Program-made: the position numbers and the translations under genes
Part shown: piece after piece, positions 1-64,000 of the stretch
How the letters are laid out: each line of letters begins with the position of its first letter
Position numbering within the stretch: position 1 is the first letter of the stretch
The notes under the pieces: generated by a model
The model's database searches: none
The model's input: only the letters and a program-made list of their open reading frames with translations
Told to the model about the DNA's origin: nothing
Assembly (NCBI GenBank): GCA_947475525.1
Contig: CANJMI010000015.1
Span: 62,001-126,000 of the forward strand
Direction: 5' to 3'
From: Polyangiaceae bacterium
Lineage (GTDB): Bacteria > Myxococcota_A > Polyangia > Polyangiales > Polyangiaceae
Length of the DNA stretch: 64,000 nt

Positions 1-71
1 ACATGTTCGGCATGTACACCTCGGAGAACGCCGCATCCTTCGTCGGCAAGTCGATCTCCTTCTCGCCGTGA
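1..71 (+). CDS. C-terminal end of an unknown protein
   Basis: The frame beginning at base 3 is open from the window edge and stops at TGA 69-71, giving a tail that ends KSISFSP. It is followed about 50 bases later by a strong rho-independent terminator, which is what a real gene end would show. Only about 22 residues are visible, too few to assign a family. It converges on the minus-strand protease gene. Confidence 0.5.
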   Translation, partial: MFGMYTSENAASFVGKSISFSP

Positions 72-120
72 CCTCGCACTCGGGGTGAGGGGGGCATCTC
101 CCTCGCCGCCAACGGACAAA

Positions 121-156
121 AGAAAGCCGACCGGATGTCCTCCGGCCGGCTTTTTT
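121..156. terminator. Bidirectional rho-independent terminator
   Basis: Arms 125-135 and 141-151 pair over 11 bases with one G-T pair and a 5-base loop. The plus strand continues into a run of six T (151-156), and the minus-strand transcript continues into TTTCTTTT. It sits between the converging upstream gene and the protease gene, so it probably ends both. Confidence 0.85.
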
Positions 157-169
157 GCTTGCGCTCGCC

Positions 170-3100
170 TCAGGAAGTGCGGCGTCGGCGGGCTGCGACT
201 CCGAGTACCAACGCGCCAAGTGCGGCGATCCCCCCGAGTGCGTTGTGCTCGCTCTGCGACCCCACGGAGCAGCTCGCGAGGCAGCCGCCGGTGAGCTGCA
301 CACCGCCATCGGCATTCGGATCGACGGGCGTGAGAAACTGCGTGCAGAGCTCAACCGTGAGCGGCTTGGAAGCCCGCTTGCCGGAGACGCCCTGCTCGAG
401 CTTCACGTCCTTGTTTCCGGTGTTGCGGTTGTCGTGGTGGTAGCTCTCCCACTCGATGAGGCCGTCGCTCTTGCCTTCCGTGTGCCACGCGTAGATCCAG
501 CCGCCGCGCGTGCCGGTGACGACCTCGAGCGTGTTGTCGCCATCGATGTCACCGACGGCCGCGGTCGGAATGATCCATTGCCCAGTGAACTTCGGCCAGC
601 CTTTCGGCTCGCGTCCGCAACCGTCCCATGCGTGCAGGTAATATGCGCCGCTCCCTTGGATGACCTCGGGGTAGTCGTCGTTGTTGAGGTCGACGACCGC
701 TTGGCTATTGAAGAAGCTGTAATCCTCCAGCACGAACGGTGCGGCCGGCATCATCGAGCCTGTGCGTCCGCTCCACACCGCCACGAGGTGCTCGCCCGGT
801 GCAGCCGAGGCTGCGACGCCACCTTGAAGCTGAATCGCGAGATTGAGCGAGCCGCCTGCCGTGATGACGTCGGGAGTGCCGTCTTGGTCGACGTCGCCGA
901 GCGATGGTTGCGCGAAGAGCGGAAACATCGTGTTGGGTCGGTATGCAGGCGAGAGCTCGCCGAATGTGCTCGAGGGCGCCAGGCCTTTGCGAACCGTGCC
1001 CGTGTCCGGATCCGTGTATTGCGGCAAGACGTTCGGGGGCGTCTGATTCAGAAGCGTTTGCTTGCCCGGGTCCTGCGGCATGATCAGGGGTGAGCTTGCG
1101 TTGCCATGGGCGACTGCGGCGAGCTTGCCATCGAAAGTGCCGATGACCGGCGAGTTTGGGACACCTTCGGCCACGAGCGGAAAGAGATAAAACGACGTCA
1201 TCGTCACCGGCCAATTGGGCAGGTAAGTCGAGGGCGCCTTCGTTCCGCGGCCGTCGATCATGTACACCGCGCCGGATTGCTGGCCTTCGCCGAGGCGCTC
1301 GTTCGAGCCGACCACCACCTCGGGGTAGCCGTCGCCATTGAAGTCAGCGACCGCCGGCGTCGCGATGACGCGACTGCGCTTCGGGATGGCTGTGAGCTTG
1401 CCGTTGTAGTGCACGTCGACCGGCCATCCGTCGACCGCCTTGCCGTCGGCATCGAAGACGTAGACCTTGCCGTCGAACGCGCTCTGCACGATGTCGAGCT
1501 TGCCGTCCTTGTTCATGTCCTCGAGCACCGGTGCGCCGAACGCGCCTTGATCGATGGTGGCTTTGGTGCTGCTGCAAGGTGCGAGCGGAGTTGTGCCATC
1601 GAGTGGACACGAGGGCACGTCGGGCAATTGAATCGGCCAGCCGCTTCGGCGGCTTCCGTCGCTGTTGATGACGTAGATGCGGCCGTTCCACGTGCTGGCG
1701 ACAATCTCGGGTTTGCCGTCGCCATCGAGATCGGCGATCGCGGGCGCGTCGCTGAACGAGTCTCCCGCGAGGGCCGGATCGACCGCTTGGCTCGCGTAGC
1801 CTTTCGAGCCGAGGTAGTTCGGACGACCGGGCACCGGCGTCTCTGAGAGGCCATCGATGCGGTCCGCGAGGAACGGGAAGCCGGGCAAGGGCACAGGGCC
1901 CGAGGGCGTGATGCGGAGCACGTGCAGTCGACCGCCGCTTGTGGGGTAGATGAGGTCGCGGGTGCCGTCGCCGTCGATGTCGGCGAGCTTCGGGCTGCCT
2001 TCGCCGCTGTCGCCGACGAAGTAGGGGAAGCCTTGCACGAGATCGGGATCGCTGTGCACGGCGTACGTGCGCCGCATTTGGCCCGGCACGTCACCGATGG
2101 TTCCCCCGTAGTGGGCGGTCGCGCGGATGCGCACGGTGATCGTGAATTGGTTTTCGCCGTGCGGGCTATCGGAGTCCGGCGCGTGCGTCGTGTCGACGCT
2201 TCGAATATCGAAGGAAGCGATCGCCCCGTCGCTGCCGGTGACCTCGCTGCCAGGGACGTTGTTCGCGCTGGCGATGGGTTTGAAATCGGCGTCGGCGGGC
2301 TGAACACCGGGTGCCCACTCGACGATGTAGTCGTAGCTCGCCGCGCGCTTGGCGCTGATGGACCCCTTGATGTCGACGGGGCCGGTGACCTGGTCCTTGT
2401 ACAAAACCTCGAACCAGCGTGGCGAGACCATGTCGACTTCGGGCGGGATCCTTTTTTCTTTGACCCATTCGACGGCGTGGTTGGCGTTGACGCGGCCGAA
2501 GCCGAAGCGCTGGTCGAACCCGGGTTGCGACCAGTACCACTTCGATTCATCGCCGCGCGATTCGGGGACGTCGATGTCGTCGGCCGTGTTGATGAGGATT
2601 TGCTGGGCTTCGGCGGGTGAGAGCTGGGGCGATAGATTGTACTTGAGCCCTGCGCTCATCAAGAGGCCGCTGATGCCGCTCAGCTGGCCGACGGCGCCGC
2701 TCGAGCACGACTTGCTCGATGCGCTGAGGAAGTTCTGGCCGCCGTAATTGGTGCACGTGTTGAAGTCGAGGAAGCTCTCGACGTTGGTCACATCTTGCGC
2801 CGGCGCGAATTGAATCGCGTGCACGGGCAACGTGTGATTCGCCGTGGTGGGCACGTTGTGATGCCGAGCGTTCTCGTCGGCCATGCTCGCGATCGTGAGC
2901 ACTCCGTTCGCGTAAGCGTAGTCGAGTGCGCTCTGGGCGAAGTTGGACATGTTGATCGTGCCGAGCGCCGACTGCACGATGCGCGCACCGTTGTCCGTCG
3001 CATAGATGACCGCTTCGCCGAACGCGTTGACGTCGGCGATGAAGCTGTCGCCTACGCGCATCGGAATGAAGCGGCATTCGCTGCAGCCTCCGATGTCGCC

Positions 3101-3844
3101 CATGCCGTTGTTGCCCGTCGAGACGGAGTCTCGCGCCTCGCCCGTCCCATGCCCGTAGTCGGTGTCGTCGAAAGGATCGTTGTCGTCCTTCATGAAATCC
3201 CACCCGGAGATGTCGTCGACGTAGCCGTTCTTGTCGTCGTCGATCCCGTCCGAGAAATTCAGGATGAGATCGCCAGCGTCCAGGATCCCATTTTGATTCG
3301 CATCGCCGAGCGGCCTTCCGTCGGTCGGCGCGGGTGTCAACGTGGGGGTGGCGGCGTAGTCCGATACGCTGAAAATGCCGTCGGCGTTGCAGTCGAATCC
3401 GGCGAGGTCGCCGGCGCCGCCGCATGCGGTGCCATCGAGGGTGAGGGGACGATGCTTGTCGAGCTCGGGCGTGTTCAGCCAAGCACGATCAGCGAGGTCG
3501 GGCTCGCTCCAGCGGATCCCCGAGTCGGTGACGGCGATCTTGATGCGGTCGTCGCCGCGCGTGTAGCGCCATGCGAGGTCGATGCTCATGCCCGACGCCA
3601 CCTCGTCGGCGCGCAGCGTGAGCTTGCCCTTCTGCGTCGGCACGAAGGAGTAGTACTCCCACTGACCGCTGCCGCCGCCGAGGTACCCGTAGCCGGGATC
3701 GTTCGGCCAATTCTCGGGTTGGCTCATCTCCACCGAGGTGTAACTCTCGAGCGGAGGCCACACCGCAGACGAGTCCGTCGCGGTGAGCATGCCGGTGGCA
3801 GTGACGATGACAACGAGACCCGTGCGTGACCGTAGCTTTCGCAA
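170..3844 (-). CDS. Subtilisin-like (S8) protease with FG-GAP/VCBS repeats and MYXO-CTERM-like tail
   Basis: This 1224-residue protein has an N-terminal hydrophobic signal segment (residues 8-20) and an S8 protease domain. Asp107 lies in TDSG and His232 in GHGT. The serine motif aligns as SCSSGAVGQLSG with Ser382 as the likely nucleophile, although the usual GTSMAAP surround is changed. Where the family has the oxyanion Asn, I read Asp323 (IASMADEN). Calcium-type Asp-rich loops lie at about 150-215. The C-terminal half (about 610-1150) carries many D-D-G-D FG-GAP/VCBS propeller repeats. The end has a Cys motif, a hydrophobic helix and RRRR, the layout of MYXO-CTERM surface-sorting tails. The start is TTG with a strong GGAGGA five bases upstream. 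It is divergent from selA (54 bp) and is probably a cell-surface or secreted protease. Confidence 0.85.
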   Translation of the reverse strand: MRKLRSRTGLVVIVTATGMLTATDSSAVWPPLESYTSVEMSQPENWPNDPGYGYLGGGSGQWEYYSFVPTQKGKLTLRADEVASGMSIDLAWRYTRGDDRIKIAVTDSGIRWSEPDLADRAWLNTPELDKHRPLTLDGTACGGAGDLAGFDCNADGIFSVSDYAATPTLTPAPTDGRPLGDANQNGILDAGDLILNFSDGIDDDKNGYVDDISGWDFMKDDNDPFDDTDYGHGTGEARDSVSTGNNGMGDIGGCSECRFIPMRVGDSFIADVNAFGEAVIYATDNGARIVQSALGTINMSNFAQSALDYAYANGVLTIASMADENARHHNVPTTANHTLPVHAIQFAPAQDVTNVESFLDFNTCTNYGGQNFLSASSKSCSSGAVGQLSGISGLLMSAGLKYNLSPQLSPAEAQQILINTADDIDVPESRGDESKWYWSQPGFDQRFGFGRVNANHAVEWVKEKRIPPEVDMVSPRWFEVLYKDQVTGPVDIKGSISAKRAASYDYIVEWAPGVQPADADFKPIASANNVPGSEVTGSDGAIASFDIRSVDTTHAPDSDSPHGENQFTITVRIRATAHYGGTIGDVPGQMRRTYAVHSDPDLVQGFPYFVGDSGEGSPKLADIDGDGTRDLIYPTSGGRLHVLRITPSGPVPLPGFPFLADRIDGLSETPVPGRPNYLGSKGYASQAVDPALAGDSFSDAPAIADLDGDGKPEIVASTWNGRIYVINSDGSRRSGWPIQLPDVPSCPLDGTTPLAPCSSTKATIDQGAFGAPVLEDMNKDGKLDIVQSAFDGKVYVFDADGKAVDGWPVDVHYNGKLTAIPKRSRVIATPAVADFNGDGYPEVVVGSNERLGEGQQSGAVYMIDGRGTKAPSTYLPNWPVTMTSFYLFPLVAEGVPNSPVIGTFDGKLAAVAHGNASSPLIMPQDPGKQTLLNQTPPNVLPQYTDPDTGTVRKGLAPSSTFGELSPAYRPNTMFPLFAQPSLGDVDQDGTPDVITAGGSLNLAIQLQGGVAASAAPGEHLVAVWSGRTGSMMPAAPFVLEDYSFFNSQAVVDLNNDDYPEVIQGSGAYYLHAWDGCGREPKGWPKFTGQWIIPTAAVGDIDGDNTLEVVTGTRGGWIYAWHTEGKSDGLIEWESYHHDNRNTGNKDVKLEQGVSGKRASKPLTVELCTQFLTPVDPNADGGVQLTGGCLASCSVGSQSEHNALGGIAALGALVLGVAARRRRTS

Positions 3845-3848
3845 GTAT

Positions 3849-3854
3849 TCCTCC
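3849..3854 (-). promoter_or_regulatory. Strong ribosome binding site fixing a TTG start
   Basis: On the minus strand GGAGGA lies four to five bases before TTG at 3844-3842. No ATG or GTG in that frame is better placed, so this site decides the start of the subtilase gene. Confidence 0.75.
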
Positions 3855-3898
3855 GAGAAAACGCGAGGCTAGCACGGAAAAGGCGTTAGGATTAGGGC

Positions 3899-5311
3899 GT
3901 GACCGTGTCTTCGGAAATCGTGCGTGAACGGCTGCGAGCCGTACCCAAAGTCGACGTGCTCGCAAGGCAGCCGAGTCTCGCGCGATTTCGCGAGAGGCTA
4001 GGAGAGGCCGGCGTCATGCACGCGTGCCGGAGCGTCATCGCCGAGGTCCGCTGTCGCGTGATGGATGGAGCGGACATGCCCTCGTTGGAAGCGGCTGCAC
4101 TCGCGGTCGCAGCCCGCCTCGAGCCGGTGCTCTCTGCGCGGGTGCGGCGCGTGATCAACGGAACCGGGGTGCTGCTCCACACAAACCTTGGGCGTGCGCC
4201 GTTGTCGCTCGCGGCAGTGACGGCGGCGGTCGAGGCGGGACGAGGCTACGAGTCGCTCGAACTCGACCTCGAGGCGGGGGGGCGCGGATCGCGTGGCGCC
4301 TTCGCCGAGCGTGCGCTTGCGGAGCTAACCGGTGCCGAAGCGGCGCTCGTGGTGAACAACAACGCGGCGGCTGTTCTCCTCGTGTTGACGGCGATGGCGT
4401 ACGGGCGCGGAGTCCTCGTGTCCCGCGGCGAGCTCGTCGAAATTGGCGGCGGATTTCGAGTCCCCGAAGTGCTCGAGCGTTCGGGGGCTCACATGGTTGA
4501 AGTCGGCACGACGAACCGCACGCGGCTCGCGGATTATGAGCGAGCGCTCGACGAACACGATGACATTGCCGTTATTTTGACCGTCCATCCTGGTAATTTT
4601 CGGATCAACGGATTTACGGAGGCGCCGATGTTGAAGGACCTCGCCGCACTCGCGCGGCGTCGTGGGCTCACTCACGTGGATGACCTCGGCGGTGGCGCTC
4701 TCATCGACCTCGAGGCGCATGCGGGACTCGCGGGTGAGCCGACTGCCGCGGACCGAGTGGCCGCAGGGGTACATGCGACCTGCTTTAGTTGCGACAAGGT
4801 GCTCGGTGGTCCGCAAGGCGGTGCCATCGTCGGTGAGCGTGCGGTGATCGACCGTGTGCGTCGCGACCCCCTCGCCCGGGCGCTTCGACTCGGCCCGATG
4901 CCAACCGCAGCGCTCGAAGCCACGCTCGAGCATTACCTTGCGCGCGACATGGAGGCGGTGCCGGTCCTCGCGATGATGCGCCGTCCGGTCGCCGAGGTGG
5001 CACAGCGAGCGGAGCGTTGGTCGACGTGGCTCGCCGCTAAAGAAGTTCGCTGTCGTGTCGTGAGCACCGAGGGCCGGGTCGGCGGCGGAACCTTTGCGGA
5101 AGAGCCGCTGCCGTCAGCGGCGCTTGAGCTTGAGGCCGATGGCCACACGGCGGTTTCGCTCGCGGCTCGGCTCCGGAGTGGGCCAACGGCAGTCCTCCCG
5201 AGGATCGCCTCGGACCGCGTGCTTGTGGACGCGCGAACGGTGCTGGATGACGAAGATGACGCATTGCTCGAGGCGATCGTCGCGGCGTGTCGCTCGAACC
5301 TGGCCGTGTAG
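3899..5311 (+). CDS. selA: L-seryl-tRNA(Sec) selenium transferase (selenocysteine synthase)
   Basis: SelA is a PLP enzyme that converts seryl-tRNA(Sec) to selenocysteinyl-tRNA(Sec) using selenophosphate. The 470 residues match the usual family length. The N-terminal SelA region is followed by VINGTGVLLHTNLGRAPLS (about 85-103), the PLP-site VVNNNAAAVLLVL (151-163), TTNRT (204-208), and the PLP lysine K300 in FSCDKVLGGPQGG. The start chosen is GTG at 3899; GTG 3905 is an in-frame alternative. SelB, SelD and tRNA-Sec are not in this window, so they would have to be elsewhere if Sec is decoded. The gene is divergent from the subtilase and 112 bp ahead of the pyrophosphatase-like gene. Confidence 0.95.
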   Translation: MTVSSEIVRERLRAVPKVDVLARQPSLARFRERLGEAGVMHACRSVIAEVRCRVMDGADMPSLEAAALAVAARLEPVLSARVRRVINGTGVLLHTNLGRAPLSLAAVTAAVEAGRGYESLELDLEAGGRGSRGAFAERALAELTGAEAALVVNNNAAAVLLVLTAMAYGRGVLVSRGELVEIGGGFRVPEVLERSGAHMVEVGTTNRTRLADYERALDEHDDIAVILTVHPGNFRINGFTEAPMLKDLAALARRRGLTHVDDLGGGALIDLEAHAGLAGEPTAADRVAAGVHATCFSCDKVLGGPQGGAIVGERAVIDRVRRDPLARALRLGPMPTAALEATLEHYLARDMEAVPVLAMMRRPVAEVAQRAERWSTWLAAKEVRCRVVSTEGRVGGGTFAEEPLPSAALELEADGHTAVSLAARLRSGPTAVLPRIASDRVLVDARTVLDDEDDALLEAIVAACRSNLAV

Positions 5312-5423
5312 AGGCCTATCGTCGCGCGTGGTGCCGGGTGTGCATCACGCGTGACGACAGTTGACAGTTGCTCAGGCTCGTTCGAGAACGCTCGCCGCCG
5401 GCGCCTTTTCGTCGGCCAACGCC

Positions 5424-7727
5424 ATGGTCGAGCTGTCCGTCGTTTGCGCGCTGTCCGCGCTCGCTCTCGCCTTCGCCTTCGTCGGTGCGCGAGCGCTCGG
5501 TGCGCGACGAGTCGTCGGTCACAGCCTGGCCCAGGCAGCAGGCGCGGTTGCCGCTGGTGTCACGCGCTACCTGCGCCGCCAATACCTCGTGACGACCTCC
5601 CTGTCCGCGCTCGTCGCGGGCGTCATTCTTGTCGTCTACGGAGTCGCGTATCAAGTTGGCGGGGCGAGCCTTGGCTCGGTGCGGGAGCATGGGCTCGTCG
5701 TCACCGGAGCGTTCGCTGTCGGCGTCGTTGTGACGCTTTTCGTCGGCTGGGCGTCGAGCTCCATCGGCGTGCAGACCGCGGTTCGCGTAGCCGAGAGTGC
5801 GCGGCGCTCCATCGATGACGCGCTCGTCGTGGCGCTGAAGGGCGGCATGGTGACGGGCCTCATCGGGCAAGCCTCGGGCACGCTCGTGTCAGGGCTCGGA
5901 GTGCTTGCCTTGTACGGCTATTTCGGAGGATATCGGGGCGATCGCTCGCTCGCTCTCGCGGAGTTTGCGCGCATCCCGCTGATGCTGTCCGGCCTCGCGT
6001 TGGGAGCCGCCTTTGTCTCGTTTTTAGGACAAATTGGCGGAGGAATTTTTGGTCGCGTGGCTGACCTTGGAGCCGCCGTGACGGGGACCCTCGAAGCTGG
6101 GCTTCCGGAAGATGCGCGAGGCAATCCGGCGACACTCGCCCACCTCGTCGGGGATCAGGTCGGCGATGCTACTGCACACGGGATGAGCGGTGTTGCCTCG
6201 ACCTTGGCTGAGGTCGTCGTGTCGATGATGGTCGCGGCGCTGGTCTTCCAAACGGACGCGACGTTCCCGAGCGTGACCGCGCTCGTGCTTTGCCCGCTCG
6301 TCGTTCGGGCGTTCGGTGCAGTCGCGGGATGGTTCGGCGCGGCGGTCGTGCGAACCGATGAGACTGAGGCTCCGACGGCGGCCCTGCACCGAGGTGTTTA
6401 TGTTACCGCCACCCTCGCGGCAGTCGCGACCGTCGGCTCGTCGACGTGGTTACTCGGCGCCCACGCCGTGCGATTCGCGGCAGCGGCGTTGCTTGGCATT
6501 GCGGCGAGCATCGTGCTGCTTTTCGTCGTCGAATACTTCAGCGACCAGCGGTATCACCCCGTTCGCGCACTCGCTGAGACCGCACGGAGCGGTGCCTCGC
6601 TTGCGACGTTGCGCGGGCTCCTTGTCGCGGCCGATGCCACGCTCGCTGGGCTCGTCTTGCTCGGGGCAGTGCTGCTCGGCGCATACCGTCTTGGCATCTC
6701 GACCGGAGTTCGGCATGGCGGAATGCTCGGTGTCGCGATGGCGCTTGGTGGGCTGAGGGGCACGAGCGCGTACGTCAAGGCGATGGCCGCGATGGGGACC
6801 TCGGCGGACACCGCTTCCGGGATCCTCGCACTAGCGACAGCTGCGGAGCGACCGGACGTCCTCGTGCGCGCGCGCCTCTTGGCGGCGGTAGGTGCAACGG
6901 CGAAGAGTTACAATCGGGTGCTTCAGGCCGTCACGACGGTCGTCGTCTCGCTGATGATGATGGGCGTCTTCCGTGAATGGGTTGCCCGAGCGGGACGTCC
7001 TGCGGTGGAGTTGCACAGTCCGCCGGTGTTGCTCGGCGCGTGTCTCGGCATCGTGGTCGTCGTTGCATTCAGTCGGGTTCTGCTTGGCGGCATCGTCGCG
7101 GCAGGTCGCGAACTCGTGCAAGAGTTGCGGCATCGACTCGACACGGCGGACCGTACCGGTCGCGGTTTGGTCGACGGGTTGTCGGCTCCCGACGGACTCG
7201 CACAGGCACGCTCCGCCGAGGATGCGTGCGTCGAGGCGGTGTCCCGTGCGGCGCTGCGGGGAATGCTCGCTCCGGCACTTGTTGGTGTCGTCGCGCCGAT
7301 GGTCGTCGGAGTCGGCTTGCGTCTATCCTCGACCGGAGATAGTGTCCCCCGGTCAGCCGAGGCGCTTGTGGCGTACGTCATCGTCGCCACCATCGCCGGG
7401 GGGCTCGGCTCGCTTCTCTTCGCCAATGCGGGAAGCGCCTGGGACAACGCCAATAGGTACATCGAGACCGGCGCGCACGGAGGTCGGCACGTTCGACACC
7501 GTACGCTTCGGCCTCCACCCACCAGCGACTTGGGGGCTTCCCTCGGGCTCTCCGAGCGGGTGGACGTCACCGTAGATCTGCCGACCGAACTCAACCCGGC
7601 TTATGAAGCCGCGCTGATCGGCGACACGATTGGCGACCCTTTAAAAGGGGCCGTTGCACCGGCGATGCTCGCGCTGATCGAGACCTTGGCGCTGCTCGTG
7701 ATGGTCTTTTACCCGTTCTTCATTTGA
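5424..7727 (+). CDS. Membrane-bound pyrophosphatase-like protein, divergent active site
   Basis: The protein is about 767 residues with roughly 15-16 hydrophobic segments, the size and pattern of ion-translocating membrane pyrophosphatases. Family landmarks are recognisable: ADLGAAVTGTLEAGLPED, NPATLAHLVGDQVGDAT, AWDNANRYIE and IGDTIGDPLKG. Compared with the family forms as I recall them (DVGADLVGKVEAGIPEDD, ADNVGDNVGD, DAYGPIADNAGG, AWDNAKKYIE, GDTVGDPFKD), several Mg/PPi ligands are replaced: the second Asp of DVGAD by Ala, the Lys of VGKVE by Thr, the Asp of ADNVGD by His, DAYG by SAYV, the first Lys of NAKK by Asn, and the final Asp by Gly. PPi-driven pumping is therefore doubtful. An upstream TTG at 5361 extends the frame, but ATG 5424 begins directly with the first membrane helix. 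It is followed 36 bp later by the SNF2 gene. Confidence 0.85.
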   Translation: MVELSVVCALSALALAFAFVGARALGARRVVGHSLAQAAGAVAAGVTRYLRRQYLVTTSLSALVAGVILVVYGVAYQVGGASLGSVREHGLVVTGAFAVGVVVTLFVGWASSSIGVQTAVRVAESARRSIDDALVVALKGGMVTGLIGQASGTLVSGLGVLALYGYFGGYRGDRSLALAEFARIPLMLSGLALGAAFVSFLGQIGGGIFGRVADLGAAVTGTLEAGLPEDARGNPATLAHLVGDQVGDATAHGMSGVASTLAEVVVSMMVAALVFQTDATFPSVTALVLCPLVVRAFGAVAGWFGAAVVRTDETEAPTAALHRGVYVTATLAAVATVGSSTWLLGAHAVRFAAAALLGIAASIVLLFVVEYFSDQRYHPVRALAETARSGASLATLRGLLVAADATLAGLVLLGAVLLGAYRLGISTGVRHGGMLGVAMALGGLRGTSAYVKAMAAMGTSADTASGILALATAAERPDVLVRARLLAAVGATAKSYNRVLQAVTTVVVSLMMMGVFREWVARAGRPAVELHSPPVLLGACLGIVVVVAFSRVLLGGIVAAGRELVQELRHRLDTADRTGRGLVDGLSAPDGLAQARSAEDACVEAVSRAALRGMLAPALVGVVAPMVVGVGLRLSSTGDSVPRSAEALVAYVIVATIAGGLGSLLFANAGSAWDNANRYIETGAHGGRHVRHRTLRPPPTSDLGASLGLSERVDVTVDLPTELNPAYEAALIGDTIGDPLKGAVAPAMLALIETLALLVMVFYPFFI

Positions 7728-7763
7728 ATGCCCCGCGACCGCGGGGCTCGCGAAAATCACCCG

Positions 7764-10700
7764 ATGGCTGAACCGATTTCCGATGCCCTCGCGACCTTGA
7801 GCGACCGCGGCCTTCGCCGCTTGCTCGGGGCGCGTACCTTTCTACGCGGTCTCGAATATTTCCGTCGTCGTGCCGTCGATGACGTCGTCGTCGAAGGCGC
7901 GACCGCGAGCGGCTCCGTACGTGGAAGCGAGCCCGTGCCGTTCCAGGTCAAGGTCGACTTATCGCCTGACGGTATTCAGTCGCAGTGCAGCTGCCCTGTG
8001 TTCGCGAAGACCGCTCAACACTGCAAGCACGTGGCCGCCGTGTTGATCTCGATGCGCGACAAGACACGCACAGAGCAGGGTCGAGTGCCAGGCTCGCCAC
8101 ACTCGGGCCCCGCGGTTGCGCCGCACCCTGCGTTCGCGCCTCGCGTTCCACAGTCATTGGGCTCGGCGGGGGCCTATCCGCGTGAGCACGAAGGCCGGGC
8201 GGTCGCAGCCAGTCAATCGACGGCTCCTTCGAACGGTTCGGTTCCTACGTCGCGACCGTCCGCAGGCGGGGGTGCCGCGTCGCATCCTCAAACGGCGCAC
8301 GCTGGTGGCGAGTCGAAGCGTGCTCGTCGGCGTCGTCAGCGGCTCACCGGGTCGACGCCTGTCGGCTCAGTCCCGCACCTCATCCACGAGCCTGAGGCTC
8401 CGGTGAGTCATACCGGGATGGCCACGTGGCTTCCTCACGAAGGAGTCCCAGCCGCCCACCCGATCGAATTTCGGATGCATGTCCGCCAAGGAGCGTTGAC
8501 GATCACGGTATTCAATGCAGAAGCACGCGTTCCCGTTCTGCCGAGTGTGGCTCTCGCGTGGCAAAGTGTGTTCCCGACCGACGACCGTGGGGCCCTGCGC
8601 TTGCTCGCACGTTTCGAGAGCGGCAATCCGCGCCATCCTGCGGTCGATATTCGCGGCGAAGACGTCGCCGAATTTCTCCCGCTCTTGCGAGGGCGCAAAG
8701 TGCTGCTCGAGCCGGCGTTGAAGCAGCTGCGTTTTTCGGATGACATCTTGAAGCCTCGCTTTGAGCTCGAGACCGTCGGCGGCGACACGATCGTCGTGAA
8801 GGCGTCGTTTTTTCGACCAGGCGATGACCGTCGTTTTTCCCTTCTGCAGGGCGGCTGGTTCGAAGGTTGGCCGTGTTGGCAGATCGACACGCAGGAGGGC
8901 ATTGCCCGCGAGGTCGACAAGCGCGTCTCGCCCGCGGCGTTAAGGCGGCTCGTCAAATCGCCGACGATCGCGGAGCCGATGCGGTACCTCCCGAGCATCA
9001 TCATGCAGGGGCTCCCTAAGGTCGCCCTTGAGGTCGGAGCCGAGCTACCTGAACTCACGCAAATTGCGGACGTTGTCGATATGGAACCGACCTTCCGCTT
9101 GCGCGCTGGCGGAATGCTGACCGAGGCCGTTCTTTCCCTCGTAGCGGCCTACGGTGACGACGAATTGCAGGTTCGCGCGGATGGCATCACCCCGCCGGTG
9201 ATCATCAAGCCTCCCGCTGAGGGGCAAAAGCGCGCGCGTTGCATTCGAGTCGACATCGCCGCACAGCAGACCGCCGTGGCAAAGCTTACGGCGCTTGGTC
9301 TCACCGCGGACGACATGGGACAGCAGTTTATCGCGCGCGGCGACCGGGCCATGAAGTTCTGGACGGAGGGGCTGGCGGAGCTCCCCGAGACTTGGGATCT
9401 CTTCGTTCCCGAAGAACTGGTCGACACGCAAGTTCGAGCGACGCCGATCGGCGCGTTCGCGAAGGTGTCGAGCGGGATGGACTGGCTCGACATGAAGCTC
9501 TCGTTCGGCTGCGATGGGGTGGGCGTCGATCGCGATGAGCTACGTCGTTGTTTGGCCGACGGAACGAAATACGTGCGTCTCGACGACGGTTCGTTTGCGA
9601 GCTTCGATGCTGATAAAATCCAGGCGATGCTCGATCGCGAGTGGGAGCTCCTCGGGGCTGCTGACAAGAACGGTCGCCTGCCATTGAATCAGGCTGGACG
9701 CATTCAGGAACTCCTCTCGCACGTTCAAGATTCAAGCGTCGGGATGAAGGCACGCAAGCTCTTCGAGAAGCTTGGGAACATCGAAGAGATCGAGAAGACG
9801 AAGAAGCCGCGCCTTCTCAAGGCGAAACTCCGTCCCTATCAAGAGGACGGCCTGTCGTGGCTCAAGTTCATCCACGACATTCGGTCGGGCGGCGTACTCG
9901 CCGATGACATGGGTCTCGGCAAGACGGTTCAAACGCTTGCGTTGTTTCTGAGCGTGAAGACCAAGGATGAACCGTTTCGCGCGGTGATCGTTGCGCCGAC
10001 CAGCGTCGTTCGCAACTGGGAGCGCGAGGTCGAGAAATTCGCGCCGTCGCTCACGATCGGGCTCTGGCACGGCAGCGACCGTCAGGAGCGGCGTGAGCAG
10101 GTGGAAGAGGCGGACATCCTCATCACGAGCTACGCACTCCTCCGCCGGGACATCGAGTATTTGAAGTCGCTCCGGATCGATTACCTCGTCCTCGACGAGG
10201 CGCAGCACATCAAGAACCCGAGCAGCGCGACGGCGCTCTCTGCCAAGAGAATTGGTGCCGAGCGGCGGCTGGCGCTCACCGGAACGCCGATCGAGAATCG
10301 GTTGTCGGAAATCTGGTCGATCTTCGATTTCGTCTCGCCCGGGTTGCTCGGTCCGCTAGAGAAATTCGAGCAACGGTTCAGTCGACCGATAGAGCAGGGG
10401 GACTACAAAGTGGCTCAGCGCCTCCGCGCGGTCATTCACCCTTTCATTCTGCGACGCACGAAGCTCGAGGTCGCAAAAGACCTCCCCGAAAAGATCGAAA
10501 TGGATTCGATCTGCGAGTTGTCGGGTGACCAGCCCGCGGTTTACGCGCAAGTTGCCGCGGAGGTTCGCGCGCAGGTACTCGGTGAGGTTGAGCGGGTGGG
10601 GCTATCGAAGAGCCACATTCACATTTTGGCGGGTCTGACGAAGCTGCGCCAAGCGGCGTGCGACCCTCGCTTGCTCGGTTTGCCGCGTGACTTCAGCAAC

Positions 10701-11219
10701 GAGGACTCCGGCAAGCTCATCGCGCTGCGTGAGCTGCTCGCCAACGCGGTCGACGGTGGCCACAAGGTCCTCGTCTTCAGTCAGTTCACCTCGATGCTCC
10801 GCCTGATTGAGAGCGCGCTGAAGGAGGACCGCATCAAATACGAGTACCTCGACGGATCGACCAAGGACCGCTCCGAGCGCATCGACCGATTTCAAGGGGA
10901 CCCGTCGGTGTCCGCGTTCCTCATCAGCTTGAAGGCGGGCGGAACAGGTTTGAACCTGACCGCGGCTGACACCGTGGTTCACTTCGACCCTTGGTGGAAC
11001 CCCGCCGTGGAGCAGCAGGCGACCGACCGCGCTCACCGAATCGGGCAGGACCGACCGGTTTCCGTCTACCGACTGGTGGCTGCGGGAACGATCGAGGAGA
11101 AGATCCTTCAGTTGAAGGAGAAGAAGCGCGAGCTTGTCACGAGCGTCCTCACCGAGGATTCAGGTGGCGCGAAGAAGCTCACGCGCCAAGATCTCGAGGA
11201 CCTCTTTCGCGTCGACTGA
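7764..11219 (+). CDS. SWIM zinc-finger, SNF2-family DNA-dependent ATPase/helicase
   Basis: This is a protein of about 1151 residues. Near residues 60-90 a SWIM-type zinc site is present (CSCPVFAKTAQHCKHV, CxC...CxH). A Pro/Ser-rich linker and a bacterial SNF2-associated region follow. The ATPase half has the Walker A DDMGLGKT, Walker B DEAQHIKNP, motif III ALTGTPIENRLSE, and the helicase C part with VFSQFTSML, SLKAGGTGLNL and DRAHRIGQ. Such proteins remodel protein-DNA complexes or act in transcription/repair; the exact role is unknown. ATG 7728 overlaps the stop of the preceding gene (TGATG), so a 1163-residue start is also possible; ATG 7764 (MAEPISDAL) looks more like the family start. It converges with the next gene, 20 bp away. 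Confidence 0.92.
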   Translation: MAEPISDALATLSDRGLRRLLGARTFLRGLEYFRRRAVDDVVVEGATASGSVRGSEPVPFQVKVDLSPDGIQSQCSCPVFAKTAQHCKHVAAVLISMRDKTRTEQGRVPGSPHSGPAVAPHPAFAPRVPQSLGSAGAYPREHEGRAVAASQSTAPSNGSVPTSRPSAGGGAASHPQTAHAGGESKRARRRRQRLTGSTPVGSVPHLIHEPEAPVSHTGMATWLPHEGVPAAHPIEFRMHVRQGALTITVFNAEARVPVLPSVALAWQSVFPTDDRGALRLLARFESGNPRHPAVDIRGEDVAEFLPLLRGRKVLLEPALKQLRFSDDILKPRFELETVGGDTIVVKASFFRPGDDRRFSLLQGGWFEGWPCWQIDTQEGIAREVDKRVSPAALRRLVKSPTIAEPMRYLPSIIMQGLPKVALEVGAELPELTQIADVVDMEPTFRLRAGGMLTEAVLSLVAAYGDDELQVRADGITPPVIIKPPAEGQKRARCIRVDIAAQQTAVAKLTALGLTADDMGQQFIARGDRAMKFWTEGLAELPETWDLFVPEELVDTQVRATPIGAFAKVSSGMDWLDMKLSFGCDGVGVDRDELRRCLADGTKYVRLDDGSFASFDADKIQAMLDREWELLGAADKNGRLPLNQAGRIQELLSHVQDSSVGMKARKLFEKLGNIEEIEKTKKPRLLKAKLRPYQEDGLSWLKFIHDIRSGGVLADDMGLGKTVQTLALFLSVKTKDEPFRAVIVAPTSVVRNWEREVEKFAPSLTIGLWHGSDRQERREQVEEADILITSYALLRRDIEYLKSLRIDYLVLDEAQHIKNPSSATALSAKRIGAERRLALTGTPIENRLSEIWSIFDFVSPGLLGPLEKFEQRFSRPIEQGDYKVAQRLRAVIHPFILRRTKLEVAKDLPEKIEMDSICELSGDQPAVYAQVAAEVRAQVLGEVERVGLSKSHIHILAGLTKLRQAACDPRLLGLPRDFSNEDSGKLIALRELLANAVDGGHKVLVFSQFTSMLRLIESALKEDRIKYEYLDGSTKDRSERIDRFQGDPSVSAFLISLKAGGTGLNLTAADTVVHFDPWWNPAVEQQATDRAHRIGQDRPVSVYRLVAAGTIEEKILQLKEKKRELVTSVLTEDSGGAKKLTRQDLEDLFRVD

Positions 11220-11239
11220 GCGCGCATCCCTCGCACGCG

Positions 11240-13081
11240 TCAGAGCGCGACTTGGGTTACGTCGCCGTTGGAACTCAGGCGCAAAGCTCGCAGACCGCCC
11301 GGTGTTGCGAGAAGGAGCACCGCGAACGATTCGGCGCTGATGAGCTTCATGTCGAGGAGCGTCGAGCTTGCGACGAGCGCTCCGTCTTGAATCAGGTCGT
11401 CGTACACGACGAGGTCCGGCGCCGTCGCGATTGCCGAGAACTCCGCGATGCGAACGCGGAGGCCACCGCGCTGCTTTGCCTGCCAGACCACGACGACCTT
11501 GCCATCGATGGCGCCGACGCCGATGGCTGTCGGCGAGGCGAGGTTGACCTCGCCGGCGAAGACCTCGCGGAGGGGGACGGCTTGGATGCGGCATTCGGTT
11601 GCACTGCATCGCTGAAGCACGAGCTTGGCGTCGAGTGACGCATCGCCCGCCCCGCCTTCGAGAAGCGTCATCAATGCGGCACCTTGCTGGCAGTGGAGGG
11701 CGCCCCCGAATGCGGCAGTTTTGAGAGGTGCGCTCCACTTTCCGGCGCTTTTGAACGAGAGAAACTCTTCGCGACCAGTGTGGGCACGCGCGACCGTGAG
11801 TTCTCGTACGCGGCAGCCGTCGATGCGAGGTTCGCGACTCGGCCCACGGTCGAGCGGCGAGGCCTTCGGCAAGGCTCCGAGTGGTTCGAGACGCGCGGTG
11901 CCTCCCCCAACTGCGCTGCGGGAGGCGAGGACGAGCCCCTTGTCATCCGTAGCGAGTGCCACGATGTCGTCCCACAACAAGCGTACGTCGCGTCGTGCAT
12001 CGGCGAGCTTGAGGGCTCCAAGCCCGAGCGGCTGGCGTTGGGTCTTGCCGCTTTCGATGCGCACGAGCGATGGCTCCATCGTGCCCTCGACGAGGAGGGT
12101 GGCCTGGCCGTCTCTGCCGGCGTGGCCGCCGAGTACTCGCGGTTCGGGATTCGCTGTCGCAGCGAAACTCCCCGCGGAGCTCGCGGCTGGATTCACGCCG
12201 GTGCTCGTGTAGGCGACGTCTCCGACAAAGAGAAGCGGCTCCGCGCCGTCATCGGTGCTCCCGTCGAGTCGAACCGACCCTTTTGCGGCATCGAGCGCTT
12301 TCGGAAATGCATCGCAGCGCGCCGCGTTCTGGGTAACCGAACAGACTTTGCGGACTCCGCCTTTGGCATCGTCGACGACGAAGCGGACCACGGCCCCTGT
12401 GAGGCTCTCCGTGCGCAGATCGGCGATCGCGATCGCTCGGTCCGTCAGGACTCCCGCCTTCCCAATGCCGTCGAGCGTCAGCACCGTCGACGGCGCGGGC
12501 GGGGCTGGAGTCATGGGCGACGGCTCGAATCGGATACCGGTCTTCAGCGCTTCGCCAAAGGTGCGATCGATCGGCGTGGAGAAGTCCTCCCAGAAGCTCT
12601 CTTTCTTGTCGAGCGCTTCGGCGAGCCCGCGCGAGGCTTCGAGCAGCGACTTCCCCTTCGTCTCTCCAATGGAGCTGTCGCTCAGGGCTTCGTGCAGCGC
12701 GTGAGCGTACTTGCCGCAGCGATCGGGCCAGGGGCCGTCCTTGTCAGTCGCGCGGCGAATTTCGTTTTGCGTGAGCGCCGTAAGTTGAATGCTGCGAAAT
12801 CGAAGACTCGCCCGCGCGTTGTCGGCAGGCAGCTCACCGAGCAGACAGGTCGTCATCGCGCTGTAGCTTTGAACGACTCGAGCGGCAGCATCGGCTTCGA
12901 GGAATTTCACCACGCCGACTGCCGTCGCTGCGACGACCACCGCCCCGACGCCCATGGCGGCCAACACAAGGCGGCTACGGCGCGTCGCTTGATGAGCGAA
13001 ACCCATGATGGTCTTCGAACCACCGAGGAAAATCTGCGTCTTCGCGCCGCCGTCGGTGTCGCGCCCTTTGAACAGTCCCAT
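11240..13081 (-). CDS. Unknown single-pass membrane protein
   Basis: I do not recognise a family in these 613 residues. A cytoplasmic head of about 35 residues (with KTQIFLGGSKT) is followed by one hydrophobic helix (about 38-60), so the remaining 550 residues should lie outside the cytoplasm. The outer part starts with a helical, Cys-containing section (two pairs of Cys at about 80-125) and continues into a beta-rich section with repeated glycines that could be a propeller or sandwich. No catalytic motif is visible. The ATG start has no obvious ribosome site. It stands alone, converging with the SNF2 gene. Confidence 0.75.
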   Translation of the reverse strand: MGLFKGRDTDGGAKTQIFLGGSKTIMGFAHQATRRSRLVLAAMGVGAVVVAATAVGVVKFLEADAAARVVQSYSAMTTCLLGELPADNARASLRFRSIQLTALTQNEIRRATDKDGPWPDRCGKYAHALHEALSDSSIGETKGKSLLEASRGLAEALDKKESFWEDFSTPIDRTFGEALKTGIRFEPSPMTPAPPAPSTVLTLDGIGKAGVLTDRAIAIADLRTESLTGAVVRFVVDDAKGGVRKVCSVTQNAARCDAFPKALDAAKGSVRLDGSTDDGAEPLLFVGDVAYTSTGVNPAASSAGSFAATANPEPRVLGGHAGRDGQATLLVEGTMEPSLVRIESGKTQRQPLGLGALKLADARRDVRLLWDDIVALATDDKGLVLASRSAVGGGTARLEPLGALPKASPLDRGPSREPRIDGCRVRELTVARAHTGREEFLSFKSAGKWSAPLKTAAFGGALHCQQGAALMTLLEGGAGDASLDAKLVLQRCSATECRIQAVPLREVFAGEVNLASPTAIGVGAIDGKVVVVWQAKQRGGLRVRIAEFSAIATAPDLVVYDDLIQDGALVASSTLLDMKLISAESFAVLLLATPGGLRALRLSSNGDVTQVAL

Positions 13082-13151
13082 CGCGTGAGCCTAGTACCTC
13101 GACATGCCGGTACCAACATTGGAAACGCCGCCGCACCTGCGCGTAGCCACG

Positions 13152-13167
13152 TGCATCTCCGCGCTTG
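13152..13167 (+). repeat. Left copy of a 16-bp direct repeat
   Basis: The 16 bases TGCATCTCCGCGCTTG are repeated exactly at 14868-14883. The pair encloses the lipoprotein gene, the DUF924 gene and the IS91-type remnant. The copy lies in the 250-bp intergenic space 13082-13331, in which I see no gene. Confidence 0.75.
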
Positions 13168-13331
13168 AACCGAGCGGCGGCAGAGCACACGGAAGCTTCA
13201 CTTGGCACTCAGCGTCCAGCTCGCCAAAAAGGTTGGTCTGGGATCTGCAAACGGCCATGGTCGCAGCTCGCGCGCGCGGCGGCGAGTGAAGGTTGCCTGG
13301 CCGAGTGGCGGCGTGCGATCCTTCCTTCCCG

Positions 13332-13904
13332 ATGAACCCATCCCGCATTGTTTTTGCTTCCCTTGCCGCCTTTTCGCTCCTCGCCGCCGCGTGCTCGGAC
13401 GACGCCGACTCGCCCGCGTCGTCGACCTCGAGCAGCGCGACGGCCATGGCCTCGGCCTCCTCGGGCGCGGGTGGTGCGAGCGTGTCGTCGGGCGCGGGTG
13501 GCGCGAGCGTGTCGTCGGGCGCGGGCGGCGCGAGCGTGTCGTCGGGCGCGGGTGGCGCGAGCGCGTCGTCGTCGGGCGGCGGCGGGATGCTCGACAAGAT
13601 GGTCGTCGGCGATTGGATGCCGAAGGAGATCCAGCAGGGGATGAACAACCCGCCGATGCCGGTGCCTCCCGGCTCGCCCTTTTACGTGCTTCGCGCAGAC
13701 GGCACGCTTGGGCTGAAATGCGGCGGTTCGGAGGGCACGTGGACTTTCGACGCGAACGCCCCCGCACCGGCGATCGGCGTCCTTCACGTCACGTTGCCCG
13801 GAAGCAACATGGTGGACTGGTATGTGTTGACGCTCACCGCGACTAAGCTCCAGTTCGTCGAAGGCGGGGACTTGTTCACCTTCGAGCGCGCCGCGTGCCC
13901 GTGA
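13332..13904 (+). CDS. Small lipoprotein with Ser/Gly/Ala repeats
   Basis: This is a protein of 190 residues. The lipobox LAAAC places the lipid-modified Cys at residue 21, so the protein is exported and anchored. A low-complexity linker follows with four copies of SSGAGGASV. The C-terminal 90-residue domain (GDWMPKEI..., ending FTFERAACP) has the look of a small beta-barrel, with two Cys that could form a disulfide (CGGSEG and AACP). I do not recognise its family. ATG 13332 is preferred over the upstream ATG 13293, because only the former puts the signal peptide at the N-terminus. Confidence 0.8.
   Translation: MNPSRIVFASLAAFSLLAAACSDDADSPASSTSSSATAMASASSGAGGASVSSGAGGASVSSGAGGASVSSGAGGASASSSGGGGMLDKMVVGDWMPKEIQQGMNNPPMPVPPGSPFYVLRADGTLGLKCGGSEGTWTFDANAPAPAIGVLHVTLPGSNMVDWYVLTLTATKLQFVEGGDLFTFERAACP
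13458..13565 (+). repeat. Four tandem 27-bp in-frame repeats
   Basis: Four nearly identical 27-bp units beginning at 13458, 13485, 13512 and 13539 each encode SSGAGGASV (last copy SA). They lie in the linker of the lipoprotein between the lipid anchor and the folded domain, so changes in copy number would alter linker length without breaking the frame. Confidence 0.9.
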
Positions 13905-13994
13905 GCGCCTGACCGCGTCGCCGGCGAGGACCCGCGCAGCGGAACGCAGGACCGAAAAAACCAAACCGCAGAGCCGAGGTCGCCCTGCGCATGT

Positions 13995-14029
13995 GCCGCT
14001 ACGGTGCACGAGCGCCGTTCCGTAGCGGC
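13995..14029. other. Perfect 10-bp inverted repeat
   Basis: Arms 13995-14004 (GCCGCTACGG) and 14020-14029 are exact reverse complements around a 15-base spacer. No T run follows. It sits in the intergenic stretch before the DUF924 gene, near the probable left limit of the foreign-looking segment. A second, 7-bp hairpin (14073-14092) lies downstream. Confidence 0.6.
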
Positions 14030-14125
14030 CATTCCCTCAACACAGATGACAATCGACGGCACGGCAACTTTCGCAAAGCGTTCCCGCTTTGCTTTGCTCC
14101 TCACTTGAAAAGAATCAACTACTCA

Positions 14126-14665
14126 ATGCAACCCCATTCCATCCTCCACTTCTGGTTCACCGAACTGACACCCAAGCAGCACTACGCCAAAGACGCCGTT
14201 TTGGACGAAGCCATCCGCACCCGCTTCGGGGCCACGCTGGAAGCTGCGGCGCGGTGCGAGTTTTTTGCCTGGCGCGCCACGCCCGAGGGACGGCTGGCCG
14301 AGGTCTTGGTGCTGGACCAATTCTCGCGCAATGTGTACCGCGACACGGCCCGCGCCTTTGCGCAGGACGCGCTGGCCTTGGCGCTGTCGCAAGAGCTGGT
14401 GGCCAGTGGGCAGGACCGCAGCCTGCCCTTGGCGCAGCGCAGCTTTGCATACATGCCCTATATGCACAGCGAGTCCGTACTGGTGCACGCGCAAGCCGCC
14501 CTCCTGTTTGCGGAGCCGGGATTGGAAGACACCTTGCGCTTTGAGCTGCGCCACAAGGAAATCATTGACCGCTTTGGCCGTTACCCCCACCGCAACGCGC
14601 TGATGGGCCGCAGCTCCACGCCCGAAGAGCTGGTCTTTCTGAGTGAGCCGGGGTCCTCTTTTTAG
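14126..14665 (+). CDS. DUF924 family protein, probably horizontally acquired
   Basis: This is a protein of 179 residues. The sequence matches the DUF924 family (TPR-like helical fold, function not established): an opening ILHFWFTEL, then EVLVLDQFSRNVYRDT, the conserved Tyr/Met/His stretch SFAYMPYMHSE and a final IIDRFGRYPHRNALMGR. ATG 14126 places ILHFWF at the expected N-terminus; the open frame extends upstream to 13991 but that part has no family signal. Codon use differs from the neighbours: leucine is mostly CTG/TTG rather than CTC, and the upstream leader is AT-richer. It lies beside an IS91-type remnant and looks like DNA from another proteobacterium, perhaps a betaproteobacterium (inference). 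Confidence 0.88.
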   Translation: MQPHSILHFWFTELTPKQHYAKDAVLDEAIRTRFGATLEAAARCEFFAWRATPEGRLAEVLVLDQFSRNVYRDTARAFAQDALALALSQELVASGQDRSLPLAQRSFAYMPYMHSESVLVHAQAALLFAEPGLEDTLRFELRHKEIIDRFGRYPHRNALMGRSSTPEELVFLSEPGSSF

Positions 14666-14734
14666 AGGTGCATCATGAATCAGCAGCGGCTTTAACTCGC
14701 TTTAAGCTACTGCCGGCGCGCCGGGGAGGCCCGC

Positions 14735-14884
14735 TTGGGGCGGCCCGTTTGGAAAACGCTGGGGGCGCTCGGCGTAGTGCGCATCGAGCGCGGCAAACCG
14801 CTACCGCGGTACGTCGAGGAGGAGCTACGGCGCTACCCGAGATGCGGGATCTTGGCGCATGGATTCTTGCATCTCCGCGCTTGG
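14735..14884 (+). pseudogene. IS91-type transposase N-terminal remnant
   Basis: In one frame this stretch reads GKPLPRYVEEELRRYPRCGI followed by LAHGFLHLR. This is the pattern of the N-terminal zinc-binding region of IS91-like transposases (LPRYVE.EL..Y.RCG.LA.GF.R.RC). The similarity ends just where the next Cys and the CxxC pair should come, and no transposase core follows. It is a short broken fragment next to the DUF924 gene, and its right limit is at the second copy of the 16-bp direct repeat, a few bases from the end of the kinase gene. Confidence 0.7.
14868..14883 (+). repeat. Right copy of a 16-bp direct repeat
   Basis: Exact match to 13152-13167. It coincides with the point where similarity to the IS91-type transposase stops, suggesting that it marks a recombination junction. 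Confidence 0.75.
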
Positions 14885-14889
14885 CGGAT

Positions 14890-16413
14890 TCAGAACGTCA
14901 CGTTCGGAGCCGCAGGCCCCTTCTTCGCGGCAGGCTTAATTCCATCCGGAGCTTGGGGCGGGCTCGTGCTGGATGACGCGGAGGTCGTCGAGCCGACGGC
15001 CGAGCCAGCTGGCGCTGCTGTCGTCGATGTCCCTGGTGCGCGGAAGCTCGGCATCGGAGTGCGCATCGTGGCGGGCGCGTTTCCGTCCGAGCGAGGCGTG
15101 CCGTCGAGGTCGATTGGCGTGGCCGCGGTGTCGTCAGGTGCGGTACCCGATGCGCTTTCGCCTGGCGCGGCGATGCCCGGGGTCGAGGTCGATAGGGCGC
15201 TGGTTCGCGCCGTCGCCCCCGCTGCTGTCACGCCGTAGCCACGATTCGGAGCCGTGGAGCGAGTGGGGTCGGTGTCCAGATTCATCACCCATCCGAGCGA
15301 CACGCCGAGGGTGAATGCGACGGCTGACGCGCCGAGCAGCGCGCCTAAGCGAAAGCCCCCCGGACTCGGGTCGCCGTGGGGCAGGTACACCGTCGTGTCC
15401 GTCGACGCGGGTCCGGTCGCCTCGGTGCGCGCGCCCGGAAGCGGCACCGTCACCGCAATGCCTGGCGCTCCAATTCGGTAGGGCTCGGTCGGTGCTACGA
15501 GCGCGCAGATCGCCTTTATCGCGTATTGGGAGTGGGCCGGCGCGAAGTCGCCCAGCTGAACAGCGAAGTCCGCGATGTTCGCGAAGCGCTTGTCCGGGCG
15601 ACGCTGCAAACAGCGGTCGATGGTAGCTTCGAGTCCCTTCGGATAGTTAGGCCGAAGCTTGCGCAGCGGCGTCGGCTCGCCACTCATGATGCGTTGGCAA
15701 ACACCGGGCGCCGTTTCGGCGGCGAAGGGAAGGGACTTGGTCAGCAGCTCGAACAGCGTGACGGCGAGCGACCAAATGTCACTCCGCGCATCGACTTGAG
15801 TCGACGAGAGCATCTGTTCCGGGGACATGTAAAACGGTGAGCCCATGACCGCGCTCGCCTTCGTTACGAGGGAAGCCTCGTCGGGTGCGTCCTGATCGCG
15901 GCTCACCTTTGAGATGCCGAAGTCGAGCACCTTGACGCACGGAGAACCATCGGTCCGCCGCGTGAGAAATAGGTTCGCCGGTTTCAGATCGCGATGCACG
16001 ATCCCGAGTAGATGCGCCTCTGCGATCGCGTGGCAGGCTTGCAATACGTACTCGATGGCGCGCTCGATCGGCAGCGGCCCGTCCGACTTGAGAAGTGCCT
16101 CGAGGTCTTGTCCCTCGAGGTATTCGAGCAGCATGTAGGGAAGCCCGGCGTGCTGCCCGAATCCGTAGATGCGCAACGTGTGCTCGCTGTGGAGCGTCGT
16201 CAGGGTGCGTTGCTCGCGCTCGAACCGTTTGATAACCTCCGTGCGGCGTGCGTTCTCCGATCGGAGGATTTTGATCGCGACTCGGTGGTGCTGCTCGGAA
16301 TGCGCCGCGAGCGCCACGAACGCCATTCCGCCCGTGCCGATTACCCGTTCGACGACGTAGCTCCCGCCGACGACGTCGCCATCCGAGAGCGGACAACCCG
16401 CGTGCGTCGTCAT
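14890..16413 (-). CDS. Membrane-anchored Ser/Thr protein kinase
   Basis: This is a Hanks-type kinase of 507 residues. Glycine loop GTGGMAFV (26-33), catalytic Lys48, HRDLKPAN with Asp142, DFG with Asp164 and the SPEQM activation segment are all present, so it should be active. After the kinase domain (about 18-280) come a linker, a hydrophobic helix near residue 365 and a Thr/Ser/Pro-rich outer tail of about 120 residues with no recognisable sensor fold. The stop codon lies only a few bases from the transposase remnant, so the original tail may have been longer (inference). Upstream lies the 33-bp repeat array. Confidence 0.93.
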   Translation of the reverse strand: MTTHAGCPLSDGDVVGGSYVVERVIGTGGMAFVALAAHSEQHHRVAIKILRSENARRTEVIKRFEREQRTLTTLHSEHTLRIYGFGQHAGLPYMLLEYLEGQDLEALLKSDGPLPIERAIEYVLQACHAIAEAHLLGIVHRDLKPANLFLTRRTDGSPCVKVLDFGISKVSRDQDAPDEASLVTKASAVMGSPFYMSPEQMLSSTQVDARSDIWSLAVTLFELLTKSLPFAAETAPGVCQRIMSGEPTPLRKLRPNYPKGLEATIDRCLQRRPDKRFANIADFAVQLGDFAPAHSQYAIKAICALVAPTEPYRIGAPGIAVTVPLPGARTEATGPASTDTTVYLPHGDPSPGGFRLGALLGASAVAFTLGVSLGWVMNLDTDPTRSTAPNRGYGVTAAGATARTSALSTSTPGIAAPGESASGTAPDDTAATPIDLDGTPRSDGNAPATMRTPMPSFRAPGTSTTAAPAGSAVGSTTSASSSTSPPQAPDGIKPAAKKGPAAPNVTF

Positions 16414-16498
16414 TGTCGATAACCGGCGAAGCCAAGCATCGTCGTTCGACGCGCGGGCTCACTCACCGTGGCGAGAATATTTTCGCCAAAATCCCGCG

Positions 16499-16729
16499 AT
16501 GAGGCGTGAGCCGAAGAGCCCAAAGACCGCGACGAGGCGTGAGCCGAAGAGCCCAAAGACCGCGACGAGGCGTGAGCCGAAGAGCCCAAAGACCGCGATG
16601 ATGCGTAAGCCGAAGAGCCCAAAGACCGCGATGAGGCGTGAGCCGAAGAGCCCAAAGACCGCGATGAGGCGTAAGCCGAAGAGCCCAAAGACCGCGATGA
16701 GGCGTAAGCCGAAGAGCCCAAAGACCCAG
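16499..16729. repeat. Seven-copy 33-bp minisatellite
   Basis: Seven tandem 33-bp units (plus-strand translation MRREPKSPKTA, with R/K and M/T variants) fill most of the 334-bp space between the kinase start and the exbD end. Because the unit is a multiple of three, frames stay open on both strands: Lys/Pro-rich on plus, Ser/Ala-rich on minus. The plus frame runs on antisense into exbD and has no signal of its own, so I treat the array as non-coding variable repeat DNA, possibly affecting the kinase promoter. Confidence 0.9.
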
Positions 16730-16747
16730 CCCTCCGAGCGAAAGAAG

Positions 16748-17482
16748 TCAGCCCTTTTTCCTCATCACGAGGAGGTGGTACTTGCCGAACTCGCTCTGGC
16801 CGAGAGTGTAGAGCACCTCGATCAGCAGTCGGTATGGCGTCGTCGCATCGGCGATGATGATCGCCTCCGAGGTGTTCGACGGCTGTCCCTTCGCGGAACG
16901 CACGGCCTTGTCGATTTTGCGGGCGTTCTCGAGCCGTCGCGCGAGGGGAACAATGTAGAGATCGCTCGGACCGTTGCGCTTGTATTGGGCATCGAGGCCG
17001 TTGGTTGCGAGCTGCTCGCGGGCCGGAAGCCGAACAACGGGATCCGCATCCTCACCCAGTAGGATGGCGCTCTTCGAAATGATGAGAATGACACCCTGGT
17101 CGCTCGGCTCGCCGTTGAGCACCGAGCGAGAAAGACGCATGTCGTCGTTCTCCTGGATCGACGCAGCCGACGAGGCCATGCTCTGCAGAAGGAACACGAG
17201 GATGATCGTCATGAGATCAAGCATCGCCGTGATGTTCAGGTAGTCGATCTCGGGATCTTTCTTCTTCTTCCGGATCTCGCGACGCAGCGCGGCCTTGTAC
17301 TTGGCCATGCTCGCCTTGGGCGCGACCGCGACCGGGCCAACGGACGCGGGTCCCGACGAGCTCGACCCGGCGGCGGCGCTGGAGCCCGCCGGTCTGCCGG
17401 CATCTGCGCGACTCGATGGGGCTGGGGCACGGCTGCTTGCAGGCTCGGACCCGCTACCTGGTCGCTTTTCCTTGTCGCTCAT
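16748..17482 (-). CDS. ExbD/TolR-family protein with long N-terminal extension
   Basis: This is a protein of 244 residues, longer than the usual 135-150. The first 60 residues are Ser/Ala/Pro-rich and cytoplasmic. They are followed by a Lys/Arg-rich stretch, then PEIDYLNITAMLDLMTIILV with the membrane Asp expected to carry protons, and a periplasmic ExbD fold ending in LLVMRKKG. It is the second ExbD of a minus-strand ExbB-ExbD-ExbD cassette, and its ATG overlaps the preceding stop by four bases. Together with an ExbB pentamer it would form a proton-driven motor. TonB is absent nearby. Confidence 0.9.
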   Translation of the reverse strand: MSDKEKRPGSGSEPASSRAPAPSSRADAGRPAGSSAAAGSSSSGPASVGPVAVAPKASMAKYKAALRREIRKKKKDPEIDYLNITAMLDLMTIILVFLLQSMASSAASIQENDDMRLSRSVLNGEPSDQGVILIISKSAILLGEDADPVVRLPAREQLATNGLDAQYKRNGPSDLYIVPLARRLENARKIDKAVRSAKGQPSNTSEAIIIADATTPYRLLIEVLYTLGQSEFGKYHLLVMRKKG

Positions 17483-18051
17483 CGTGCAACACCAAACGCA
17501 ACGTCGGTGAAGAGTTCGCCTTCGGTGTCCCGGCGCAACGCATCAATCGCGTCGATCACATACTGGTAGTCGACGTCGGGGTTGGCCGTGATGGTCACCT
17601 GATTCTCGGTTGCGGCGCGCTCGTTCTTTTTCTTCAGCTCACGGGCGCATCGGGTCAGTTCCTTCGCGTCGTATTTGCCGTCGAGTTTCGGCACCGTGAT
17701 GCCTTGACCGAAGGAGTTGCAACCCGTCGCAAGGTTGCCGTCCGACGTCTTGAGCGAGACGCCCTCTGACGTAATCAGGGCCGTCAGGTTGAGCGCCTTC
17801 GTCTTGATGTCTTGGGTCGCGCGGCCTTTGCCGGGGTCCGGAAGGGTAGGCGGCACGGTGTCGATGGTGCTCATGAACACCACGGACAGCGTACAGATCA
17901 AGAACACCAGGATGTTCATGATGATGTCGAGGTACGGGATGACGTTGAGCTCCCCCGCCTCGTCGCCGGGCGCGGGTTCTTTCGGTGCTGAAAGGCGCCG
18001 AATTCGCGAGCGCTGTGATGCGCTGAGCGGGATGTCGTTCGGATCGGCCAC
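17479..18051 (-). CDS. ExbD/TolR-family protein
   Basis: This is a protein of 190 residues. The cytoplasmic N-terminus is followed by ELNVIPYLDIIMNILVFLI, a single membrane helix with the conserved Asp, and by a periplasmic domain containing NPDVDYQYVIDAIDALR, a common ExbD motif. The start is GTG with GAGAGG upstream. It lies 134 bp after exbB and overlaps the next exbD by ATGA, so the two ExbD proteins are translationally coupled. Confidence 0.92.
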   Translation of the reverse strand: MADPNDIPLSASQRSRIRRLSAPKEPAPGDEAGELNVIPYLDIIMNILVFLICTLSVVFMSTIDTVPPTLPDPGKGRATQDIKTKALNLTALITSEGVSLKTSDGNLATGCNSFGQGITVPKLDGKYDAKELTRCARELKKKNERAATENQVTITANPDVDYQYVIDAIDALRRDTEGELFTDVAFGVAR

Positions 18052-18185
18052 GCTGTGGAGCCTCTCGGGGATGGGTCGGACGACCTACGGTTCGATTCGG
18101 GTGGGGGCGCCGGATTGCTGCCGCACGCTATGTGCAGCAGAAGCCAACGGGCGCTGGGGTGAAGGCCTCATGCGCCGCGATGACC

Positions 18186-18851
18186 TCAGGCTTTCGCTTG
18201 GATGGTCAAAAGATTGAAGAGTCGCTCGCTCGTGCTTTCGAGATCGTGAACGATGGTCTTCGACTTGCTGTGGATGATCACGTGGGTGATCATGCAGAAC
18301 ACGGCGATCGAGAGACCGAAGAACGTGTTGTACATGGCCTCGGCGATGCCGCCGGTAAGCAATGCCTGCTTCTCGGCCTGAGACAGGCTCGACCCCGAGA
18401 TTGCGCCGAACGCGCCGATCAGACCGAACACCGTTCCGACGAGTCCGATCAGCGTCGCGATGTTCGCGAGCGACCAGAGCGCGGGGATGCGGGCTTCGAC
18501 CTTCGGGCGCAAGTCCGAAAGCTTCTCGCTCAGCGCGGCATCGATTTCGTCGGCGCCTTTGTTCGCGTGCGTCAGGCCCGACTTCACGAGCTGAAGAATC
18601 GGATAATCGCTCGCGTCGCAAAGCTTGATCGCACGATCAATGTTGCCATTGACGACGAGCTTCTTGATCTGCGCGAAGAACTCTTTCGAGTTCACGCGGT
18701 ACCTTGTCATCTGGAAGACGGTCCGCTCGATCACGATGGTGACCACGATGACCGACGTTACGACGTTCAATAGAAGGAACGTCGGGTTGTGCTTGATGGC
18801 AGCCAACATGCCGGACTCACCCTCGGCCGCCAACATCATCAGGTGCTGCAT
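18186..18851 (-). CDS. ExbB/TolQ/MotA-family proton channel protein
   Basis: This is a protein of 221 residues with three membrane helices: the first near residues 25-43, and two joined through the signature IATLIGLVGTVFGLIGAF, which includes the conserved Thr and Gly residues of the proton path. The family forms inner-membrane motors with ExbD/TolR partners, here encoded by the next two genes. It is the first gene of a three-gene minus-strand operon and is divergent from a second, paralogous cassette. Confidence 0.93.
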   Translation of the reverse strand: MQHLMMLAAEGESGMLAAIKHNPTFLLLNVVTSVIVVTIVIERTVFQMTRYRVNSKEFFAQIKKLVVNGNIDRAIKLCDASDYPILQLVKSGLTHANKGADEIDAALSEKLSDLRPKVEARIPALWSLANIATLIGLVGTVFGLIGAFGAISGSSLSQAEKQALLTGGIAEAMYNTFFGLSIAVFCMITHVIIHSKSKTIVHDLESTSERLFNLLTIQAKA

Positions 18852-18923
18852 CGCTGTCTCTAGCCTCTCGTCGCCTCAGTTAGGTTCGTTCGGTTGGGTC
18901 GCATGCGACACGCTGAGGTGCGC

Positions 18924-18951
18924 TTGTGACCCAATCGCCGGCGACTATAGC
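18924..18951 (+). promoter_or_regulatory. Possible sigma-70-type promoter in the divergent Exb region
   Basis: TTGTGA, 16 bases, then TATAGC, each box matching four of six consensus bases. It is in the 395-bp space (18852-19246) between the two Exb cassettes, directed at the plus-strand operon but about 295 bases from its start codon. I see no gene in this space. Confidence 0.3.
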
Positions 18952-19246
18952 CGCGCCGGGATTCGATAGGCAAGCCGAGTGACGTCGACCGCGCCGTTCG
19001 CGACCTCGGGGAGCGCTCGCTCGCGCTCGGAATCCGCGCTCGGTGTAAAATTCTACGTGTGCGGTTCTTCGGGTGCGCTTATCGCCCGCGTGGGCGAATC
19101 TGCGCTTGACGAGTCGTATCGGGACTCGCAAAGATGCCGCTGATTCTCGGACGACCCTCGCCGAGGCAACTCGACCGAGGGAACCACATGACACGGCTGG
19201 AGGCTCTGCGGGTCCTAAGGGGACCGGAGCGGAGAGAGGAAAAGCG

Positions 19247-19906
19247 ATGCACGAGTTGTGGACGAATTTTCAGCACGGCGGCAAAATGATGTGGGTGATC
19301 CTCCTATTCGGGATCATCGAGATCGGTTTCATCATCGAGCGTGCCATCTTCTTGTTCGGCGCCGGCGTCGATCGTGAGGCCTTTGCCGAGACGATGCAGA
19401 AATGCATCCTTGGTGGTGACGTTGCTAAGGCGGTCAAGGTCTGCTCCGTGCAGAACGCGCCGATGGCTCGTATCATCCAAGCGGGTCTAGTCAAGGTGAA
19501 CCGCCCGGATGAGGAAGTCCAGGCAGCGATGGACGAGGCGGCGCTTCGTGAGATGCCGCTTATCAACCAGCGCACGGGTTACCTCGCGCTCCTCGCGAAC
19601 CTGTGCATGCTCGCGGGTCTTCTCGGCACGGTGTCCGGCCTCATCGAGGCTTTCGGTGCCGTCTCCGGTAAGTCTGTCGACCCTAGCCAGAAGGCGACCA
19701 TCCTCGCAGGCGGTATCTCGGAGGCCATGAACTGCACGCAGTTCGGGCTCTTCACCGCGATCTACGGGCTCATCGGCTTCGCGATCCTCAACGGTCGCAC
19801 GCAGAAGCTCGAAGACGACATCAACGCGGTGACGGTCCAGGTCGTCAACCTCGTCGTGTCGAACCGCGAGAAGGTCAACGTTCAGGCAGCTGCCAACGCG
19901 GCCTGA
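19247..19906 (+). CDS. ExbB/TolQ/MotA-family proton channel protein (second cassette)
   Basis: This is a protein of 219 residues beginning MHELWTNFQHGGKMMWVIL. GAGAGGA stands before ATG 19247, which is preferred over ATG 19073, where the extra residues are not family-like. The signature NLCMLAGLLGTVSGLIEAF is intact. It heads a plus-strand ExbB-ExbD-ExbD set that mirrors the minus-strand one. The role is to couple proton flow to work in the periplasm or cell envelope; the partner on which it acts is not encoded next to it. Confidence 0.94.
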   Translation: MHELWTNFQHGGKMMWVILLFGIIEIGFIIERAIFLFGAGVDREAFAETMQKCILGGDVAKAVKVCSVQNAPMARIIQAGLVKVNRPDEEVQAAMDEAALREMPLINQRTGYLALLANLCMLAGLLGTVSGLIEAFGAVSGKSVDPSQKATILAGGISEAMNCTQFGLFTAIYGLIGFAILNGRTQKLEDDINAVTVQVVNLVVSNREKVNVQAAANAA

Positions 19907-19944
19907 GCGACTCCTGAATTCCGTAAACCCTTTTCATTCGGTGT

Positions 19945-19965
19945 CACGGGGCGAGTTGCCCCGTG
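19945..19965 (+). other. Perfect hairpin between exbB and exbD
   Basis: An 8-bp perfect stem (CACGGGGC / GCCCCGTG) with a 5-base loop lies between the ExbB and first ExbD genes. No T run follows. It could be an mRNA-stabilising or partial-termination element that sets the ExbB to ExbD ratio (inference). Confidence 0.5.
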
Positions 19966-20014
19966 CACCTTCCATGTGGCGAAGCGATTCGCTCAACGCG
20001 GGTAAGGAGAAGCC

Positions 20015-20569
20015 ATGGGTGGCGTAGACGTCGGACCCACTAACGGCAAGCGGCAGACGAACATCGAGATCAATATGATCCCGTTCATCGATCTGCTGAT
20101 GGTCACCATCATGTTCCTGCTGATCACAGCAGTGTGGGTCAATTTTTCGCGCATGAACGCGAATGCGCAGATCCCAGGACCTCCCGACCCCACGAAGGAG
20201 ATCGATCCGCAGACGCCCGAGAAGGCGCTCAATGTCCACGTAACGGACAACGAGTTCAAGCTCGTGTGGAAGCAAGGAGCGACGGTCGTCAGCGAGACGA
20301 CTTCGGAGCGCCCGAAGGGCACCGGTACCGATCTGCGGTACGATGACCTTGCGACGAAAATCGCGGCTGAGTGGAAGCAGCAGAGCAGCCACCAGGACAA
20401 GAGCGACAAGAAGCAGGATCAAGCGATTCTGCATGTCGACAATCGGCTTCCGTTCAAGGAAGTTATCGCGGTACTCGATGCCATCTACGACTGCAAACGC
20501 GAGATGGTGGTCGAGAACAACGAGGTCAAGTCTTTCCCCGCGTTCAACATGTCCTTCTCGGTAAAGTGA
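20015..20569 (+). CDS. ExbD/TolR-family protein (second cassette)
   Basis: This is a protein of 184 residues. NIEINMIPFIDLLMVTIMFL contains the membrane Asp, and the periplasmic part ends with RLPFKEVIAVLDAIYDCKRE, a typical ExbD segment. A clear AAGGAG lies upstream of the ATG. The central part is Lys/Gln/Asp-rich (QQSSHQDKSDKKQDQ). It is followed 7 bp later by another ExbD gene. Confidence 0.93.
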   Translation: MGGVDVGPTNGKRQTNIEINMIPFIDLLMVTIMFLLITAVWVNFSRMNANAQIPGPPDPTKEIDPQTPEKALNVHVTDNEFKLVWKQGATVVSETTSERPKGTGTDLRYDDLATKIAAEWKQQSSHQDKSDKKQDQAILHVDNRLPFKEVIAVLDAIYDCKREMVVENNEVKSFPAFNMSFSVK

Positions 20570-20576
20570 GGTTCAG

Positions 20577-21179
20577 ATGAGCGGCGGCGGAAGAATCTCC
20601 ATTTTCAAGAAGCAGCACCACCACGATCCTCATTCGCACGCGGTTCACAAACCGGGTCGGCGACTGATGCACGGGGTGCCTCTTCACTTCGTTCACAAAC
20701 GCGTTGCAGGTGGCGGGGGTCGTAACGTCAACGCTCCGCTCAACCTCGTTGCGTTCATCGACTTTCTCATCGTGACCGTCATCTTCTTGTTGATGAGCTT
20801 CTCGGCATCCGGCGAGATCACCGTCGACAAGAGCATTTCGCTTCCGAAGGCGGACAACGTCCAGGACGTCGTTGAGGCTCCGATGGTGGCCGTGAACGGC
20901 AACCAGGTCCTCGTCGATGGGAGTCCGGCCGGCTCGACCCGAGCGATCGAGGATCTCGGCCGCATGCAGAAAGTCGACGAACTCTTCGACTTGCTGAAGC
21001 GGAAGCGCGAACTCTGGAAGAGCTTCCACCCGCAGAAGCCTTTTCCCGGGGTCTGCGTCCTCCAAGTTGACGAAAATGTTCCCTCCCTTGTGGTGAAGAG
21101 CGTTTTCCAGACCGCGGCGTACGCTGGTTATCCCAACGTAAGCTTCATGGTTCGTAAGCGCGGCAAGACGGCCGAGTGA
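20577..21179 (+). CDS. ExbD/TolR-family protein with His-rich N-terminus
   Basis: This is a protein of 200 residues. The cytoplasmic N-terminus is unusually His-rich (KKQHHHDPHSHAVHK and VPLHFVHK). The single membrane helix LNLVAFIDFLIVTVIFLLM carries the conserved Asp, and the protein ends NVSFMVRKRGKTAE, similar to the last ExbD of the minus-strand cassette. The His cluster could bind a metal or simply be a soluble tail. It is the last gene of the plus-strand cassette. Confidence 0.92.
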   Translation: MSGGGRISIFKKQHHHDPHSHAVHKPGRRLMHGVPLHFVHKRVAGGGGRNVNAPLNLVAFIDFLIVTVIFLLMSFSASGEITVDKSISLPKADNVQDVVEAPMVAVNGNQVLVDGSPAGSTRAIEDLGRMQKVDELFDLLKRKRELWKSFHPQKPFPGVCVLQVDENVPSLVVKSVFQTAAYAGYPNVSFMVRKRGKTAE

Positions 21180-21277
21180 CTCTCGGGCGCTGCGCTGTTT
21201 TTTGCGCGGCGCTCGTTGGCTCTTCGTCTCGTGGCGCATCGTGGTCCTCAAGCGCTGTGATCACGGGCTTTTCGCCT

Positions 21278-21304
21278 GACGGCCGCGGAATCTCTGCGGC
21301 CGTC
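21278..21304 (+). terminator. Probable terminator hairpin after the Exb operon
   Basis: A perfect 9-bp GC-rich stem (GACGGCCGC / GCGGCCGTC) with a 9-base loop is followed by GTGCGTTTGT, a weak T run. It lies about 100 bp after the last ExbD gene and before the next start. Confidence 0.5.
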
Positions 21305-21366
21305 GTGCGTTTGTCGACGGGTCTGTTAACCTAACCGCCTGCGCAAGTGCTCCCAATGGGGCTTGA

Positions 21367-22410
21367 ATGACGACTTCTGAGCCACCTGTCTCGGGTCCGC
21401 GAATCAAGGGTGATCCCTCGATGCGGGGCCTCCCTACGCTCGCGCGTGCGCGTAAGGAGCGCCGTGCGAGTAGCTCCGCGATCTGGAACTGGCTCGGGCC
21501 GCTCGTCGCGGTCGTGTTGCTGATTTGGTGGCGCGTGGACGCGGTGCGGACAGGCGAGATGCGCGACGGGCTCTTGGCGCGTCAGCGCGAAGTGGCGCAG
21601 CGCCTGGGGCCGAAGTGGTTCCCGCTCCGCGAACGCGTTGAAGCCTGGGCGACCGAGTGCGCGGGTTCCAGTTTTGCGGAGCTGGCGAATCCGACGCTTG
21701 CGAGCACCTGGGATTTTCGCGGCATGCCGGGGATCTACCTTCGGCTCGGGAAGAACAACGCGGGTTCGCGCGAGTCCGTGCGAGCCGCGGCGCAGGTGTC
21801 GCTCCGCGATGGGTTCACCTCGTGCCTCTTCACCGCAGCGAATCCGAGTCCTGTTGTCGGCGCGAAGTGTGAGAGTACGCAGGGGTGTGCGCCAGGCGAG
21901 CAGTGCAACGAGTTCGATCAGTGCGCGGCGCCGTCGCAGCCCTACAATCTCCGCACAGCCTATCGCGTGACGCACGTTCTCACCGATGATTGGCTGACGG
22001 AGATACAGGCAACGCGCGGAGAGCTTGCGTTGCGGACGGCGGCTTCGACCTTCGACACACTCGAAAAGTTCGACCTGCCAATCGCGACTGACTTGGTATC
22101 CAAGGCTGCGTTTTTCATGGTGGTCGTCGATGAGCCTGTCGAAGGGGGCGAACGTGCGGCGGATGGGGCTGTAGCGAGCGGGGGGGCCGAAGAACGCTCG
22201 ATCCCGACCGGGCCTCACCAAGCGCGCGTGTGCCTCTGGCGCGTCGACAGCGGGGAGAAAGTGCTCGCGTTGCGTCGCGAGGCGGCGGGCGAACTGAGGG
22301 GCCGACGACCCCAGTCGGAAGAAGTGTGGCAGGCGCGTCAACGGCAGGCGAACAGCTGCGCGCTCGCGCTCGAAGTGCGGCAAGCCATCGGTGCCGCGCC
22401 CGCTCCCTGA
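21367..22410 (+). CDS. Unknown membrane-anchored protein with Cys motif
   Basis: This is a protein of 347 residues with no family recognised. A basic cytoplasmic head is followed by one membrane helix (about residues 44-56, LGPLVAVVLLIWW). The outer part includes CESTQGCAPGEQCNEFDQC, a Cys-rich motif common in exported myxobacterial proteins. Being co-directional with the Exb cassette, about 190 bp downstream, it might be an accessory of that system, but a terminator-like hairpin separates them. Confidence 0.72.
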   Translation: MTTSEPPVSGPRIKGDPSMRGLPTLARARKERRASSSAIWNWLGPLVAVVLLIWWRVDAVRTGEMRDGLLARQREVAQRLGPKWFPLRERVEAWATECAGSSFAELANPTLASTWDFRGMPGIYLRLGKNNAGSRESVRAAAQVSLRDGFTSCLFTAANPSPVVGAKCESTQGCAPGEQCNEFDQCAAPSQPYNLRTAYRVTHVLTDDWLTEIQATRGELALRTAASTFDTLEKFDLPIATDLVSKAAFFMVVVDEPVEGGERAADGAVASGGAEERSIPTGPHQARVCLWRVDSGEKVLALRREAAGELRGRRPQSEEVWQARQRQANSCALALEVRQAIGAAPAP

Positions 22411-22431
22411 AGCGTGCAGCCGGCGTTCGGG

Positions 22432-23439
22432 CTAGTGAACTTTCTTTACGCGTGGCTTCGGCGTCGTCGCTCTCGCCTCGCCGGTCGCACCACGGCGTCG
22501 CGTTTGACTGATCGCCGCTTCAGACTCGGGGGCAGGGCTCGGTGGGGTTGAGGTGAGTGCGTCGAGGGCGCCTTCAACGAGCGCGACCAACTCTTCGAAA
22601 TACGCGTCGACGCGTTGAGCGGCTTCCTCGGTGAGTGGCGTGACAGCCAAGCGAATCCTGCGCGATGCCGTCTTTTCACAGGTCGCGCGGCATTGGCCGT
22701 TCCTCTCAAGGGTCATCGCTGCTTCGCGCAGCGCGGTAGAAAGAGCCCCGCGCGCAAAGCGGGTTGCGGGGAGTTCGAACACCTGCTCGACGCACGGCAA
22801 CGCCACTTGGCCTGACGCCACGAGAGCCGCGACCCTGCCCGTTACGGATTCCTCGATGGCGAGAAGACTTGTCCGCTCGGTGGCGGGGCTGAAGGTTGCG
22901 ATCCGCGTTGCGGCGTCGAATCGTTCGAGAACGGCTCCGGCCGCGGTACCGGCGTCGGAGAGCGTGAGGGTCAAGAGCGGTTCGGTCAGTCGTGCGGCCG
23001 ACGATGCGACGAGGTAGCCGAGTGAGTCGAGCGCGATGACGAAACGGGACTTGTCTGACGCGTCGTCCGCGATTTCAAATTCGCCGCGCATGTAGCGGAG
23101 AAGCACTTGCCGCGCCGCACGGAGTGAATCCCGACGAATCGTCGCGTCGTCGACGAAGATGTCGTCGATGTGATTCGAGTTCGAGAGCCGCTCGCCGAGC
23201 GAGTCGACCATCACCGCGAGGGCCTCCGCTGCGTTGCGATCGCCGAAGCCTCCGTCGGCGTCATCGGCAGTTGCCTGCGCTGCCATCAAGTACGGCGTGA
23301 CGCTCGGCATGAGAGGAACGAGCGCGAACTCGAGCTCGTCACGCAGTGAATCATGCGAAGCGTGCGCAACACGAAAATGCTGCCGCTGGACGAGCGCACC
23401 GAGGACATGCTCGGCGATGAGCCTTTCAAGGGTGAGCAT
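22432..23439 (-). CDS. Unknown cytoplasmic protein
   Basis: This is a protein of 335 residues with no signal peptide or membrane helix and no family that I recognise. It is mostly helical, Ala/Leu-rich, with several Asp/Glu patches (QATADDADGG, SNHIDDIFVDD) and a basic disordered C-terminus (KPRVKKVH). It starts at an ATG and lies 244 bp downstream of the TPR protein gene on the same strand; I see no gene in that gap. Confidence 0.65.
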   Translation of the reverse strand: MLTLERLIAEHVLGALVQRQHFRVAHASHDSLRDELEFALVPLMPSVTPYLMAAQATADDADGGFGDRNAAEALAVMVDSLGERLSNSNHIDDIFVDDATIRRDSLRAARQVLLRYMRGEFEIADDASDKSRFVIALDSLGYLVASSAARLTEPLLTLTLSDAGTAAGAVLERFDAATRIATFSPATERTSLLAIEESVTGRVAALVASGQVALPCVEQVFELPATRFARGALSTALREAAMTLERNGQCRATCEKTASRRIRLAVTPLTEEAAQRVDAYFEELVALVEGALDALTSTPPSPAPESEAAISQTRRRGATGEARATTPKPRVKKVH

Positions 23440-23683
23440 CGCGTTGGTGGAGAATTGGGGGCGGCCTAGCGAGGTTTCGCTCAGACGTCCTAGTCGGGTC
23501 CCAAGCTACACCTTTTGGATGGGCTGTCACGATGACACGCGAGGAAGCGTGCACCGCGCAACGAGTGAGCTTCGCAAGATTGACAGTGACGCAATGACTT
23601 GATGTTCTGGCGCGCGCCGAGGCGCCGGCGGAGCGGGCACGCTACACGGCGATGCTAAGCCGACAAGCCCGAGAAGCGACGCG

Positions 23684-24556
23684 TCAGAACGAACCGCGAA
23701 CGGTCACGCCACCGCCTGATGGTCCAACCCACGGCGTAGCTGTTGCGGTCGCTCCGTTTTCGGTTGGGCCTTGATTCGCATTCGCATTCGGCGACGTGAG
23801 TAAGAGAACGAGGCCTGCGGTGCTGAGCGCGGCGCCAGCAATCCATCCGGTGTCGCCCGCGATCGCAAGCGCGTTCGATCTTTCAATCGCACTGCGGTGC
23901 GAGTCGAGGCACAGGTCTACGCCACCGCTGGAGGCGCACGCCGTCGCCGCATCGGGGCGGCGCGTCACGGCGTAGATGTCGAGCCCGACGCCAGTCATCG
24001 CGAAGACTCCGCCAGCGCCGAGGAGTGACCATCCGAGGATCGTCACCTTGCTCATGGTCTGCGCGGCCTCGTCGCGTCGGCGACGGTCGTCTGCATCCTT
24101 CGCGCGTTTCGCCTCGTCGCGCTTCAACGCCTCGGCGTCTTTACGCACCTTCTCCGCGTCCTCTTCTGCCGCGCGGGCTTCGAGGCGCTGAATGCGTCCG
24201 TCGAGCGTACTTTGCTCGCGCCACGGAGCCGCTTGGCGCCACTGCTTGAGGCTCTCAAGGGCGCGTCGAAAGTTGCCGAGGCGCTCGTAGCCATTCGCGA
24301 TGCTTTCGAAGATCAGCGGCTCTTTCGAACGCTCATACGATTGCTGCCACTTGAGGATTGCCTCTTCGTAGTCGCCGTTCTTGTAGGCGAGGTGCGCTTG
24401 GTTAAAGAGGCGCTTCGCCTCGATCCGATCCTTCATCGAAACGGGGGCGCTCTTGGTGGGCTTCTCGGCTTGCGCGCGCGCGTCATCGGCCGTCGTGGTC
24501 AGGCCAACGACGAGCGCCACGACCGCCACGGCCCACCCTCGCATGAACGCAAGCAT
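23684..24556 (-). CDS. Exported TPR protein with C-terminal membrane helices
   Basis: This is a protein of about 290 residues. A signal peptide or helix (WAVAVVALVVGLTTTADDARA) is followed by TPR-like repeats (KRLFNQAHLAYKNGDYEEAI and FESIANGYERLGNFRRALES), then a charged coiled coil (about 125-165, rich in KDAEALKRDEAKRAKDADD) and two hydrophobic segments near 175 and 235. This layout is common in myxobacterial proteins encoded beside Ser/Thr kinases. ATG 24556 with GAGG upstream is preferred; GTG 24580 and ATG 24544 are alternatives. It follows the kinase gene closely, so they probably form one operon. Confidence 0.8.
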   Translation of the reverse strand: MLAFMRGWAVAVVALVVGLTTTADDARAQAEKPTKSAPVSMKDRIEAKRLFNQAHLAYKNGDYEEAILKWQQSYERSKEPLIFESIANGYERLGNFRRALESLKQWRQAAPWREQSTLDGRIQRLEARAAEEDAEKVRKDAEALKRDEAKRAKDADDRRRRDEAAQTMSKVTILGWSLLGAGGVFAMTGVGLDIYAVTRRPDAATACASSGGVDLCLDSHRSAIERSNALAIAGDTGWIAGAALSTAGLVLLLTSPNANANQGPTENGATATATPWVGPSGGGVTVRGSF

Positions 24557-24595
24557 GCCTCGGCCTCGCGCCGGTTGCACGAGCGCAATCGCCCA

Positions 24596-26560
24596 TCACT
24601 CGAAGGGGCTTCGAATTTCGTCGCCGCCGGCGGGTCGTGCTGTGCCGCTCGGGCCCGCTCCGGTCGCCGGGCCTGGCGCCGCGCCGGAGGGGAGTCCAAC
24701 GCCGTTCTTCGAAGAAACGGGCGGCCTGGCGGCGGTGGCCGCAGACGGTGACGAAGTGGGGTTGGCCGTGACCTCACTTTCCAGCCTTTCGCTCACGACG
24801 CTTGATGGCTGCGCGACTGCGGAATTGGGCGCACGGCCAGGCGAAGGCGTCGGCTCGACGGAGGGTGCGGCGACGCCTGGTCCGCCGGCACTGCGCGCGT
24901 TGCCTCTGAGTGCGAAAAGCCCGATGCCGCCGCCGAGTAGGAGGAACGTCATGGCCCCGAACGCCAGCGTCCAACGGCTCGTTCGCAAACCGTTTTTTCC
25001 GGTTATGGGCGTCGCCGCGAGCCCGCGATGCGTCGGCGACTCGCCTTGGAGGTGAGGCGGAAATCCGCTCTCGAACGCCGACAACGCGGGGGGGTATTGG
25101 CTCGGCGTCGCAGTCGCGTAGGGACCGCTCGGGTAGGCGCGCGGGTTGTCAACGGGCTGCGAGGCTGACATCGGGTAGTTGCCGGAGATTGGACCGGGCG
25201 GCCTCGATTGCGACACGCGCGGGTCGGGGTAACTTGGGAGCGCGGCGCGCGGGTCGGGGTAACTTGGGAGCGCGGCGCGCGGGTCGGGGTAACTTGGGAG
25301 CGCGGCGCGCGGGTCGGGGTAACTTGGGAGCGCGGCCCGCGGCTCGGGGTAACTCGGCAACGGCTGAGGTGCATGTCGGAGCTCGGGGAGCGTCCCGGCG
25401 GGTCGGGCGAGGGCCCCGCGCGGTACAACAAGTGGCGTCGGATCCCCTGATTTCGGCTCGTTCGTGTCCGGGCTCACGGAGTCCGGAGCCGCGGGGGTCC
25501 CATCGACATTCAGTCGGGCCAGGGGCGTATCGATGCGCGTTGGCGTCGCTTGGCGTTCGCGCGTGGGCCGTGTTGGCGGGCTTGGGTCGGTGGGCAACGT
25601 CCGGCTCTGGCGCAGTTCATCTGGAATGGAGCGAATCGCCGCGGCCAGGTCCGTCATCGACTGGAATCGGTCGATGGCGCGTTTCTCGAGGCAACGGAGG
25701 ATCAGGCGCTCGGTCGTCGCGTCCATCTCGGCCAGTTGGCTTGGAAGCTGAGGCTTCTCGGTGAGGTGGCGTGTGAGCACGCCCATCGCGGTGTCGGCGA
25801 CGAAGGGCAGTTTGCCCGTGAAGGCGCGGTACATCATCACGCCGAGTGCGTAGATGTCGCTTCGATGATCGAGCACGTCACCGCGGGCCTGCTCGGGCGA
25901 CATGTAATACGGCGTTCCGAGAATGATTCCGGTCTCCGTCAGATCGGTCGCGTCTTTCTGCATGATTTTCGCGATGCCGAAGTCGACGAGCTTCACGAAG
26001 TACGGGTCCCCCTCATCGTGCACAAGCACGACGTTGTCGGGCTTCATGTCGCGATGGACGATGTGTTGGTCGTGCGCCTTCTGGAGCGTCTCGGCGATCT
26101 GAACGAAGATGTGTTTCAACTCGCGGCGGCCGAGGTTCAGCTCGCGGAGGACTCGCGTCAGGCTCATCCCGTCGAGGAGCTCCATGACGATGTAGAAGGA
26201 GCCGTTGGGCATCTGCCCGAAATCCATCATCTCGCAGATGTGCCGGCTCTGAACCGCGTTGGCCGCTTGAGCCTCGCGAATGAAGCGCTGGAGGACCTCC
26301 TCGCTCCGTTCGATGCCGCTACGAAGCACCTTCATCGCGAAGGTCTTGCCGACGATCACCTGGCGGCACGCGTAGACCGTGCCCATGCCTCCGCGACCCA
26401 CAATGCGCTCGACGCGATAACGGCCGTGGATCACCTGACCGATGAGATCTTGAGCGGCGCCGATAGCTCCGGTTTCGAGCTTCACGAGCGAAACGGCGTC
26501 GGTACGGCAGACCTCCTCGTCGTCGCCGTACTCCCGCGAGCACGCCGGGCAGATCTTCAC
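24596..26560 (-). CDS. Ser/Thr protein kinase with N-terminal zinc ribbon and proline repeats
   Basis: This is a protein of 654 residues. The N-terminus CPACSREYGDDEEVC looks like half of a zinc ribbon. The kinase domain (about 47-315) has GRGGMG (55-60), Lys77, HRDMKPDN with Asp171, DFG with Asp193 and a SPEQA segment, so it should be active. Then comes a Pro-rich section with five copies of LPSYPDPRAA, a membrane helix near residue 545 and a short outer tail. The start is GTG. It is followed by the TPR protein gene on the same strand, its likely partner or substrate. Confidence 0.93.
   Translation of the reverse strand: MKICPACSREYGDDEEVCRTDAVSLVKLETGAIGAAQDLIGQVIHGRYRVERIVGRGGMGTVYACRQVIVGKTFAMKVLRSGIERSEEVLQRFIREAQAANAVQSRHICEMMDFGQMPNGSFYIVMELLDGMSLTRVLRELNLGRRELKHIFVQIAETLQKAHDQHIVHRDMKPDNVVLVHDEGDPYFVKLVDFGIAKIMQKDATDLTETGIILGTPYYMSPEQARGDVLDHRSDIYALGVMMYRAFTGKLPFVADTAMGVLTRHLTEKPQLPSQLAEMDATTERLILRCLEKRAIDRFQSMTDLAAAIRSIPDELRQSRTLPTDPSPPTRPTRERQATPTRIDTPLARLNVDGTPAAPDSVSPDTNEPKSGDPTPLVVPRGALARPAGTLPELRHAPQPLPSYPEPRAALPSYPDPRAALPSYPDPRAALPSYPDPRAALPSYPDPRVSQSRPPGPISGNYPMSASQPVDNPRAYPSGPYATATPSQYPPALSAFESGFPPHLQGESPTHRGLAATPITGKNGLRTSRWTLAFGAMTFLLLGGGIGLFALRGNARSAGGPGVAAPSVEPTPSPGRAPNSAVAQPSSVVSERLESEVTANPTSSPSAATAARPPVSSKNGVGLPSGAAPGPATGAGPSGTARPAGGDEIRSPFE
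25217..25366 (-). repeat. Five tandem 30-bp in-frame repeats
   Basis: Four almost identical 30-bp units and one diverged unit encode LPSYPDPRAA in the juxtamembrane linker of the kinase. The near identity at DNA level means recent expansion. Confidence 0.92.
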
Positions 26561-26621
26561 CCAGCCATGATGCCCGAATCACATCTGCGTTGCGCGGTTT
26601 TTAGTAAGTGGTCCCGTCGAG

Positions 26622-29237
26622 TCAGTCGACGTCGCTTGGGGGCGCGATCGACGTTGGGGCGATCGACTCGCTGGGGGCCACGGTGGCATCGACCACTTCG
26701 GTGTCCTCGGCGAAGGTCTCGATGGCGACGATGCGCTCGCCTTCGGTAACCCTCATGATGGACACGCCCTGCGCGTTGCGACCCGTCTCGCGGATTTCCC
26801 CGACGTTGGTGCGCAGCGTCTGGCCACGGTCCGTAATGACCAAGAGTTGGTCGCTCGTCCGCACGAGAGTGAGCCCGACGACCGGGCCGTTGCGGTCACT
26901 CGCGTCGATCATGATGACGCCCTTGCCGCCGCGGCCTTGCAGGCGGAATTCTTCGAGCAGCGTCTGCTTACCGAATCCGAGTTCGCACACCGTGAGTACC
27001 CGATCGCGCTCGCTACCGGCCTGGTGCACGCCAAAACCGACGACCGCGTCGCCGTCATCGAGATCGATACCCCTCACGCCCATCGTGGCGCGTCCCGTCG
27101 AGCGCACTTCGTCTTCGTTGAAGCGAATCGCCATGCCGCCTTTGGTGCCGATGATGATCTCACTCTTGCCGTCGGTAACGGCCGCAGAGTGCAGCTCGTC
27201 GCCTTCGTCGATCCGGACACCGATGATGCCGCTCTCTCGGTAGTTCTTGTACTCGCTTATCTCGGTCTTCTTTATCTGCCCGCGGCGGGTCAGGGTGACC
27301 ACGAACACGCCTTCGTCGAAGGATGGAATCGGCGTGATGGCAGCGATCTTTTCGCCCGCTTCCATCCCGACGAAGTTGACGATGGCGCGGCCGCGTGAGT
27401 TCGCTGCTGCCTCCGGGATCTCGTAGATCTTCTTGACGTAAACCTTGCCCTTGTCGCTGAAGAAAAAGACGTAGGAGTGCGTCGATGCGACGAAGAGCTC
27501 CTTGACCCAATCTTCATCGCGGGCGGCCATACCGGTGCGCCCCTTGCCGCCCCGTTTTTGAGCGCGGTAGGTCGACACGGGCGTGCGCTTGATGTAGCCG
27601 GCATGCGAGATGGCGACGGCCATGTCTTCTTCCTGGATGAGGTCTTCGAGTTGGATCTCGGCCTCTCCGGGAACGATCTCGGTCTTGCGCGGAGTCGCGA
27701 ACTTTTCCTTCACCGTGTGGAGTTCCGCGACGATCACGGCGAGGAGCTTTTGCTCGTCACCGAGGATCGCGCGGAGCTCGCGAATTTGCACCGTGAGCTC
27801 CTTGTATTCTGCGGCGAGCTTCTCGCGTTCGAGCCCGGTCAGGCGAGCGAGGCGCATCTCGAGGATGGCCTTGGCTTGGCGCTCGCTCAGGTAATAGTCC
27901 CCACGCGCTTGCGCTGCGGCGAGTTCCTCTTCCGTCGATCCGGCTCGTTGCAGGAACTCGGAGAGGCCCTGGAGCGCGAGCTGCATCAACTTCACGCGGG
28001 CTTCGTCGGGATCGGCGGACTTGCGGATGGTGGCGATCACCCGATCGATGTCGGTCGTCGCCATGCCGAGGCCTTCGACGAGCTCGCGGCGCTCCTCGGC
28101 CTTCTTCAGCTCGAAGCGCGAGCGCCTGCGGACGACTTCGCGTCGATGGTCGATGAAGTACTGCAGCGTCTCTTTCAGCGTGAGGACGCGCGGCTTCGCG
28201 TCGCAGATGGCGAGGTTGATGACGCCGAAGGATTGTTGCAGCGGAGTTTGCCGAAACAGGTGATTCAAGACCACCTGCGGAAACACATCCTTTTTCAGCT
28301 CGATGACGACGCGGATCCCGTCGCGGTCGCTCTCGTCGCGAACCTCCGAGATCCCTTCGAGCCGCTTCTCCTTGATGAGCTCGCTTATGCGGGCGCACAG
28401 CCGCGCTTTGTTCACCTGATAGGGCACTTCGTCGATCACGATCTGCTCGCGCCCATCGGTGCCTTGGATGTTCTCGAAGTGCGTTTTCCCGCGCATCACG
28501 ATCGAGCCGCGGCCCGTCGCGTAGGCCTGCTGGATCCCAGCGAGGCCGTAGATCTGTCCGCCTGTTGGAAAGTCGGGCCCCAGCACGTACGTGTTGAGAT
28601 CGCTTATCGTCAGGGTTGGATCGGCGATGAGGGCGATCGTCGCCGCGATGATCTCGCCGAGATTGTGAGGCGGAATGTTGGTCGCCATGCCAACGGCGAT
28701 GCCGCTCGAGCCGTTCACGAGCAGCTGCGGGAAGCGTGCGGGCAGGACGCTCGGTTCTTTCTCGCTCTCGTCGTAGTTGGCGACAAAATCGACCGTGTCT
28801 TTGTCGAGGTCGCTCAAGAGCTCGGCTGTGACCCCACCGAGGCGGCACTCGGTGTAACGCATCGCAGCGGGCGAGTCGCCGTCGATTGAGCCGTAGTTTC
28901 CCTGGCCGTCGATAAGTGGCACCCGGAGGCTGAAGTCCTGCGCCATCCGGACGAGTGCGTCGTACACGGCGACGTCGCCGTGAGGGTGGTACTTTCCGAG
29001 GACGTCACCGACGACGCGCGCGCATTTTTTATACGAACTTTGCGCCGTTATTCCCTGTTCCCACATCGAGAACAGGATTCGCCGATGAACGGGTTTAAGG
29101 CCGTCGCGCACGTCCGGGATGGCGCGACCGATGATCACGCTCATCGCGTAATCGAGGTAACACGTCCGAAGCTCATCCTGGATTGAGACCGGGACGCGAT
29201 TGAGGATGGGACCGCCGTTGTCGCTTGGGGAAGTCAT
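26622..29237 (-). CDS. gyrA: DNA gyrase subunit A
   Basis: The breakage-reunion subunit of gyrase, 871 residues. [20 protein letters not shown], the active-site Tyr128 in [10 protein letters not shown], and the GyrA box variant QKRGGKG in the C-terminal beta-pinwheel are present; the box favours gyrase over topoisomerase IV. At the position matching E. coli Ser83 the residue is Val89 ([10 protein letters not shown]), while the Asp87 equivalent (Asp93) is kept. The gene follows bamA on the same strand after 46 bp. gyrB is not in this window. Confidence 0.97.
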
Positions 29238-29283
29238 GTTCGATCGACGTGGTGCGTGCCCGGTGGACGCAGGTTCAGAACGT

Positions 29284-31875
29284 TCAGAAGAAGTTGCCGA
29301 TGGTGAATTCGAAGACGCTGGTCTCTTCGTAGGGCAGGGGCTTAAACGGGACGCCCCACTCGAAACGAAGTGGACCGAGTGGAGAGAACCAGCGCAAGCC
29401 GAAGCCCCACGAGGTCCGGACGTTGAAGATATCGGTTGGCTTGAAGCAAGGGTCGGCTACGGCGAAGGGCGCCGCCGGAGAGGCCTTGCAGTAGTTGGCC
29501 TCGAGGTTCCAGGTGTTGCCGAGGTCGGTGAAGAGCACGCCCTTCAGTCCGACGGCCTCGATGATCGTGAACTCGAGTTCGAGATTTTGGAAGTACTGAA
29601 GGTTGCCCCCGATTACGGCTCCGTTCCCATAGAACGAGGCGTTTTCGTCGAGCGCCGTCTTCAGCGGCAGGCGGGGCCCGACGGTGCGGAGCCGGTAGCC
29701 GCGGACGTCGAAGATGCCGCCGAGGAAGTACCGCGCGAAGATGGGGACGCCATTGCCCGACGGGCTCGTCACGATGCCGGAATCGGAATTCAACTTGAGG
29801 GTGATCCGGCTCGACAGAGGGTAGTAGAGGCGGGCGGTCAGGTGATTGCGGATGAACTGATTCGTGCTGCCGAGCTCCGCGAGTGCGAGCTCCGAGGAGG
29901 CTTGCAGGTAAACGCCCGCGGACGGAAAAAGCCGGTTATTGCGGGTATCGTAGGTGAGTGTCGGCTTGATCGAAGACGTGAGGCCTGAGGTGAACAGGTT
30001 CGCGAGCGGTAGTCGCTGAAAGACCGTCGAAGCCGAGGCCGTTCCAAAAAATGTCGACGAGGTCGAGGTATCGACTTGGTCGTTCTTCAGCGTGTAAGTG
30101 ACCGCGGCGGCGAGATCGGGACCGAGCAGTGGATAGCCGAGCGACACCGACCCACCCCGCGAATTGAGCGAAAATCCGCTGTAGACGCGCAACTGGTCGA
30201 AGACGTTGAACTGCGCCGAGATGCGCGTGTCGAGCAAGTACGGCTCGACCAGGCGGATGTCGACGAGCTGGCGGAGACCCGATAGCTGCGCCATCAGCGA
30301 GAGCGACTGCCCACGCCCGAAGAGGTTGGCTTGCTGCACCTGCGCGGTCGCGATGAAGCTCTCGATCGACGAGAAACCCGCTCCCACTTGGAACGTCCCC
30401 GTTGGGCGTTCGGTGACCTCGATGGTGATGTTGACCTGTCCGGGCTCCTCTGATGCTTCGGTCGAGATATCGACCCGCTCGAAGTAACCGAGGCGCGTTA
30501 TCCGTTCGCGCGAGCGCTCGAGCAATGTCTCGCTGAAGAGCTCTCCCTCTTTGATCTCGAGCTCGCGTCGCACGACTTTGTCGCGGGTCTTGGTGTTTCC
30601 CTTGACCTCGATACGGCCGAACTTGACCGGCTGACCGCGCTTGATGCGCACCGCGACGTCGACGAGTTTCCGCTCGGCGAAGAGCTGCGGTTGGGGGGCC
30701 GCATCGACGTAGGCAAATCCCTTGTCGCGGTACTGAGTCTGGATGTCCGAGAGATCTTTGATGAGCTCCGCGCGATTGAAAAACTCGCCGGAGCGCGCCC
30801 TCAGCATGCCGGCGAGGCGCTGCCTTCCGAGCAGCGGCTCGACCCGCTTTCCGTCGGCATCGACCTCGAAAACCTCAATCTTGCGGACCGTGAAGCGCGG
30901 CCCTTCGTCGATCGGGATGACGATGTCGATGCCCGAGCGGTCCGGCGTCAACATGATCCGCGGGGCCGCTACCTGAACGGTAAGAAAGCCTTTGTCGTAA
31001 TAATACGACTGCAGCACGAGCACGTCGCGCTCGAACATGTCTTGCCGGAATGGGCCGCCGGAGCCGAACGACAGCAGACCTATCCGTCCGGTTTGCGTAA
31101 TCTCGCGCAGCTCTTCGTCGGGGATCGAGTCGTTGCCGATGAAGGTGACGCGGCGCACCGTGACCTTCTCGTGTTCGCGCACCGTGAACACGATGTTCAC
31201 TTGGTTGTCCTTCTGCGGCACGACCTCGTAGTCGACCTCGGCCAGGAATCGGCCTTCTTCGGCGTACTTGTCGCGCAGCTTCTGGACCGTGCGCCGGACC
31301 TCGGAGGACTTGAAGATGTTGCCCGCCTTCAGGTCTTTCTTCACGACCTCGGAAAGGTCCTCTTCGCTCAAGGCCGCGTTCCCCTTGAACTTCAACTCCT
31401 TGAGGCTCGGCCGTTCGCGTAGGAGCAATCGCACCGTGACCTCATCGGCCGTGCTCGCGAGATCCACTTCGATGTCCTCGAAGTTTCCGGAGTCCCATAC
31501 GTCTCGGACGTCGCTCGTCGCGCCGCGGGGCTCGAAGGGCTTGCCGGGCTTCAGCCATTTGAGGATGCCTTCGATCTCTTCGTTCGAGATGCGTTTGTTG
31601 CCCGCAAGCTTGACGCCCGTAATCGTCTTGCCACGCGCGAGCTCGGCTTCGCGGGTGGGGAGCTCGGACGCTGGCAGCGGCGGCGCGGTCGCGGGCGGCG
31701 CGGTCGCGAGCGGCGCGGTCGGGGCCTCGACTTCGGGAGCTTGGTCCTCGGGCGTTTGGGCGAGAGCGGCGGGCTGAAGGACGAGCAGCACTGCAAGCGC
31801 GAGCAGCATCGCGGTCGAACGGGGCCTGCCTCGCCGGCGGCGCTCTTCCGATAGGGATCGCAGTGAAATGCTCAT
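29284..31875 (-). CDS. bamA: Outer-membrane protein assembly factor BamA
   Basis: BamA folds and inserts beta-barrel proteins into the outer membrane. This is a protein of 863 residues with a signal peptide ([18 protein letters not shown], about 23-40) and a Pro/Ala-rich linker. Five POTRA-type repeats follow (about 83-490; for example [39 protein letters not shown]). A C-terminal 16-strand barrel has [13 protein letters not shown], the VRG(F/Y) insertion-loop motif, and a final aromatic signal ending NFF. It is divergent from parC and upstream of gyrA, an arrangement outside the usual bamA-skp-lpx context. Confidence 0.96.
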
Positions 31876-32007
31876 GAAGAAGAGGGGCCTGCGGGACTCG
31901 AGTCAATGCCCCAAAAAACCGCCCGGACGGCTCTCGTCCCCCGCGGCTGGACACCCGTACCGCATGCTGTTCGGCGTCACAACCCGAGCCTCAACTTTCC
32001 GCAATTC

Positions 32008-32036
32008 TTGACCCGAAGCCGTTGGCTCGGTAAGTC
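32008..32036 (+). promoter_or_regulatory. Possible sigma-70-type promoter for parC-parE
   Basis: TTGACC (five of six to consensus), a 17-base spacer and TAAGTC (weak -10) lie 36 bases before the parC start codon, in the 196-bp divergent region between bamA and parC. The weak -10 makes this tentative. Confidence 0.35.
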
Positions 32037-32071
32037 GAGCCGGGTCGATCGATACTGAACGAAGGTCTAGC

Positions 32072-34507
32072 ATGGGAACGCAGTCGAAGACGCCGGTCGA
32101 TTCGGGCAACGACGGCACGGGCAAACCGCGCCGAGGCGGAGATGGTGGTCGTGGAGCCGGAAAGGGTGGCGGGAGCACGCTGCCGCCTCCGCCGATCCCC
32201 GATGTCTCGCTCGCGCGGGAGGCCGAACGTCGGTATCTGAACTACGCCCTCAGCGTCATCACCTCGCGCGCGCTGCCTGACGTGCGCGATGGTCTCAAGC
32301 CGGTGCAACGTCGCATCCTTTACGCGATGTTCGAGGACCTCGGCCTTCGTCCCGATGGACGTTATCGAAAGAGCGCGGCCGTCGTCGGTGAAGTGATGGG
32401 CAAGTACCATCCGCATGGCGACTCCGCGATCTACGACGCCATGGTCCGCATGGCTCAGTCGTTCTCGATGCGCGCGCCGCTCGTCGACGGGCAGGGTAAC
32501 TTCGGTTCGCCGGACGGAGATGGCGCGGCCGCCATGCGCTACACCGAGGTGAAGCTCACCTCGCTTGCGATGGAGCTTATGACGGAGCTCGGCCACGAGA
32601 CCGTGGAGTTCCGCGCGAACTACGACGGCACTCGCGATGAACCGATCGTCCTGCCGTCGCGTTTTCCGAACCTGCTCGTCAACGGCTCGTACGGCATCGC
32701 GGTCGGTATGGCGACCAGCATCCCGCCTCATAATCTCGGCGAGGTCATCGATGCGTGCGTGCAGCTCATCGACGACAGCGAGGCGACCGCGAAGCAGCTG
32801 CTGAAGTACGTCAAGGGACCGGACTTTCCCACCGGCGGCGAGCTTATTTGCTCAAAAGCGGAGCTCCTGACCATCTACGAATCTGGTCAGGGCTCCATCA
32901 AGCTTCGTGGCGAGTGGGCCTTCGAGCCCGGCGACAAGCGGGGTGACAACGACATCGTGGTCATAAGCTCGATGCCGTACGGGATCGAACGTCGCTCCGT
33001 AGTCGAGAAGATCGCCGAGGTGATCATCCAAAAGAGGCTCCCGGCGCTCGTCGACGTACGTGACGAATCGACCGAGATCGTTCGCGTCGTGCTCGAGATG
33101 AAGCGCGGCACCGACCCACAACTCGTGATGGCGTACCTCTACAAGAACACGCCGCTCGCGACGAACGTGCAGCTCAATTTGACCTGCCTCGTCCCGACGC
33201 GCCCGGGCCAGGCGCCTGCACCGGAACGACTCGGCTTGCGCGAAATACTCGCACGCTTCATCGAGTTTCGCTTCGAGACAGTGACCAAGCGGATCGAGTT
33301 CGATCTCAAGAAGCTTCTCGCGCGTATTCACATCCTCGAGGGCTTCGAGCTCATCTTCGACCGTCTCGACGAGGCGATTCGCATCATCCGCAAGAGTGAT
33401 GGCAAGGCCGACTCCGCGCAGAAACTCATGGGTCGATTCGGCCTCTCGGCGTTGCAAGTCGACGCCATCCTCGAACTCAAGCTCTACCGGCTATCGAAGC
33501 TCGAGATCCTCGAGATTGAGCGCGAGCTCGCCGAAAAACGCGCCGCGGCAAAGAAGCTGCAGGATTTGCTCAAGCACGAGTCGAAGCGCATGCTCGTGGT
33601 TCGCGATGAACTCATCGAGCTGAAGCTGCGTTTCTCGAAGAAGCGCGTCACGACGATCGTGGCCGAGGTGGATGAACCCGAGTTCACGGAGGAGTCCTTC
33701 ATCATCGACGAGGACGCCATCGTGATCCTGTGCGCGAGCGGCTGGGTCAAGCGCGTCCGCAACGTGAAGGATGTGCACCAAACACGCATGCGTGAAGGCG
33801 ACAGCGTCTTGGCGGCGGTGGCGGGCTCGACCCGCGCGAGCGTCGCGTTCTTCTCGAACCTGGGCGCTTGCTACGTCGCACGCATCGACGCCATCCCCGC
33901 GGCTACGGGTTACGGCGATCCGATTCAAAAGTTCTTCAAGCTCGGCGACGGCGAACGCCTCGTGTCGGCGATGTCGTTCGACTCGCGGGTGCTCAAGGTC
34001 CTTCCGGCTGAAGAGGGCGTTGTCGAACCGCAGCCTCCGTTTGCGTTGGCGGTGACTCGAGGCGGTCTCGGTTGTCGGTTCTCGCTGCGCACTCACGCTC
34101 AGCCCTCGACGCGTGCGGGACGCAAGTTCGCGCGCTTGAACGAAGGTGACGAAGTCCTTGTCGTCGTGGCCCTCGGGACGCAGCGAGAGCCGGACTGGGT
34201 GATGTGCGCTGCCGATGATGGGCACGCAATCGCTGTCCTCGCGGATGAGGTGCCCATTCTCGGCGGGCCAGGCAAGGGCGTCATCGTGATGAAGCTCGAC
34301 GACGGCGCGACACTCTTGGGCGCGGAGCTCGGGTCTCGGGACCTCGACTCCATCACGGTAGAGACGGCTCAAGGCACCGAGCGCTCGCTCACCCTGCGCA
34401 GCCTCGAGGGCTCGCGTGCGGGTCGCGGTCATGCGGTCGTGAAACGCGGTGGTTTCGCGAAGTTCATTTGGAAAAAAGCTGAGACTCCGAACCTCGGCGG
34501 CGAATAG
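32072..34507 (+). CDS. parC: DNA topoisomerase IV subunit A
   Basis: This is a protein of 811 residues. After a Gly/Arg/Lys-rich N-terminal extension (about 40 residues) come the type IIA core [20 protein letters not shown], a canonical [13 protein letters not shown] (Ser118, Asp122) and the active-site Tyr157 in [10 protein letters not shown]. No GyrA box is found in the C-terminal domain, and the gene is followed after 10 bp by a ParE/GyrB-type gene, so topoisomerase IV (decatenation) is the best call. The ATG is preceded by GAAGG. Confidence 0.93.
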
Positions 34508-34517
34508 GGAGACGGCG

Positions 34518-36446
34518 ATGGGCAAAGGTGACCAGCAGTACACGGCAGCCGACATCGAGGTCCTCGAAGGCCTCGAGCCTGTGCGCAAGCGACCCGCGAT
34601 GTACATCGGCGGCACCGATGAGCGTGGCTACCACCATTTGCTGTGGGAAATTGTCGACAACTCAGTCGACGAAGTGATCAACGGTCACGCAAAAACGATC
34701 ACCGTGGTTCTCGACGCGGATGGCCGCGGCGCGACCGTGACGGACGACGGTCGGGGCATCCCCGTCGATCGCCATCCGAAGTACAAACGTCCTGCACTCG
34801 AGATCATCCTCTGCACCCTTCACGCCGGCGGAAAGTTCGGCGGCGAGAGCAAAGGTTATCAAGTCTCGGGCGGTCTTCATGGCGTCGGCGCGAGCGTCGT
34901 CAACGCGCTGAGTGATCTCCTCGAAGCCCGCGTGAGTCGCGATGGTTTCGAGTACGTGCAGACATTCGGACGCGGCATTCCAACGAGCGAACTCAAGAAG
35001 GGCGCGCCGACGCGCAAGCACGGCACGACGATCCACTTTCGTCCCGACGCGAAGATCTTTGGCACGACGGCGAAGTTCGATCTCGAAGTTGTGCGCGAGC
35101 GACTCGAGGCTCGTTCGTATTTGCACGCGGGCTTGCGCATCCAACTCGACGATCTCGCGAGCAAACAGAGCTTCACGTTCGACCACCCGAAGGGCATCGC
35201 CGATTTTCTCCCCGTGCTCGTGCAGCAACGTGAAAGACAGCCTATTCACAAGGATTTGTTCGTCACGCAGCGGGAGGGGGACGTCAGGCTCGAGGTGGCG
35301 CTGCAGTGGACCGATGCGTTCGACGAGTGTGTCCGCTCCTACGTCAATGGGATCGGAACGCCGAACGGTGGCACGCACGTGGCAGGCCTCAACACGGCGG
35401 TCGTTAAGGCAGTGCGCAGCTTCATCGAAGCGAAGAAGCTCGCGGTCAAGGGGGTCACGCTCGGCTCAGAGGACATTCGCGAGGGCATCGTCGTGCTGAT
35501 CAGCGTGTACGTGGCCGAGCCGCAGTTCCAAGGGCAGACCAAGGACCGGCTGAACAATCAGGAGGTCGGACCGGCTGTCGAGGCGCTTGTCCGCCCGGCG
35601 CTCGAACAGTGGTTGCTCGAGAACCCGTCGATCGGGGACGCGGTGGTTGCCCGCGGGATCCAATCGGCACGCGCGCGTGCGGCGCGACGGGCGGCGGACC
35701 AATCGGTCGCTCGAAAGACCGCGACGAGCCATCGACTCAATCTCCCCGGAAAACTCGCGGACTGCTCCTCGACCGATCCCGGGCAGTGCGAGCTCTTCAT
35801 CGTCGAAGGTGACAGCGCCGGCGGCTCCGCGAAGCAGGGGCGCGATCGCCGCACGCAGGCGATCCTCCCTTTACGTGGAAAAGTGTTGAACACCGAGCAG
35901 GCGAGCGTGTCGAAAGTGCTCGCGAACAAGGAACTCCAAGACCTCGTTCAGGCCCTCGGTTGCGGCTTCGGAGCCACTTACGATGTGAGCAAGCTGCGCT
36001 ACGGGCGCATCTTCCTTCTGATGGACGCGGACAGCGACGGACAACACATCTCCACGCTGCTTCTCACGTTCTTCTATCGCCATTTGCCCGGCCTGTTACG
36101 GGGCGGCCACGTCTTCTTGTCGCAGCCGCCGCTCTTCCGCGTCGATGCCGGACAAGCGACCCATTGGGCTCTCGATGAGGCGGAACGCGACCGCGTCATC
36201 GCGAACTTGCCGGGCAACGTGAAGGCTCAAATCTCGCGCTTCAAAGGGCTCGGCGAGATGCCGGCCGAGGACCTCAAAGCCACGACGCTCGACCCGAGTC
36301 GAAGGCGCGCGCTGCGCGTTGTCATCGATGGCGAGGTTGAGACGGAGCACGTGCTCAATCAGCTGATGGGCAAAGATCCTCAGGCGCGCTTTCGGTTCAT
36401 CATGGACCGGGCGACGCAAGCGGACATCGAAGAACTCGACGTCTAG
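34518..36446 (+). CDS. parE: DNA topoisomerase IV subunit B
   Basis: This is the ATPase subunit, 642 residues. The GHKL ATP site is seen in EIVDNSVDEVINGHAK and DDGRGIPVD, with GGLHGVGASVVNALSD. The Toprim part has EGDSAGGSAKQGRDRRTQAI, PLRGKVLNTE and the metal site DADSDGQHI. It ends FIMDRATQADIEELDV, like GyrB/ParE. ATG 34518, with AGGGAGA upstream, is preferred over an in-frame start inside parC. Its identity as ParE rather than GyrB rests on pairing with parC. Confidence 0.92.
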   Translation: MGKGDQQYTAADIEVLEGLEPVRKRPAMYIGGTDERGYHHLLWEIVDNSVDEVINGHAKTITVVLDADGRGATVTDDGRGIPVDRHPKYKRPALEIILCTLHAGGKFGGESKGYQVSGGLHGVGASVVNALSDLLEARVSRDGFEYVQTFGRGIPTSELKKGAPTRKHGTTIHFRPDAKIFGTTAKFDLEVVRERLEARSYLHAGLRIQLDDLASKQSFTFDHPKGIADFLPVLVQQRERQPIHKDLFVTQREGDVRLEVALQWTDAFDECVRSYVNGIGTPNGGTHVAGLNTAVVKAVRSFIEAKKLAVKGVTLGSEDIREGIVVLISVYVAEPQFQGQTKDRLNNQEVGPAVEALVRPALEQWLLENPSIGDAVVARGIQSARARAARRAADQSVARKTATSHRLNLPGKLADCSSTDPGQCELFIVEGDSAGGSAKQGRDRRTQAILPLRGKVLNTEQASVSKVLANKELQDLVQALGCGFGATYDVSKLRYGRIFLLMDADSDGQHISTLLLTFFYRHLPGLLRGGHVFLSQPPLFRVDAGQATHWALDEAERDRVIANLPGNVKAQISRFKGLGEMPAEDLKATTLDPSRRRALRVVIDGEVETEHVLNQLMGKDPQARFRFIMDRATQADIEELDV

Positions 36447-36563
36447 CGTCAGTCCGTGCCGGCTCGGGGGGCGCGCGCTGCACGACGCTGATTGCGCTCT
36501 CTTGGTCAGACGCGTGAAACGCTTTCGCGGTTCGTGGCGACATCCCTGAGAAGGAGCTCGCCC

Positions 36564-37016
36564 ATGACCGAAAGACTGATCCTCCCCGGCTTCCGGGAAG
36601 GTTACAAAAAACTTCTAAACGCCCATCGTACTTGCCGTGACATCCAGGACGTCCTCGACACGTTCCGGCGCGAGTTCGGGGACGACGTCGCGTTTCTCAC
36701 CGCAAGCGACGCGTGCGACGACGTGATGACGAAGGACCTTATCCTCGGAGGCTCGAGCGTGGTCATCGGCGCGGTGCCGACCATCCGGGGGGGCTTCCTC
36801 CGGCGTGAACCGACGACGCGCCTCGTTCACGGGGTCCTCGAAGTGGAAAGCGAGAAGGCCGGCCATCGGGAACACCACACGATCTCCATCGTGTTTCTCG
36901 AAGGCGAGCGTTCCGGTGTGCTCAAGGTGCAGCCGGAACAAGGAGACTACTCCTTGAACATCCGCTTTTCGTCGTTACCTCCGCAAACGACATTCTCCCG
37001 CGGCGGCTCGGCGTGA
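36564..37016 (+). CDS. Small unknown protein
   Basis: This is a protein of 150 residues with no family recognised. GAAGGAG before ATG 36564 sets the start; the open frame reaches upstream but lacks a signal there. There is no signal peptide. It reads as an alpha/beta cytoplasmic protein (HHTISIVFLEGERSGVLKVQ). It follows parE by 117 bp. Confidence 0.72.
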   Translation: MTERLILPGFREGYKKLLNAHRTCRDIQDVLDTFRREFGDDVAFLTASDACDDVMTKDLILGGSSVVIGAVPTIRGGFLRREPTTRLVHGVLEVESEKAGHREHHTISIVFLEGERSGVLKVQPEQGDYSLNIRFSSLPPQTTFSRGGSA

Positions 37017-37064
37017 CGAATGCGGGGGGAGGTGGCACGAAAGCGCGTGTAGAATGCCCCGAAT

Positions 37065-38819
37065 ATGCGCAAATCGCTCGTCTTTGGCTCCGCACTCGTG
37101 TGGTCTGCGATGGTGACGGCTCACGCGTTCGCGTTCGAGGCGTTCAAGGAGGTGACGGGCAATCCGCTCGGAGCCGCGAGCGAGTGGACCAACTACCTTC
37201 GCCTCGATGACCTCGACGGTGACGGTGACCTCGATGTCATCGTGCCGAACTGCGGAGGATTCTTTTCGAGTCCGGTCGCGCAACCGTTTCGAGTTTACAA
37301 GAACGATGGCAAAGCCACGTTCACCGAGTCGCCAGAATTGCTCGGCGGGGCGTTCAGTGCGGCGATTCGCGTCGTTGACGTCGGGGATATCGACGGTGAC
37401 GGCGATCTCGATATTTTCGCTCCGAGCGCGAGCGGCGCGCCGGACAGATTGTTCGTCAACGGCGGCAAAGGGGCGTTCATCGATGAGGCCAAGATTCGCA
37501 TAGGCTCGATGTCGCACTCCGCGGGCGTGCGGTTCGTGGATGTCGAGGCCGATGGCGATCTCGACCTTCTTGTGGCCGGCGGGTACGCGGCGAGTGAACC
37601 CGTGCTCGCGCGCCTCTATCTGAACGATGGCAAAGGTGTGTTCACCGAGGCGCTGGGCAAGTTGCCGTCGCAGGGCCCGCAAGACATCGACGACGTTGAC
37701 GTCTTCGATGCCGACCGTGACTTCGACTTGGATGTGCTCCTCAACAGCCACGGCGGCAAGCCCGCGCTCTGGCTGAACGACGGCAACGGGGCGTTTACCG
37801 ATGCGACGGTTGGACTCGGAACGAATGGCGACGGGCTCAAGTACGGGCCTACATCCTGCGATGTGGATGGCGACGGCGACCTCGATCTTTGGATCGACAA
37901 CACCGGACCGGATTACACCGAGGCGCTCCTCATCAACGATGGCAAAGGCGTTTTTGTCGATGAAACGTCGGCGCGCGTCACGGGGAATCCGAGCTCCGAT
38001 GACAACGGCGTCGTTTGCGCGGACGTGGATGTCGATGGCGATTTTGACGCGATCGTCGTCGCGCTGAGTGGGACCGAGCGCGTTCTCCTGAACGACGGCA
38101 AAGGCCACTTCACGCACGTGGGAGGGTTTCCGCCAATCGGCGATTCGACCTTGTGGTTGGACGCGGGTGATCTGAATGGTGACGGCCGGCTCGATGCCGT
38201 GACGGGGCAGGGCGAGAGCGGCGATCTAAAGAATCGCGTCTATCTCGGCACGGGTGACAACGCCGTGGACACTCGAGCGCCCGAGGTCGTGATGGGTCCG
38301 CTGCCTGCGATGTTCGTTGACGGGCAGAGCGTCACGGTGCGCATGCGCGTAACCGATCGCGCGCTTGGCGACTCGGGCTCGCGCGTTCGAGCCGAGCTGC
38401 GCGTGACGGTCGACGGTGTGGCGGCACCTTCCACAGCCGCGCGGTTTGTGGGGGGCGATCTTTACCAAGCGAGCGTCATCGCGACACCAGGAGTTGCCGT
38501 GCTCCTCGAGGCGTGCGCGACCGATATGCAGGGAAATAGCGGCTGCAGCGCAAAAACGATGGTGACGGGGCCGGGTAGCGCGACGGCCGGAACGTCGACG
38601 GGTGCCGGTGGAGGCGCGAGTGCCTCCGCGACGAGTGGAACGGCCCAAGGCGTCGGTGGCGGGGACCCGTCCGTCGGTGGCTCGGCAGAGGACGGTGGGT
38701 GTTCGTGCAGCGTCGATGGCCGGGCTCGTGGGTCCCGCGGGTGGCTCGGCGGCTGGGTCGCGTTTGCGCTGGTCGGCCTTCGCCGCCGGCGACAAGTCAG
38801 CCTTCGACGAGGTGCTTGA
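37065..38819 (+). CDS. FG-GAP/VCBS repeat surface protein with MYXO-CTERM-like tail
   Basis: This is a protein of 584 residues. A signal peptide (about 1-24) is followed by about seven calcium-type repeats of the D(L/I)DGDGDLD kind, each near LYLNDGKGVFTE, which would form a beta-propeller. A beta-sandwich region (about 410-485) and a Gly/Ala/Ser linker follow. The tail has GCSCSVDG, a hydrophobic helix (WLGGWVAFALVGL) and RRRR, as in MYXO-CTERM proteins sorted to the cell surface. The gene overlaps the 3' end of the convergent esterase gene by 23 bp. Confidence 0.88.
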   Translation: MRKSLVFGSALVWSAMVTAHAFAFEAFKEVTGNPLGAASEWTNYLRLDDLDGDGDLDVIVPNCGGFFSSPVAQPFRVYKNDGKATFTESPELLGGAFSAAIRVVDVGDIDGDGDLDIFAPSASGAPDRLFVNGGKGAFIDEAKIRIGSMSHSAGVRFVDVEADGDLDLLVAGGYAASEPVLARLYLNDGKGVFTEALGKLPSQGPQDIDDVDVFDADRDFDLDVLLNSHGGKPALWLNDGNGAFTDATVGLGTNGDGLKYGPTSCDVDGDGDLDLWIDNTGPDYTEALLINDGKGVFVDETSARVTGNPSSDDNGVVCADVDVDGDFDAIVVALSGTERVLLNDGKGHFTHVGGFPPIGDSTLWLDAGDLNGDGRLDAVTGQGESGDLKNRVYLGTGDNAVDTRAPEVVMGPLPAMFVDGQSVTVRMRVTDRALGDSGSRVRAELRVTVDGVAAPSTAARFVGGDLYQASVIATPGVAVLLEACATDMQGNSGCSAKTMVTGPGSATAGTSTGAGGGASASATSGTAQGVGGGDPSVGGSAEDGGCSCSVDGRARGSRGWLGGWVAFALVGLRRRRQVSLRRGA

Positions 38820-39813
38820 CCATGCGTTGGATGCGCTGCGGCATGCGGTGATGGTGCCCGGAGTGTTTGCCCGGGTACTCCTCGAACGCATAAGGGATCC
38901 CGTGGCGCTGGAGCTTCTTCGCGAGTTGCCGCTGGCCGAGATGCAGGCCGTACTCGTCCTCCGTTCCCGCTTCGAGTTGGATCCACCTCAAGCTGCGCAA
39001 CTCGGCGACGTGACGGTCGACCATGTGCAGCGGGTCCCAGGCGAGCATGCGCTGCCACGGCTCAGCGATGAGCTCGCCGGATTCGAGGTCGAACCATAAG
39101 TCCCCTTTGATCACCGGCACCTCGAGGTTCGGTGTGAAACACGAGGCCATCGAGAGGTTCAACATCGAGACGACGGCGCGCGGGCCGAGAAGCCCGAGCG
39201 GATTCGGCGATGCAAGGAACGCCTCGACAAAAGGACGCACTCCGCCCGACGCCTTGAGGGCCTCGATCGTCTGGGGGATCGAGTGCGTGTAAAGAAACTC
39301 GTACCAGGAGTCGCCGGCGCTCGAGGTTATCGCCGAGAAGCGGTCGGGGCGCATCATGCCGCACACGAGTGCGCCGAAGCCGCCGCTCGAGTGGCCGATG
39401 ACACCTCGGTAATCGCGGCTTTTGTGCGTGTGGAAGCGGTCGTCAATCCAGTCGACGAGCTCGTCACACAGGTAATCCATGTGGTTTCCGTTGGCGGTCG
39501 AGTTGACGTATTGGCTCGCGCCAAGGCGCGTCGAGCCGTCCGGAAACACGACGATGCATGGCGGCATGTGGCGCTCCGCGATCATGCGGTCGAGGCGGTC
39601 AGGCAAGGAGAGGGCGAAAGCGCCCGCGTCCGCGAGGTAGGCGGAGCCACGCCCGCCCCAGCCCGCGAGCATGAACACGACGGGGTAGGGCTCCCGTCGC
39701 CGGTCGGAATAATCCGGCGGTAGGTAGACGTGAACACGCCGCACGTGAGGGTCCCCCATAGGGTTGTTCTCGAGCACGGCGCTCGTGTGGTCGAAGGCAC
39801 GTACATACGTCAT
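38797..39813 (-). CDS. Alpha/beta-hydrolase esterase (esterase D / enterochelin-esterase type)
   Basis: This is a protein of 338 residues without a signal peptide. VHVYLPPDY and YPVVFMLAGWGG are the standard opening of the putative-esterase family (PF00756 type). The nucleophile elbow is GVIGHSSGGFGAL. A late His-rich GKHSGHHHRMPQRI probably carries the catalytic His, with an Asp/Glu from GTEDEYGLH. The substrate is unknown. It is divergent from the metallo-hydrolase gene by about 40 bp and overlaps the FG-GAP gene end to end. Confidence 0.88.
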   Translation of the reverse strand: MTYVRAFDHTSAVLENNPMGDPHVRRVHVYLPPDYSDRRREPYPVVFMLAGWGGRGSAYLADAGAFALSLPDRLDRMIAERHMPPCIVVFPDGSTRLGASQYVNSTANGNHMDYLCDELVDWIDDRFHTHKSRDYRGVIGHSSGGFGALVCGMMRPDRFSAITSSAGDSWYEFLYTHSIPQTIEALKASGGVRPFVEAFLASPNPLGLLGPRAVVSMLNLSMASCFTPNLEVPVIKGDLWFDLESGELIAEPWQRMLAWDPLHMVDRHVAELRSLRWIQLEAGTEDEYGLHLGQRQLAKKLQRHGIPYAFEEYPGKHSGHHHRMPQRIQRMVKHLVEG

Positions 39814-39855
39814 CGTTCCGTGGCAGACTTCATCGGACTCGAAGCGGAATCAATC

Positions 39856-40671
39856 ATGCGCCTCACCGTCGTAGGCTCGTCGGACGCGTTCAATTCGCTT
39901 GGACGCAGCCACTCCTCGTACCTTCTCGAAGGCGACGGGGTTGGTCCTTTGATGATTGATTTCGGCGCCACGTCGCTCGCTGCGCTGCGCAAAATTGGCC
40001 GAAACCCCACGGAATTGCGGGGGATCGCGCTCACGCACCTGCATGGCGATCATGTCGGCGGCTTCGCCTTCCTGGTGATCGACGGCATGTACAATGAGGT
40101 GCGGCGTCACCCTCTCGCGGTTGTCGGCCCACGCCTCACCGCCGAGCGCATCGATACCGTTTTGCGTACCGCCTACGGCTCCCTCGCCGACGATGCGCGT
40201 CCCTTCGAGATGCCGATTCGTGAGGTCGAGCCCGGTGGGATTGTCGAGGTCGCCGGCGTGACGATCGAAGCCTTCGCCGCGGACCACATGGACCCGCCGG
40301 ACTGCCCGCTCTGCTTGCGGATCTCCGCGAACGGCAAGGTCATCGCATTCAGCGGTGACACGCGTATCTGTGACGGGCTATTCGCGGCGGCCGAAGGGGC
40401 GGATCTCTTGGTCGCCGAGTGCACGGCGCTCACGCATCCTTGCGGGCGGCACTGCGCATGGGAGGACTGGCGGGCGTTGCTCGGTCCGGGCATCCCGAAC
40501 ACGTCGGGGACAGCAGGGCCGGAGCCTCGGGCGCGACGCACGATTGGCGCAAAACGCGTGCTTTTTACTCATCTTGGCAGGGCCGTACGTGAGCGCGCGG
40601 CCGACCTCGTCAATGAACTTCCCGGTGCCGCCATCGCATTCGCGGAGGACGGAATGGTGGTGATGCCATGA
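39856..40671 (+). CDS. Metallo-beta-lactamase-fold hydrolase (RNase Z-like)
   Basis: This is a protein of 271 residues. The zinc motif THLHGDHVGG is followed by IAFSGDTRICDGL and a late FTHLG, the order seen in RNase Z/phosphodiesterase-like members. VVGSSDAFNSLGRSHSSYLL is the usual opening with the glycine turn. ATG 39856 is preferred because the upstream extension lacks family features. Its stop overlaps the GGDEF gene (ATGA), so the two are co-translated. A cyclic-nucleotide or tRNA-end function is possible but unproven. Confidence 0.88.
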   Translation: MRLTVVGSSDAFNSLGRSHSSYLLEGDGVGPLMIDFGATSLAALRKIGRNPTELRGIALTHLHGDHVGGFAFLVIDGMYNEVRRHPLAVVGPRLTAERIDTVLRTAYGSLADDARPFEMPIREVEPGGIVEVAGVTIEAFAADHMDPPDCPLCLRISANGKVIAFSGDTRICDGLFAAAEGADLLVAECTALTHPCGRHCAWEDWRALLGPGIPNTSGTAGPEPRARRTIGAKRVLFTHLGRAVRERAADLVNELPGAAIAFAEDGMVVMP

Positions 40672-41780
40672 ACTGGTTTAGCAAGCGAACCCCTGCCGCC
40701 GCCCCGTCCCCGCCGGCGCGCTCATCGAAGCCGCCGCTCGACGACACGCAAGAAGACACCGAGAAGCTGCTCGATGCGTCGCTCGATGCCCTCGGGTCGA
40801 TCGTTCGGAATTTCGGAAAATACGCGTTTTCACTTGAAGAGACGACCTCTGCGGAGCTCGCGGCGCGCTACGAGCGTTGGGCACGCCACGTCCTCAACGG
40901 TGCTCCTCCACCCGACGGCACCGAGCCTCAGCGCGGCCGGGCGTGGCGCGCCCTCCAACTTGATTTCGCAGAACGCCGCAAAGCCGAGAGTGAACACGTT
41001 CGGCGCGTTCGAGACCTCATCTGGGTCGTGATGAACGGTGTCCGCCGTGCGCTTTCCCACGACGCGACGGCGGATGCTCGACTGCGCGAACCCCTCGAGA
41101 AACTGCGCAAGGTTGTGAGCTCGGAGGCCACGATGGCCGAGCTGCGCAGCGAGGTCAGCGCCGCTGTGCTGCTGATCGAACAGACGCTCGCGGAGAGGCA
41201 GAGTGCTCAGCTTGGCGAACTCTCGGGCATGGCGGCGACGGTGCTCGAGGCAAAGACCGAGTTGCTCGCCACGAACGGCGACGGAGAAATCGATCCGCTC
41301 ACCCAGGTTTTCACGCGCGCGCCGCTGGATCGTCATCTCGAGAACGCCTCGAGCATCTCGGACTTCACGGGCGAGCCTCTCTGCGTGCTCGTGGTGGACG
41401 GCGATCACTTCAAGAAGTTGAACGAGGCCATCGGGCGTGAATCGGGTGATCGGGTCCTGAAGGCGCTTGCCGATTCCTGCGTCCGGGTGGCCGCACGCAG
41501 TACCGATTACGTGGCTCGGCTCGGCAGCGACGAATTCGCCATCGTGCTCGGCGATACAGCGCTTGCCGACGCGGTGAAGGTGGCGGAACGGATCGTCGAA
41601 GCGGCACGCCGGCTGAGCGTCCAGGGACGCTCGGTCGATCGTCCTATAAGCGTTTCAGTAGGTGTGGCGCAGCGTGCACGGTTCGAGATGTGCGGTTCGT
41701 GGCTCGGCCGCGCAACGGATGCGCTCGCGCAGGCGCAGTCCAGAGGGCGCGATCGCGTTGCTGCTGCTCAAGAACCCTGA
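40668..41780 (+). CDS. GGDEF-domain protein with GSDEF signature
   Basis: This is a protein of 370 residues without a membrane helix. The helical N-terminal 200 residues resemble the regulatory region of cytoplasmic diguanylate cyclases. The GGDEF domain starts at DPLTQVFTRAPLDRHLE. The metal Asp is in VVDGDHFKKLNE, and the active loop reads RLGSDEFAIVL instead of RLGGDEFA. No I-site RxxD is evident just before it (RSTDYVARLG has R-S-T-D, a possible I-site shifted as usual five residues ahead). It may make c-di-GMP or only bind GTP/c-di-GMP. It is translationally coupled to the metallo-hydrolase. Confidence 0.9.
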   Translation: MNWFSKRTPAAAPSPPARSSKPPLDDTQEDTEKLLDASLDALGSIVRNFGKYAFSLEETTSAELAARYERWARHVLNGAPPPDGTEPQRGRAWRALQLDFAERRKAESEHVRRVRDLIWVVMNGVRRALSHDATADARLREPLEKLRKVVSSEATMAELRSEVSAAVLLIEQTLAERQSAQLGELSGMAATVLEAKTELLATNGDGEIDPLTQVFTRAPLDRHLENASSISDFTGEPLCVLVVDGDHFKKLNEAIGRESGDRVLKALADSCVRVAARSTDYVARLGSDEFAIVLGDTALADAVKVAERIVEAARRLSVQGRSVDRPISVSVGVAQRARFEMCGSWLGRATDALAQAQSRGRDRVAAAQEP

Positions 41781-41882
41781 AGTTCCGCCGTTCTAAGGCT
41801 TGTCACGGGCCTCAATCTTGGCGGGTGGAGGCCCTCGGCGTTACGAAAACTCGGTTCGGAGTGGGCTCCCTCACCTCGAACC

Positions 41883-41901
41883 CGACGGGATGAACCCGTC
41901 G
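41883..41901 (+). other. Perfect hairpin ahead of a small gene
   Basis: A 7-bp perfect stem (CGACGGG / CCCGTCG) with a 5-base loop lies about 100 bases after the GGDEF stop and 18 bases before the small ORF. There is no T run. It could be a weak terminator or could shape the leader of the small gene. Confidence 0.45.
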
Positions 41902-41918
41902 TAATAGGCGTCAATACG

Positions 41919-42110
41919 ATGCGAAAGTCGCGGCGAGTAGGCCCGGCCTCGCAAGGAGCGCCGCGAGGCGATCCGAAACGGGGTCATGGCACTGACGAAG
42001 TCGATACGGACAAGGTGATGCGTTTGCGAAAGCTCTTGGCGAGCGGTCGATTCGGAATGAATTTCGACTCGCTCGTGGAGAGGTTGATGCAGGCGCTTCG
42101 CTCCGATTAA
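41919..42110 (+). CDS. Small protein, possibly FlgM-like anti-sigma factor
   Basis: This is a protein of 63 residues. The C-terminal half (VDTDKVMRLRKLLASGRFGM then NFDSLVERLMQAL) follows the spacing of the FlgM C-terminal anti-sigma region (KV..L...I..G.Y.vd...iA..ll). The N-terminal half is basic and disordered, as in FlgM. There are no other flagellar genes here, so if real it would control another sigma factor. The rest of 41781-42180 holds only the hairpin; I see no other gene. Confidence 0.45.
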   Translation: MRKSRRVGPASQGAPRGDPKRGHGTDEVDTDKVMRLRKLLASGRFGMNFDSLVERLMQALRSD

Positions 42111-42180
42111 CCAAGAGCTTCGAGCCGGGGCTCAGCGACGTTCGCGCCGCGGGCCTCGGCTCTGAGTTCGGTGCGGCCGT

Positions 42181-43557
42181 TTAGGGTTTTGGCACGAACC
42201 GCGAAATGGTCCCGCCCAACTGCACGACGTAAAGTTCACCCTGCTCGTCTTCGCCGAACGCGGTGACGCCTTGCCCAAGTGGCCCCCCAAGCTCCGCGGT
42301 GAAGTCGGTTGGCCCCGTGAGTTTTCCTTCGGCGTAGCGAAGGCCCCATATCTCACCGGTGCAAAAGTCGGAGTAGAGGTACGTGCCGCGGAGCCACGGG
42401 ATGGCATGCCCACGGTAGACTCGCCCTCCGGTGATCGAGCAGCGCCCGGATTCGTGGGCGTAGTCAAAGATGGGTAGGTCGAATACCGGCTGGTCGCAGC
42501 TGACGTTGCAGCCGTTCGGGCCGTTCGCGCAAATCGTGCCTTCCATCACGCTCCAGCCGTAGTTGAGGCCGCTTTTGCCGCTCGGGGCGACATCGATTTC
42601 TTCGCGACGCCCCTGGCCAACGTCGCCGATGTAAAGGTCGCCCGTGCACACGTCGAACGCCGTTCGAAAGGGGTTGCGCAGGCCGCCGATGAAGATCTCC
42701 GGACGGCCCGTCGGCGCGTTGCCAGGCGGAATCGAATAGGGCGTTGTGCTCACGTCGATCCGCGCGATCTTCGCGAGCAGCGTTTCCATGTTCTGTCCTG
42801 TCTTGTACGTGTCGCAGCCGCCGCCGCCGTCTCCGAGCGCGATGTAGAGCAACCCGTCGACCGGGCTGAATTCGATGGTGCCTCCGTCGTGGTTTGCGGC
42901 GGGTTGATTGACGGTGAGGATCGGCGATCCGACGGGCAAAGGATCTGCGATGTTCGGGTCGTTGACTTGGCGTCGGTACTCCTCGATGGTCGTCATGCCG
43001 TTCGGCGCACCCGAGTAATGTACGAAAAAGCGCCCGTTTTTTGCGTAGTCCGGGTGAAATGCGAGACCCAGGAAACCAAATTCGCCGTTCGTCACGACCT
43101 TGCTCGTCAGGTCGAGGAACAGGGACTTTACGCCGTTTTTCAGTAACTGAAGTTTCCCGGCACGCTCGAACACGAACTGGCGCTCGGCATCACCCCAAGG
43201 CGAGACGATGCCCATCGGAGCCTGGAACTCGACCGGTAGCGCGGCGAGCGCGAGCTTGCCTTGAGGGCCGCCCGCCGGATCGCATTCCGCGAGGGTTGGA
43301 ATCTTGGGCCCGCTCCCGCCACCACCTCCGGCTGCGCCTCCGCCTCCGCCGGTCGCCGACCCAGTGGGTCCGCCACCTTGGCCTCCCGACGCCGAATTCG
43401 CGCCGCCTGCTCCGCCGACTGAGTTTCCTGTCGCGGTGCTTTGGCTGCTTGTGGCGGACGGTGCCCGTTCGCTCGTGCCTGAACACGCCTGGCCGACGCC
43501 GATGCTGGTGGACACGATCGCGAGGCTCGAGAGCGCGTGGGTGATTCGCAGGTGCAT
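42181..43557 (-). CDS. Exported PQQ-dependent sugar (glucose/sorbosone) dehydrogenase family protein
   Basis: This is a protein of 458 residues. A signal sequence ending near GVGQAC, then a Gly/Ser-rich linker (about 28-85), precede a six-blade propeller typical of the GSDH family. GFLGLAFHPDYAKNGRFFVHYS, NHDGGTIEFSPVDGLLYIALGDGG, GLRNPFRTAFD and LYIGDVGQGRREEIDV are all hallmark segments. The paired Cys (CANGPNGCNVSCD) suggest disulfides. It would oxidise an aldose or related sugar in the periplasm, passing electrons to the respiratory chain; the substrate is unknown. The gene stands alone. Confidence 0.9.
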   Translation of the reverse strand: MHLRITHALSSLAIVSTSIGVGQACSGTSERAPSATSSQSTATGNSVGGAGGANSASGGQGGGPTGSATGGGGGAAGGGGGSGPKIPTLAECDPAGGPQGKLALAALPVEFQAPMGIVSPWGDAERQFVFERAGKLQLLKNGVKSLFLDLTSKVVTNGEFGFLGLAFHPDYAKNGRFFVHYSGAPNGMTTIEEYRRQVNDPNIADPLPVGSPILTVNQPAANHDGGTIEFSPVDGLLYIALGDGGGGCDTYKTGQNMETLLAKIARIDVSTTPYSIPPGNAPTGRPEIFIGGLRNPFRTAFDVCTGDLYIGDVGQGRREEIDVAPSGKSGLNYGWSVMEGTICANGPNGCNVSCDQPVFDLPIFDYAHESGRCSITGGRVYRGHAIPWLRGTYLYSDFCTGEIWGLRYAEGKLTGPTDFTAELGGPLGQGVTAFGEDEQGELYVVQLGGTISRFVPKP

Positions 43558-43602
43558 GCCGAGGAGGCTAACCGCAGAATCGCGCGACCGGCATAGAATG
43601 TT

Positions 43603-44292
43603 CTATGGGCGGCGTGTGAGCAGGCCACGATCGCGGATGGTCGGCTCGAGCGTCGGGGTGCCGCCATAACTGACGCTCCCGGAGCCGTGCAGCTCCACCT
43701 CGAGGTGCCGCGGCGAGCCGATGTCGGCACTGCCGTTTCCCGAGACATTGGCGAGGGCTTCTTCGATCGCGAGGCCTTCGAGGTGGGCCTGGCCGGAGCC
43801 GTTGATGAACACTTTGAGCTTCTTCGTCGAACCCGTGATCGTGGCAGAGCCGGCCTCGCGCAGGTCGACTTGGAAGCGCGCATTTCGCATCCCGCTAACA
43901 CGGACGTCCACCGTACCATGGCATCGTAAAACGACGAGGTCGGGGGCTTCGACGTGCAGCCGTGGGCGGACCTTCGGGCGCACGTCGCCATCGAAACCGA
44001 CGAGGAGGCTCCTCCCGTTGCTTTTCGTCCGCATTCGCTCGACAAGGTTGTCGTCCACGACGACCGAGACGCGGTGACGGTCGCGTCCGAGTTCGATGGT
44101 CACCTCGACGTCGCCTCGCACCTCGAGCTCCGCGAACGGTCCAGTTTCTCGCTCGGCGACCACCTCCGCGCCTGAGCCTAAAGGCGCGGGGCGGCACGCC
44201 GAACACGTCAGCGCCAACGCAACAAGGAGGGCCGTAAGGTGGGGGCTTGGCCTGCGGCGAGTCGTTAGCCGAAGTGCCCCCATCGATGGCAT
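43603..44292 (-). CDS. Exported DUF2807 (GIN-domain) protein
   Basis: This is a protein of 229 residues. A signal sequence with possible lipidation Cys (LALTCSACRP) is followed by the repetitive beta-helix of the DUF2807 family: FAELEVRGDVEVTIELG, APDLVVLRCHGTVDVRVSG, INGSGQAHLEG and VSGNGSADIG. Function is not established; members are outer-envelope proteins. Its ATG overlaps the TGA of the Pro/Ala-rich lipoprotein gene by one base (TGATG), so expression is coupled. Confidence 0.85.
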   Translation of the reverse strand: MPSMGALRLTTRRRPSPHLTALLVALALTCSACRPAPLGSGAEVVAERETGPFAELEVRGDVEVTIELGRDRHRVSVVVDDNLVERMRTKSNGRSLLVGFDGDVRPKVRPRLHVEAPDLVVLRCHGTVDVRVSGMRNARFQVDLREAGSATITGSTKKLKVFINGSGQAHLEGLAIEEALANVSGNGSADIGSPRHLEVELHGSGSVSYGGTPTLEPTIRDRGLLTRRP

Positions 44293-44837
44293 CAGCGCTT
44301 AATGGGGAGGCTCGGCGCGGGCTTCGCTGCGGGTGCCGGAGCGGGTGCCGGAGCGACAATCGCGGGGCCGGTGAGCTTCGCCGGGGGCGCGGGCGTAGGC
44401 TTCGCTGCCGGAGCGACAATCGCGGGGCCGGTGAGCTTCGCCGGGGGCGCGGGCGTCGGCTTCGCTGCCGGAGCGGGTGCCGGAGCGGGTGCCGGAGCGA
44501 CAATCGCGGGGCCGGTGAGCTTCGCCGGGGGCGCGGGCGTAGGCTTCGCTGCCGGAGCGGGTGCCGGAGCGACAATCGCGGGGCCGGTGAGCTTCGCCGG
44601 GGGCGCGGGCGTAGGCGCCGGTGCGGGTGCCGGTGCGGGTGCCGGGGCGGGTGCGGGTGCCGGGGCGGGTGCCGGGGCGGGTGCCGGTGCCGGTGCGACA
44701 ATCGCGGGCGCGGGCGTAGGAGCCTGCGCGGCGGGAACGCTATTGGGCGTGTTTGCCTGACCATCCCGCGCGACGACCACGCACCCGGACGTTGAGAAGC
44801 CTAGCAAACCCGTGAGGAAGAGAATTGAACGACGCAT
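44292..44837 (-). CDS. Pro/Ala-rich repeat lipoprotein
   Basis: This is a protein of 181 residues. A signal peptide ends in a lipobox-like STSGC (Cys19). Nearly all the rest is Ala-Pro low complexity with four copies of a block reading KPTPAPPAKLTGPAIVAPA. Such chains form extended rods and could span the periplasm or cell wall. There is no folded domain. It is translationally coupled to the DUF2807 gene. The coding call rests on the signal peptide and that coupling; the low-complexity frame is also open on the other strand. Confidence 0.7.
   Translation of the reverse strand: MRRSILFLTGLLGFSTSGCVVVARDGQANTPNSVPAAQAPTPAPAIVAPAPAPAPAPAPAPAPAPAPAPAPAPAPTPAPPAKLTGPAIVAPAPAPAAKPTPAPPAKLTGPAIVAPAPAPAPAPAAKPTPAPPAKLTGPAIVAPAAKPTPAPPAKLTGPAIVAPAPAPAPAAKPAPSLPIKR
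44340..44725 (-). repeat. Nested Ala-Pro coding repeats
   Basis: Long blocks (around GCGACAATCGCGGGGCCGGT with its flanks) recur four times, and short GGTGCCGGAGCG-type 6- to 12-bp units recur between them. All are in frame with the lipoprotein. Confidence 0.9.
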
Positions 44838-44895
44838 AGGCGCGGTTATAGACCACTCGCCAAGGGAGTCACCAGTACGGAGCCGGGAATCGTCG

Positions 44896-46578
44896 CTATT
44901 CGACGCGGCGTTGGAACTTGAGGTGCCGTTTTTTCATCAAACGGTAGAGCGTTACGACATTGATTCCGGCGATTTCTGCGGCTTGACGAACGTTGCCTCC
45001 GCACCCGTGCAGCAGGTCGGCGAGGTATTGGCGTTCGAGCGGCGCCAGCCACTCTTCTCTGACCTCGGTGAGCGGCCGAAAGTCGGCGGGGTTCGTTCCG
45101 GTGAGCGTCGGAAGCCGCGGTGGCGCGAGGCTCGGAAAGCCCGCAAGTCCAGGTTTCCCAGCGAATTCAGGCAAAATGCTCGGAAGCGTGCCCGACGGTG
45201 GCGGCATCGACGTGAACGCTGGAAAAACGCTGCCGCCGGTGCGGGGAATGCGCGATGGCGGCGGTGCCGAGGTCACGCGCGGGCGAGCAGACTCAGGCGC
45301 GGGAGGCTCGCGGAGGGCATTCGGTAGGTCATCGGGAAGCAGCGCTGGCCCGGTCGCCATGATCGCGCCGTGCTCGATGGCGTTCTTCAACTCGCGAACG
45401 TTGCCCGGGAAATCGTAAGCGTGAAGCACGTCGAGCGCTTCGGGGGAGATGCGGTCGCACGCGAGACCGTGCTTCAACGAGGCTTGTTGCAGAAAGACGA
45501 CGGCGAGCGTGTCGAGGCTGTCGGCCTTGTAGGTCCGCAGCGGCGGGATCTCGAGCGTCATCACGCTGAGGCGGAAGTAAAGGTCTTCGCGGAACTCCCC
45601 GCGGCGCGCCATCGCCTGGAGGTCGCGATTGGTGGCGCATACGAGCCGTACGTCGACTCTTTCGGCGGGGCGATTGGAACCGAGCGGCTGCACTTCGCCG
45701 TATTCGACTGCGCGCAGCACCTTCGCCTGCAGTGCGAGAGGCAGCTCGCCTATCTCGTCGAGAAAGAGCGTCCCGCCTTGCGCCTTATGAAACTCGCCGA
45801 TTTTGTCAAAGCTCGCGCCGGTGAAGGCGCCTTTGACATGGCCGAACAGCACGCTCTCGATCATCGTATCCGGGATCGCTGCGCAGTTGACCACGACGAG
45901 CGCGGCGCTCGCACGGCGGCTGTTGAAATGAATCGCGCGCGCCATCAAGTCCTTGCCCGTTCCGCTCTCCCCGCGAATCAATACCGGCGCATCGGTGGGC
46001 GCTACGTGTGCCAGTCGCCGCTCGACTTCCAGCCATGCGCGACTGAGCCCCTTGATGAGAAATGGCCGCCCTCCGTCGTCTTTGGATTGGCGATAGATTT
46101 GCGCGCGATGCAGAAACTTGGCGCTCGACTCGGCGAGCTCCGTCAGAGTGAGGATGGCATCCTCGCCAAGACCGCCCTTCGAGCGCGTCGACACGGTGAG
46201 AACGCCTATCGGACGACCCTCGTACGCGATCGGGACCGCGGCGATTGACGCGACGTCGTGGAAGTACCGCGCGTAGTTGGGATCGGTGCTCGCATCGCGG
46301 CAGAGGTACGGCGCGTTGGCCTCGAAGGCGCAAAGGGCGATCCCCTTCGGCTTGCCGTCTGTCGGCGCCCGCAAGACGGAGCCGGGGAGCGTCACCGTCA
46401 GGCCATCGACGACGTGGAAATCGACGCGAAGGCCCTTCGTTTTTGGGTCGTAGAGAAATATCGCCCCGTGACGCGCGCCGGTTCGAGCCATCGCGAGCTC
46501 CATGATTCGGCCCTCCAGGGACTCAATGTCCGCGTGATCGAGCTCCTCGTCGGTTCGTTCTCGGGTTGCCTCGTCCAC
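44896..46578 (-). CDS. Sigma-54-dependent transcriptional activator with GAF sensor
   Basis: This is a protein of 560 residues. A GAF-like sensor (about 15-165: ARHGAIFLYDPKTKGLRV, SIAAVPIAYEGRPIGVLTVS) is followed by an AAA+ core with Walker A GESGTGKD, the sigma-54 contact loop GAFTGA (intact), Walker B LFLDEIGELP and sensor R-finger region. A Pro-rich linker and a Fis-type helix-turn-helix (GNVRQAAEIAGINVVTLYRL) follow. The start is GTG. It is divergent from the amidase gene by about 100 bp. The signal sensed and target promoters are unknown. Confidence 0.94.
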   Translation of the reverse strand: MDEATRERTDEELDHADIESLEGRIMELAMARTGARHGAIFLYDPKTKGLRVDFHVVDGLTVTLPGSVLRAPTDGKPKGIALCAFEANAPYLCRDASTDPNYARYFHDVASIAAVPIAYEGRPIGVLTVSTRSKGGLGEDAILTLTELAESSAKFLHRAQIYRQSKDDGGRPFLIKGLSRAWLEVERRLAHVAPTDAPVLIRGESGTGKDLMARAIHFNSRRASAALVVVNCAAIPDTMIESVLFGHVKGAFTGASFDKIGEFHKAQGGTLFLDEIGELPLALQAKVLRAVEYGEVQPLGSNRPAERVDVRLVCATNRDLQAMARRGEFREDLYFRLSVMTLEIPPLRTYKADSLDTLAVVFLQQASLKHGLACDRISPEALDVLHAYDFPGNVRELKNAIEHGAIMATGPALLPDDLPNALREPPAPESARPRVTSAPPPSRIPRTGGSVFPAFTSMPPPSGTLPSILPEFAGKPGLAGFPSLAPPRLPTLTGTNPADFRPLTEVREEWLAPLERQYLADLLHGCGGNVRQAAEIAGINVVTLYRLMKKRHLKFQRRVE

Positions 46579-46677
46579 GCGTGTTCTCGTCGTCGCTGTC
46601 TCGCCCCAGGATACGCGATCGCGCCTGCGATCTACGATGTTCTCGTCACAGACTTACGAGAGTAGCTTGGTCAAGCC

Positions 46678-47508
46678 ATGCGAGTCGCCGCCATTCAGCT
46701 GAACAGCCAGAGCGACGTGCCTCGGAACCTCGCCCACGTCGAAGTTCTCGTCGCTCGAGCGGCGTCACAAGGTGCGCGGCTCGTGCTCCTGCCCGAGAAC
46801 TTCGCGTATTTTGGAGATGAACTTGGCAAACGCGCGGTGGCGGAGCGCCTCGACGACGCTCCGACGTCGGAGGGAGATGGCCCGATTGTCGCGGCGATGC
46901 GCGCGCTCGCAGTTCGTCACGGGGTGTGGCTGCTCGCCGGCGGCATGCCGGAGACGAGCGAGGACACGGCGCGCCCGTACAACACGTGTGCCGTCTTCGG
47001 TCCCGACGGGCGGTTGGTCGCCCGCTACCGCAAGATCCATCTGTTTGACGTCGAGCTCGGTGACGGCGGCTCGTACCGCGAGTCGACCTCCACGATGGCC
47101 GGCACCGAACCGGTCGTATTTCGCGTACCTGGTGACGACGGCATCGTGGTGGGCCTCAGTGTTTGTTATGACCTGCGTTTCCCCGAACTCTATCGCCGCC
47201 TGATTGACGCAGGGGCCGAGCTTCTCGTCGTTCCGGCGGCGTTCACTCTCGCGACCGGCAAGGACCATTGGACGGTTCTGCTTCGCGCCCGCGCGATCGA
47301 GTCGCAGGCTTTCGTCCTCGCGGCGGCCCAATGCGGCAAACACGGGGAACGCCTCACCTATGGCAAGAGCGTCGCGGTCGATCCGTGGGGCGATATTATC
47401 GCTCAGACCTCGGAGGGCTCGGGGATCGTCGTGGCGGAGCTGGATCGCAGCTACCTCGCGCGGGTGCGTAAGCAGTTGCCTGCGCTCCAGCATCGCGTGC
47501 TCGGCTGA
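46678..47508 (+). CDS. Nitrilase-superfamily amidase (deaminated glutathione amidase type)
   Basis: This is a protein of 276 residues with the complete Glu-Lys-Cys triad: Glu40 in LLPENFAYFG, Lys119 in YRKIHLFD and Cys163 in SVCYDLRFPELYR. The IHLFD and CYDLRFPELYR forms are typical of the Nit1/YbeM group, which repairs deaminated glutathione, so that is the likely role, though other omega-amidases share them. It has no signal peptide and is thus cytoplasmic. It converges on the next kinase gene with only three bases between stops. Confidence 0.92.
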   Translation: MRVAAIQLNSQSDVPRNLAHVEVLVARAASQGARLVLLPENFAYFGDELGKRAVAERLDDAPTSEGDGPIVAAMRALAVRHGVWLLAGGMPETSEDTARPYNTCAVFGPDGRLVARYRKIHLFDVELGDGGSYRESTSTMAGTEPVVFRVPGDDGIVVGLSVCYDLRFPELYRRLIDAGAELLVVPAAFTLATGKDHWTVLLRARAIESQAFVLAAAQCGKHGERLTYGKSVAVDPWGDIIAQTSEGSGIVVAELDRSYLARVRKQLPALQHRVLG

Positions 47509-47511
47509 GCG

Positions 47512-49419
47512 TCACTTTACGCAGGCGCCGCCAGCGAATCGACAAACTCCGTCGCTCTTGCAGGTGGCCGAACCCTCGCAGTCGGCTGCGTTCGTTGCGA
47601 TGCACCCGTTTTCCTTTGCCGTGCAGCGACCCGTGCGCGTGCACCCGGGCGTCGGGCGGCAGTCAGCGTCCGTGTCGTAGCGAGCCTGCATGCATGTGCC
47701 GTGGTTGAGTCGGCATTCGCTGTTCTTCATGCACCCTTGGCTTGCATCACAGTCGACCTGCGTGAGTGCGACACACACACCTTTTCGGGCCCAAACTGCG
47801 CCGTGAAGCACGCCCAGGTAGCTCTTCCGGCAATCGGCGTCGGACGTCGCTCGACACACGAGCCGCTGCGCGATGACCTTCGGCGTGCACATGCCCTGGA
47901 TCGTGCAGTCACTGCCGCATGCCTCAGGGCCGAGCTCCTCAACGTCGGTTGCGCTCGCGGCGGGTGGCGTCCCGGACGGTTTGAGACCACCCCGTTCACG
48001 AGGCTTCGCAGACGGCGCCGTACCGGACATGAGCGCGTCCGCGCGTTCATGACTACTCGCGGCGAGCACGGGTACCACTTGTGAGGGCGTTCCGGCTGCG
48101 CTCGCGGCGGCGTCACTCGTTCGGGCGGCTGACTCCGGTGACGCCGGACTCGCGAGTCGGGCGCGCGCATCGTAGTGGTCGAGGCCCTGCCGGCGCGCCG
48201 TTGCGACACCGTAGCCCGCCGCGAGCAAGGCTGCCCCGAGCGCGGCTGCGAGTAGGCGGGACCGGCGTGTCGTCCGCGCGGTCGCGGGGTCGTTCGCCGT
48301 CGCCGCGCCGGTCGATGCCGTTGCGAGCGCCGGGGCAGACTCGGCTATAATCGCGCCGGTTGTGGAGGCGCGTGCTGTGGTTTCCAAGCCGCGTCGCGCG
48401 ACGAACTGCGCTGCCTCCGACTCCGCGAGAAATTCACTCGTCGAGAGGAGGGGGCTCTCTCGGGCGTCGGGTTCGGGCTCCGCCGCTCGCACCCCGTCAA
48501 CGGCCCGCTCAAGCGCCGTCCAGAACGCGCGCGCGTCGGCGAATCGGTCTTCAGGCCGCACCGCGAGCGCCCGCTCGAGCACCGCGTCGACCTCGTCTTC
48601 GACGTCGGCGCCGAGCGCACCCGGCGTCGGCCTGATGGTAGGATCGAGCGCACACGCCATCAACTGAACGACGTCGTCTCCCTCGAATGCAGGTCGTCCG
48701 ACGACGAGCTCGACCAGCACCAACGCGAGCGCGTGCACGTCGGTCCACGGACCCGTTGCGCCCTTGCGCCGATCGAATTGCTCGGGCGCGCCGTATTGCG
48801 GCGTGAACGCGCGAGGGGCCTGTCCCGTCATCCGCAGCGCTTCGCTCTGCGACAGGCTGTCTTGGACCACCTTCGCGATCCCGAAGTCGAGCACCTTCAG
48901 CACCTCGCGGTCGCCGACCTTCGCGAGAAACAGGTTGGCGGGCTTCACGTCTCGGTGTGCCACTCGTTGCTCGTGCGCTTCGGCGAGCGCGAGCGCGGAA
49001 GGCGTGAGTAAACGCACGGCTTCCTTGATCGAGAATGGCCGTAATCCCTGCTTTTTGCGCTGTTCGATGACAATGTCGAGCGCGCGCCCATCAAGCCATT
49101 CGAGGACGATGTATGGCGTCCACGCGCCGCTCGGCGAGGTCGCGGCGCCGACGTCGAGGGCCTGAACGACGGCGGCGGATGCTTTGGAAAGGCGGTGAAG
49201 TACGCGGCCTTCCTCCGTGAAGCGCCGCTCGAACTTCTCGCGCTCCTGACCGACGAGGGCTTTCGGTACCTTGAGGCACTTGATCGCAACGGGGACGTTG
49301 AGGGCCTTGTGATGCGCCCGATACACGACCCCGAAGCCACCTTCGCCCGCCAGCGCGGTTACTTCAAAGCGTCCGTCGATCGTGTGACCGAGCCAGTCGA
49401 AAGGGTCGCGCTCGGCCAT
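47512..49419 (-). CDS. Ser/Thr protein kinase with Cys-rich extracytoplasmic domain
   Basis: This is a protein of 635 residues. The kinase domain (about 15-310) has GEGGFG (25-30), Lys47, HRDVKPAN with Asp157, DFG with Asp178 and a GAPEQF segment in place of SPEQ. After a linker, one membrane helix (388-406) leads to an outer part whose last 130 residues hold about 22 Cys. They are arranged as four short repeats with the rough pattern DC-x(3-5)-C-x(4-5)-C-x(5-6)-C. This resembles Cys-rich adhesive or ligand-binding modules and could be the sensor. No operon partner is evident. Confidence 0.93.
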   Translation of the reverse strand: MAERDPFDWLGHTIDGRFEVTALAGEGGFGVVYRAHHKALNVPVAIKCLKVPKALVGQEREKFERRFTEEGRVLHRLSKASAAVVQALDVGAATSPSGAWTPYIVLEWLDGRALDIVIEQRKKQGLRPFSIKEAVRLLTPSALALAEAHEQRVAHRDVKPANLFLAKVGDREVLKVLDFGIAKVVQDSLSQSEALRMTGQAPRAFTPQYGAPEQFDRRKGATGPWTDVHALALVLVELVVGRPAFEGDDVVQLMACALDPTIRPTPGALGADVEDEVDAVLERALAVRPEDRFADARAFWTALERAVDGVRAAEPEPDARESPLLSTSEFLAESEAAQFVARRGLETTARASTTGAIIAESAPALATASTGAATANDPATARTTRRSRLLAAALGAALLAAGYGVATARRQGLDHYDARARLASPASPESAARTSDAAASAAGTPSQVVPVLAASSHERADALMSGTAPSAKPRERGGLKPSGTPPAASATDVEELGPEACGSDCTIQGMCTPKVIAQRLVCRATSDADCRKSYLGVLHGAVWARKGVCVALTQVDCDASQGCMKNSECRLNHGTCMQARYDTDADCRPTPGCTRTGRCTAKENGCIATNAADCEGSATCKSDGVCRFAGGACVK

Positions 49420-49528
49420 GCGCCGGATTGTCCATCACTTCGGGCCGGTTGCGCCACCGTCTCGGGGGCGCGTCTACGCCGGGGTATCGTTCGCTCCGGA
49501 CTGCGCTCTCGCCGGCCTGAGGATTCCC

Positions 49529-49972
49529 TCACCAAACTGAATCGACGTTGACGATACCCGTCAAGCTGACGATTTTTTGGCGCTTGGCGAGTAAGGCTCG
49601 CAATTCCGCGGGGCGCCGCAGACCGATCCGACGAGCGACGGTCCCTTCCGTGTTGCCGGTGCTGAGTAGGTCACGAGCACGAGCCGCGCGAATTTCATCG
49701 TAGAAGACGTGCGGCGAGCACGCGTAGGCCGCGCGAAATTGCCGTGCAAAGTGAAACTCGGACATGTCGAGGTCCAGCGCCACCTCATAGACTCGAACGC
49801 GGACACCGTTTTCGGCTGCGAGGCGAAGGCGCTCGCGAGCGGCGGCGAGCCTCTCTGGGAGGCGCTCCGGGACCGCGTCGACGGGGCGAGCCTGATGCGG
49901 AGCCGCGACGGCGTGAACCTGGCTCTCAAGGGCTGAGGGGACGGCGAATTGGTAACGATATGCGTTGTTCAT
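49529..49972 (-). CDS. AraC-type DNA-binding protein, short form
   Basis: This is a protein of 147 residues. It has only the AraC/XylS DNA-binding domain, with a first helix-turn-helix (VYEVALDLDMSEFHFARQFR), the connecting helix (SPHVFYDEIRAARARDLL) and a second, less regular one (TVARRIGLRRPAEL). The ligand-binding half is absent. GGAGGAC before ATG 49972 is decisive for the start. It is divergent from the ligase gene by 170 bp. Confidence 0.8.
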   Translation of the reverse strand: MNNAYRYQFAVPSALESQVHAVAAPHQARPVDAVPERLPERLAAARERLRLAAENGVRVRVYEVALDLDMSEFHFARQFRAAYACSPHVFYDEIRAARARDLLSTGNTEGTVARRIGLRRPAELRALLAKRQKIVSLTGIVNVDSVW

Positions 49973-49975
49973 GGT

Positions 49976-49982
49976 GTCCTCC
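49976..49982 (-). promoter_or_regulatory. Ribosome binding site of the AraC-type gene
   Basis: GGAGGAC on the minus strand lies four bases before ATG 49972-49970 and excludes the longer 207-residue reading. Confidence 0.75.
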
Positions 49983-50142
49983 ACAACGGGGGAAACGTGC
50001 CCCCGGTCTTGCAAACTTCGAAGCTCTGACGGGGAGGCGTCCGAAACGATGCATCGCGCGGCGTTTTTTTTTCGGGCGGGCGGGGTGCCACCGTGGACCA
50101 GCCGACCTTGCGGACGCTGCGAGTCGGGCCTAACGATGCGGC

Positions 50143-52104
50143 ATGACGGCACCGCGGCATCTCGGCGGGGGACTCGACGCGGCGCCGACTGCGGTGGTGC
50201 GGGCGGCGGAACTCGGGTCGCGCATCGAGCGTTACCGGGACGCTTACTACCGGGGTGAGCCGCTCGTCTCGGATGCGGCGTTTGACGCCCTCGAGGACGA
50301 GCTACGCGGCCTCGAGCCGGGGCACGCGGCGCTCGCTCGGGTTGGCGCGACGCCGGCGTCCAAGGAGTGGGAGAAAGCGCGCCACACCATTCCGATGGGG
50401 TCGCTGAACAAGGTCACGACCGAGGACGAACTCGATGAGTGGCTCGCGCGATGCGCTGAATTGCTCGCAAAAGACGCGCGCTCCGGAATCGCCGCGGCCT
50501 TGTTCGTGGCCGAGAAACTCGATGGGTTGAGCGTTGAACTGATCTACTCGGGCGGCCGCCTGCAGGACGGTCTAACGCGCGGCGATGGAGAGATTGGCGA
50601 ACGCATCACTGCCAACGTGCGGCGCATGCGCGGGGTTCCTTCGCGCATCGCCTACGACGGCACGCTCAGCGTTCGCGGTGAGATCATCCTCCGCAGTTCC
50701 GATCGCGCGGCCCACTTTGCCGATTATTCATCGACCCGAAACGCGGCGGCGGGGACGGCGCGGCGCCTCGATGGCGTCGGATGCGAGCATCTCACCGTGC
50801 TGGTCTACGACGTCGCAGATGAACTCGAGCTCGCCACCGAATCCGCGAAACACGCGTTTCTGCTCTCCCTCGGGTTTGCCACGCCTCACGGATTTGCCGG
50901 GGACGTCGAGGCCGTGCGGTCGCTCTACCGCGAGTACAACGAACGGCGTCGCGCCGCTCTCGACTACGAGATCGATGGCCTCGTGGTTCGGGCCGACGAT
51001 CTGCGCGTTCAGGCCGAACTCGGTGAGCTCAACCGTCGCCCACGCGGAGTGGTCGCCTTCAAGTTTCCGTCGCCGGTCAAGCTTACCCGAGTCAAGGCGA
51101 TCGTATGGGACACCGGGCCGAGCGGGCGCGTCACGCCGGTGGCGGAGGTGGACGGCGTCGAGCTCGTCGGTGCGATGGTGCGTCGGGCCTCGCTCCACAA
51201 CGTCGCGAACGTTCGCCGGCTTGGCATTGGCGTTGGCGATGAGGTGATGGTCTCGCGGCGCAACGACGTCATCCCTTACGTTGAAGAAGTCGTCGCGAGC
51301 GCAGGCGCGCCCGTTGAGCCTCCGATATCGTGCGGCGTCTGCGGCTCGCGGCTTCGGCCCGAAGGCGAGTATCTCCTCTGCCGCGAGGATTCATGTCCCG
51401 CGCGCGTCGAAGGGCGCATTCGCAATTGGATCGATGCGGTCGGCGCGCTCGAATGGGGAGACAAACTCGTGCACACGCTCGTCGGACAGGGGCTCGTGCG
51501 TGAGCCGTTCGACCTTTACAAATTGACCGTCGACGATCTTGCGAGCCTCGATCGACATGGCAAGAAGAGCGCAGCGAACGCGCTCGGGCAGCTTCGTTCG
51601 CGCTTGCCATTGCGCCTGCCGACGTTCCTCGCCGCCCTCGGCATCGAGGGCTTCTCGACGCAGACGGCGCGGCTCCTCGTTTCTGCCGGATACAACGACC
51701 TCGAACGGCTTCTCTCCGCCACCGCTGCTGAGCTCGCCCTCATCGACGGTCTTGGCGATATCAAGGCGCGAATGGTCGTCGAGGGGTTGGCTGCGCGCGC
51801 CTCCGAAATCGAACGACTGCGCGAGGCTGGGCTTGGCCCGCTTGCGTCCGAAGCCGTCGGACCGCTCGACGGTAAGAGTTTTTGCATGACGGGGACGCAG
51901 CGTCGACCTCGTCGCGAGCTCGAGGTTTTGATCGAGGAGCACGGTGGTCGAATGCTGACCGGTGTGACGAAGGAACTCGATTACCTGATCATCGACGACC
52001 TCGCGTCGACGTCGAGCAAGGCCGTGAAAGCTCGAAAATACGGCACGCGCTTGATCGGCGAAGAGGATCTGAACGCGATGATCGGGATCTCGGAAGCCCT
52101 ATGA
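50143..52104 (+). CDS. ligA: NAD-dependent DNA ligase
   Basis: This is a protein of 653 residues. The Ia domain (YYRGEPLVSDAAFDALEDEL), HTIPMGSLNKV, and the adenylation motif FVAEKLDGLS with Lys125 are present, with RNAAAGTARRLD and the OB-fold. The C4 zinc finger is CGVCG...CREDSC. HhH repeats (LIDGLGDIKA) and a C-terminal BRCT (GKSFCMTGTQRRPRRELEVL) complete the architecture. Several motifs are slightly off the most common forms (AEKLDGLS for EPKLDGLA, AAGTAR for AAGSLR), so this may be a divergent or second ligase. Confidence 0.93.
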   Translation: MTAPRHLGGGLDAAPTAVVRAAELGSRIERYRDAYYRGEPLVSDAAFDALEDELRGLEPGHAALARVGATPASKEWEKARHTIPMGSLNKVTTEDELDEWLARCAELLAKDARSGIAAALFVAEKLDGLSVELIYSGGRLQDGLTRGDGEIGERITANVRRMRGVPSRIAYDGTLSVRGEIILRSSDRAAHFADYSSTRNAAAGTARRLDGVGCEHLTVLVYDVADELELATESAKHAFLLSLGFATPHGFAGDVEAVRSLYREYNERRRAALDYEIDGLVVRADDLRVQAELGELNRRPRGVVAFKFPSPVKLTRVKAIVWDTGPSGRVTPVAEVDGVELVGAMVRRASLHNVANVRRLGIGVGDEVMVSRRNDVIPYVEEVVASAGAPVEPPISCGVCGSRLRPEGEYLLCREDSCPARVEGRIRNWIDAVGALEWGDKLVHTLVGQGLVREPFDLYKLTVDDLASLDRHGKKSAANALGQLRSRLPLRLPTFLAALGIEGFSTQTARLLVSAGYNDLERLLSATAAELALIDGLGDIKARMVVEGLAARASEIERLREAGLGPLASEAVGPLDGKSFCMTGTQRRPRRELEVLIEEHGGRMLTGVTKELDYLIIDDLASTSSKAVKARKYGTRLIGEEDLNAMIGISEAL

Positions 52105-52159
52105 GTGCCCTGGCAGCGCAACCTAACTCCAATCAATGCGCTCTACTTAAAGGACTACA

Positions 52160-53281
52160 TTGAGTAGATTTAAGACCGTTTCGCCTGTCGAAGACGCGGA
52201 AGTTAGCAAGTCGGCGTGGGTTGCCCTGCGTGTCCTCGCGTTCGCGGGCCTCGTGGCGTCGTTGTCTGTTCGCGCAGTGGAGCCATCGATCGTTGGCGTG
52301 TGGTCAGGCATCGACGATGCCGTCAACGCCTGGCGACTCGTTGGAGCGCTGCTGTCTCAGGGCTTCGCGTGGGGCGGGGGAGTCGTGGCTGTTGTTTTCG
52401 CTGTCCGCCTCGGTCGGCAGCAAGCGTCTGGGGCCGCGCGCGCTTTGGCGGTCGGTGCGTGCATGATGGTGGCGCTCTCCCTCGTGATTTCTTCCGGAGC
52501 GCTGAGCGAGCTTGTGCGGCGTGTGCTTGGGGAGCGCTTGGTCACGCGATTGCCCCACCAATCCCAGCTGATTCTCGCGACGGCGAGCGCGTTGTTCGTT
52601 GCCGTGGTTGGACGCGACGTGTTGCCGCGCCGCGAGGTGAGAGGCGCGGGGTTCGTCGCCGTGGCGGTCGCGTGCGTGGTCGCGTCTCGAACGCTCGCAA
52701 TCGCAGCCCAAGCGTTCGCCCCAGTCGACGACCCGCGGGTCGGGTTCGGAGTCGCTCGCGTGTTCGCCACGCTCGAGTGGGGAGCACTCGCGTTCGCCGG
52801 GGTGATCGCTCTCGCGTGGGTCGGTACAGCGCGGTCACCTCGGCTTACGCTTCCAGAGTGGGCCCGCCGCGCGGCCGCCACGGCATTCGTCGTGCTCGCC
52901 ATCGGGGGCGCGAGTGCGGTGACATTTCTCGCGATTCGGGGACAATCGGTGGATGCATCGGGATGGGCCGTTTTCTTTGCAAGGATGTCCGACCACTTGC
53001 TCGACCCGTTCGCGCCGCCTGTCTCGCTTTCGCTGCGCATTTACGTCGAGTGCCTCCGTTGGACGGTGGCCGTTGGGGCGCTCCTGCTGTCACCTCGAGG
53101 CGGCGCCGCGAGCGCCAGCGTCGCGCTGCTGCTGACCGGATGCGGGGAAGCGACCTCGCCGGCGGGTGCGCTCGCGCTCGTGCTCGGGGCCGGGTGCCTC
53201 GCGGCCGCGCCGCCAACCTCGCCCTTCCCGTCGGGAGACGAAGACGCCACGGTACTTGCGCCTGATGAACTCGCGGACTAG
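52160..53281 (+). CDS. Unknown polytopic membrane protein
   Basis: This is a protein of 373 residues with about eight hydrophobic helices from residue 20 to 345, and an acidic tail (SGDEDATVLAPDELAD). I recognise no family. The start is TTG with AAAGGA upstream. It stands 57 bp before the cupredoxin lipoprotein gene and may be co-transcribed with the oxidase cluster, but nothing in the sequence ties it to respiration. Confidence 0.7.
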   Translation: MSRFKTVSPVEDAEVSKSAWVALRVLAFAGLVASLSVRAVEPSIVGVWSGIDDAVNAWRLVGALLSQGFAWGGGVVAVVFAVRLGRQQASGAARALAVGACMMVALSLVISSGALSELVRRVLGERLVTRLPHQSQLILATASALFVAVVGRDVLPRREVRGAGFVAVAVACVVASRTLAIAAQAFAPVDDPRVGFGVARVFATLEWGALAFAGVIALAWVGTARSPRLTLPEWARRAAATAFVVLAIGGASAVTFLAIRGQSVDASGWAVFFARMSDHLLDPFAPPVSLSLRIYVECLRWTVAVGALLLSPRGGAASASVALLLTGCGEATSPAGALALVLGAGCLAAAPPTSPFPSGDEDATVLAPDELAD

Positions 53282-53338
53282 ATACTGCGGCGAATTGACG
53301 CAGTTCGATTGTCGTTCCTGTTTTTGGAGGATAGAAAA

Positions 53339-54208
53339 ATGACGTTCCGTTCGATCTCGATTGCCACCGGTATTGTCGCTGCGGCGGCGCTTGTCATGGG
53401 TTGTGAAGGCGAGAAGCCGGCAGCAGGTACCGGCAAGACCGGTAGCGCCACCACCGCGAAGCCCATGCCGACGCCCGCTGTCGCCGCGACCGCGACCGCG
53501 ACCGCGAAGGCGACCGCGAAGCCGGCTGTTGAAGGCAAAGGGACCCTGAAGGGCGTGATCGCCTTCAGCGGCAAGGCTCCCGTGATGAAGGAGCCAAAGA
53601 AGCGCAAAGACGCCGACGTCTGCAAAGACGCGAAAACCCCGCACAACGCCGTGCTCGTGAAGGACGGCAAGCTCGCGGACGTATTCGTTGCGATCGGCGA
53701 TGGCCAAATCACCGGTGAGTTTACGGCCGCGAAGCCCGCGGAGGTCCATCAGACGGGCTGTGTCTACGTCCCGCGCATCCAGGGGATTTTGCCCGGCCAG
53801 GAGCTCTCGATCTTCAACGATGACGCGACGCTTCACAACGTGCACGCCTACCACGGCGCGGATTCGCCCATCAATCAGGCCCAGCCCAAGGGTGCCGCGC
53901 CCCTCAAGACGACCAAGTTCGAGGAGCCTGGCGTCTACCGCCTGCAGTGCGATGTCCACCCGTGGATGCGGTCGTTCGCGATTGCCTCGGACAACCCGTA
54001 CTTCGCCGTGAGCGCGGCCGACGGCTCGTTCACCATCGAGAAGGTTCCCGCGGGCAAGTACAAGATCGTGGCGTGGCACTCGATCTTCGGCAAGCTCGAG
54101 AAGGCCGACGTCGAGGTCAAGGATGGCGCGGTTGACGTCGCGTTCGAGTTCAAGGGAACTGAGGCTGAGCCGGCGGAGAACGCGGGCGAGATGAAGGACC
54201 TCTTCTGA
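53339..54208 (+). CDS. Cupredoxin-type lipoprotein
   Basis: This is a protein of 289 residues. The lipobox LVMGC lipidates Cys22. An Ala/Thr/Lys-rich linker (TATATAKATAKPA) precedes a plastocyanin-like domain with candidate type 1 copper ligands: His in ATLHNVHAY, then Cys, His and Met in LQCDVHPWMR. A C-terminal carboxypeptidase-regulatory-like section (DGSFTIEKVPAGKYKIVAWHS) follows. GGAGG before the ATG is strong. It opens the cytochrome oxidase cluster and could carry electrons or copper to the oxidase at the outer face. Confidence 0.9.
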   Translation: MTFRSISIATGIVAAAALVMGCEGEKPAAGTGKTGSATTAKPMPTPAVAATATATAKATAKPAVEGKGTLKGVIAFSGKAPVMKEPKKRKDADVCKDAKTPHNAVLVKDGKLADVFVAIGDGQITGEFTAAKPAEVHQTGCVYVPRIQGILPGQELSIFNDDATLHNVHAYHGADSPINQAQPKGAAPLKTTKFEEPGVYRLQCDVHPWMRSFAIASDNPYFAVSAADGSFTIEKVPAGKYKIVAWHSIFGKLEKADVEVKDGAVDVAFEFKGTEAEPAENAGEMKDLF

Positions 54209-54274
54209 TCGAGCTGAACCGTGCGACCGCCGCCTGAGCGCTGCGGTCGCGGGGTTCGAGTGACCGATTCGACC

Positions 54275-54314
54275 GACCGGGCGCGTCCGTAAGGAAAGCA
54301 GTGCCCGGTCTTTT
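54275..54314 (+). terminator. Probable rho-independent terminator
   Basis: GACCGGGC (54275-54282) pairs perfectly with GCCCGGTC (54303-54310) around a 20-base loop, followed by TTTTGCATTTT. A second stem (GCGACCGC / GCGGTCGC) precedes it. It lies between the cupredoxin gene and ctaB, so these may be separate or attenuated transcripts. Confidence 0.6.
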
Positions 54315-54373
54315 GCATTTTGTGCCGCTTCGACTGGAACTTCGCAGTCCATGAGGCTAGGTTGCGCGAGCCG

Positions 54374-55297
54374 ATGACCACGTCGATGACTACGCCGACC
54401 CGCGTCGAGTTAGGCGGCCCAGGTCTCGAGCCTGCTCGCCGCGCCTTTGTCGACGTGGCGCGCGATCTCCTGCAGCTCACGAAGCCGCGGATAACGGTGC
54501 TCGTCGTCCTCACCGGTCTCGGCGGTACGTGGCTCGCTCGCCGCACGCATGCCGTGTCGGCGATCGATTGGCAGCGCACTGCGATCGCGATGTTCGGCGT
54601 GGTGCTGGTCGTCAGCGGAGCGAGCGCCCTCAACATGTACGTCGAGCGTGACATCGACGGATTGATGGCGCGTACGCAAGACCGCCCGCTGCCCGCGCAA
54701 CGCCTATCGCCGACCGTCGCGCTCGTGTTTGGTATGGTGTTGGGCTTTGGCTCTCTGCCGCTGCTTTGGTATCGCGTGAACGAACTTACGGCGCTTCTCG
54801 CTGCGTTTTCGCTGGTGAGCTACGTTTGGATCTACACTCCGCTCAAGCGCGTGACTCCGTGGGCGGTCGCGATCGGAGCCGTGCCCGGTGCCATGCCTCC
54901 GCTGCTTGGCTGGACCGCCGTGACGGGCTCGATCGGTCGCGCCGGTGTCGCGTTGTTCGCAGTGCTTTTTTTCTGGCAGCTGCCTCATTTTCTCGCGATC
55001 TCCACTTTCCGTGAAGGCGAGTACACACGCGCCGGGATCAAGGTCATGCCGGCGGTTCACGGCGACCGCGTCACGCGCGCCTACGCGTCGTTCTTCACGC
55101 TTTTGCTTATCGCGGCTTCGCTCTCGCTCGTCGGACTCGGCGTCGAAGGGGCGTTCTACAAGTGGAGCGCGTCGTTGCTCGGCGCCGTGTTTTTCGTGAT
55201 GAGCGCGCGGCGCCACGACAGCATCGCGTGGGCTCGGACGCTATTTGTCACGTCGCTCGTGTATCTGCCCGCGCTGATCGTGGCGATGCTGCTTTGA
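54374..55297 (+). CDS. ctaB: Protoheme IX farnesyltransferase (heme O synthase)
   Basis: CtaB farnesylates heme B to heme O, needed for a-type hemes. This is a protein of 307 residues with about nine membrane helices. The prenyltransferase signature LNMYVERDIDGLMARTQDRP and the second loop around FREGEYTRAGIKVMP are intact. ATG 54374 starts just before the soluble N-terminal segment; GTG/ATG alternatives lie upstream. The position upstream of SCO and the oxidase subunits fits its role. Confidence 0.95.
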   Translation: MTTSMTTPTRVELGGPGLEPARRAFVDVARDLLQLTKPRITVLVVLTGLGGTWLARRTHAVSAIDWQRTAIAMFGVVLVVSGASALNMYVERDIDGLMARTQDRPLPAQRLSPTVALVFGMVLGFGSLPLLWYRVNELTALLAAFSLVSYVWIYTPLKRVTPWAVAIGAVPGAMPPLLGWTAVTGSIGRAGVALFAVLFFWQLPHFLAISTFREGEYTRAGIKVMPAVHGDRVTRAYASFFTLLLIAASLSLVGLGVEGAFYKWSASLLGAVFFVMSARRHDSIAWARTLFVTSLVYLPALIVAMLL

Positions 55298-55347
55298 TTC
55301 AGCGCTCGGCTTGTTTCAGCGCTCGGCTTGTTTCAGCGCTCGGCTTG
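55297..55347 (+). repeat. Three tandem 17-bp repeats between ctaB and SCO
   Basis: Three consecutive units of TTTCAGCGCTCGGCTTG (first base A in copy one) begin at the last base of ctaB. Each contains the palindrome AGCGCT. They could bind a regulator or alter mRNA between the two genes. Confidence 0.85.
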
Positions 55348-55387
55348 ATTCATAAACCAAGCAGACCGCACAACGAGAGATACCGCC

Positions 55388-56032
55388 ATGAACACGAACG
55401 TCGTCCTCGATTCACGCCCGGGTCCTCTCGCTCGATTCGTCGCTCGACCCGCGTTCTGGGGTACGGCCGTGGCGTTCGTCGTGGTCTTCGCACTGGGGCT
55501 CGCCCTCTCGCGCAAGCTGCCACCTCGCCCGCCAGTCTACCTGTCGCTGCCCGAGTTCTCCTTCATGAGCGAGAAAGGGACCGCGTTTGGCAGCGCGGAT
55601 TTACGCGGCCGCGTTTGGATCGCGAGTTTCATGTTCACGAGCTGCCCCACGGTGTGCCCGAAGCTCATGGAGAAGATGGGCGAGATCCAGCACCGCACGC
55701 GAAATGCCGGACCGGCTGTTCACCTGGTCAGCATTTCAGTGGATCCTGAGAACGACACCCCGGAGCGCCTCGCCGAGTTCGGGAGGCGATTCAAGGCGAG
55801 CCCCTACCGATGGACCTTCCTCACCGGTGAGCAAAAAGCCTTGGAGGAGACGGTCGTGAAGGGCTTCAAGCTCGCCATGGGCAAAGACATCGACAGCGCC
55901 CTCCAAATCTTCCACAGCGAGCGTTTCGTCCTCGTCGACGCGGAAGGTCGAATACGCGGTTATTACGAAGCGGATAAGCCTGGGATTGATTCGCTCTTAC
56001 GTGACGTGCACTTTCTTATCAATGTGCGCTAA
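55388..56032 (+). CDS. SCO1/SenC copper chaperone
   Basis: This is a protein of 214 residues with one N-terminal membrane helix (about 26-42) and a thioredoxin-fold domain facing outward. Copper motif CPTVCPK and the distal His in IFHSERFVLVD are present. SCO proteins metallate the CuA site of subunit II, encoded downstream. It is preceded by the 17-bp repeats. Confidence 0.94.
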   Translation: MNTNVVLDSRPGPLARFVARPAFWGTAVAFVVVFALGLALSRKLPPRPPVYLSLPEFSFMSEKGTAFGSADLRGRVWIASFMFTSCPTVCPKLMEKMGEIQHRTRNAGPAVHLVSISVDPENDTPERLAEFGRRFKASPYRWTFLTGEQKALEETVVKGFKLAMGKDIDSALQIFHSERFVLVDAEGRIRGYYEADKPGIDSLLRDVHFLINVR

Positions 56033-56154
56033 GTGACCCGAATTTCTTTGGTTTCACCAGTTGACTCGAATGCTTTCGGGCGATTAAAGTACGCCCCGTC
56101 TCCGGTCGCGTTCGCTTGCGACCACTTGAAGACCGCACGAGTGAAAGGACGCCC

Positions 56155-56826
56155 ATGAGCGCTGCCGCAACCGACCACGAACACGCACTCGTCTACCCTG
56201 ATGAACCCATCTACAGCCGAATCACCGCGGGAAAGCTCGCGATGTGGCTGTTTTTGTTGTCGGACGGATTCTCGTTCAGCGGCTTGCTGCTGTCTTACGG
56301 CATCCTCCGCGGCAGCAGCCAAGTCTGGGGCTGCACCACCGAAGCTATCGCGAAGACCTTCGGTTGCATCGAAGAGCCGGCGCTCGGCATCAACTTCACC
56401 GCGCTGCTGACGTTCCTGCTCATCTGCTCAAGTGTCACGATGGTGCTCTCGCACGCGTCGATGGTTGAAGGCGATCGAAAAGGCGCGTTGAAGTGGCTCG
56501 GCCTGACGGTTGCGGGCGGGGCGCTGTTCCTCGTCGGTCAATGTTGGGAGTACTGGGGTCTCTTCGGCTTGTTTGGGCCGCATCACGGCCTCATCCACGA
56601 AGGGCTCAAGTTTGGCGCGACCCACTACGCGACGACCTTCTATTGCGTGACCGGATTCCACGGCCTCCACGTGCTGACGGGGGTGCTCTACCTGAGCGCC
56701 GTCTGGATCGGTACGGCCATGGGCAAGACGGACGCAAACACGCTCGAAGTGGCAGGCCTGTTCTGGCACTTCGTCGACCTCGTTTGGATTCTCGTCTTTA
56801 CGTTCATCTACCTGATCCCCAATTGA
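56155..56826 (+). CDS. Cytochrome c oxidase subunit III (first copy)
   Basis: This is a protein of 223 residues with seven hydrophobic helices: KLAMWLFLLSDGFSFSGLLL opens and HFVDLVWILVFTFIYL closes, both family hallmarks; TGFHGLHVLTGVLYL carries the conserved His residues. AAAGGA precedes ATG 56155, which is preferred over ATG 56116. A shorter second subunit III-like gene lies later in the cluster. Confidence 0.93.
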   Translation: MSAAATDHEHALVYPDEPIYSRITAGKLAMWLFLLSDGFSFSGLLLSYGILRGSSQVWGCTTEAIAKTFGCIEEPALGINFTALLTFLLICSSVTMVLSHASMVEGDRKGALKWLGLTVAGGALFLVGQCWEYWGLFGLFGPHHGLIHEGLKFGATHYATTFYCVTGFHGLHVLTGVLYLSAVWIGTAMGKTDANTLEVAGLFWHFVDLVWILVFTFIYLIPN

Positions 56827-56857
56827 ACCGCGTCGATTTCTGCACATTTGAGCAGCC

Positions 56858-57364
56858 ATGAGCGAAAAAGAGACTAAGCAAAAGGAAGCCGCCGCGGGTC
56901 CCACGGCAGAGTCTTCGAAGACGGCAGAGTCTTCAAAGACGGCAGAGGCTTCAAAGGTAGTCCACGTGAAAGACGAATCGACACCGAGCACGCACGATGC
57001 GCATTCGGAGCCCGGGCACGCTGCCGAGCACGGGCACGCTGCCAAGCACGGGCACGCTGCCGAGCACGGGCACCATGCGCCGAATCGAAAAGAGTATTGG
57101 CAAGTCTTTGCGGTGCTGCTCGTCCTCACGATCCTCGAGGTCGGCGTCGCCTACCTGCAGAGCTACGTCGGCAAGACGGCCCTCGTCACTTGCCTTGTCG
57201 GCATGGCGCTCGGTAAGGCGGCCATCGTCGCGTACTTTTTCATGCACTTGAAGCATGAAACGAAGGAGATGCGCTGGACGGTCGTCATCCCGATGATGTT
57301 TCCCGCGATTTACGCGTTCCTCTTGATTGCCGAGGGCACCTACCGGGCTCTTTGGGGAACCTGA
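56858..57364 (+). CDS. Cytochrome c oxidase subunit IV with His-rich N-terminal repeats
   Basis: This is a protein of 168 residues. The C-terminal three-helix part (WQVFAVLLVLTILEV, MALGKAAIVAYFFMHLKHE, MMFPAIYAFLLIAEG) is the prokaryotic subunit IV (CtaF) fold. The first 80 residues are unusual: three AESSKT-like 18-bp repeats, and three 18-bp repeats giving HAAEHG/HAAKHG ending in HGHH. The His repeats may bind copper. The stop overlaps the next ATG (TGATG). Confidence 0.9.
   Translation: MSEKETKQKEAAAGPTAESSKTAESSKTAEASKVVHVKDESTPSTHDAHSEPGHAAEHGHAAKHGHAAEHGHHAPNRKEYWQVFAVLLVLTILEVGVAYLQSYVGKTALVTCLVGMALGKAAIVAYFFMHLKHETKEMRWTVVIPMMFPAIYAFLLIAEGTYRALWGT
56906..57078 (+). repeat. Two sets of 18-bp in-frame repeats
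   Basis: Around 56906-56955 an 18-bp unit codes AESSKT three times, and around 57018-57075 an 18-bp unit codes HAAEHG three times, in the N-terminal tail of subunit IV. Confidence 0.8.
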
Positions 57365-57645
57365 TGCGCACGACCTTGGCTCTTCGGCTCACGCCGCGCC
57401 ACGGGGTGCGTCGAGTTTTTGCCTTGCTCGCTGCCGGTATGACGGCGCTCGCACCGCTCGTGGCGTCGGCGTGTCCCGTCTGCGCGACGCGTGAGGGCGG
57501 GGGCCCCCTCGGGACGGTGGCGCTCGGCGCACTGATTGTTGCGCCGTGGTTCGCCGCGGTGGGTTTTGCCTTTTGGATTCGTCGCCGATTCCAAGAGGAG
57601 GCGGTAGCCGTGTCCCTAGACCAGCAGGACCCACGTCCGAGCTGA
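57364..57645 (+). CDS. Small membrane protein with CPVC motif
   Basis: This is a protein of 93 residues. A signal-like helix (about 18-34) is followed directly by ACPVCATREG and a second helix (LGALIVAPWFAAVGFAFWI), then a short acidic tail. The start overlaps the subunit IV stop (TGATG), which supports real translation. CPVC just after a membrane helix suggests a thiol or copper site facing outward. No family assigned; it is probably an assembly helper of this oxidase. Confidence 0.8.
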   Translation: MRTTLALRLTPRHGVRRVFALLAAGMTALAPLVASACPVCATREGGGPLGTVALGALIVAPWFAAVGFAFWIRRRFQEEAVAVSLDQQDPRPS

Positions 57646-57682
57646 ACGTTTCGAAGATGATGTCTGGTTCGGAGAACAACGA

Positions 57683-58627
57683 ATGAAGTCACTCCACAAA
57701 GTGCTTTCGGCTCTTGGTGCAGCATGTGCGGTCTTTGCCGCTTCTGCCCACGCATCGGCCGACCCGATCCCCGAGACCTCGATTTGGAGTCTGCCGCACG
57801 ACGCGTCTGCGGAAGGCCACCGCGTCGACTGGCTCATCAAGTCGACCAACGTTTTCGTCTTTCTCTTGTTCGTCGTGATGTGTGTTTGGATTGGCTACGC
57901 CGTCTTCAAGCACAACAAGGACCACAAGGCGGAGTACGACCACGGCGACTCGAAACACCACATCTCGATTGCGCTCGGTGTTTCTGCGCTCATCTTCTTT
58001 GTCGTCGATGGCAACCTTTGGTTCAATTCGAGCATCGACGTCAACAGTGTGTTCTGGAATCACGGCGCCGCCGACCAGAAGCCGAACGCGGTGCGCATCG
58101 AGGTAAACGCTCACCAGTGGGCATGGGACGCGCGCTACGCGGGACCGGACGGAAAGTTCAACACGCCGGATGACGTCGTCACGCTCAATGACATCCGCGT
58201 GCCCATCGGTGCACCGATCGTCCTGCAGCTTGCCTCGACGGACGTGATCCACAACTTCTATTTGCCGAACTTTCGCATCAAGCAGGATGCGATGCCCGGG
58301 ATGATCAACCGGATGTGGTTTCAGGCGAAAGAGACGGGTGAGTTCGACATCGGGTGCTCGCAGCACTGTGGAACGCATCACTACAAGATGAAGGGGCGTC
58401 TTACGGTCCTCGAGCCCGAGGCCTACAAAAACTGGATCGCCGAGCTTAGTGCCCAAAAGGTGCAAGCATACAACGAGAAGGACAAGGGGGCAAACTGGGG
58501 CTGGGAGTGGAAACACAGTGAGGACACTTCTGCTCCTCACGGCGCAGGTGAGCCGCGGAAGGCGGCGAGCGCCACCGAAGCCGAACACGATCCGAAGGTT
58601 CTTGCACAGTCTCGAGGTGGAGCATGA
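57683..58627 (+). CDS. coxB: Cytochrome c oxidase subunit II
   Basis: This is a protein of 314 residues. A signal peptide (MKSLHKVLSALGAACAVFAA) and two membrane helices precede the CuA cupredoxin domain. The CuA site is complete: His in TDVIHNFYLPNF and CSQHCGTHHYKM, with the bridging Cys pair, His and Met. There is no fused cytochrome c domain; the Lys/Gly/Glu-rich tail follows. GGAG precedes the ATG. Its stop overlaps the coxA start (ATGA). Confidence 0.96.
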   Translation: MKSLHKVLSALGAACAVFAASAHASADPIPETSIWSLPHDASAEGHRVDWLIKSTNVFVFLLFVVMCVWIGYAVFKHNKDHKAEYDHGDSKHHISIALGVSALIFFVVDGNLWFNSSIDVNSVFWNHGAADQKPNAVRIEVNAHQWAWDARYAGPDGKFNTPDDVVTLNDIRVPIGAPIVLQLASTDVIHNFYLPNFRIKQDAMPGMINRMWFQAKETGEFDIGCSQHCGTHHYKMKGRLTVLEPEAYKNWIAELSAQKVQAYNEKDKGANWGWEWKHSEDTSAPHGAGEPRKAASATEAEHDPKVLAQSRGGA

Positions 58628-60423
58628 GTGACAGGGTGATGACGAAGGCTGACATCGAAGCGGCCGAGCACCTTCAGCACGCGCACGTCGAGCCGAAGGA
58701 CTTTCTAAGCCGTTACGTTTTCTCGATCGATCACAAGTACATCGCCAAACAGTTCCTGTGGGCGGGGCTCTTGTTCCTGCTCTTCGGCGGGCTGCTCGCG
58801 ATGCTGATTCGTTGGCAGTGGGCTTTTCCGTCCCAGCCCGTCCCGCTCGTGGGCAAGGCGCTCTTCCCCAATTCGGGAGGTGCGATTACGCCGCCGGCGT
58901 ACAGCACGATCTTTACGACGCACGGCCTGATCATGATCTTCTTCGCGATCACGCCCATCATGATCGGGACGTTCGGCAACTTCTGCATCCCGCTGATGAT
59001 CGGCGCGCGCGACATGGCGTTCCCGAAGCTGAACATGTACAGCTTTTGGGTTTTTATGGTCTCGCAATTGCTGATGATTGCGTCGTTCTGCGTCGAGCTC
59101 GGCTCGGCTGCCGCCGGTTGGACCACCTACCCGCCGCTGTCGACCAACGTCGGCACCCCAGGAGCGGGGCAGTCGCTCGTCGTGCTCGCACTCTTCGTGA
59201 CCGGCATCTCGTCGATCATGGGGGCTATCAACTACATCACGACCGTCATTCGGTTCCGCGCGCCGGGCATGACTTGGTTCCGCATGCCGGCGACGGTGTG
59301 GGGTCTCTGGCTTACCGCAATTCTGAATGCGCTCTTCGTGCCGGTCCTCGGCTCGGCCGGCTTGTTGCTGCTTTTCGACCGTACGTTCGGTACCCAGTTC
59401 TTCGTGGCGGGCGCGGCGGGCGGCATCGGTGACCCGATCCTCTTTCAGCATCTGTTTTGGATCTTCGGTCACCCCGAGGTCTACATTCTGATCCTCCCGA
59501 TTTGGGGCTTCGTCATCGACTTCATGTCGTTCTTCGCGAGGAAGCCTGCCTATTGGTACAAAGGCTCGGTCTACGCGATGATTTCGGTGTCCGTGCTGAG
59601 CGCGGTCGTCTACGGGCATCACATGTTCGTAACCGGCATGAGCCCGTTGCTCGGCCAGGCGTTCATGCTGCTCACGCTGGTTATCAGTGTGCCGGCGGAG
59701 ATTCTCTTCCTGAACTGGCTCCACACGATGTGGAAGGGCTCGATCCGCCTCACGGTGCCGATGCTCTTCGCGCTCGGGACGGTGTTCGTTTTTGGTCTCG
59801 GTGGCCTGACGGGTATCTATCTCGCGACCATTTCGACCGATCTCTACCTCCACGATACGATGTGGGTCGTCGGTCACTTTCACCTGACGATGGCATCGGC
59901 CGCGTTCCTCGGAAGCTTCGGTGCTCTCTACTTCTGGTTCCCGAAGATGTACGGCCGCGCGACCAACGAGACGCTTGGCAAGGTTCACTTCTGGTTCTCG
60001 GTCATCGGCGTCACGGCCGTGTTCTGCGGCCAGCTCATCGCGGGTTACAACGGCCAGCAACGCCGATTGTTCGATCCGTTCCAGTACACCTATATCAAGC
60101 ACCTTCGCGAGCTGAACAAGTACACAAGCTACTTTGCGTTCGCGCTCGGAGCGGGCCAGCTCGCCTTCGTGGTGAACTTCTTTCACAGCCTCTTCGCCGG
60201 TAAAAAGGCCGAGAAGAACCCGTGGGATGTCGGTACGCTTGAATGGACGGACTGTGAGTCCCCGCCGGTCTATCACAACTTCGATAGGGTCCCGATCGTG
60301 CTCCGTGGTCCGCACGAGTACAACAACCCGGAAGTTCTGGCGAAGCTCGGCAAGGACTGGGTTGGGCAGAGCGAGCAGCTTCCTGGTGAGGATATCGGGA
60401 TCGACGCCATCGCGGCGGAGTGA
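58624..60423 (+). CDS. coxA: Cytochrome c oxidase subunit I
   Basis: This is the catalytic heme-copper subunit, 599 residues, 12 helices. QHLFWIFGHPEVYILILP carries the CuB His cross-linked to Tyr and the Glu of A1-type enzymes; YGHHMFVTGM carries the CuB His pair; HDTMWVVGHFHLTM carries the heme a3 and low-spin heme His. These make an A-family proton pump. It is translationally coupled to coxB. The C-terminal part after helix 12 is a soluble extension of about 80 residues (KNPWDVGTLEWTDCESPPVY). Confidence 0.97.
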   Translation: MSDRVMTKADIEAAEHLQHAHVEPKDFLSRYVFSIDHKYIAKQFLWAGLLFLLFGGLLAMLIRWQWAFPSQPVPLVGKALFPNSGGAITPPAYSTIFTTHGLIMIFFAITPIMIGTFGNFCIPLMIGARDMAFPKLNMYSFWVFMVSQLLMIASFCVELGSAAAGWTTYPPLSTNVGTPGAGQSLVVLALFVTGISSIMGAINYITTVIRFRAPGMTWFRMPATVWGLWLTAILNALFVPVLGSAGLLLLFDRTFGTQFFVAGAAGGIGDPILFQHLFWIFGHPEVYILILPIWGFVIDFMSFFARKPAYWYKGSVYAMISVSVLSAVVYGHHMFVTGMSPLLGQAFMLLTLVISVPAEILFLNWLHTMWKGSIRLTVPMLFALGTVFVFGLGGLTGIYLATISTDLYLHDTMWVVGHFHLTMASAAFLGSFGALYFWFPKMYGRATNETLGKVHFWFSVIGVTAVFCGQLIAGYNGQQRRLFDPFQYTYIKHLRELNKYTSYFAFALGAGQLAFVVNFFHSLFAGKKAEKNPWDVGTLEWTDCESPPVYHNFDRVPIVLRGPHEYNNPEVLAKLGKDWVGQSEQLPGEDIGIDAIAAE

Positions 60424-60447
60424 TCGCGCGCGACAACGAGACGCATC

Positions 60448-61044
60448 GTGAGCACCGTCGTTCCACTTGATCCACGCGCGCTTGCCCGAGCCCGGGTGCG
60501 TGAAAACACGGGGGCCATCGGCATGATGGTGGCGCTCTGTGCCTGGGCGATGATGTTCGCGTCGCTGCTCTTCGTCTACCTCGGCTTGCGAGCGCAAGCC
60601 AAGTCGTGGCCTCCCCCCGGCATTGAGCTTCCCTTGCTCGTGCCGGCCGTGAACACCGTTGTGATGCTTGCGTCGAGCGTCACCTTGACGCGGGGTCTTG
60701 AGCGGCTACGCTCAGGGAGTAGGTTGCAGTCTATTCGTTGGGTGGTGGCTACGTTCGCCCTCGGTGTCGCCTTCGTCGTGCTGCAGATTGCGTTGTGGCG
60801 CAGCCTTTGGCTCGACGGTATAAACTTTACCACCGGAGTTGTCGGGGCAGTCGTGTACGCCCTCACCATTCTTCACGCCGCGCACGTCCTTGGGGGCGTC
60901 CTCGTCCTTGGCTATTTGCTCGCGCTCGTCGTTCGCGGCGGGCAACTTCAGCGCAGGGTCGGAACCCTCAGGTTTTGCGCGATGTATTGGCATTTCGTCG
61001 ATGCCGTTTGGCTCGTGATGTTCGTCGGGATGTTCCTCATCTGA
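60448..61044 (+). CDS. Cytochrome c oxidase subunit III-like protein (second copy)
   Basis: This is a protein of 198 residues with five membrane helices. ENTGAIGMMVALCAWAMMFA opens and MYWHFVDAVWLVMFVGMFLI closes, as in bacterial subunit III; LHAAHVLGGVLVLGYL is the central His helix. The start is GTG. It is shorter than the upstream subunit III gene and sequence-divergent from it, so the cluster holds two different subunit III-type proteins. Confidence 0.92.
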   Translation: MSTVVPLDPRALARARVRENTGAIGMMVALCAWAMMFASLLFVYLGLRAQAKSWPPPGIELPLLVPAVNTVVMLASSVTLTRGLERLRSGSRLQSIRWVVATFALGVAFVVLQIALWRSLWLDGINFTTGVVGAVVYALTILHAAHVLGGVLVLGYLLALVVRGGQLQRRVGTLRFCAMYWHFVDAVWLVMFVGMFLI

Positions 61045-61057
61045 CGTGAGAAGACTA

Positions 61058-62407
61058 ATGAATCGCAACGCATTCAATACGGTCCTATTGGCTTCGGCGT
61101 CCGTGCTCTCGCTGTTCGGCGCCGCGTGTGCCGAGCCCAAGAACCAGCCCTGGGCGATGCGCACCATCGCGCGTGATTACACCTTCGCGGTCCGTGATGA
61201 CGAGGGTGCGGTTGTCGTCGAAGGGCGGACGGTGGAGGCAAGCGAGCTGAACAAGGGGCGGCTCGCTTACGTTCATTACTGCTACGCATGCCATGGCATG
61301 AACGGTGACGGCCGCGGCCCGGCTTCGATCGGCCTTCGTCCTTCGCCGCGCGATTTTCGCATGGCGGCTTACAAGTTCGATACGGTCTCCGAGGGGCTCC
61401 CGAACGACATCGATTTCAAGCGCATCATCAAAGGCGGCCTTCACGGCACCGCGATGTTGAAGTGGGACATCACCAGCGTTGAGCTCGACCAGGTGATCCA
61501 ATTCATCAAGACCTTTCCGAAGGCGCCTTGCAACGCTTTCGTCGACGTCTCTCCGGAGTGCGTCGACAAGCTTGAGCACTACCCCGACTCGAGTCTCGAA
61601 GAGAAGCTCGGTTCGGTGTTTGAAGACACGATCGTCAAGCTTAAGCCTTCCGAGGCGAAGCTCGGCCTGCAGGTTGGCCAGCCGAAGCCGACGGGCGAGC
61701 CTATCGTCAAGCAGCACTACGACGAGAACGACGATGTGGTGGTCGACGCGCCGGCGGACCCCTGGCTGGGGAAAGACGCAGAGGCGGTCAAGACGGGTGA
61801 GGAGCTCTATCACTTCAAGTTCGAGTGCACGACGTGTCACGCGCACTACCTGACGCGCAAGGCGATCTACGATTACAAAGTTGCGCGTGAGCCGCAGGCT
61901 GTCGTGAGCTACCGAACGGCGATGTTCTACGCCGTGCCACAGCCGAACGCCGTTCCGCTTTTCGGCGTCGCGACGATGCCGCCTGACTTCACGATGAACC
62001 CGATCCGATCGATGCGCGCCGGTAGCGAGCTTCCGGATCTCTACCGGTTGATCGCGGCAGGGGTCGGCGTGATGCCGACTTGGGCGCAGGCGGCGAAGCC
62101 GGAGGAACTGTGGGCGCTCGCTCACTATGTGAAATCGCTGGCGGAGCTGCGAAGCCCGGCGAACACCGGCAAGCGTGATGCGCTGAAGGCGACGCTCCAT
62201 GGTGACAACTTCGTCCCGCCGCCGCCGCCGAAAAAGGAAGAGCCCGCGGTCACCGACGAAGGCGCCGGTGGTGGCGACGCAGCCGAGAAGAAGGACGGCG
62301 AGGCGTCCACGGGCGCTGACGCGAAGGTCGACGCGAAGAAGGCTGACGACAAAAAGGGCGACGACAAGAAGACGGACAAGAAGGCGGCCAAGAAGGGCGT
62401 CAAGTAG
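61058..62407 (+). CDS. Diheme cytochrome c lipoprotein
   Basis: This is a protein of about 449 residues. The signal peptide ends at LFGAAC, giving a lipid-modified Cys near residue 24. Two heme c sites are present, CYACH and CTTCH, each with later Met candidates (GTAMLKW and GVGVMPTW), so it is two fused class I-type domains. The C-terminal 70 residues are low complexity: Pro, then Glu/Lys/Asp repeats such as KADDKKGDDKKTDKKAAK. It is likely the electron donor docked to CuA. GTG 61046 is an alternative start. It resembles ActE-like cytochromes of alternative complex III clusters, but no such complex lies here. Confidence 0.9.
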   Translation: MNRNAFNTVLLASASVLSLFGAACAEPKNQPWAMRTIARDYTFAVRDDEGAVVVEGRTVEASELNKGRLAYVHYCYACHGMNGDGRGPASIGLRPSPRDFRMAAYKFDTVSEGLPNDIDFKRIIKGGLHGTAMLKWDITSVELDQVIQFIKTFPKAPCNAFVDVSPECVDKLEHYPDSSLEEKLGSVFEDTIVKLKPSEAKLGLQVGQPKPTGEPIVKQHYDENDDVVVDAPADPWLGKDAEAVKTGEELYHFKFECTTCHAHYLTRKAIYDYKVAREPQAVVSYRTAMFYAVPQPNAVPLFGVATMPPDFTMNPIRSMRAGSELPDLYRLIAAGVGVMPTWAQAAKPEELWALAHYVKSLAELRSPANTGKRDALKATLHGDNFVPPPPPKKEEPAVTDEGAGGGDAAEKKDGEASTGADAKVDAKKADDKKGDDKKTDKKAAKKGVK

Positions 62408-62414
62408 GCGAGTC

Positions 62415-62434
62415 CGAACCCCGAGGCGGGTTCG
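62415..62434. other. Hairpin between converging genes
   Basis: CGAACCC / GGGTTCG, a perfect 7-bp stem with a 6-base loop, lies eight bases after the cytochrome stop. There is no T run, so termination here would be weak or Rho-assisted. Confidence 0.45.
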
Positions 62435-62505
62435 CGGCGCCGCGTTGAGGAGACTCGCGCGGCGTTGCTCGTTTGTGGCGTGAGATCGGCGCGTCGTGTG
62501 CGCGG

Positions 62506-64000
62506 TTAGTCCCGCAGGCCGAGGCGCTTGGTCAGCTTGTGGAGCCCGAAGCGTGAGAGGCCGAGTAGCTTGGCGGCCTTCGTTTGGTTGCCGCCGGTCT
62601 CGAGGAGCGCGGCGGTGACGAGCTCGGTCTCGAGATGGTCGACTCGCGTGCGTAGGTCGAAGCCTTTGGGGGCGTTCGCTGTTGGCGAGGCCTGCTGCAC
62701 GCTGAGGTGCTCGGGCTCAATGTTGTCTTCGCACAGCACGAGTGCGCGTCGGATTTCGTTTTCGAGCTGACGTACATTTCCTGGCCACGGGTGAGCGCCG
62801 AGGAGCGCGTGCGCCTCGGCGGAGAGTCGAATGTTCCTGCCTTGCGCGTGCTTCGCGATGAAGTGGCGCACGAGGAGCGGGATGTCTTCGGTGCGCTCGC
62901 GGAGCGCCGGAACGTGAACTCGAATCACGTCGAGGCGGTAGAGGAGGTCCTCTCGAAACGCGCCCGTCTCGACCATCGCGTGGAGATCGCGGTGGGTCGC
63001 GGCCACGAGCCGTACGTCGACGCGGCGCACGCGCTCAGAACCGACGGGGCGCACGATGCCGTCTTCGAGCACACGGAGGAGCTTCGCTTGCATGCCGAGG
63101 CTCATCTCGCCAATTTCATCCAGAAATAGCGTGCCTTTGTCAGCAGCTTCGAAGAGGCCGAGCTGCGTGCGGTGGGCCCCGGTGAAGGCGCCACGAACGT
63201 GTCCGAAGAGCACGGACTCGAGCAGCGACTCCGGTAGGGCGCCGCAGTTTTCGCCGACGAACGGTTGTTCCGAGCGGGGGCCATGCTTGTGGATGGCGCG
63301 TGCGACGAGCTCTTTCCCCGTGCCCGTTTCGCCCTGGACCAAGACGGGCACTTCGCTCTCCGCGACGCGGTCGACGAGCGCCAGCATTCGTTGGATTGGG
63401 GCCGCTTCACCGATGACCTCCTCGTATCGATGGCGCGTCTTTCGGCCTGGAGTGCGGTGTGCGAGTTCCGATTGGGCGATGGCGAGTGCGCTCTCACGGC
63501 GCGCGAGGGTCGCCTCGGCCGTTGCAATCGCGCGTTCGCTGCGCCGCAAGGCTCGGGTGAGGGCTGCTTGACGTCGGGCATCGGCGATCGACACCGCGGC
63601 GATGGGGGCGACGGTGGTGGCCCATGCGAGCTCGCGCGCGCCGAAGGCCCCTTTGCGGAAGCGGTCATCGAGGTAGACGACGCCGATGACGTCGCCACGC
63701 GCGACGAGCGGTAAGACGAGGACGCTGCGCAGTTCGAGTGCGTGAACGCTGGCGTGACTATCGGAGAGCTCGTTCATCGCGTCGACGGCGACGATCGGTC
63801 CGCCTTGTATGAGGGCGCGTTTCGCGAGGCTCATCGATACGGCTAGTTGCTCGGCGGCGAGGTCACGCCGCGAGAGATGCCGGGTGGCGCGAGGCACGAG
63901 CTCTCCGGAGCTCGTCGAGAGCAAGACCAGGCCGCGTTCAGCGCCGGTCCATAACAAGAGGAGATCGAGCACCCGCGCGAGCAACGCGTCGAGGTCATCA
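62506..64000 (-). CDS. Sigma-54-dependent transcriptional activator, N-terminus beyond window
   Basis: About 498 residues are visible; the frame stays open to the window edge, so the true start lies outside. A GAF-like sensor (VLLSTSSGELVPRATRHLSR, VLVLPLVARGDVIGVVYLDD) is followed by a short coiled coil, the AAA+ core with GETGTGKE, intact GAFTGA, LFLDEIGEMS and a Fis-type helix-turn-helix (GGNQTKAAKLLGLSRFGLHK). Convergent with the oxidase cluster; whether it controls that cluster is unknown. Confidence 0.93.
   Translation of the reverse strand, partial: DDLDALLARVLDLLLLWTGAERGLVLLSTSSGELVPRATRHLSRRDLAAEQLAVSMSLAKRALIQGGPIVAVDAMNELSDSHASVHALELRSVLVLPLVARGDVIGVVYLDDRFRKGAFGARELAWATTVAPIAAVSIADARRQAALTRALRRSERAIATAEATLARRESALAIAQSELAHRTPGRKTRHRYEEVIGEAAPIQRMLALVDRVAESEVPVLVQGETGTGKELVARAIHKHGPRSEQPFVGENCGALPESLLESVLFGHVRGAFTGAHRTQLGLFEAADKGTLFLDEIGEMSLGMQAKLLRVLEDGIVRPVGSERVRRVDVRLVAATHRDLHAMVETGAFREDLLYRLDVIRVHVPALRERTEDIPLLVRHFIAKHAQGRNIRLSAEAHALLGAHPWPGNVRQLENEIRRALVLCEDNIEPEHLSVQQASPTANAPKGFDLRTRVDHLETELVTAALLETGGNQTKAAKLLGLSRFGLHKLTKRLGLRD

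Follow-up and report, generated by a model that had tools for sequence, protein, structure and literature searches.

Two divergent cassettes of a Polyangiaceae genome that very likely encode Agl-type motors, each probably serving its own Glt-type machine

The known systems close to the locus reported here include those of Myxococcus xanthus, where AglRQS, a small motor driven by protons and typical of gliding myxobacteria, drives both the Glt and the Nfs machine, according to the accessible portions of two studies (PMC3169522, PMC3858216). According to the same text, motility and spores were unaffected when MXAN_3004 was deleted, and a two-hybrid assay showed no binding of MXAN_3003 to GltG or NfsG (PMC3858216). 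Since AglRQS serves two machines and MXAN_3003 bound neither G protein, one motor per machine is not a rule. Whether the two Agl D subunits form homodimers or heterodimers is described as open in the relevant part of a review (PMC9389320). As far as the available passages go, M. xanthus GltG carries a TonB_C-like tail (PMC3169522), and a conserved histidine in the transmembrane (TM) helix is a trait of TonB/TolA-like transducers (PMC12204202).

The window analyzed here, a stretch of 64,000 nucleotides from a Polyangiaceae bacterium, contains two B-D-D trios that face apart, each consisting by open reading frame and Pfam analysis of one MotA/TolQ/ExbB gene and two ExbD/TolR genes (Table 1). All six proteins score above the Pfam cut-off, the four D proteins with 33.3-47.2 bits for ExbD. 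D1a and D1b overlap by 4 bp, the B2 reading frame extends upstream to a possible start at 19073, and D2b has a His-rich N-terminal extension ahead of its TM helix. The first-pass annotation had reported these six reading frames, a shared gap of 395 bp and cassettes without TonB. Positions and gap length proved exact, and no TonB gene was found in either cassette or among the 10 window proteins scanned with Pfam. The gap presumably holds the promoters of both cassettes; a promoter search returned one sigma-70-like site, with no excess over shuffled sequence. A defence role was considered and dropped, as PADLOC (E 0.001) matched no family, including ZorAB of Zorya defence, for the four proteins given (B1, B2, D2b and X).

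Table 1. Features of the locus, with positions in the window, and the two Glt-type clusters found elsewhere in the genome.
Feature	Position	Strand	Description
D1b, second ExbD/TolR-type subunit of cassette 1	16748..17482	-	244 aa; Pfam ExbD 38.3 bits; clade DbII; TM Asp present
D1a, first ExbD/TolR-type subunit of cassette 1	17479..18051	-	190 aa; Pfam ExbD 43 bits; clade DaII; TM Asp present
B1, ExbB/TolQ-type channel subunit of cassette 1	18186..18851	-	221 aa; Pfam MotA_ExbB 83.9 bits; clade II of B tree
Divergent intergenic region	18852..19246	.	395 bp, between B1 and B2 start codons
B2, ExbB/TolQ-type channel subunit of cassette 2	19247..19906	+	219 aa from ATG; Pfam MotA_ExbB 80.5 bits; clade I
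D2a, first ExbD/TolR-type subunit of cassette 2	20015..20569	+	184 aa; Pfam ExbD 47.2 bits; clade DaI; TM Asp present
D2b, second ExbD/TolR-type subunit of cassette 2	20577..21179	+	200 aa; Pfam ExbD 33.3 bits; clade DbI; TM Asp present
X, conserved seventh gene	21367..22410	+	347 aa; next gene after D2b; no Pfam family
C3 cluster			GltC, GltD, GltE, GltF-like, short GltG without FHA domain, c6 and c1 (no known family), Wza/SLBB polysaccharide exporter
C12 cluster			GltC, GltD, GltE, FHA-type GltG, giant TPR protein like GltI

A tree of B proteins (127 rows) unites the 121 trio-type proteins (SH-aLRT 99) to the exclusion of the TolQ/ExbB-type rows; within this group there are two clades, one with B1 and one with B2 (support 90 and 89). 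The D tree (218 rows) resolves into four clades without a misplaced row, namely DaI (47 rows, support 98), DaII (61, 91), DbI (47, 97) and DbII (61, 84); all Da and all Db proteins likewise form one clade each (support 96 and 93). Rows from the window's order were picked by hand (19 loci in the B tree and 16 in the D tree, window included). The trios fall outside this genome's own TolQR/ExbBD-type proteins in both trees, in which outgroup rows are few (6 and 2, respectively). None of 371 genomes of the phylum exceeded the cut-off of the Myxococcus-paralogue family TIGR02269, and this search thus yielded no Myxococcus reference. Judged from the trees, the duplication took in all three genes at once and is older than the split of many of the sampled families. 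The cassette duplication suggested earlier is thereby retained as a duplication of the whole trio but not as a local event: cassettes 1 and 2 sit in two old clades, which rules out a recent tandem duplication. The similar C-terminal ends (VMRKKG and VRKRG) that had been offered as a sign of duplication are not kept in the relatives viewed and were dropped as evidence.

The back-to-back pair is usual in the window's order, and elsewhere the two cassettes are found separated. A scan of named genomes with B2, from which 80 of 116 loci were kept, none of them titled Myxococcus, returned the pair in 67 of the 80, mostly together with gene X, and the pairing is therefore not a matter of chance. Ten of these 80 loci end at a contig edge upstream of B2, and three (L028, L036 and L062) do not show the pair despite sufficient room.

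Both B1 and B2 keep the TM2 Thr, the TM3 Glu and the TM3 Thr, and the TM Asp is kept in all four D proteins of the window. Among the 61 cassettes of clade II, the B TM3 Glu and the Da TM Asp are both present in 24 and both absent in 37, with no mixed case, while the Db TM Asp is kept in 61 of 61. This coupling needs only two changes on a concatenated tree of 86 of the 108 cassettes (the other 22, mostly near-duplicates, had been removed manually), and a single clade of Asp-less motors is not rejected (p-AU 0.087), so a Fisher test on the coupling is not independent evidence. In the Asp-less relatives a Da homodimer would be left without a proton site, so that a heterodimer is the straightforward interpretation there, and the Da sequences of these relatives of cassette 1 argue for D heterodimers. 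A bolder proposal, which we put forward tentatively and consider somewhat less probable than its opposite, is that Agl-type motors are obligate Da-Db heterodimers occurring in a two-proton-site form (clade I, cassette 1 and its nearest relatives) and a one-site form (the 37 of 61 clade II cassettes in which Da Asp and B Glu are gone together). On this view both motors of the locus would be of the two-site form and controlled from the one divergent region; the two would serve different Glt-type machines, and X would belong to motor 2 as a component specific to the order.

The clustering of gene neighbourhoods took in all 82 single-cassette loci and, from the order, the window and 26 further loci; because neighbouring reading frames were picked by a GC-by-codon-position score, some genes will have been missed and others may be spurious. 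Outside the order, at least three of six Glt-core families lie within about five genes of the motor in 31 of 49 clade II loci and in 0 of 33 clade I loci, and a GltG-type protein is nearby in 31 of 49 and 11 of 33, respectively. The clusters around these clade II motors follow a gltCDEF-[motor]-gltG type of order. A search of the window's own genome for Glt/Agl homologues, as the first-pass annotation had advised, revealed Glt-type clusters on contigs C3 and C12. The C3 cluster shows the usual order without a motor between gltF and gltG. No B-D-D genes were found at either cluster, the trios of the window being the only B-D-D sets found in the genome, and the C3-type clusters of two other genomes (G102 and G358) likewise have no motor genes at the motor's usual place. 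The Glt proteins of this genome are to be regarded as homologues rather than certified equivalogs, since their NCBIfam scores (C12 GltC 254 and GltG 288 bits, C3 GltC 53 and GltG 82 bits) lie under the equivalog cut-offs of 450 and 650. As all 31 Glt-core-linked clade II motors are without the Da Asp and the B Glu, cassette 1 is on this evidence a relative of these motors rather than an evident like-for-like replacement.

Two genomes, G035 (98% complete) and G088 (100% complete), retain cassette 2, X and the C12-type cluster, and neither cassette 1, c1 nor a C3-type GltG was found in them; G358, of the same genus, has both clusters as well as cassette 1. That cassette 1 and the C3-type genes are absent together represents one event in one genus. 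Among 152 genomes of the order, 9 had no B1 (E 1e-45) and 13 no c1 (1e-10), and both were absent in 2, compared with about 0.8 expected by simple arithmetic. In seven genomes, among them G168 (100% complete, 290 contigs), c1 is present without B1, and these count against a pairing of cassette 1 with the C3 system; some of them may be assembly gaps. In a further 11 genomes B1 is present without c1. The three that were checked (G026, G134 and G163) hold a C3-type GltG, and c1 was therefore probably missed there through divergence.

By gene order, X is tied to cassette 2: in all 72 of the 80 kept loci where X was found, the gene immediately preceding it is a D gene of the same orientation. Its structural model (pLDDT 89.5) has a hydrophobic N-terminal stretch within a long helix (residues 23-98) followed by a globular domain, and X is predicted to be an inner-membrane-anchored companion of the motors. 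Cys153 and Cys331 are invariant in an alignment of 64 sequences (63 of the 72 relatives plus the window). The globular domain gave weak structural matches, with a best Foldseek E of 0.069 and a top VIA-align Z of 5.2 for Cj1090c (107 residues, rmsd 4.0); PelC, CsgG, LptE and TolB chains followed at Z 3.2-4.4, too weak for naming a fold. Profile comparison (hhalign) of X with GltG and nine other neighbour families gave probabilities of 1% or less, no TonB_C-type tail was detected by Pfam, and no His is conserved in the hydrophobic stretch (His occurs in at most 7 of the 64 orthologues at any of residues 24-62). A TonB/TolA-like role for X was ruled out on these three grounds.

The locus very likely encodes two Agl-type motors. 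This assignment rests on the following features: a B gene with two different D genes whose products belong to separate Da and Db clades, a TM Asp in both D proteins, a position apart from the genome's own TolQR/ExbBD-type proteins, and Glt machinery in the genome. Each cassette would form a complete proton-driven motor in which a B pentamer surrounds a D dimer (5:2), probably a Da-Db heterodimer. As the genome has two separate sets of envelope machinery, each motor probably drives a separate envelope-spanning machine of the Glt type, with genes at another site of the genome, and we regard this reading as a whole as likely. That cassette 1 works with the C3 machine and its Wza/SLBB polysaccharide exporter appears moderately probable, and for cassette 2 and the C12 machine, with its FHA-type GltG and GltI-like TPR protein, we see an even chance. 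By analogy with Myxococcus, proton flow would make the motors pull on GltG-type proteins and thereby move surface polysaccharide or adhesion complexes, with gliding or the handling of coat or slime as possible outputs.

The first-pass annotation had left the choice between two motors and a single hetero-oligomeric one, in which B1 and B2 would be mixed in the pentamer with up to four D proteins and X as the output rod. That the six genes stay together in 67 of the 80 named loci, mostly with X, fits such an assembly, and motors with two kinds of B are conceivable because tandem B-B-D-D operons exist in other families (four loci, L122, L124, L126 and L127). However, both Bs of those operons belong to clade I and none to clade II, each cassette of the window is a full trio by itself, and G035 and G088, in which no cassette 1 was found, still have cassette 2. 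Moreover, G413/G414 carry the two cassettes at separate places, and in four genomes from other orders of the class (G045, G075, G084 and G154) they are on different contigs. A mixed motor is thus quite improbable, and two motors agree with the trees, the context and the retention of cassette 2. Still less credible is the view that the trios energize conventional TonB or Tol systems and simply carry additional D subunits. Their best NCBIfam matches are indeed tolQ (54 and 62 bits) and exbB (37 and 33 bits), but these scores are far below the cut-offs of 221 and 206. In addition, the genome has a Tol-Pal locus of its own (Pal-TolQ-TolR-TolA-like) and an ExbBD-like pair, both outside the trio group in the trees; together with a MotA, these account for its remaining MotA_ExbB proteins. 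A TolQR (Tol-Pal) system was ruled out by the tolQ score and this separate locus, and an ExbBD-TonB system by the two D genes per cassette, the exbB score and the Pfam result for TonB. A tree position among TonB-type ExbBD, together with tonB or receptor genes in the operon of relatives, had been named beforehand as contrary evidence; no tonB was found in the cassettes, but GltG-type proteins beside their relatives outside the order do have a TonB_C-like tail.

It is also conceivable, albeit unlikely, that both Glt-type machines share one motor while the second motor has an unrelated task, perhaps via X as its own output protein. The double duty of AglRQS and the MXAN_3004 deletion without a phenotype in motility or spores offer a precedent, X keeps to cassette 2, and the genome holds more proteins with AgmX/PglI tails than motors. 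Against this, one lineage is without both cassette 1 and the C3-type genes but has kept the other set, and X shows neither the tail nor the conserved His described above.

The reading of one Glt-type machine per motor offers a hypothesis on the role of a second Agl-type motor such as MXAN_3003-5, and under it a polysaccharide exporter is part of the machine that motor 1 works with. Relatives whose Da proteins are without the Asp bear on the question of homodimers versus heterodimers, and X is a new candidate part of a motility-type machine throughout an order of bacteria with large genomes. Since Myxococcus has two Agl sets in one genome, the kind of system is already known; no description of the joined back-to-back cassettes or of X was found in the literature searched, which covered few subscription journals and no supplements.

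Compared with known systems, the trios share Pfam families and channel residues with TolQR and ExbBD, which in contrast combine a single D gene with TolA or TonB as partner, whereas the trios have two D genes and group apart. The Nfs/Glt core complex of other bacteria (GltC, D, E and G with AglRQS) resembles the clusters that enclose clade II motors outside the order (the 31 of 49 loci) and the cluster on C3, but differs in that this last cluster, in the window's genome as in G102 and G358, has no motor in the usual place. MXAN_3003-5 (cluster M2) is likewise a second Agl set within one genome, although the accessible text of PMC3169522 and PMC3858216 describes it as a cluster separate from aglRQS. 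With AglRQS (MXAN_6862-60), the likeness proposed in the first-pass annotation, the trios share three consecutive genes, one of the TolQ/ExbB type and two of the TolR/ExbD type, motor genes located outside the glt clusters of a genome with Glt-type proteins, and an Asp conserved in the TM helices of the two D subunits (for AglQ and AglS, the available part of PMC9389320). In addition, the trios group with B-D-D motors that elsewhere adjoin Agl/Glt-type genes. In M. xanthus one motor serves two machines, whereas the window has two paralogous trios back to back, together with gene X.

The first-pass annotation had described two back-to-back trios, each of one TolQ/ExbB-type channel gene (B) and two ExbD/TolR-type genes (Da, Db). 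The six genes and their positions were borne out by the coordinates, and all six proteins passed the Pfam cut-off for MotA_ExbB or ExbD. The start codons of B1 and B2, the channel genes of cassettes 1 and 2, are exactly 395 bp apart. Matches to the NCBIfam tolQ, exbB and tolR models were far below the cut-offs, which marks the trios as family members rather than certified Tol or Ton proteins. The phylogenetic comparison with TolQ/ExbB-type proteins, proposed in the same annotation, gave a separation: of the 127 B proteins in the tree, the 121 of trio type cluster together (SH-aLRT 99) to the exclusion of six TolQ/ExbB-type rows.

Two clades make up the trio-type group, clade I containing B2 (support 89) and clade II containing B1 (90), both supports being below the program's star of 95. 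The D tree (218 rows) is cleaner: DaI (98), DaII (91), DbI (97) and DbII (84) are each a single clade, as are the Da proteins as a whole (96) and the Db proteins as a whole (93), indicating that a complete B-Da-Db trio underwent duplication, as one unit, earlier than the divergence of many of the sampled families. Clade I was again held together (100) in a concatenated tree of 86 cassettes. Outside the order Polyangiales the two clades were seen as separate cassettes, and four genomes (G045, G075, G084, G154) that belong to other orders of the class carry them on different contigs. Four loci of families f29 and f45 (L122, L124, L126 and L127, the last with its D genes cut by the contig end) show a tandem B-B-D-D arrangement, in which both B proteins belong to clade I and the extra one retains the channel residues; such loci may encode one motor that contains both B types, or else two channels used as alternatives.

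A B2 search across named genomes yielded 116 relatives, including Sorangium, Polyangium and Minicystis among the best 80 loci, which were used; the order is referred to as Polyangiales on that account. The divergent B1/B2 pair was present in 67 of these best 80 of 116 loci, while the contig ended upstream of B2 in 10 and the pair was absent despite room in three (L028, L036, L062; L062 shows the same places as G035, a single genome counted twice). In a further set of the 30 best loci, all Polyangiales, 27 have a B1-type gene next to B2 in divergent orientation, the exceptions being L092 (contig end), L097 (G035) and L103 (G088). With E 1e-45 as the limit, 143 of 152 Polyangiales genomes contain B1. 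Three relatives have an additional ExbD-type gene near the locus (L054, after 12065-13219; L069, after 12159-13310; L214, beyond cassette 1).

A seventh gene, X, follows a D gene directly on the same strand in 72 of the 80 loci. Of the eight loci without it, six stop at the cassette or close to it; the other two, L028 and L036, leave room, and the genomes of these two carry cassette 1 elsewhere with no X beside it. The AlphaFold model of X, built from 64 sequences (pLDDT 89.5), contains a helix of residues 23-98, hydrophobic stretch included, followed by a mixed domain. All 64 sequences have Cys153 and Cys331, in keeping with a periplasmic location, and fold searches gave only a weak resemblance to proteins of the periplasm or outer membrane, PelC, CsgG, LptE and TolB among them. 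We propose that X may serve motor 2 as an accessory or anchoring component.

Features of the locus (window coordinates) and Glt-type genes on contigs C3, C12 and C17 of the same genome; all Glt and GltJ scores are below the equivalog cut-offs
Feature	Location	Size	Match or remark
Protein kinase ORF	14890-16413 (-)		flanks locus; Pfam Pkinase match
Tandem array	16494-16726	33-bp unit, 7.1 copies	96% matches; just past D1b 3' end, between cassette 1 and Ser/Thr kinase gene
D2b N-terminus	20577-20740		His-rich, basic extension ahead of TM helix; PG(R/K)RLM again in both orthologues viewed (L011, L072)
Gene X	21367-22410		3' of D2b
Protein kinase-like ORF	24596-26560 (-)		by eye; other flank
GltC	C3	834 aa	53 bits
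GltD	C3	1491 aa	
GltE	C3	477 aa	91 bits
GltF-like	C3	96 aa	
GltG, short	C3	505 aa	82 bits; no FHA
c6, c1, Wza/SLBB protein	C3		after short GltG
GltC	C12	598 aa	254 bits
GltD	C12	1263 aa	
GltE	C12	518 aa	44 bits
ORF in gltF place	C12	90 aa	no family match
FHA-GltG	C12	682 aa	288 bits
TPR protein	C12		
Giant TPR protein	C12	about 3,870 aa by coordinates	two overlapping stretches, one frame
GltJ-like protein	C17		residues 1-82 match GltJ, 45 bits

Glt homologues elsewhere in the genome, also suggested as a check on the Agl-type reading, were found as a cluster in the usual order on C3, a second on C12, both without motor genes, and a GltJ-like protein on C17. The genome has five MotA_ExbB and six ExbD matches; outside the window trios, these belong to a Pal-TolQ-TolR-TolA-like locus, an ExbBD-like pair and MotA. 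The picture is of two putative Glt-type machines without linked motors, the window holding the only two B-D-D motors found in the genome. The AgmX/PglI tail domain (NF033768) has eleven matches in the 5.2-Mb genome, seven over the cut-off and two of the eleven in one protein, spread over C12, C7, C17, C5, C3, C24, C8 and C27. As GltG/GltJ-like tail proteins outnumber the motors, the motors may be shared.

In relatives outside the order, clade II loci often lie inside a cluster of neighbour families c7, c3, c2, c5, B-D-D, c0, c6, c1 and c8. Lengths and NCBIfam or Pfam matches of scanned members point to gltC, gltD, gltE, gltF, the motor, gltG, two proteins of no clear family (for c1, nothing beyond a porin match below threshold in one relative) and a Wza/SLBB exporter; the M. 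xanthus lengths in excerpts of PMC3169522 are 1191 for GltD, 471 for GltE, 89 for GltF and 640 for GltG. At least three of six core families occur within about five genes at 31 of the 49 loci of clade II and at none of the 33 of clade I, and a GltG-type protein is nearby at 31/49 and 11/33, respectively. Near clade I cassettes, two of five scanned GltG-type proteins have an FHA domain (L130, L133), those of L131, L139 and L143 have a hydrophobic start by eye, and a sixth (L127) has neither; several tails gave weak TonB_C matches.

Genomes G035 and G088 lack cassette 1 and keep cassette 2 with X. Family c1 was searched for in both and was absent, and C3-type GltG gave only weak paralogue matches (best 4.2e-10 and 6.7e-13), compared with 1.2e-55 or better in the other eight of ten genomes searched, the window's own genome included. 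Both retain a C12-type cluster with the long GltG (L225, L226), whose FHA domain was checked and present in G035; both clusters occur in G358, another member of that genus. This joint absence suggests that cassette 1 pairs with C3 and cassette 2 with C12. However, the joint absence is a single event; among 152 genomes of the order, nine lack B1, 13 lack c1 and two lack both (∼0.8 expected by our arithmetic), and c1 occurs without B1 in seven genomes, including G168, rated 100% complete, all of which speaks against pairing. B1 occurs without c1 in eleven genomes; the three checked all have C3-type GltG.

Da and Db both carry the transmembrane Asp in every one of the 47 clade I cassettes and of the 14 clade II cassettes aligned from the order. 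Clade II has 47 more cassettes, in which the Asp is found in every Db and in 10 Da, the remaining Da having Asn (29), Ser (4), Ala (2) or Gly (2) instead. Of the 61 clade II cassettes, 24 keep the TM3 Glu of B, and these are the same 24 that have the Da Asp; both are absent in the remaining 37 (e.g., L170, L162 and L169, outside the order). The Da Asp is missing from all 31 core-linked cassettes. Since the pattern needs as few as two changes on the concatenated tree, this coupling reflects no more than a few events, not 61. In the Asp-less lineages, a motor built on a Da homodimer would be left without a proton site, a point in favour of a putative Da-Db heterodimer; for AglQ and AglS, homo- versus heterodimers are not known according to excerpts of a review (PMC9389320).

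Following the workings of 5:2 motors (PMC9389320) and of Agl-Glt/Nfs (PMC3169522, PMC3858216), each in excerpt, protons moving past the Asp of D would drive rotation of B relative to D, and the work would be relayed by GltG-type proteins to outer membrane parts and surface polysaccharide. The presence of a Wza/SLBB gene in the C3 system agrees with polysaccharide as the cargo.

No description of the joined cassette pair or gene X was found in the partial texts searched, and neither motor-less Glt clusters nor an Asp-less Da family were met in partial texts retrieved under other topics. According to excerpts of PMC3169522 and PMC3858216, M. xanthus has two complete Agl sets, the gliding motor AglRQS and MXAN_3003-5; deleting MXAN_3004 had no effect on motility or spores, and MXAN_3003 did not bind GltG or NfsG (PMC3858216). 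With two complete sets in M. xanthus, the kind of system is already known.
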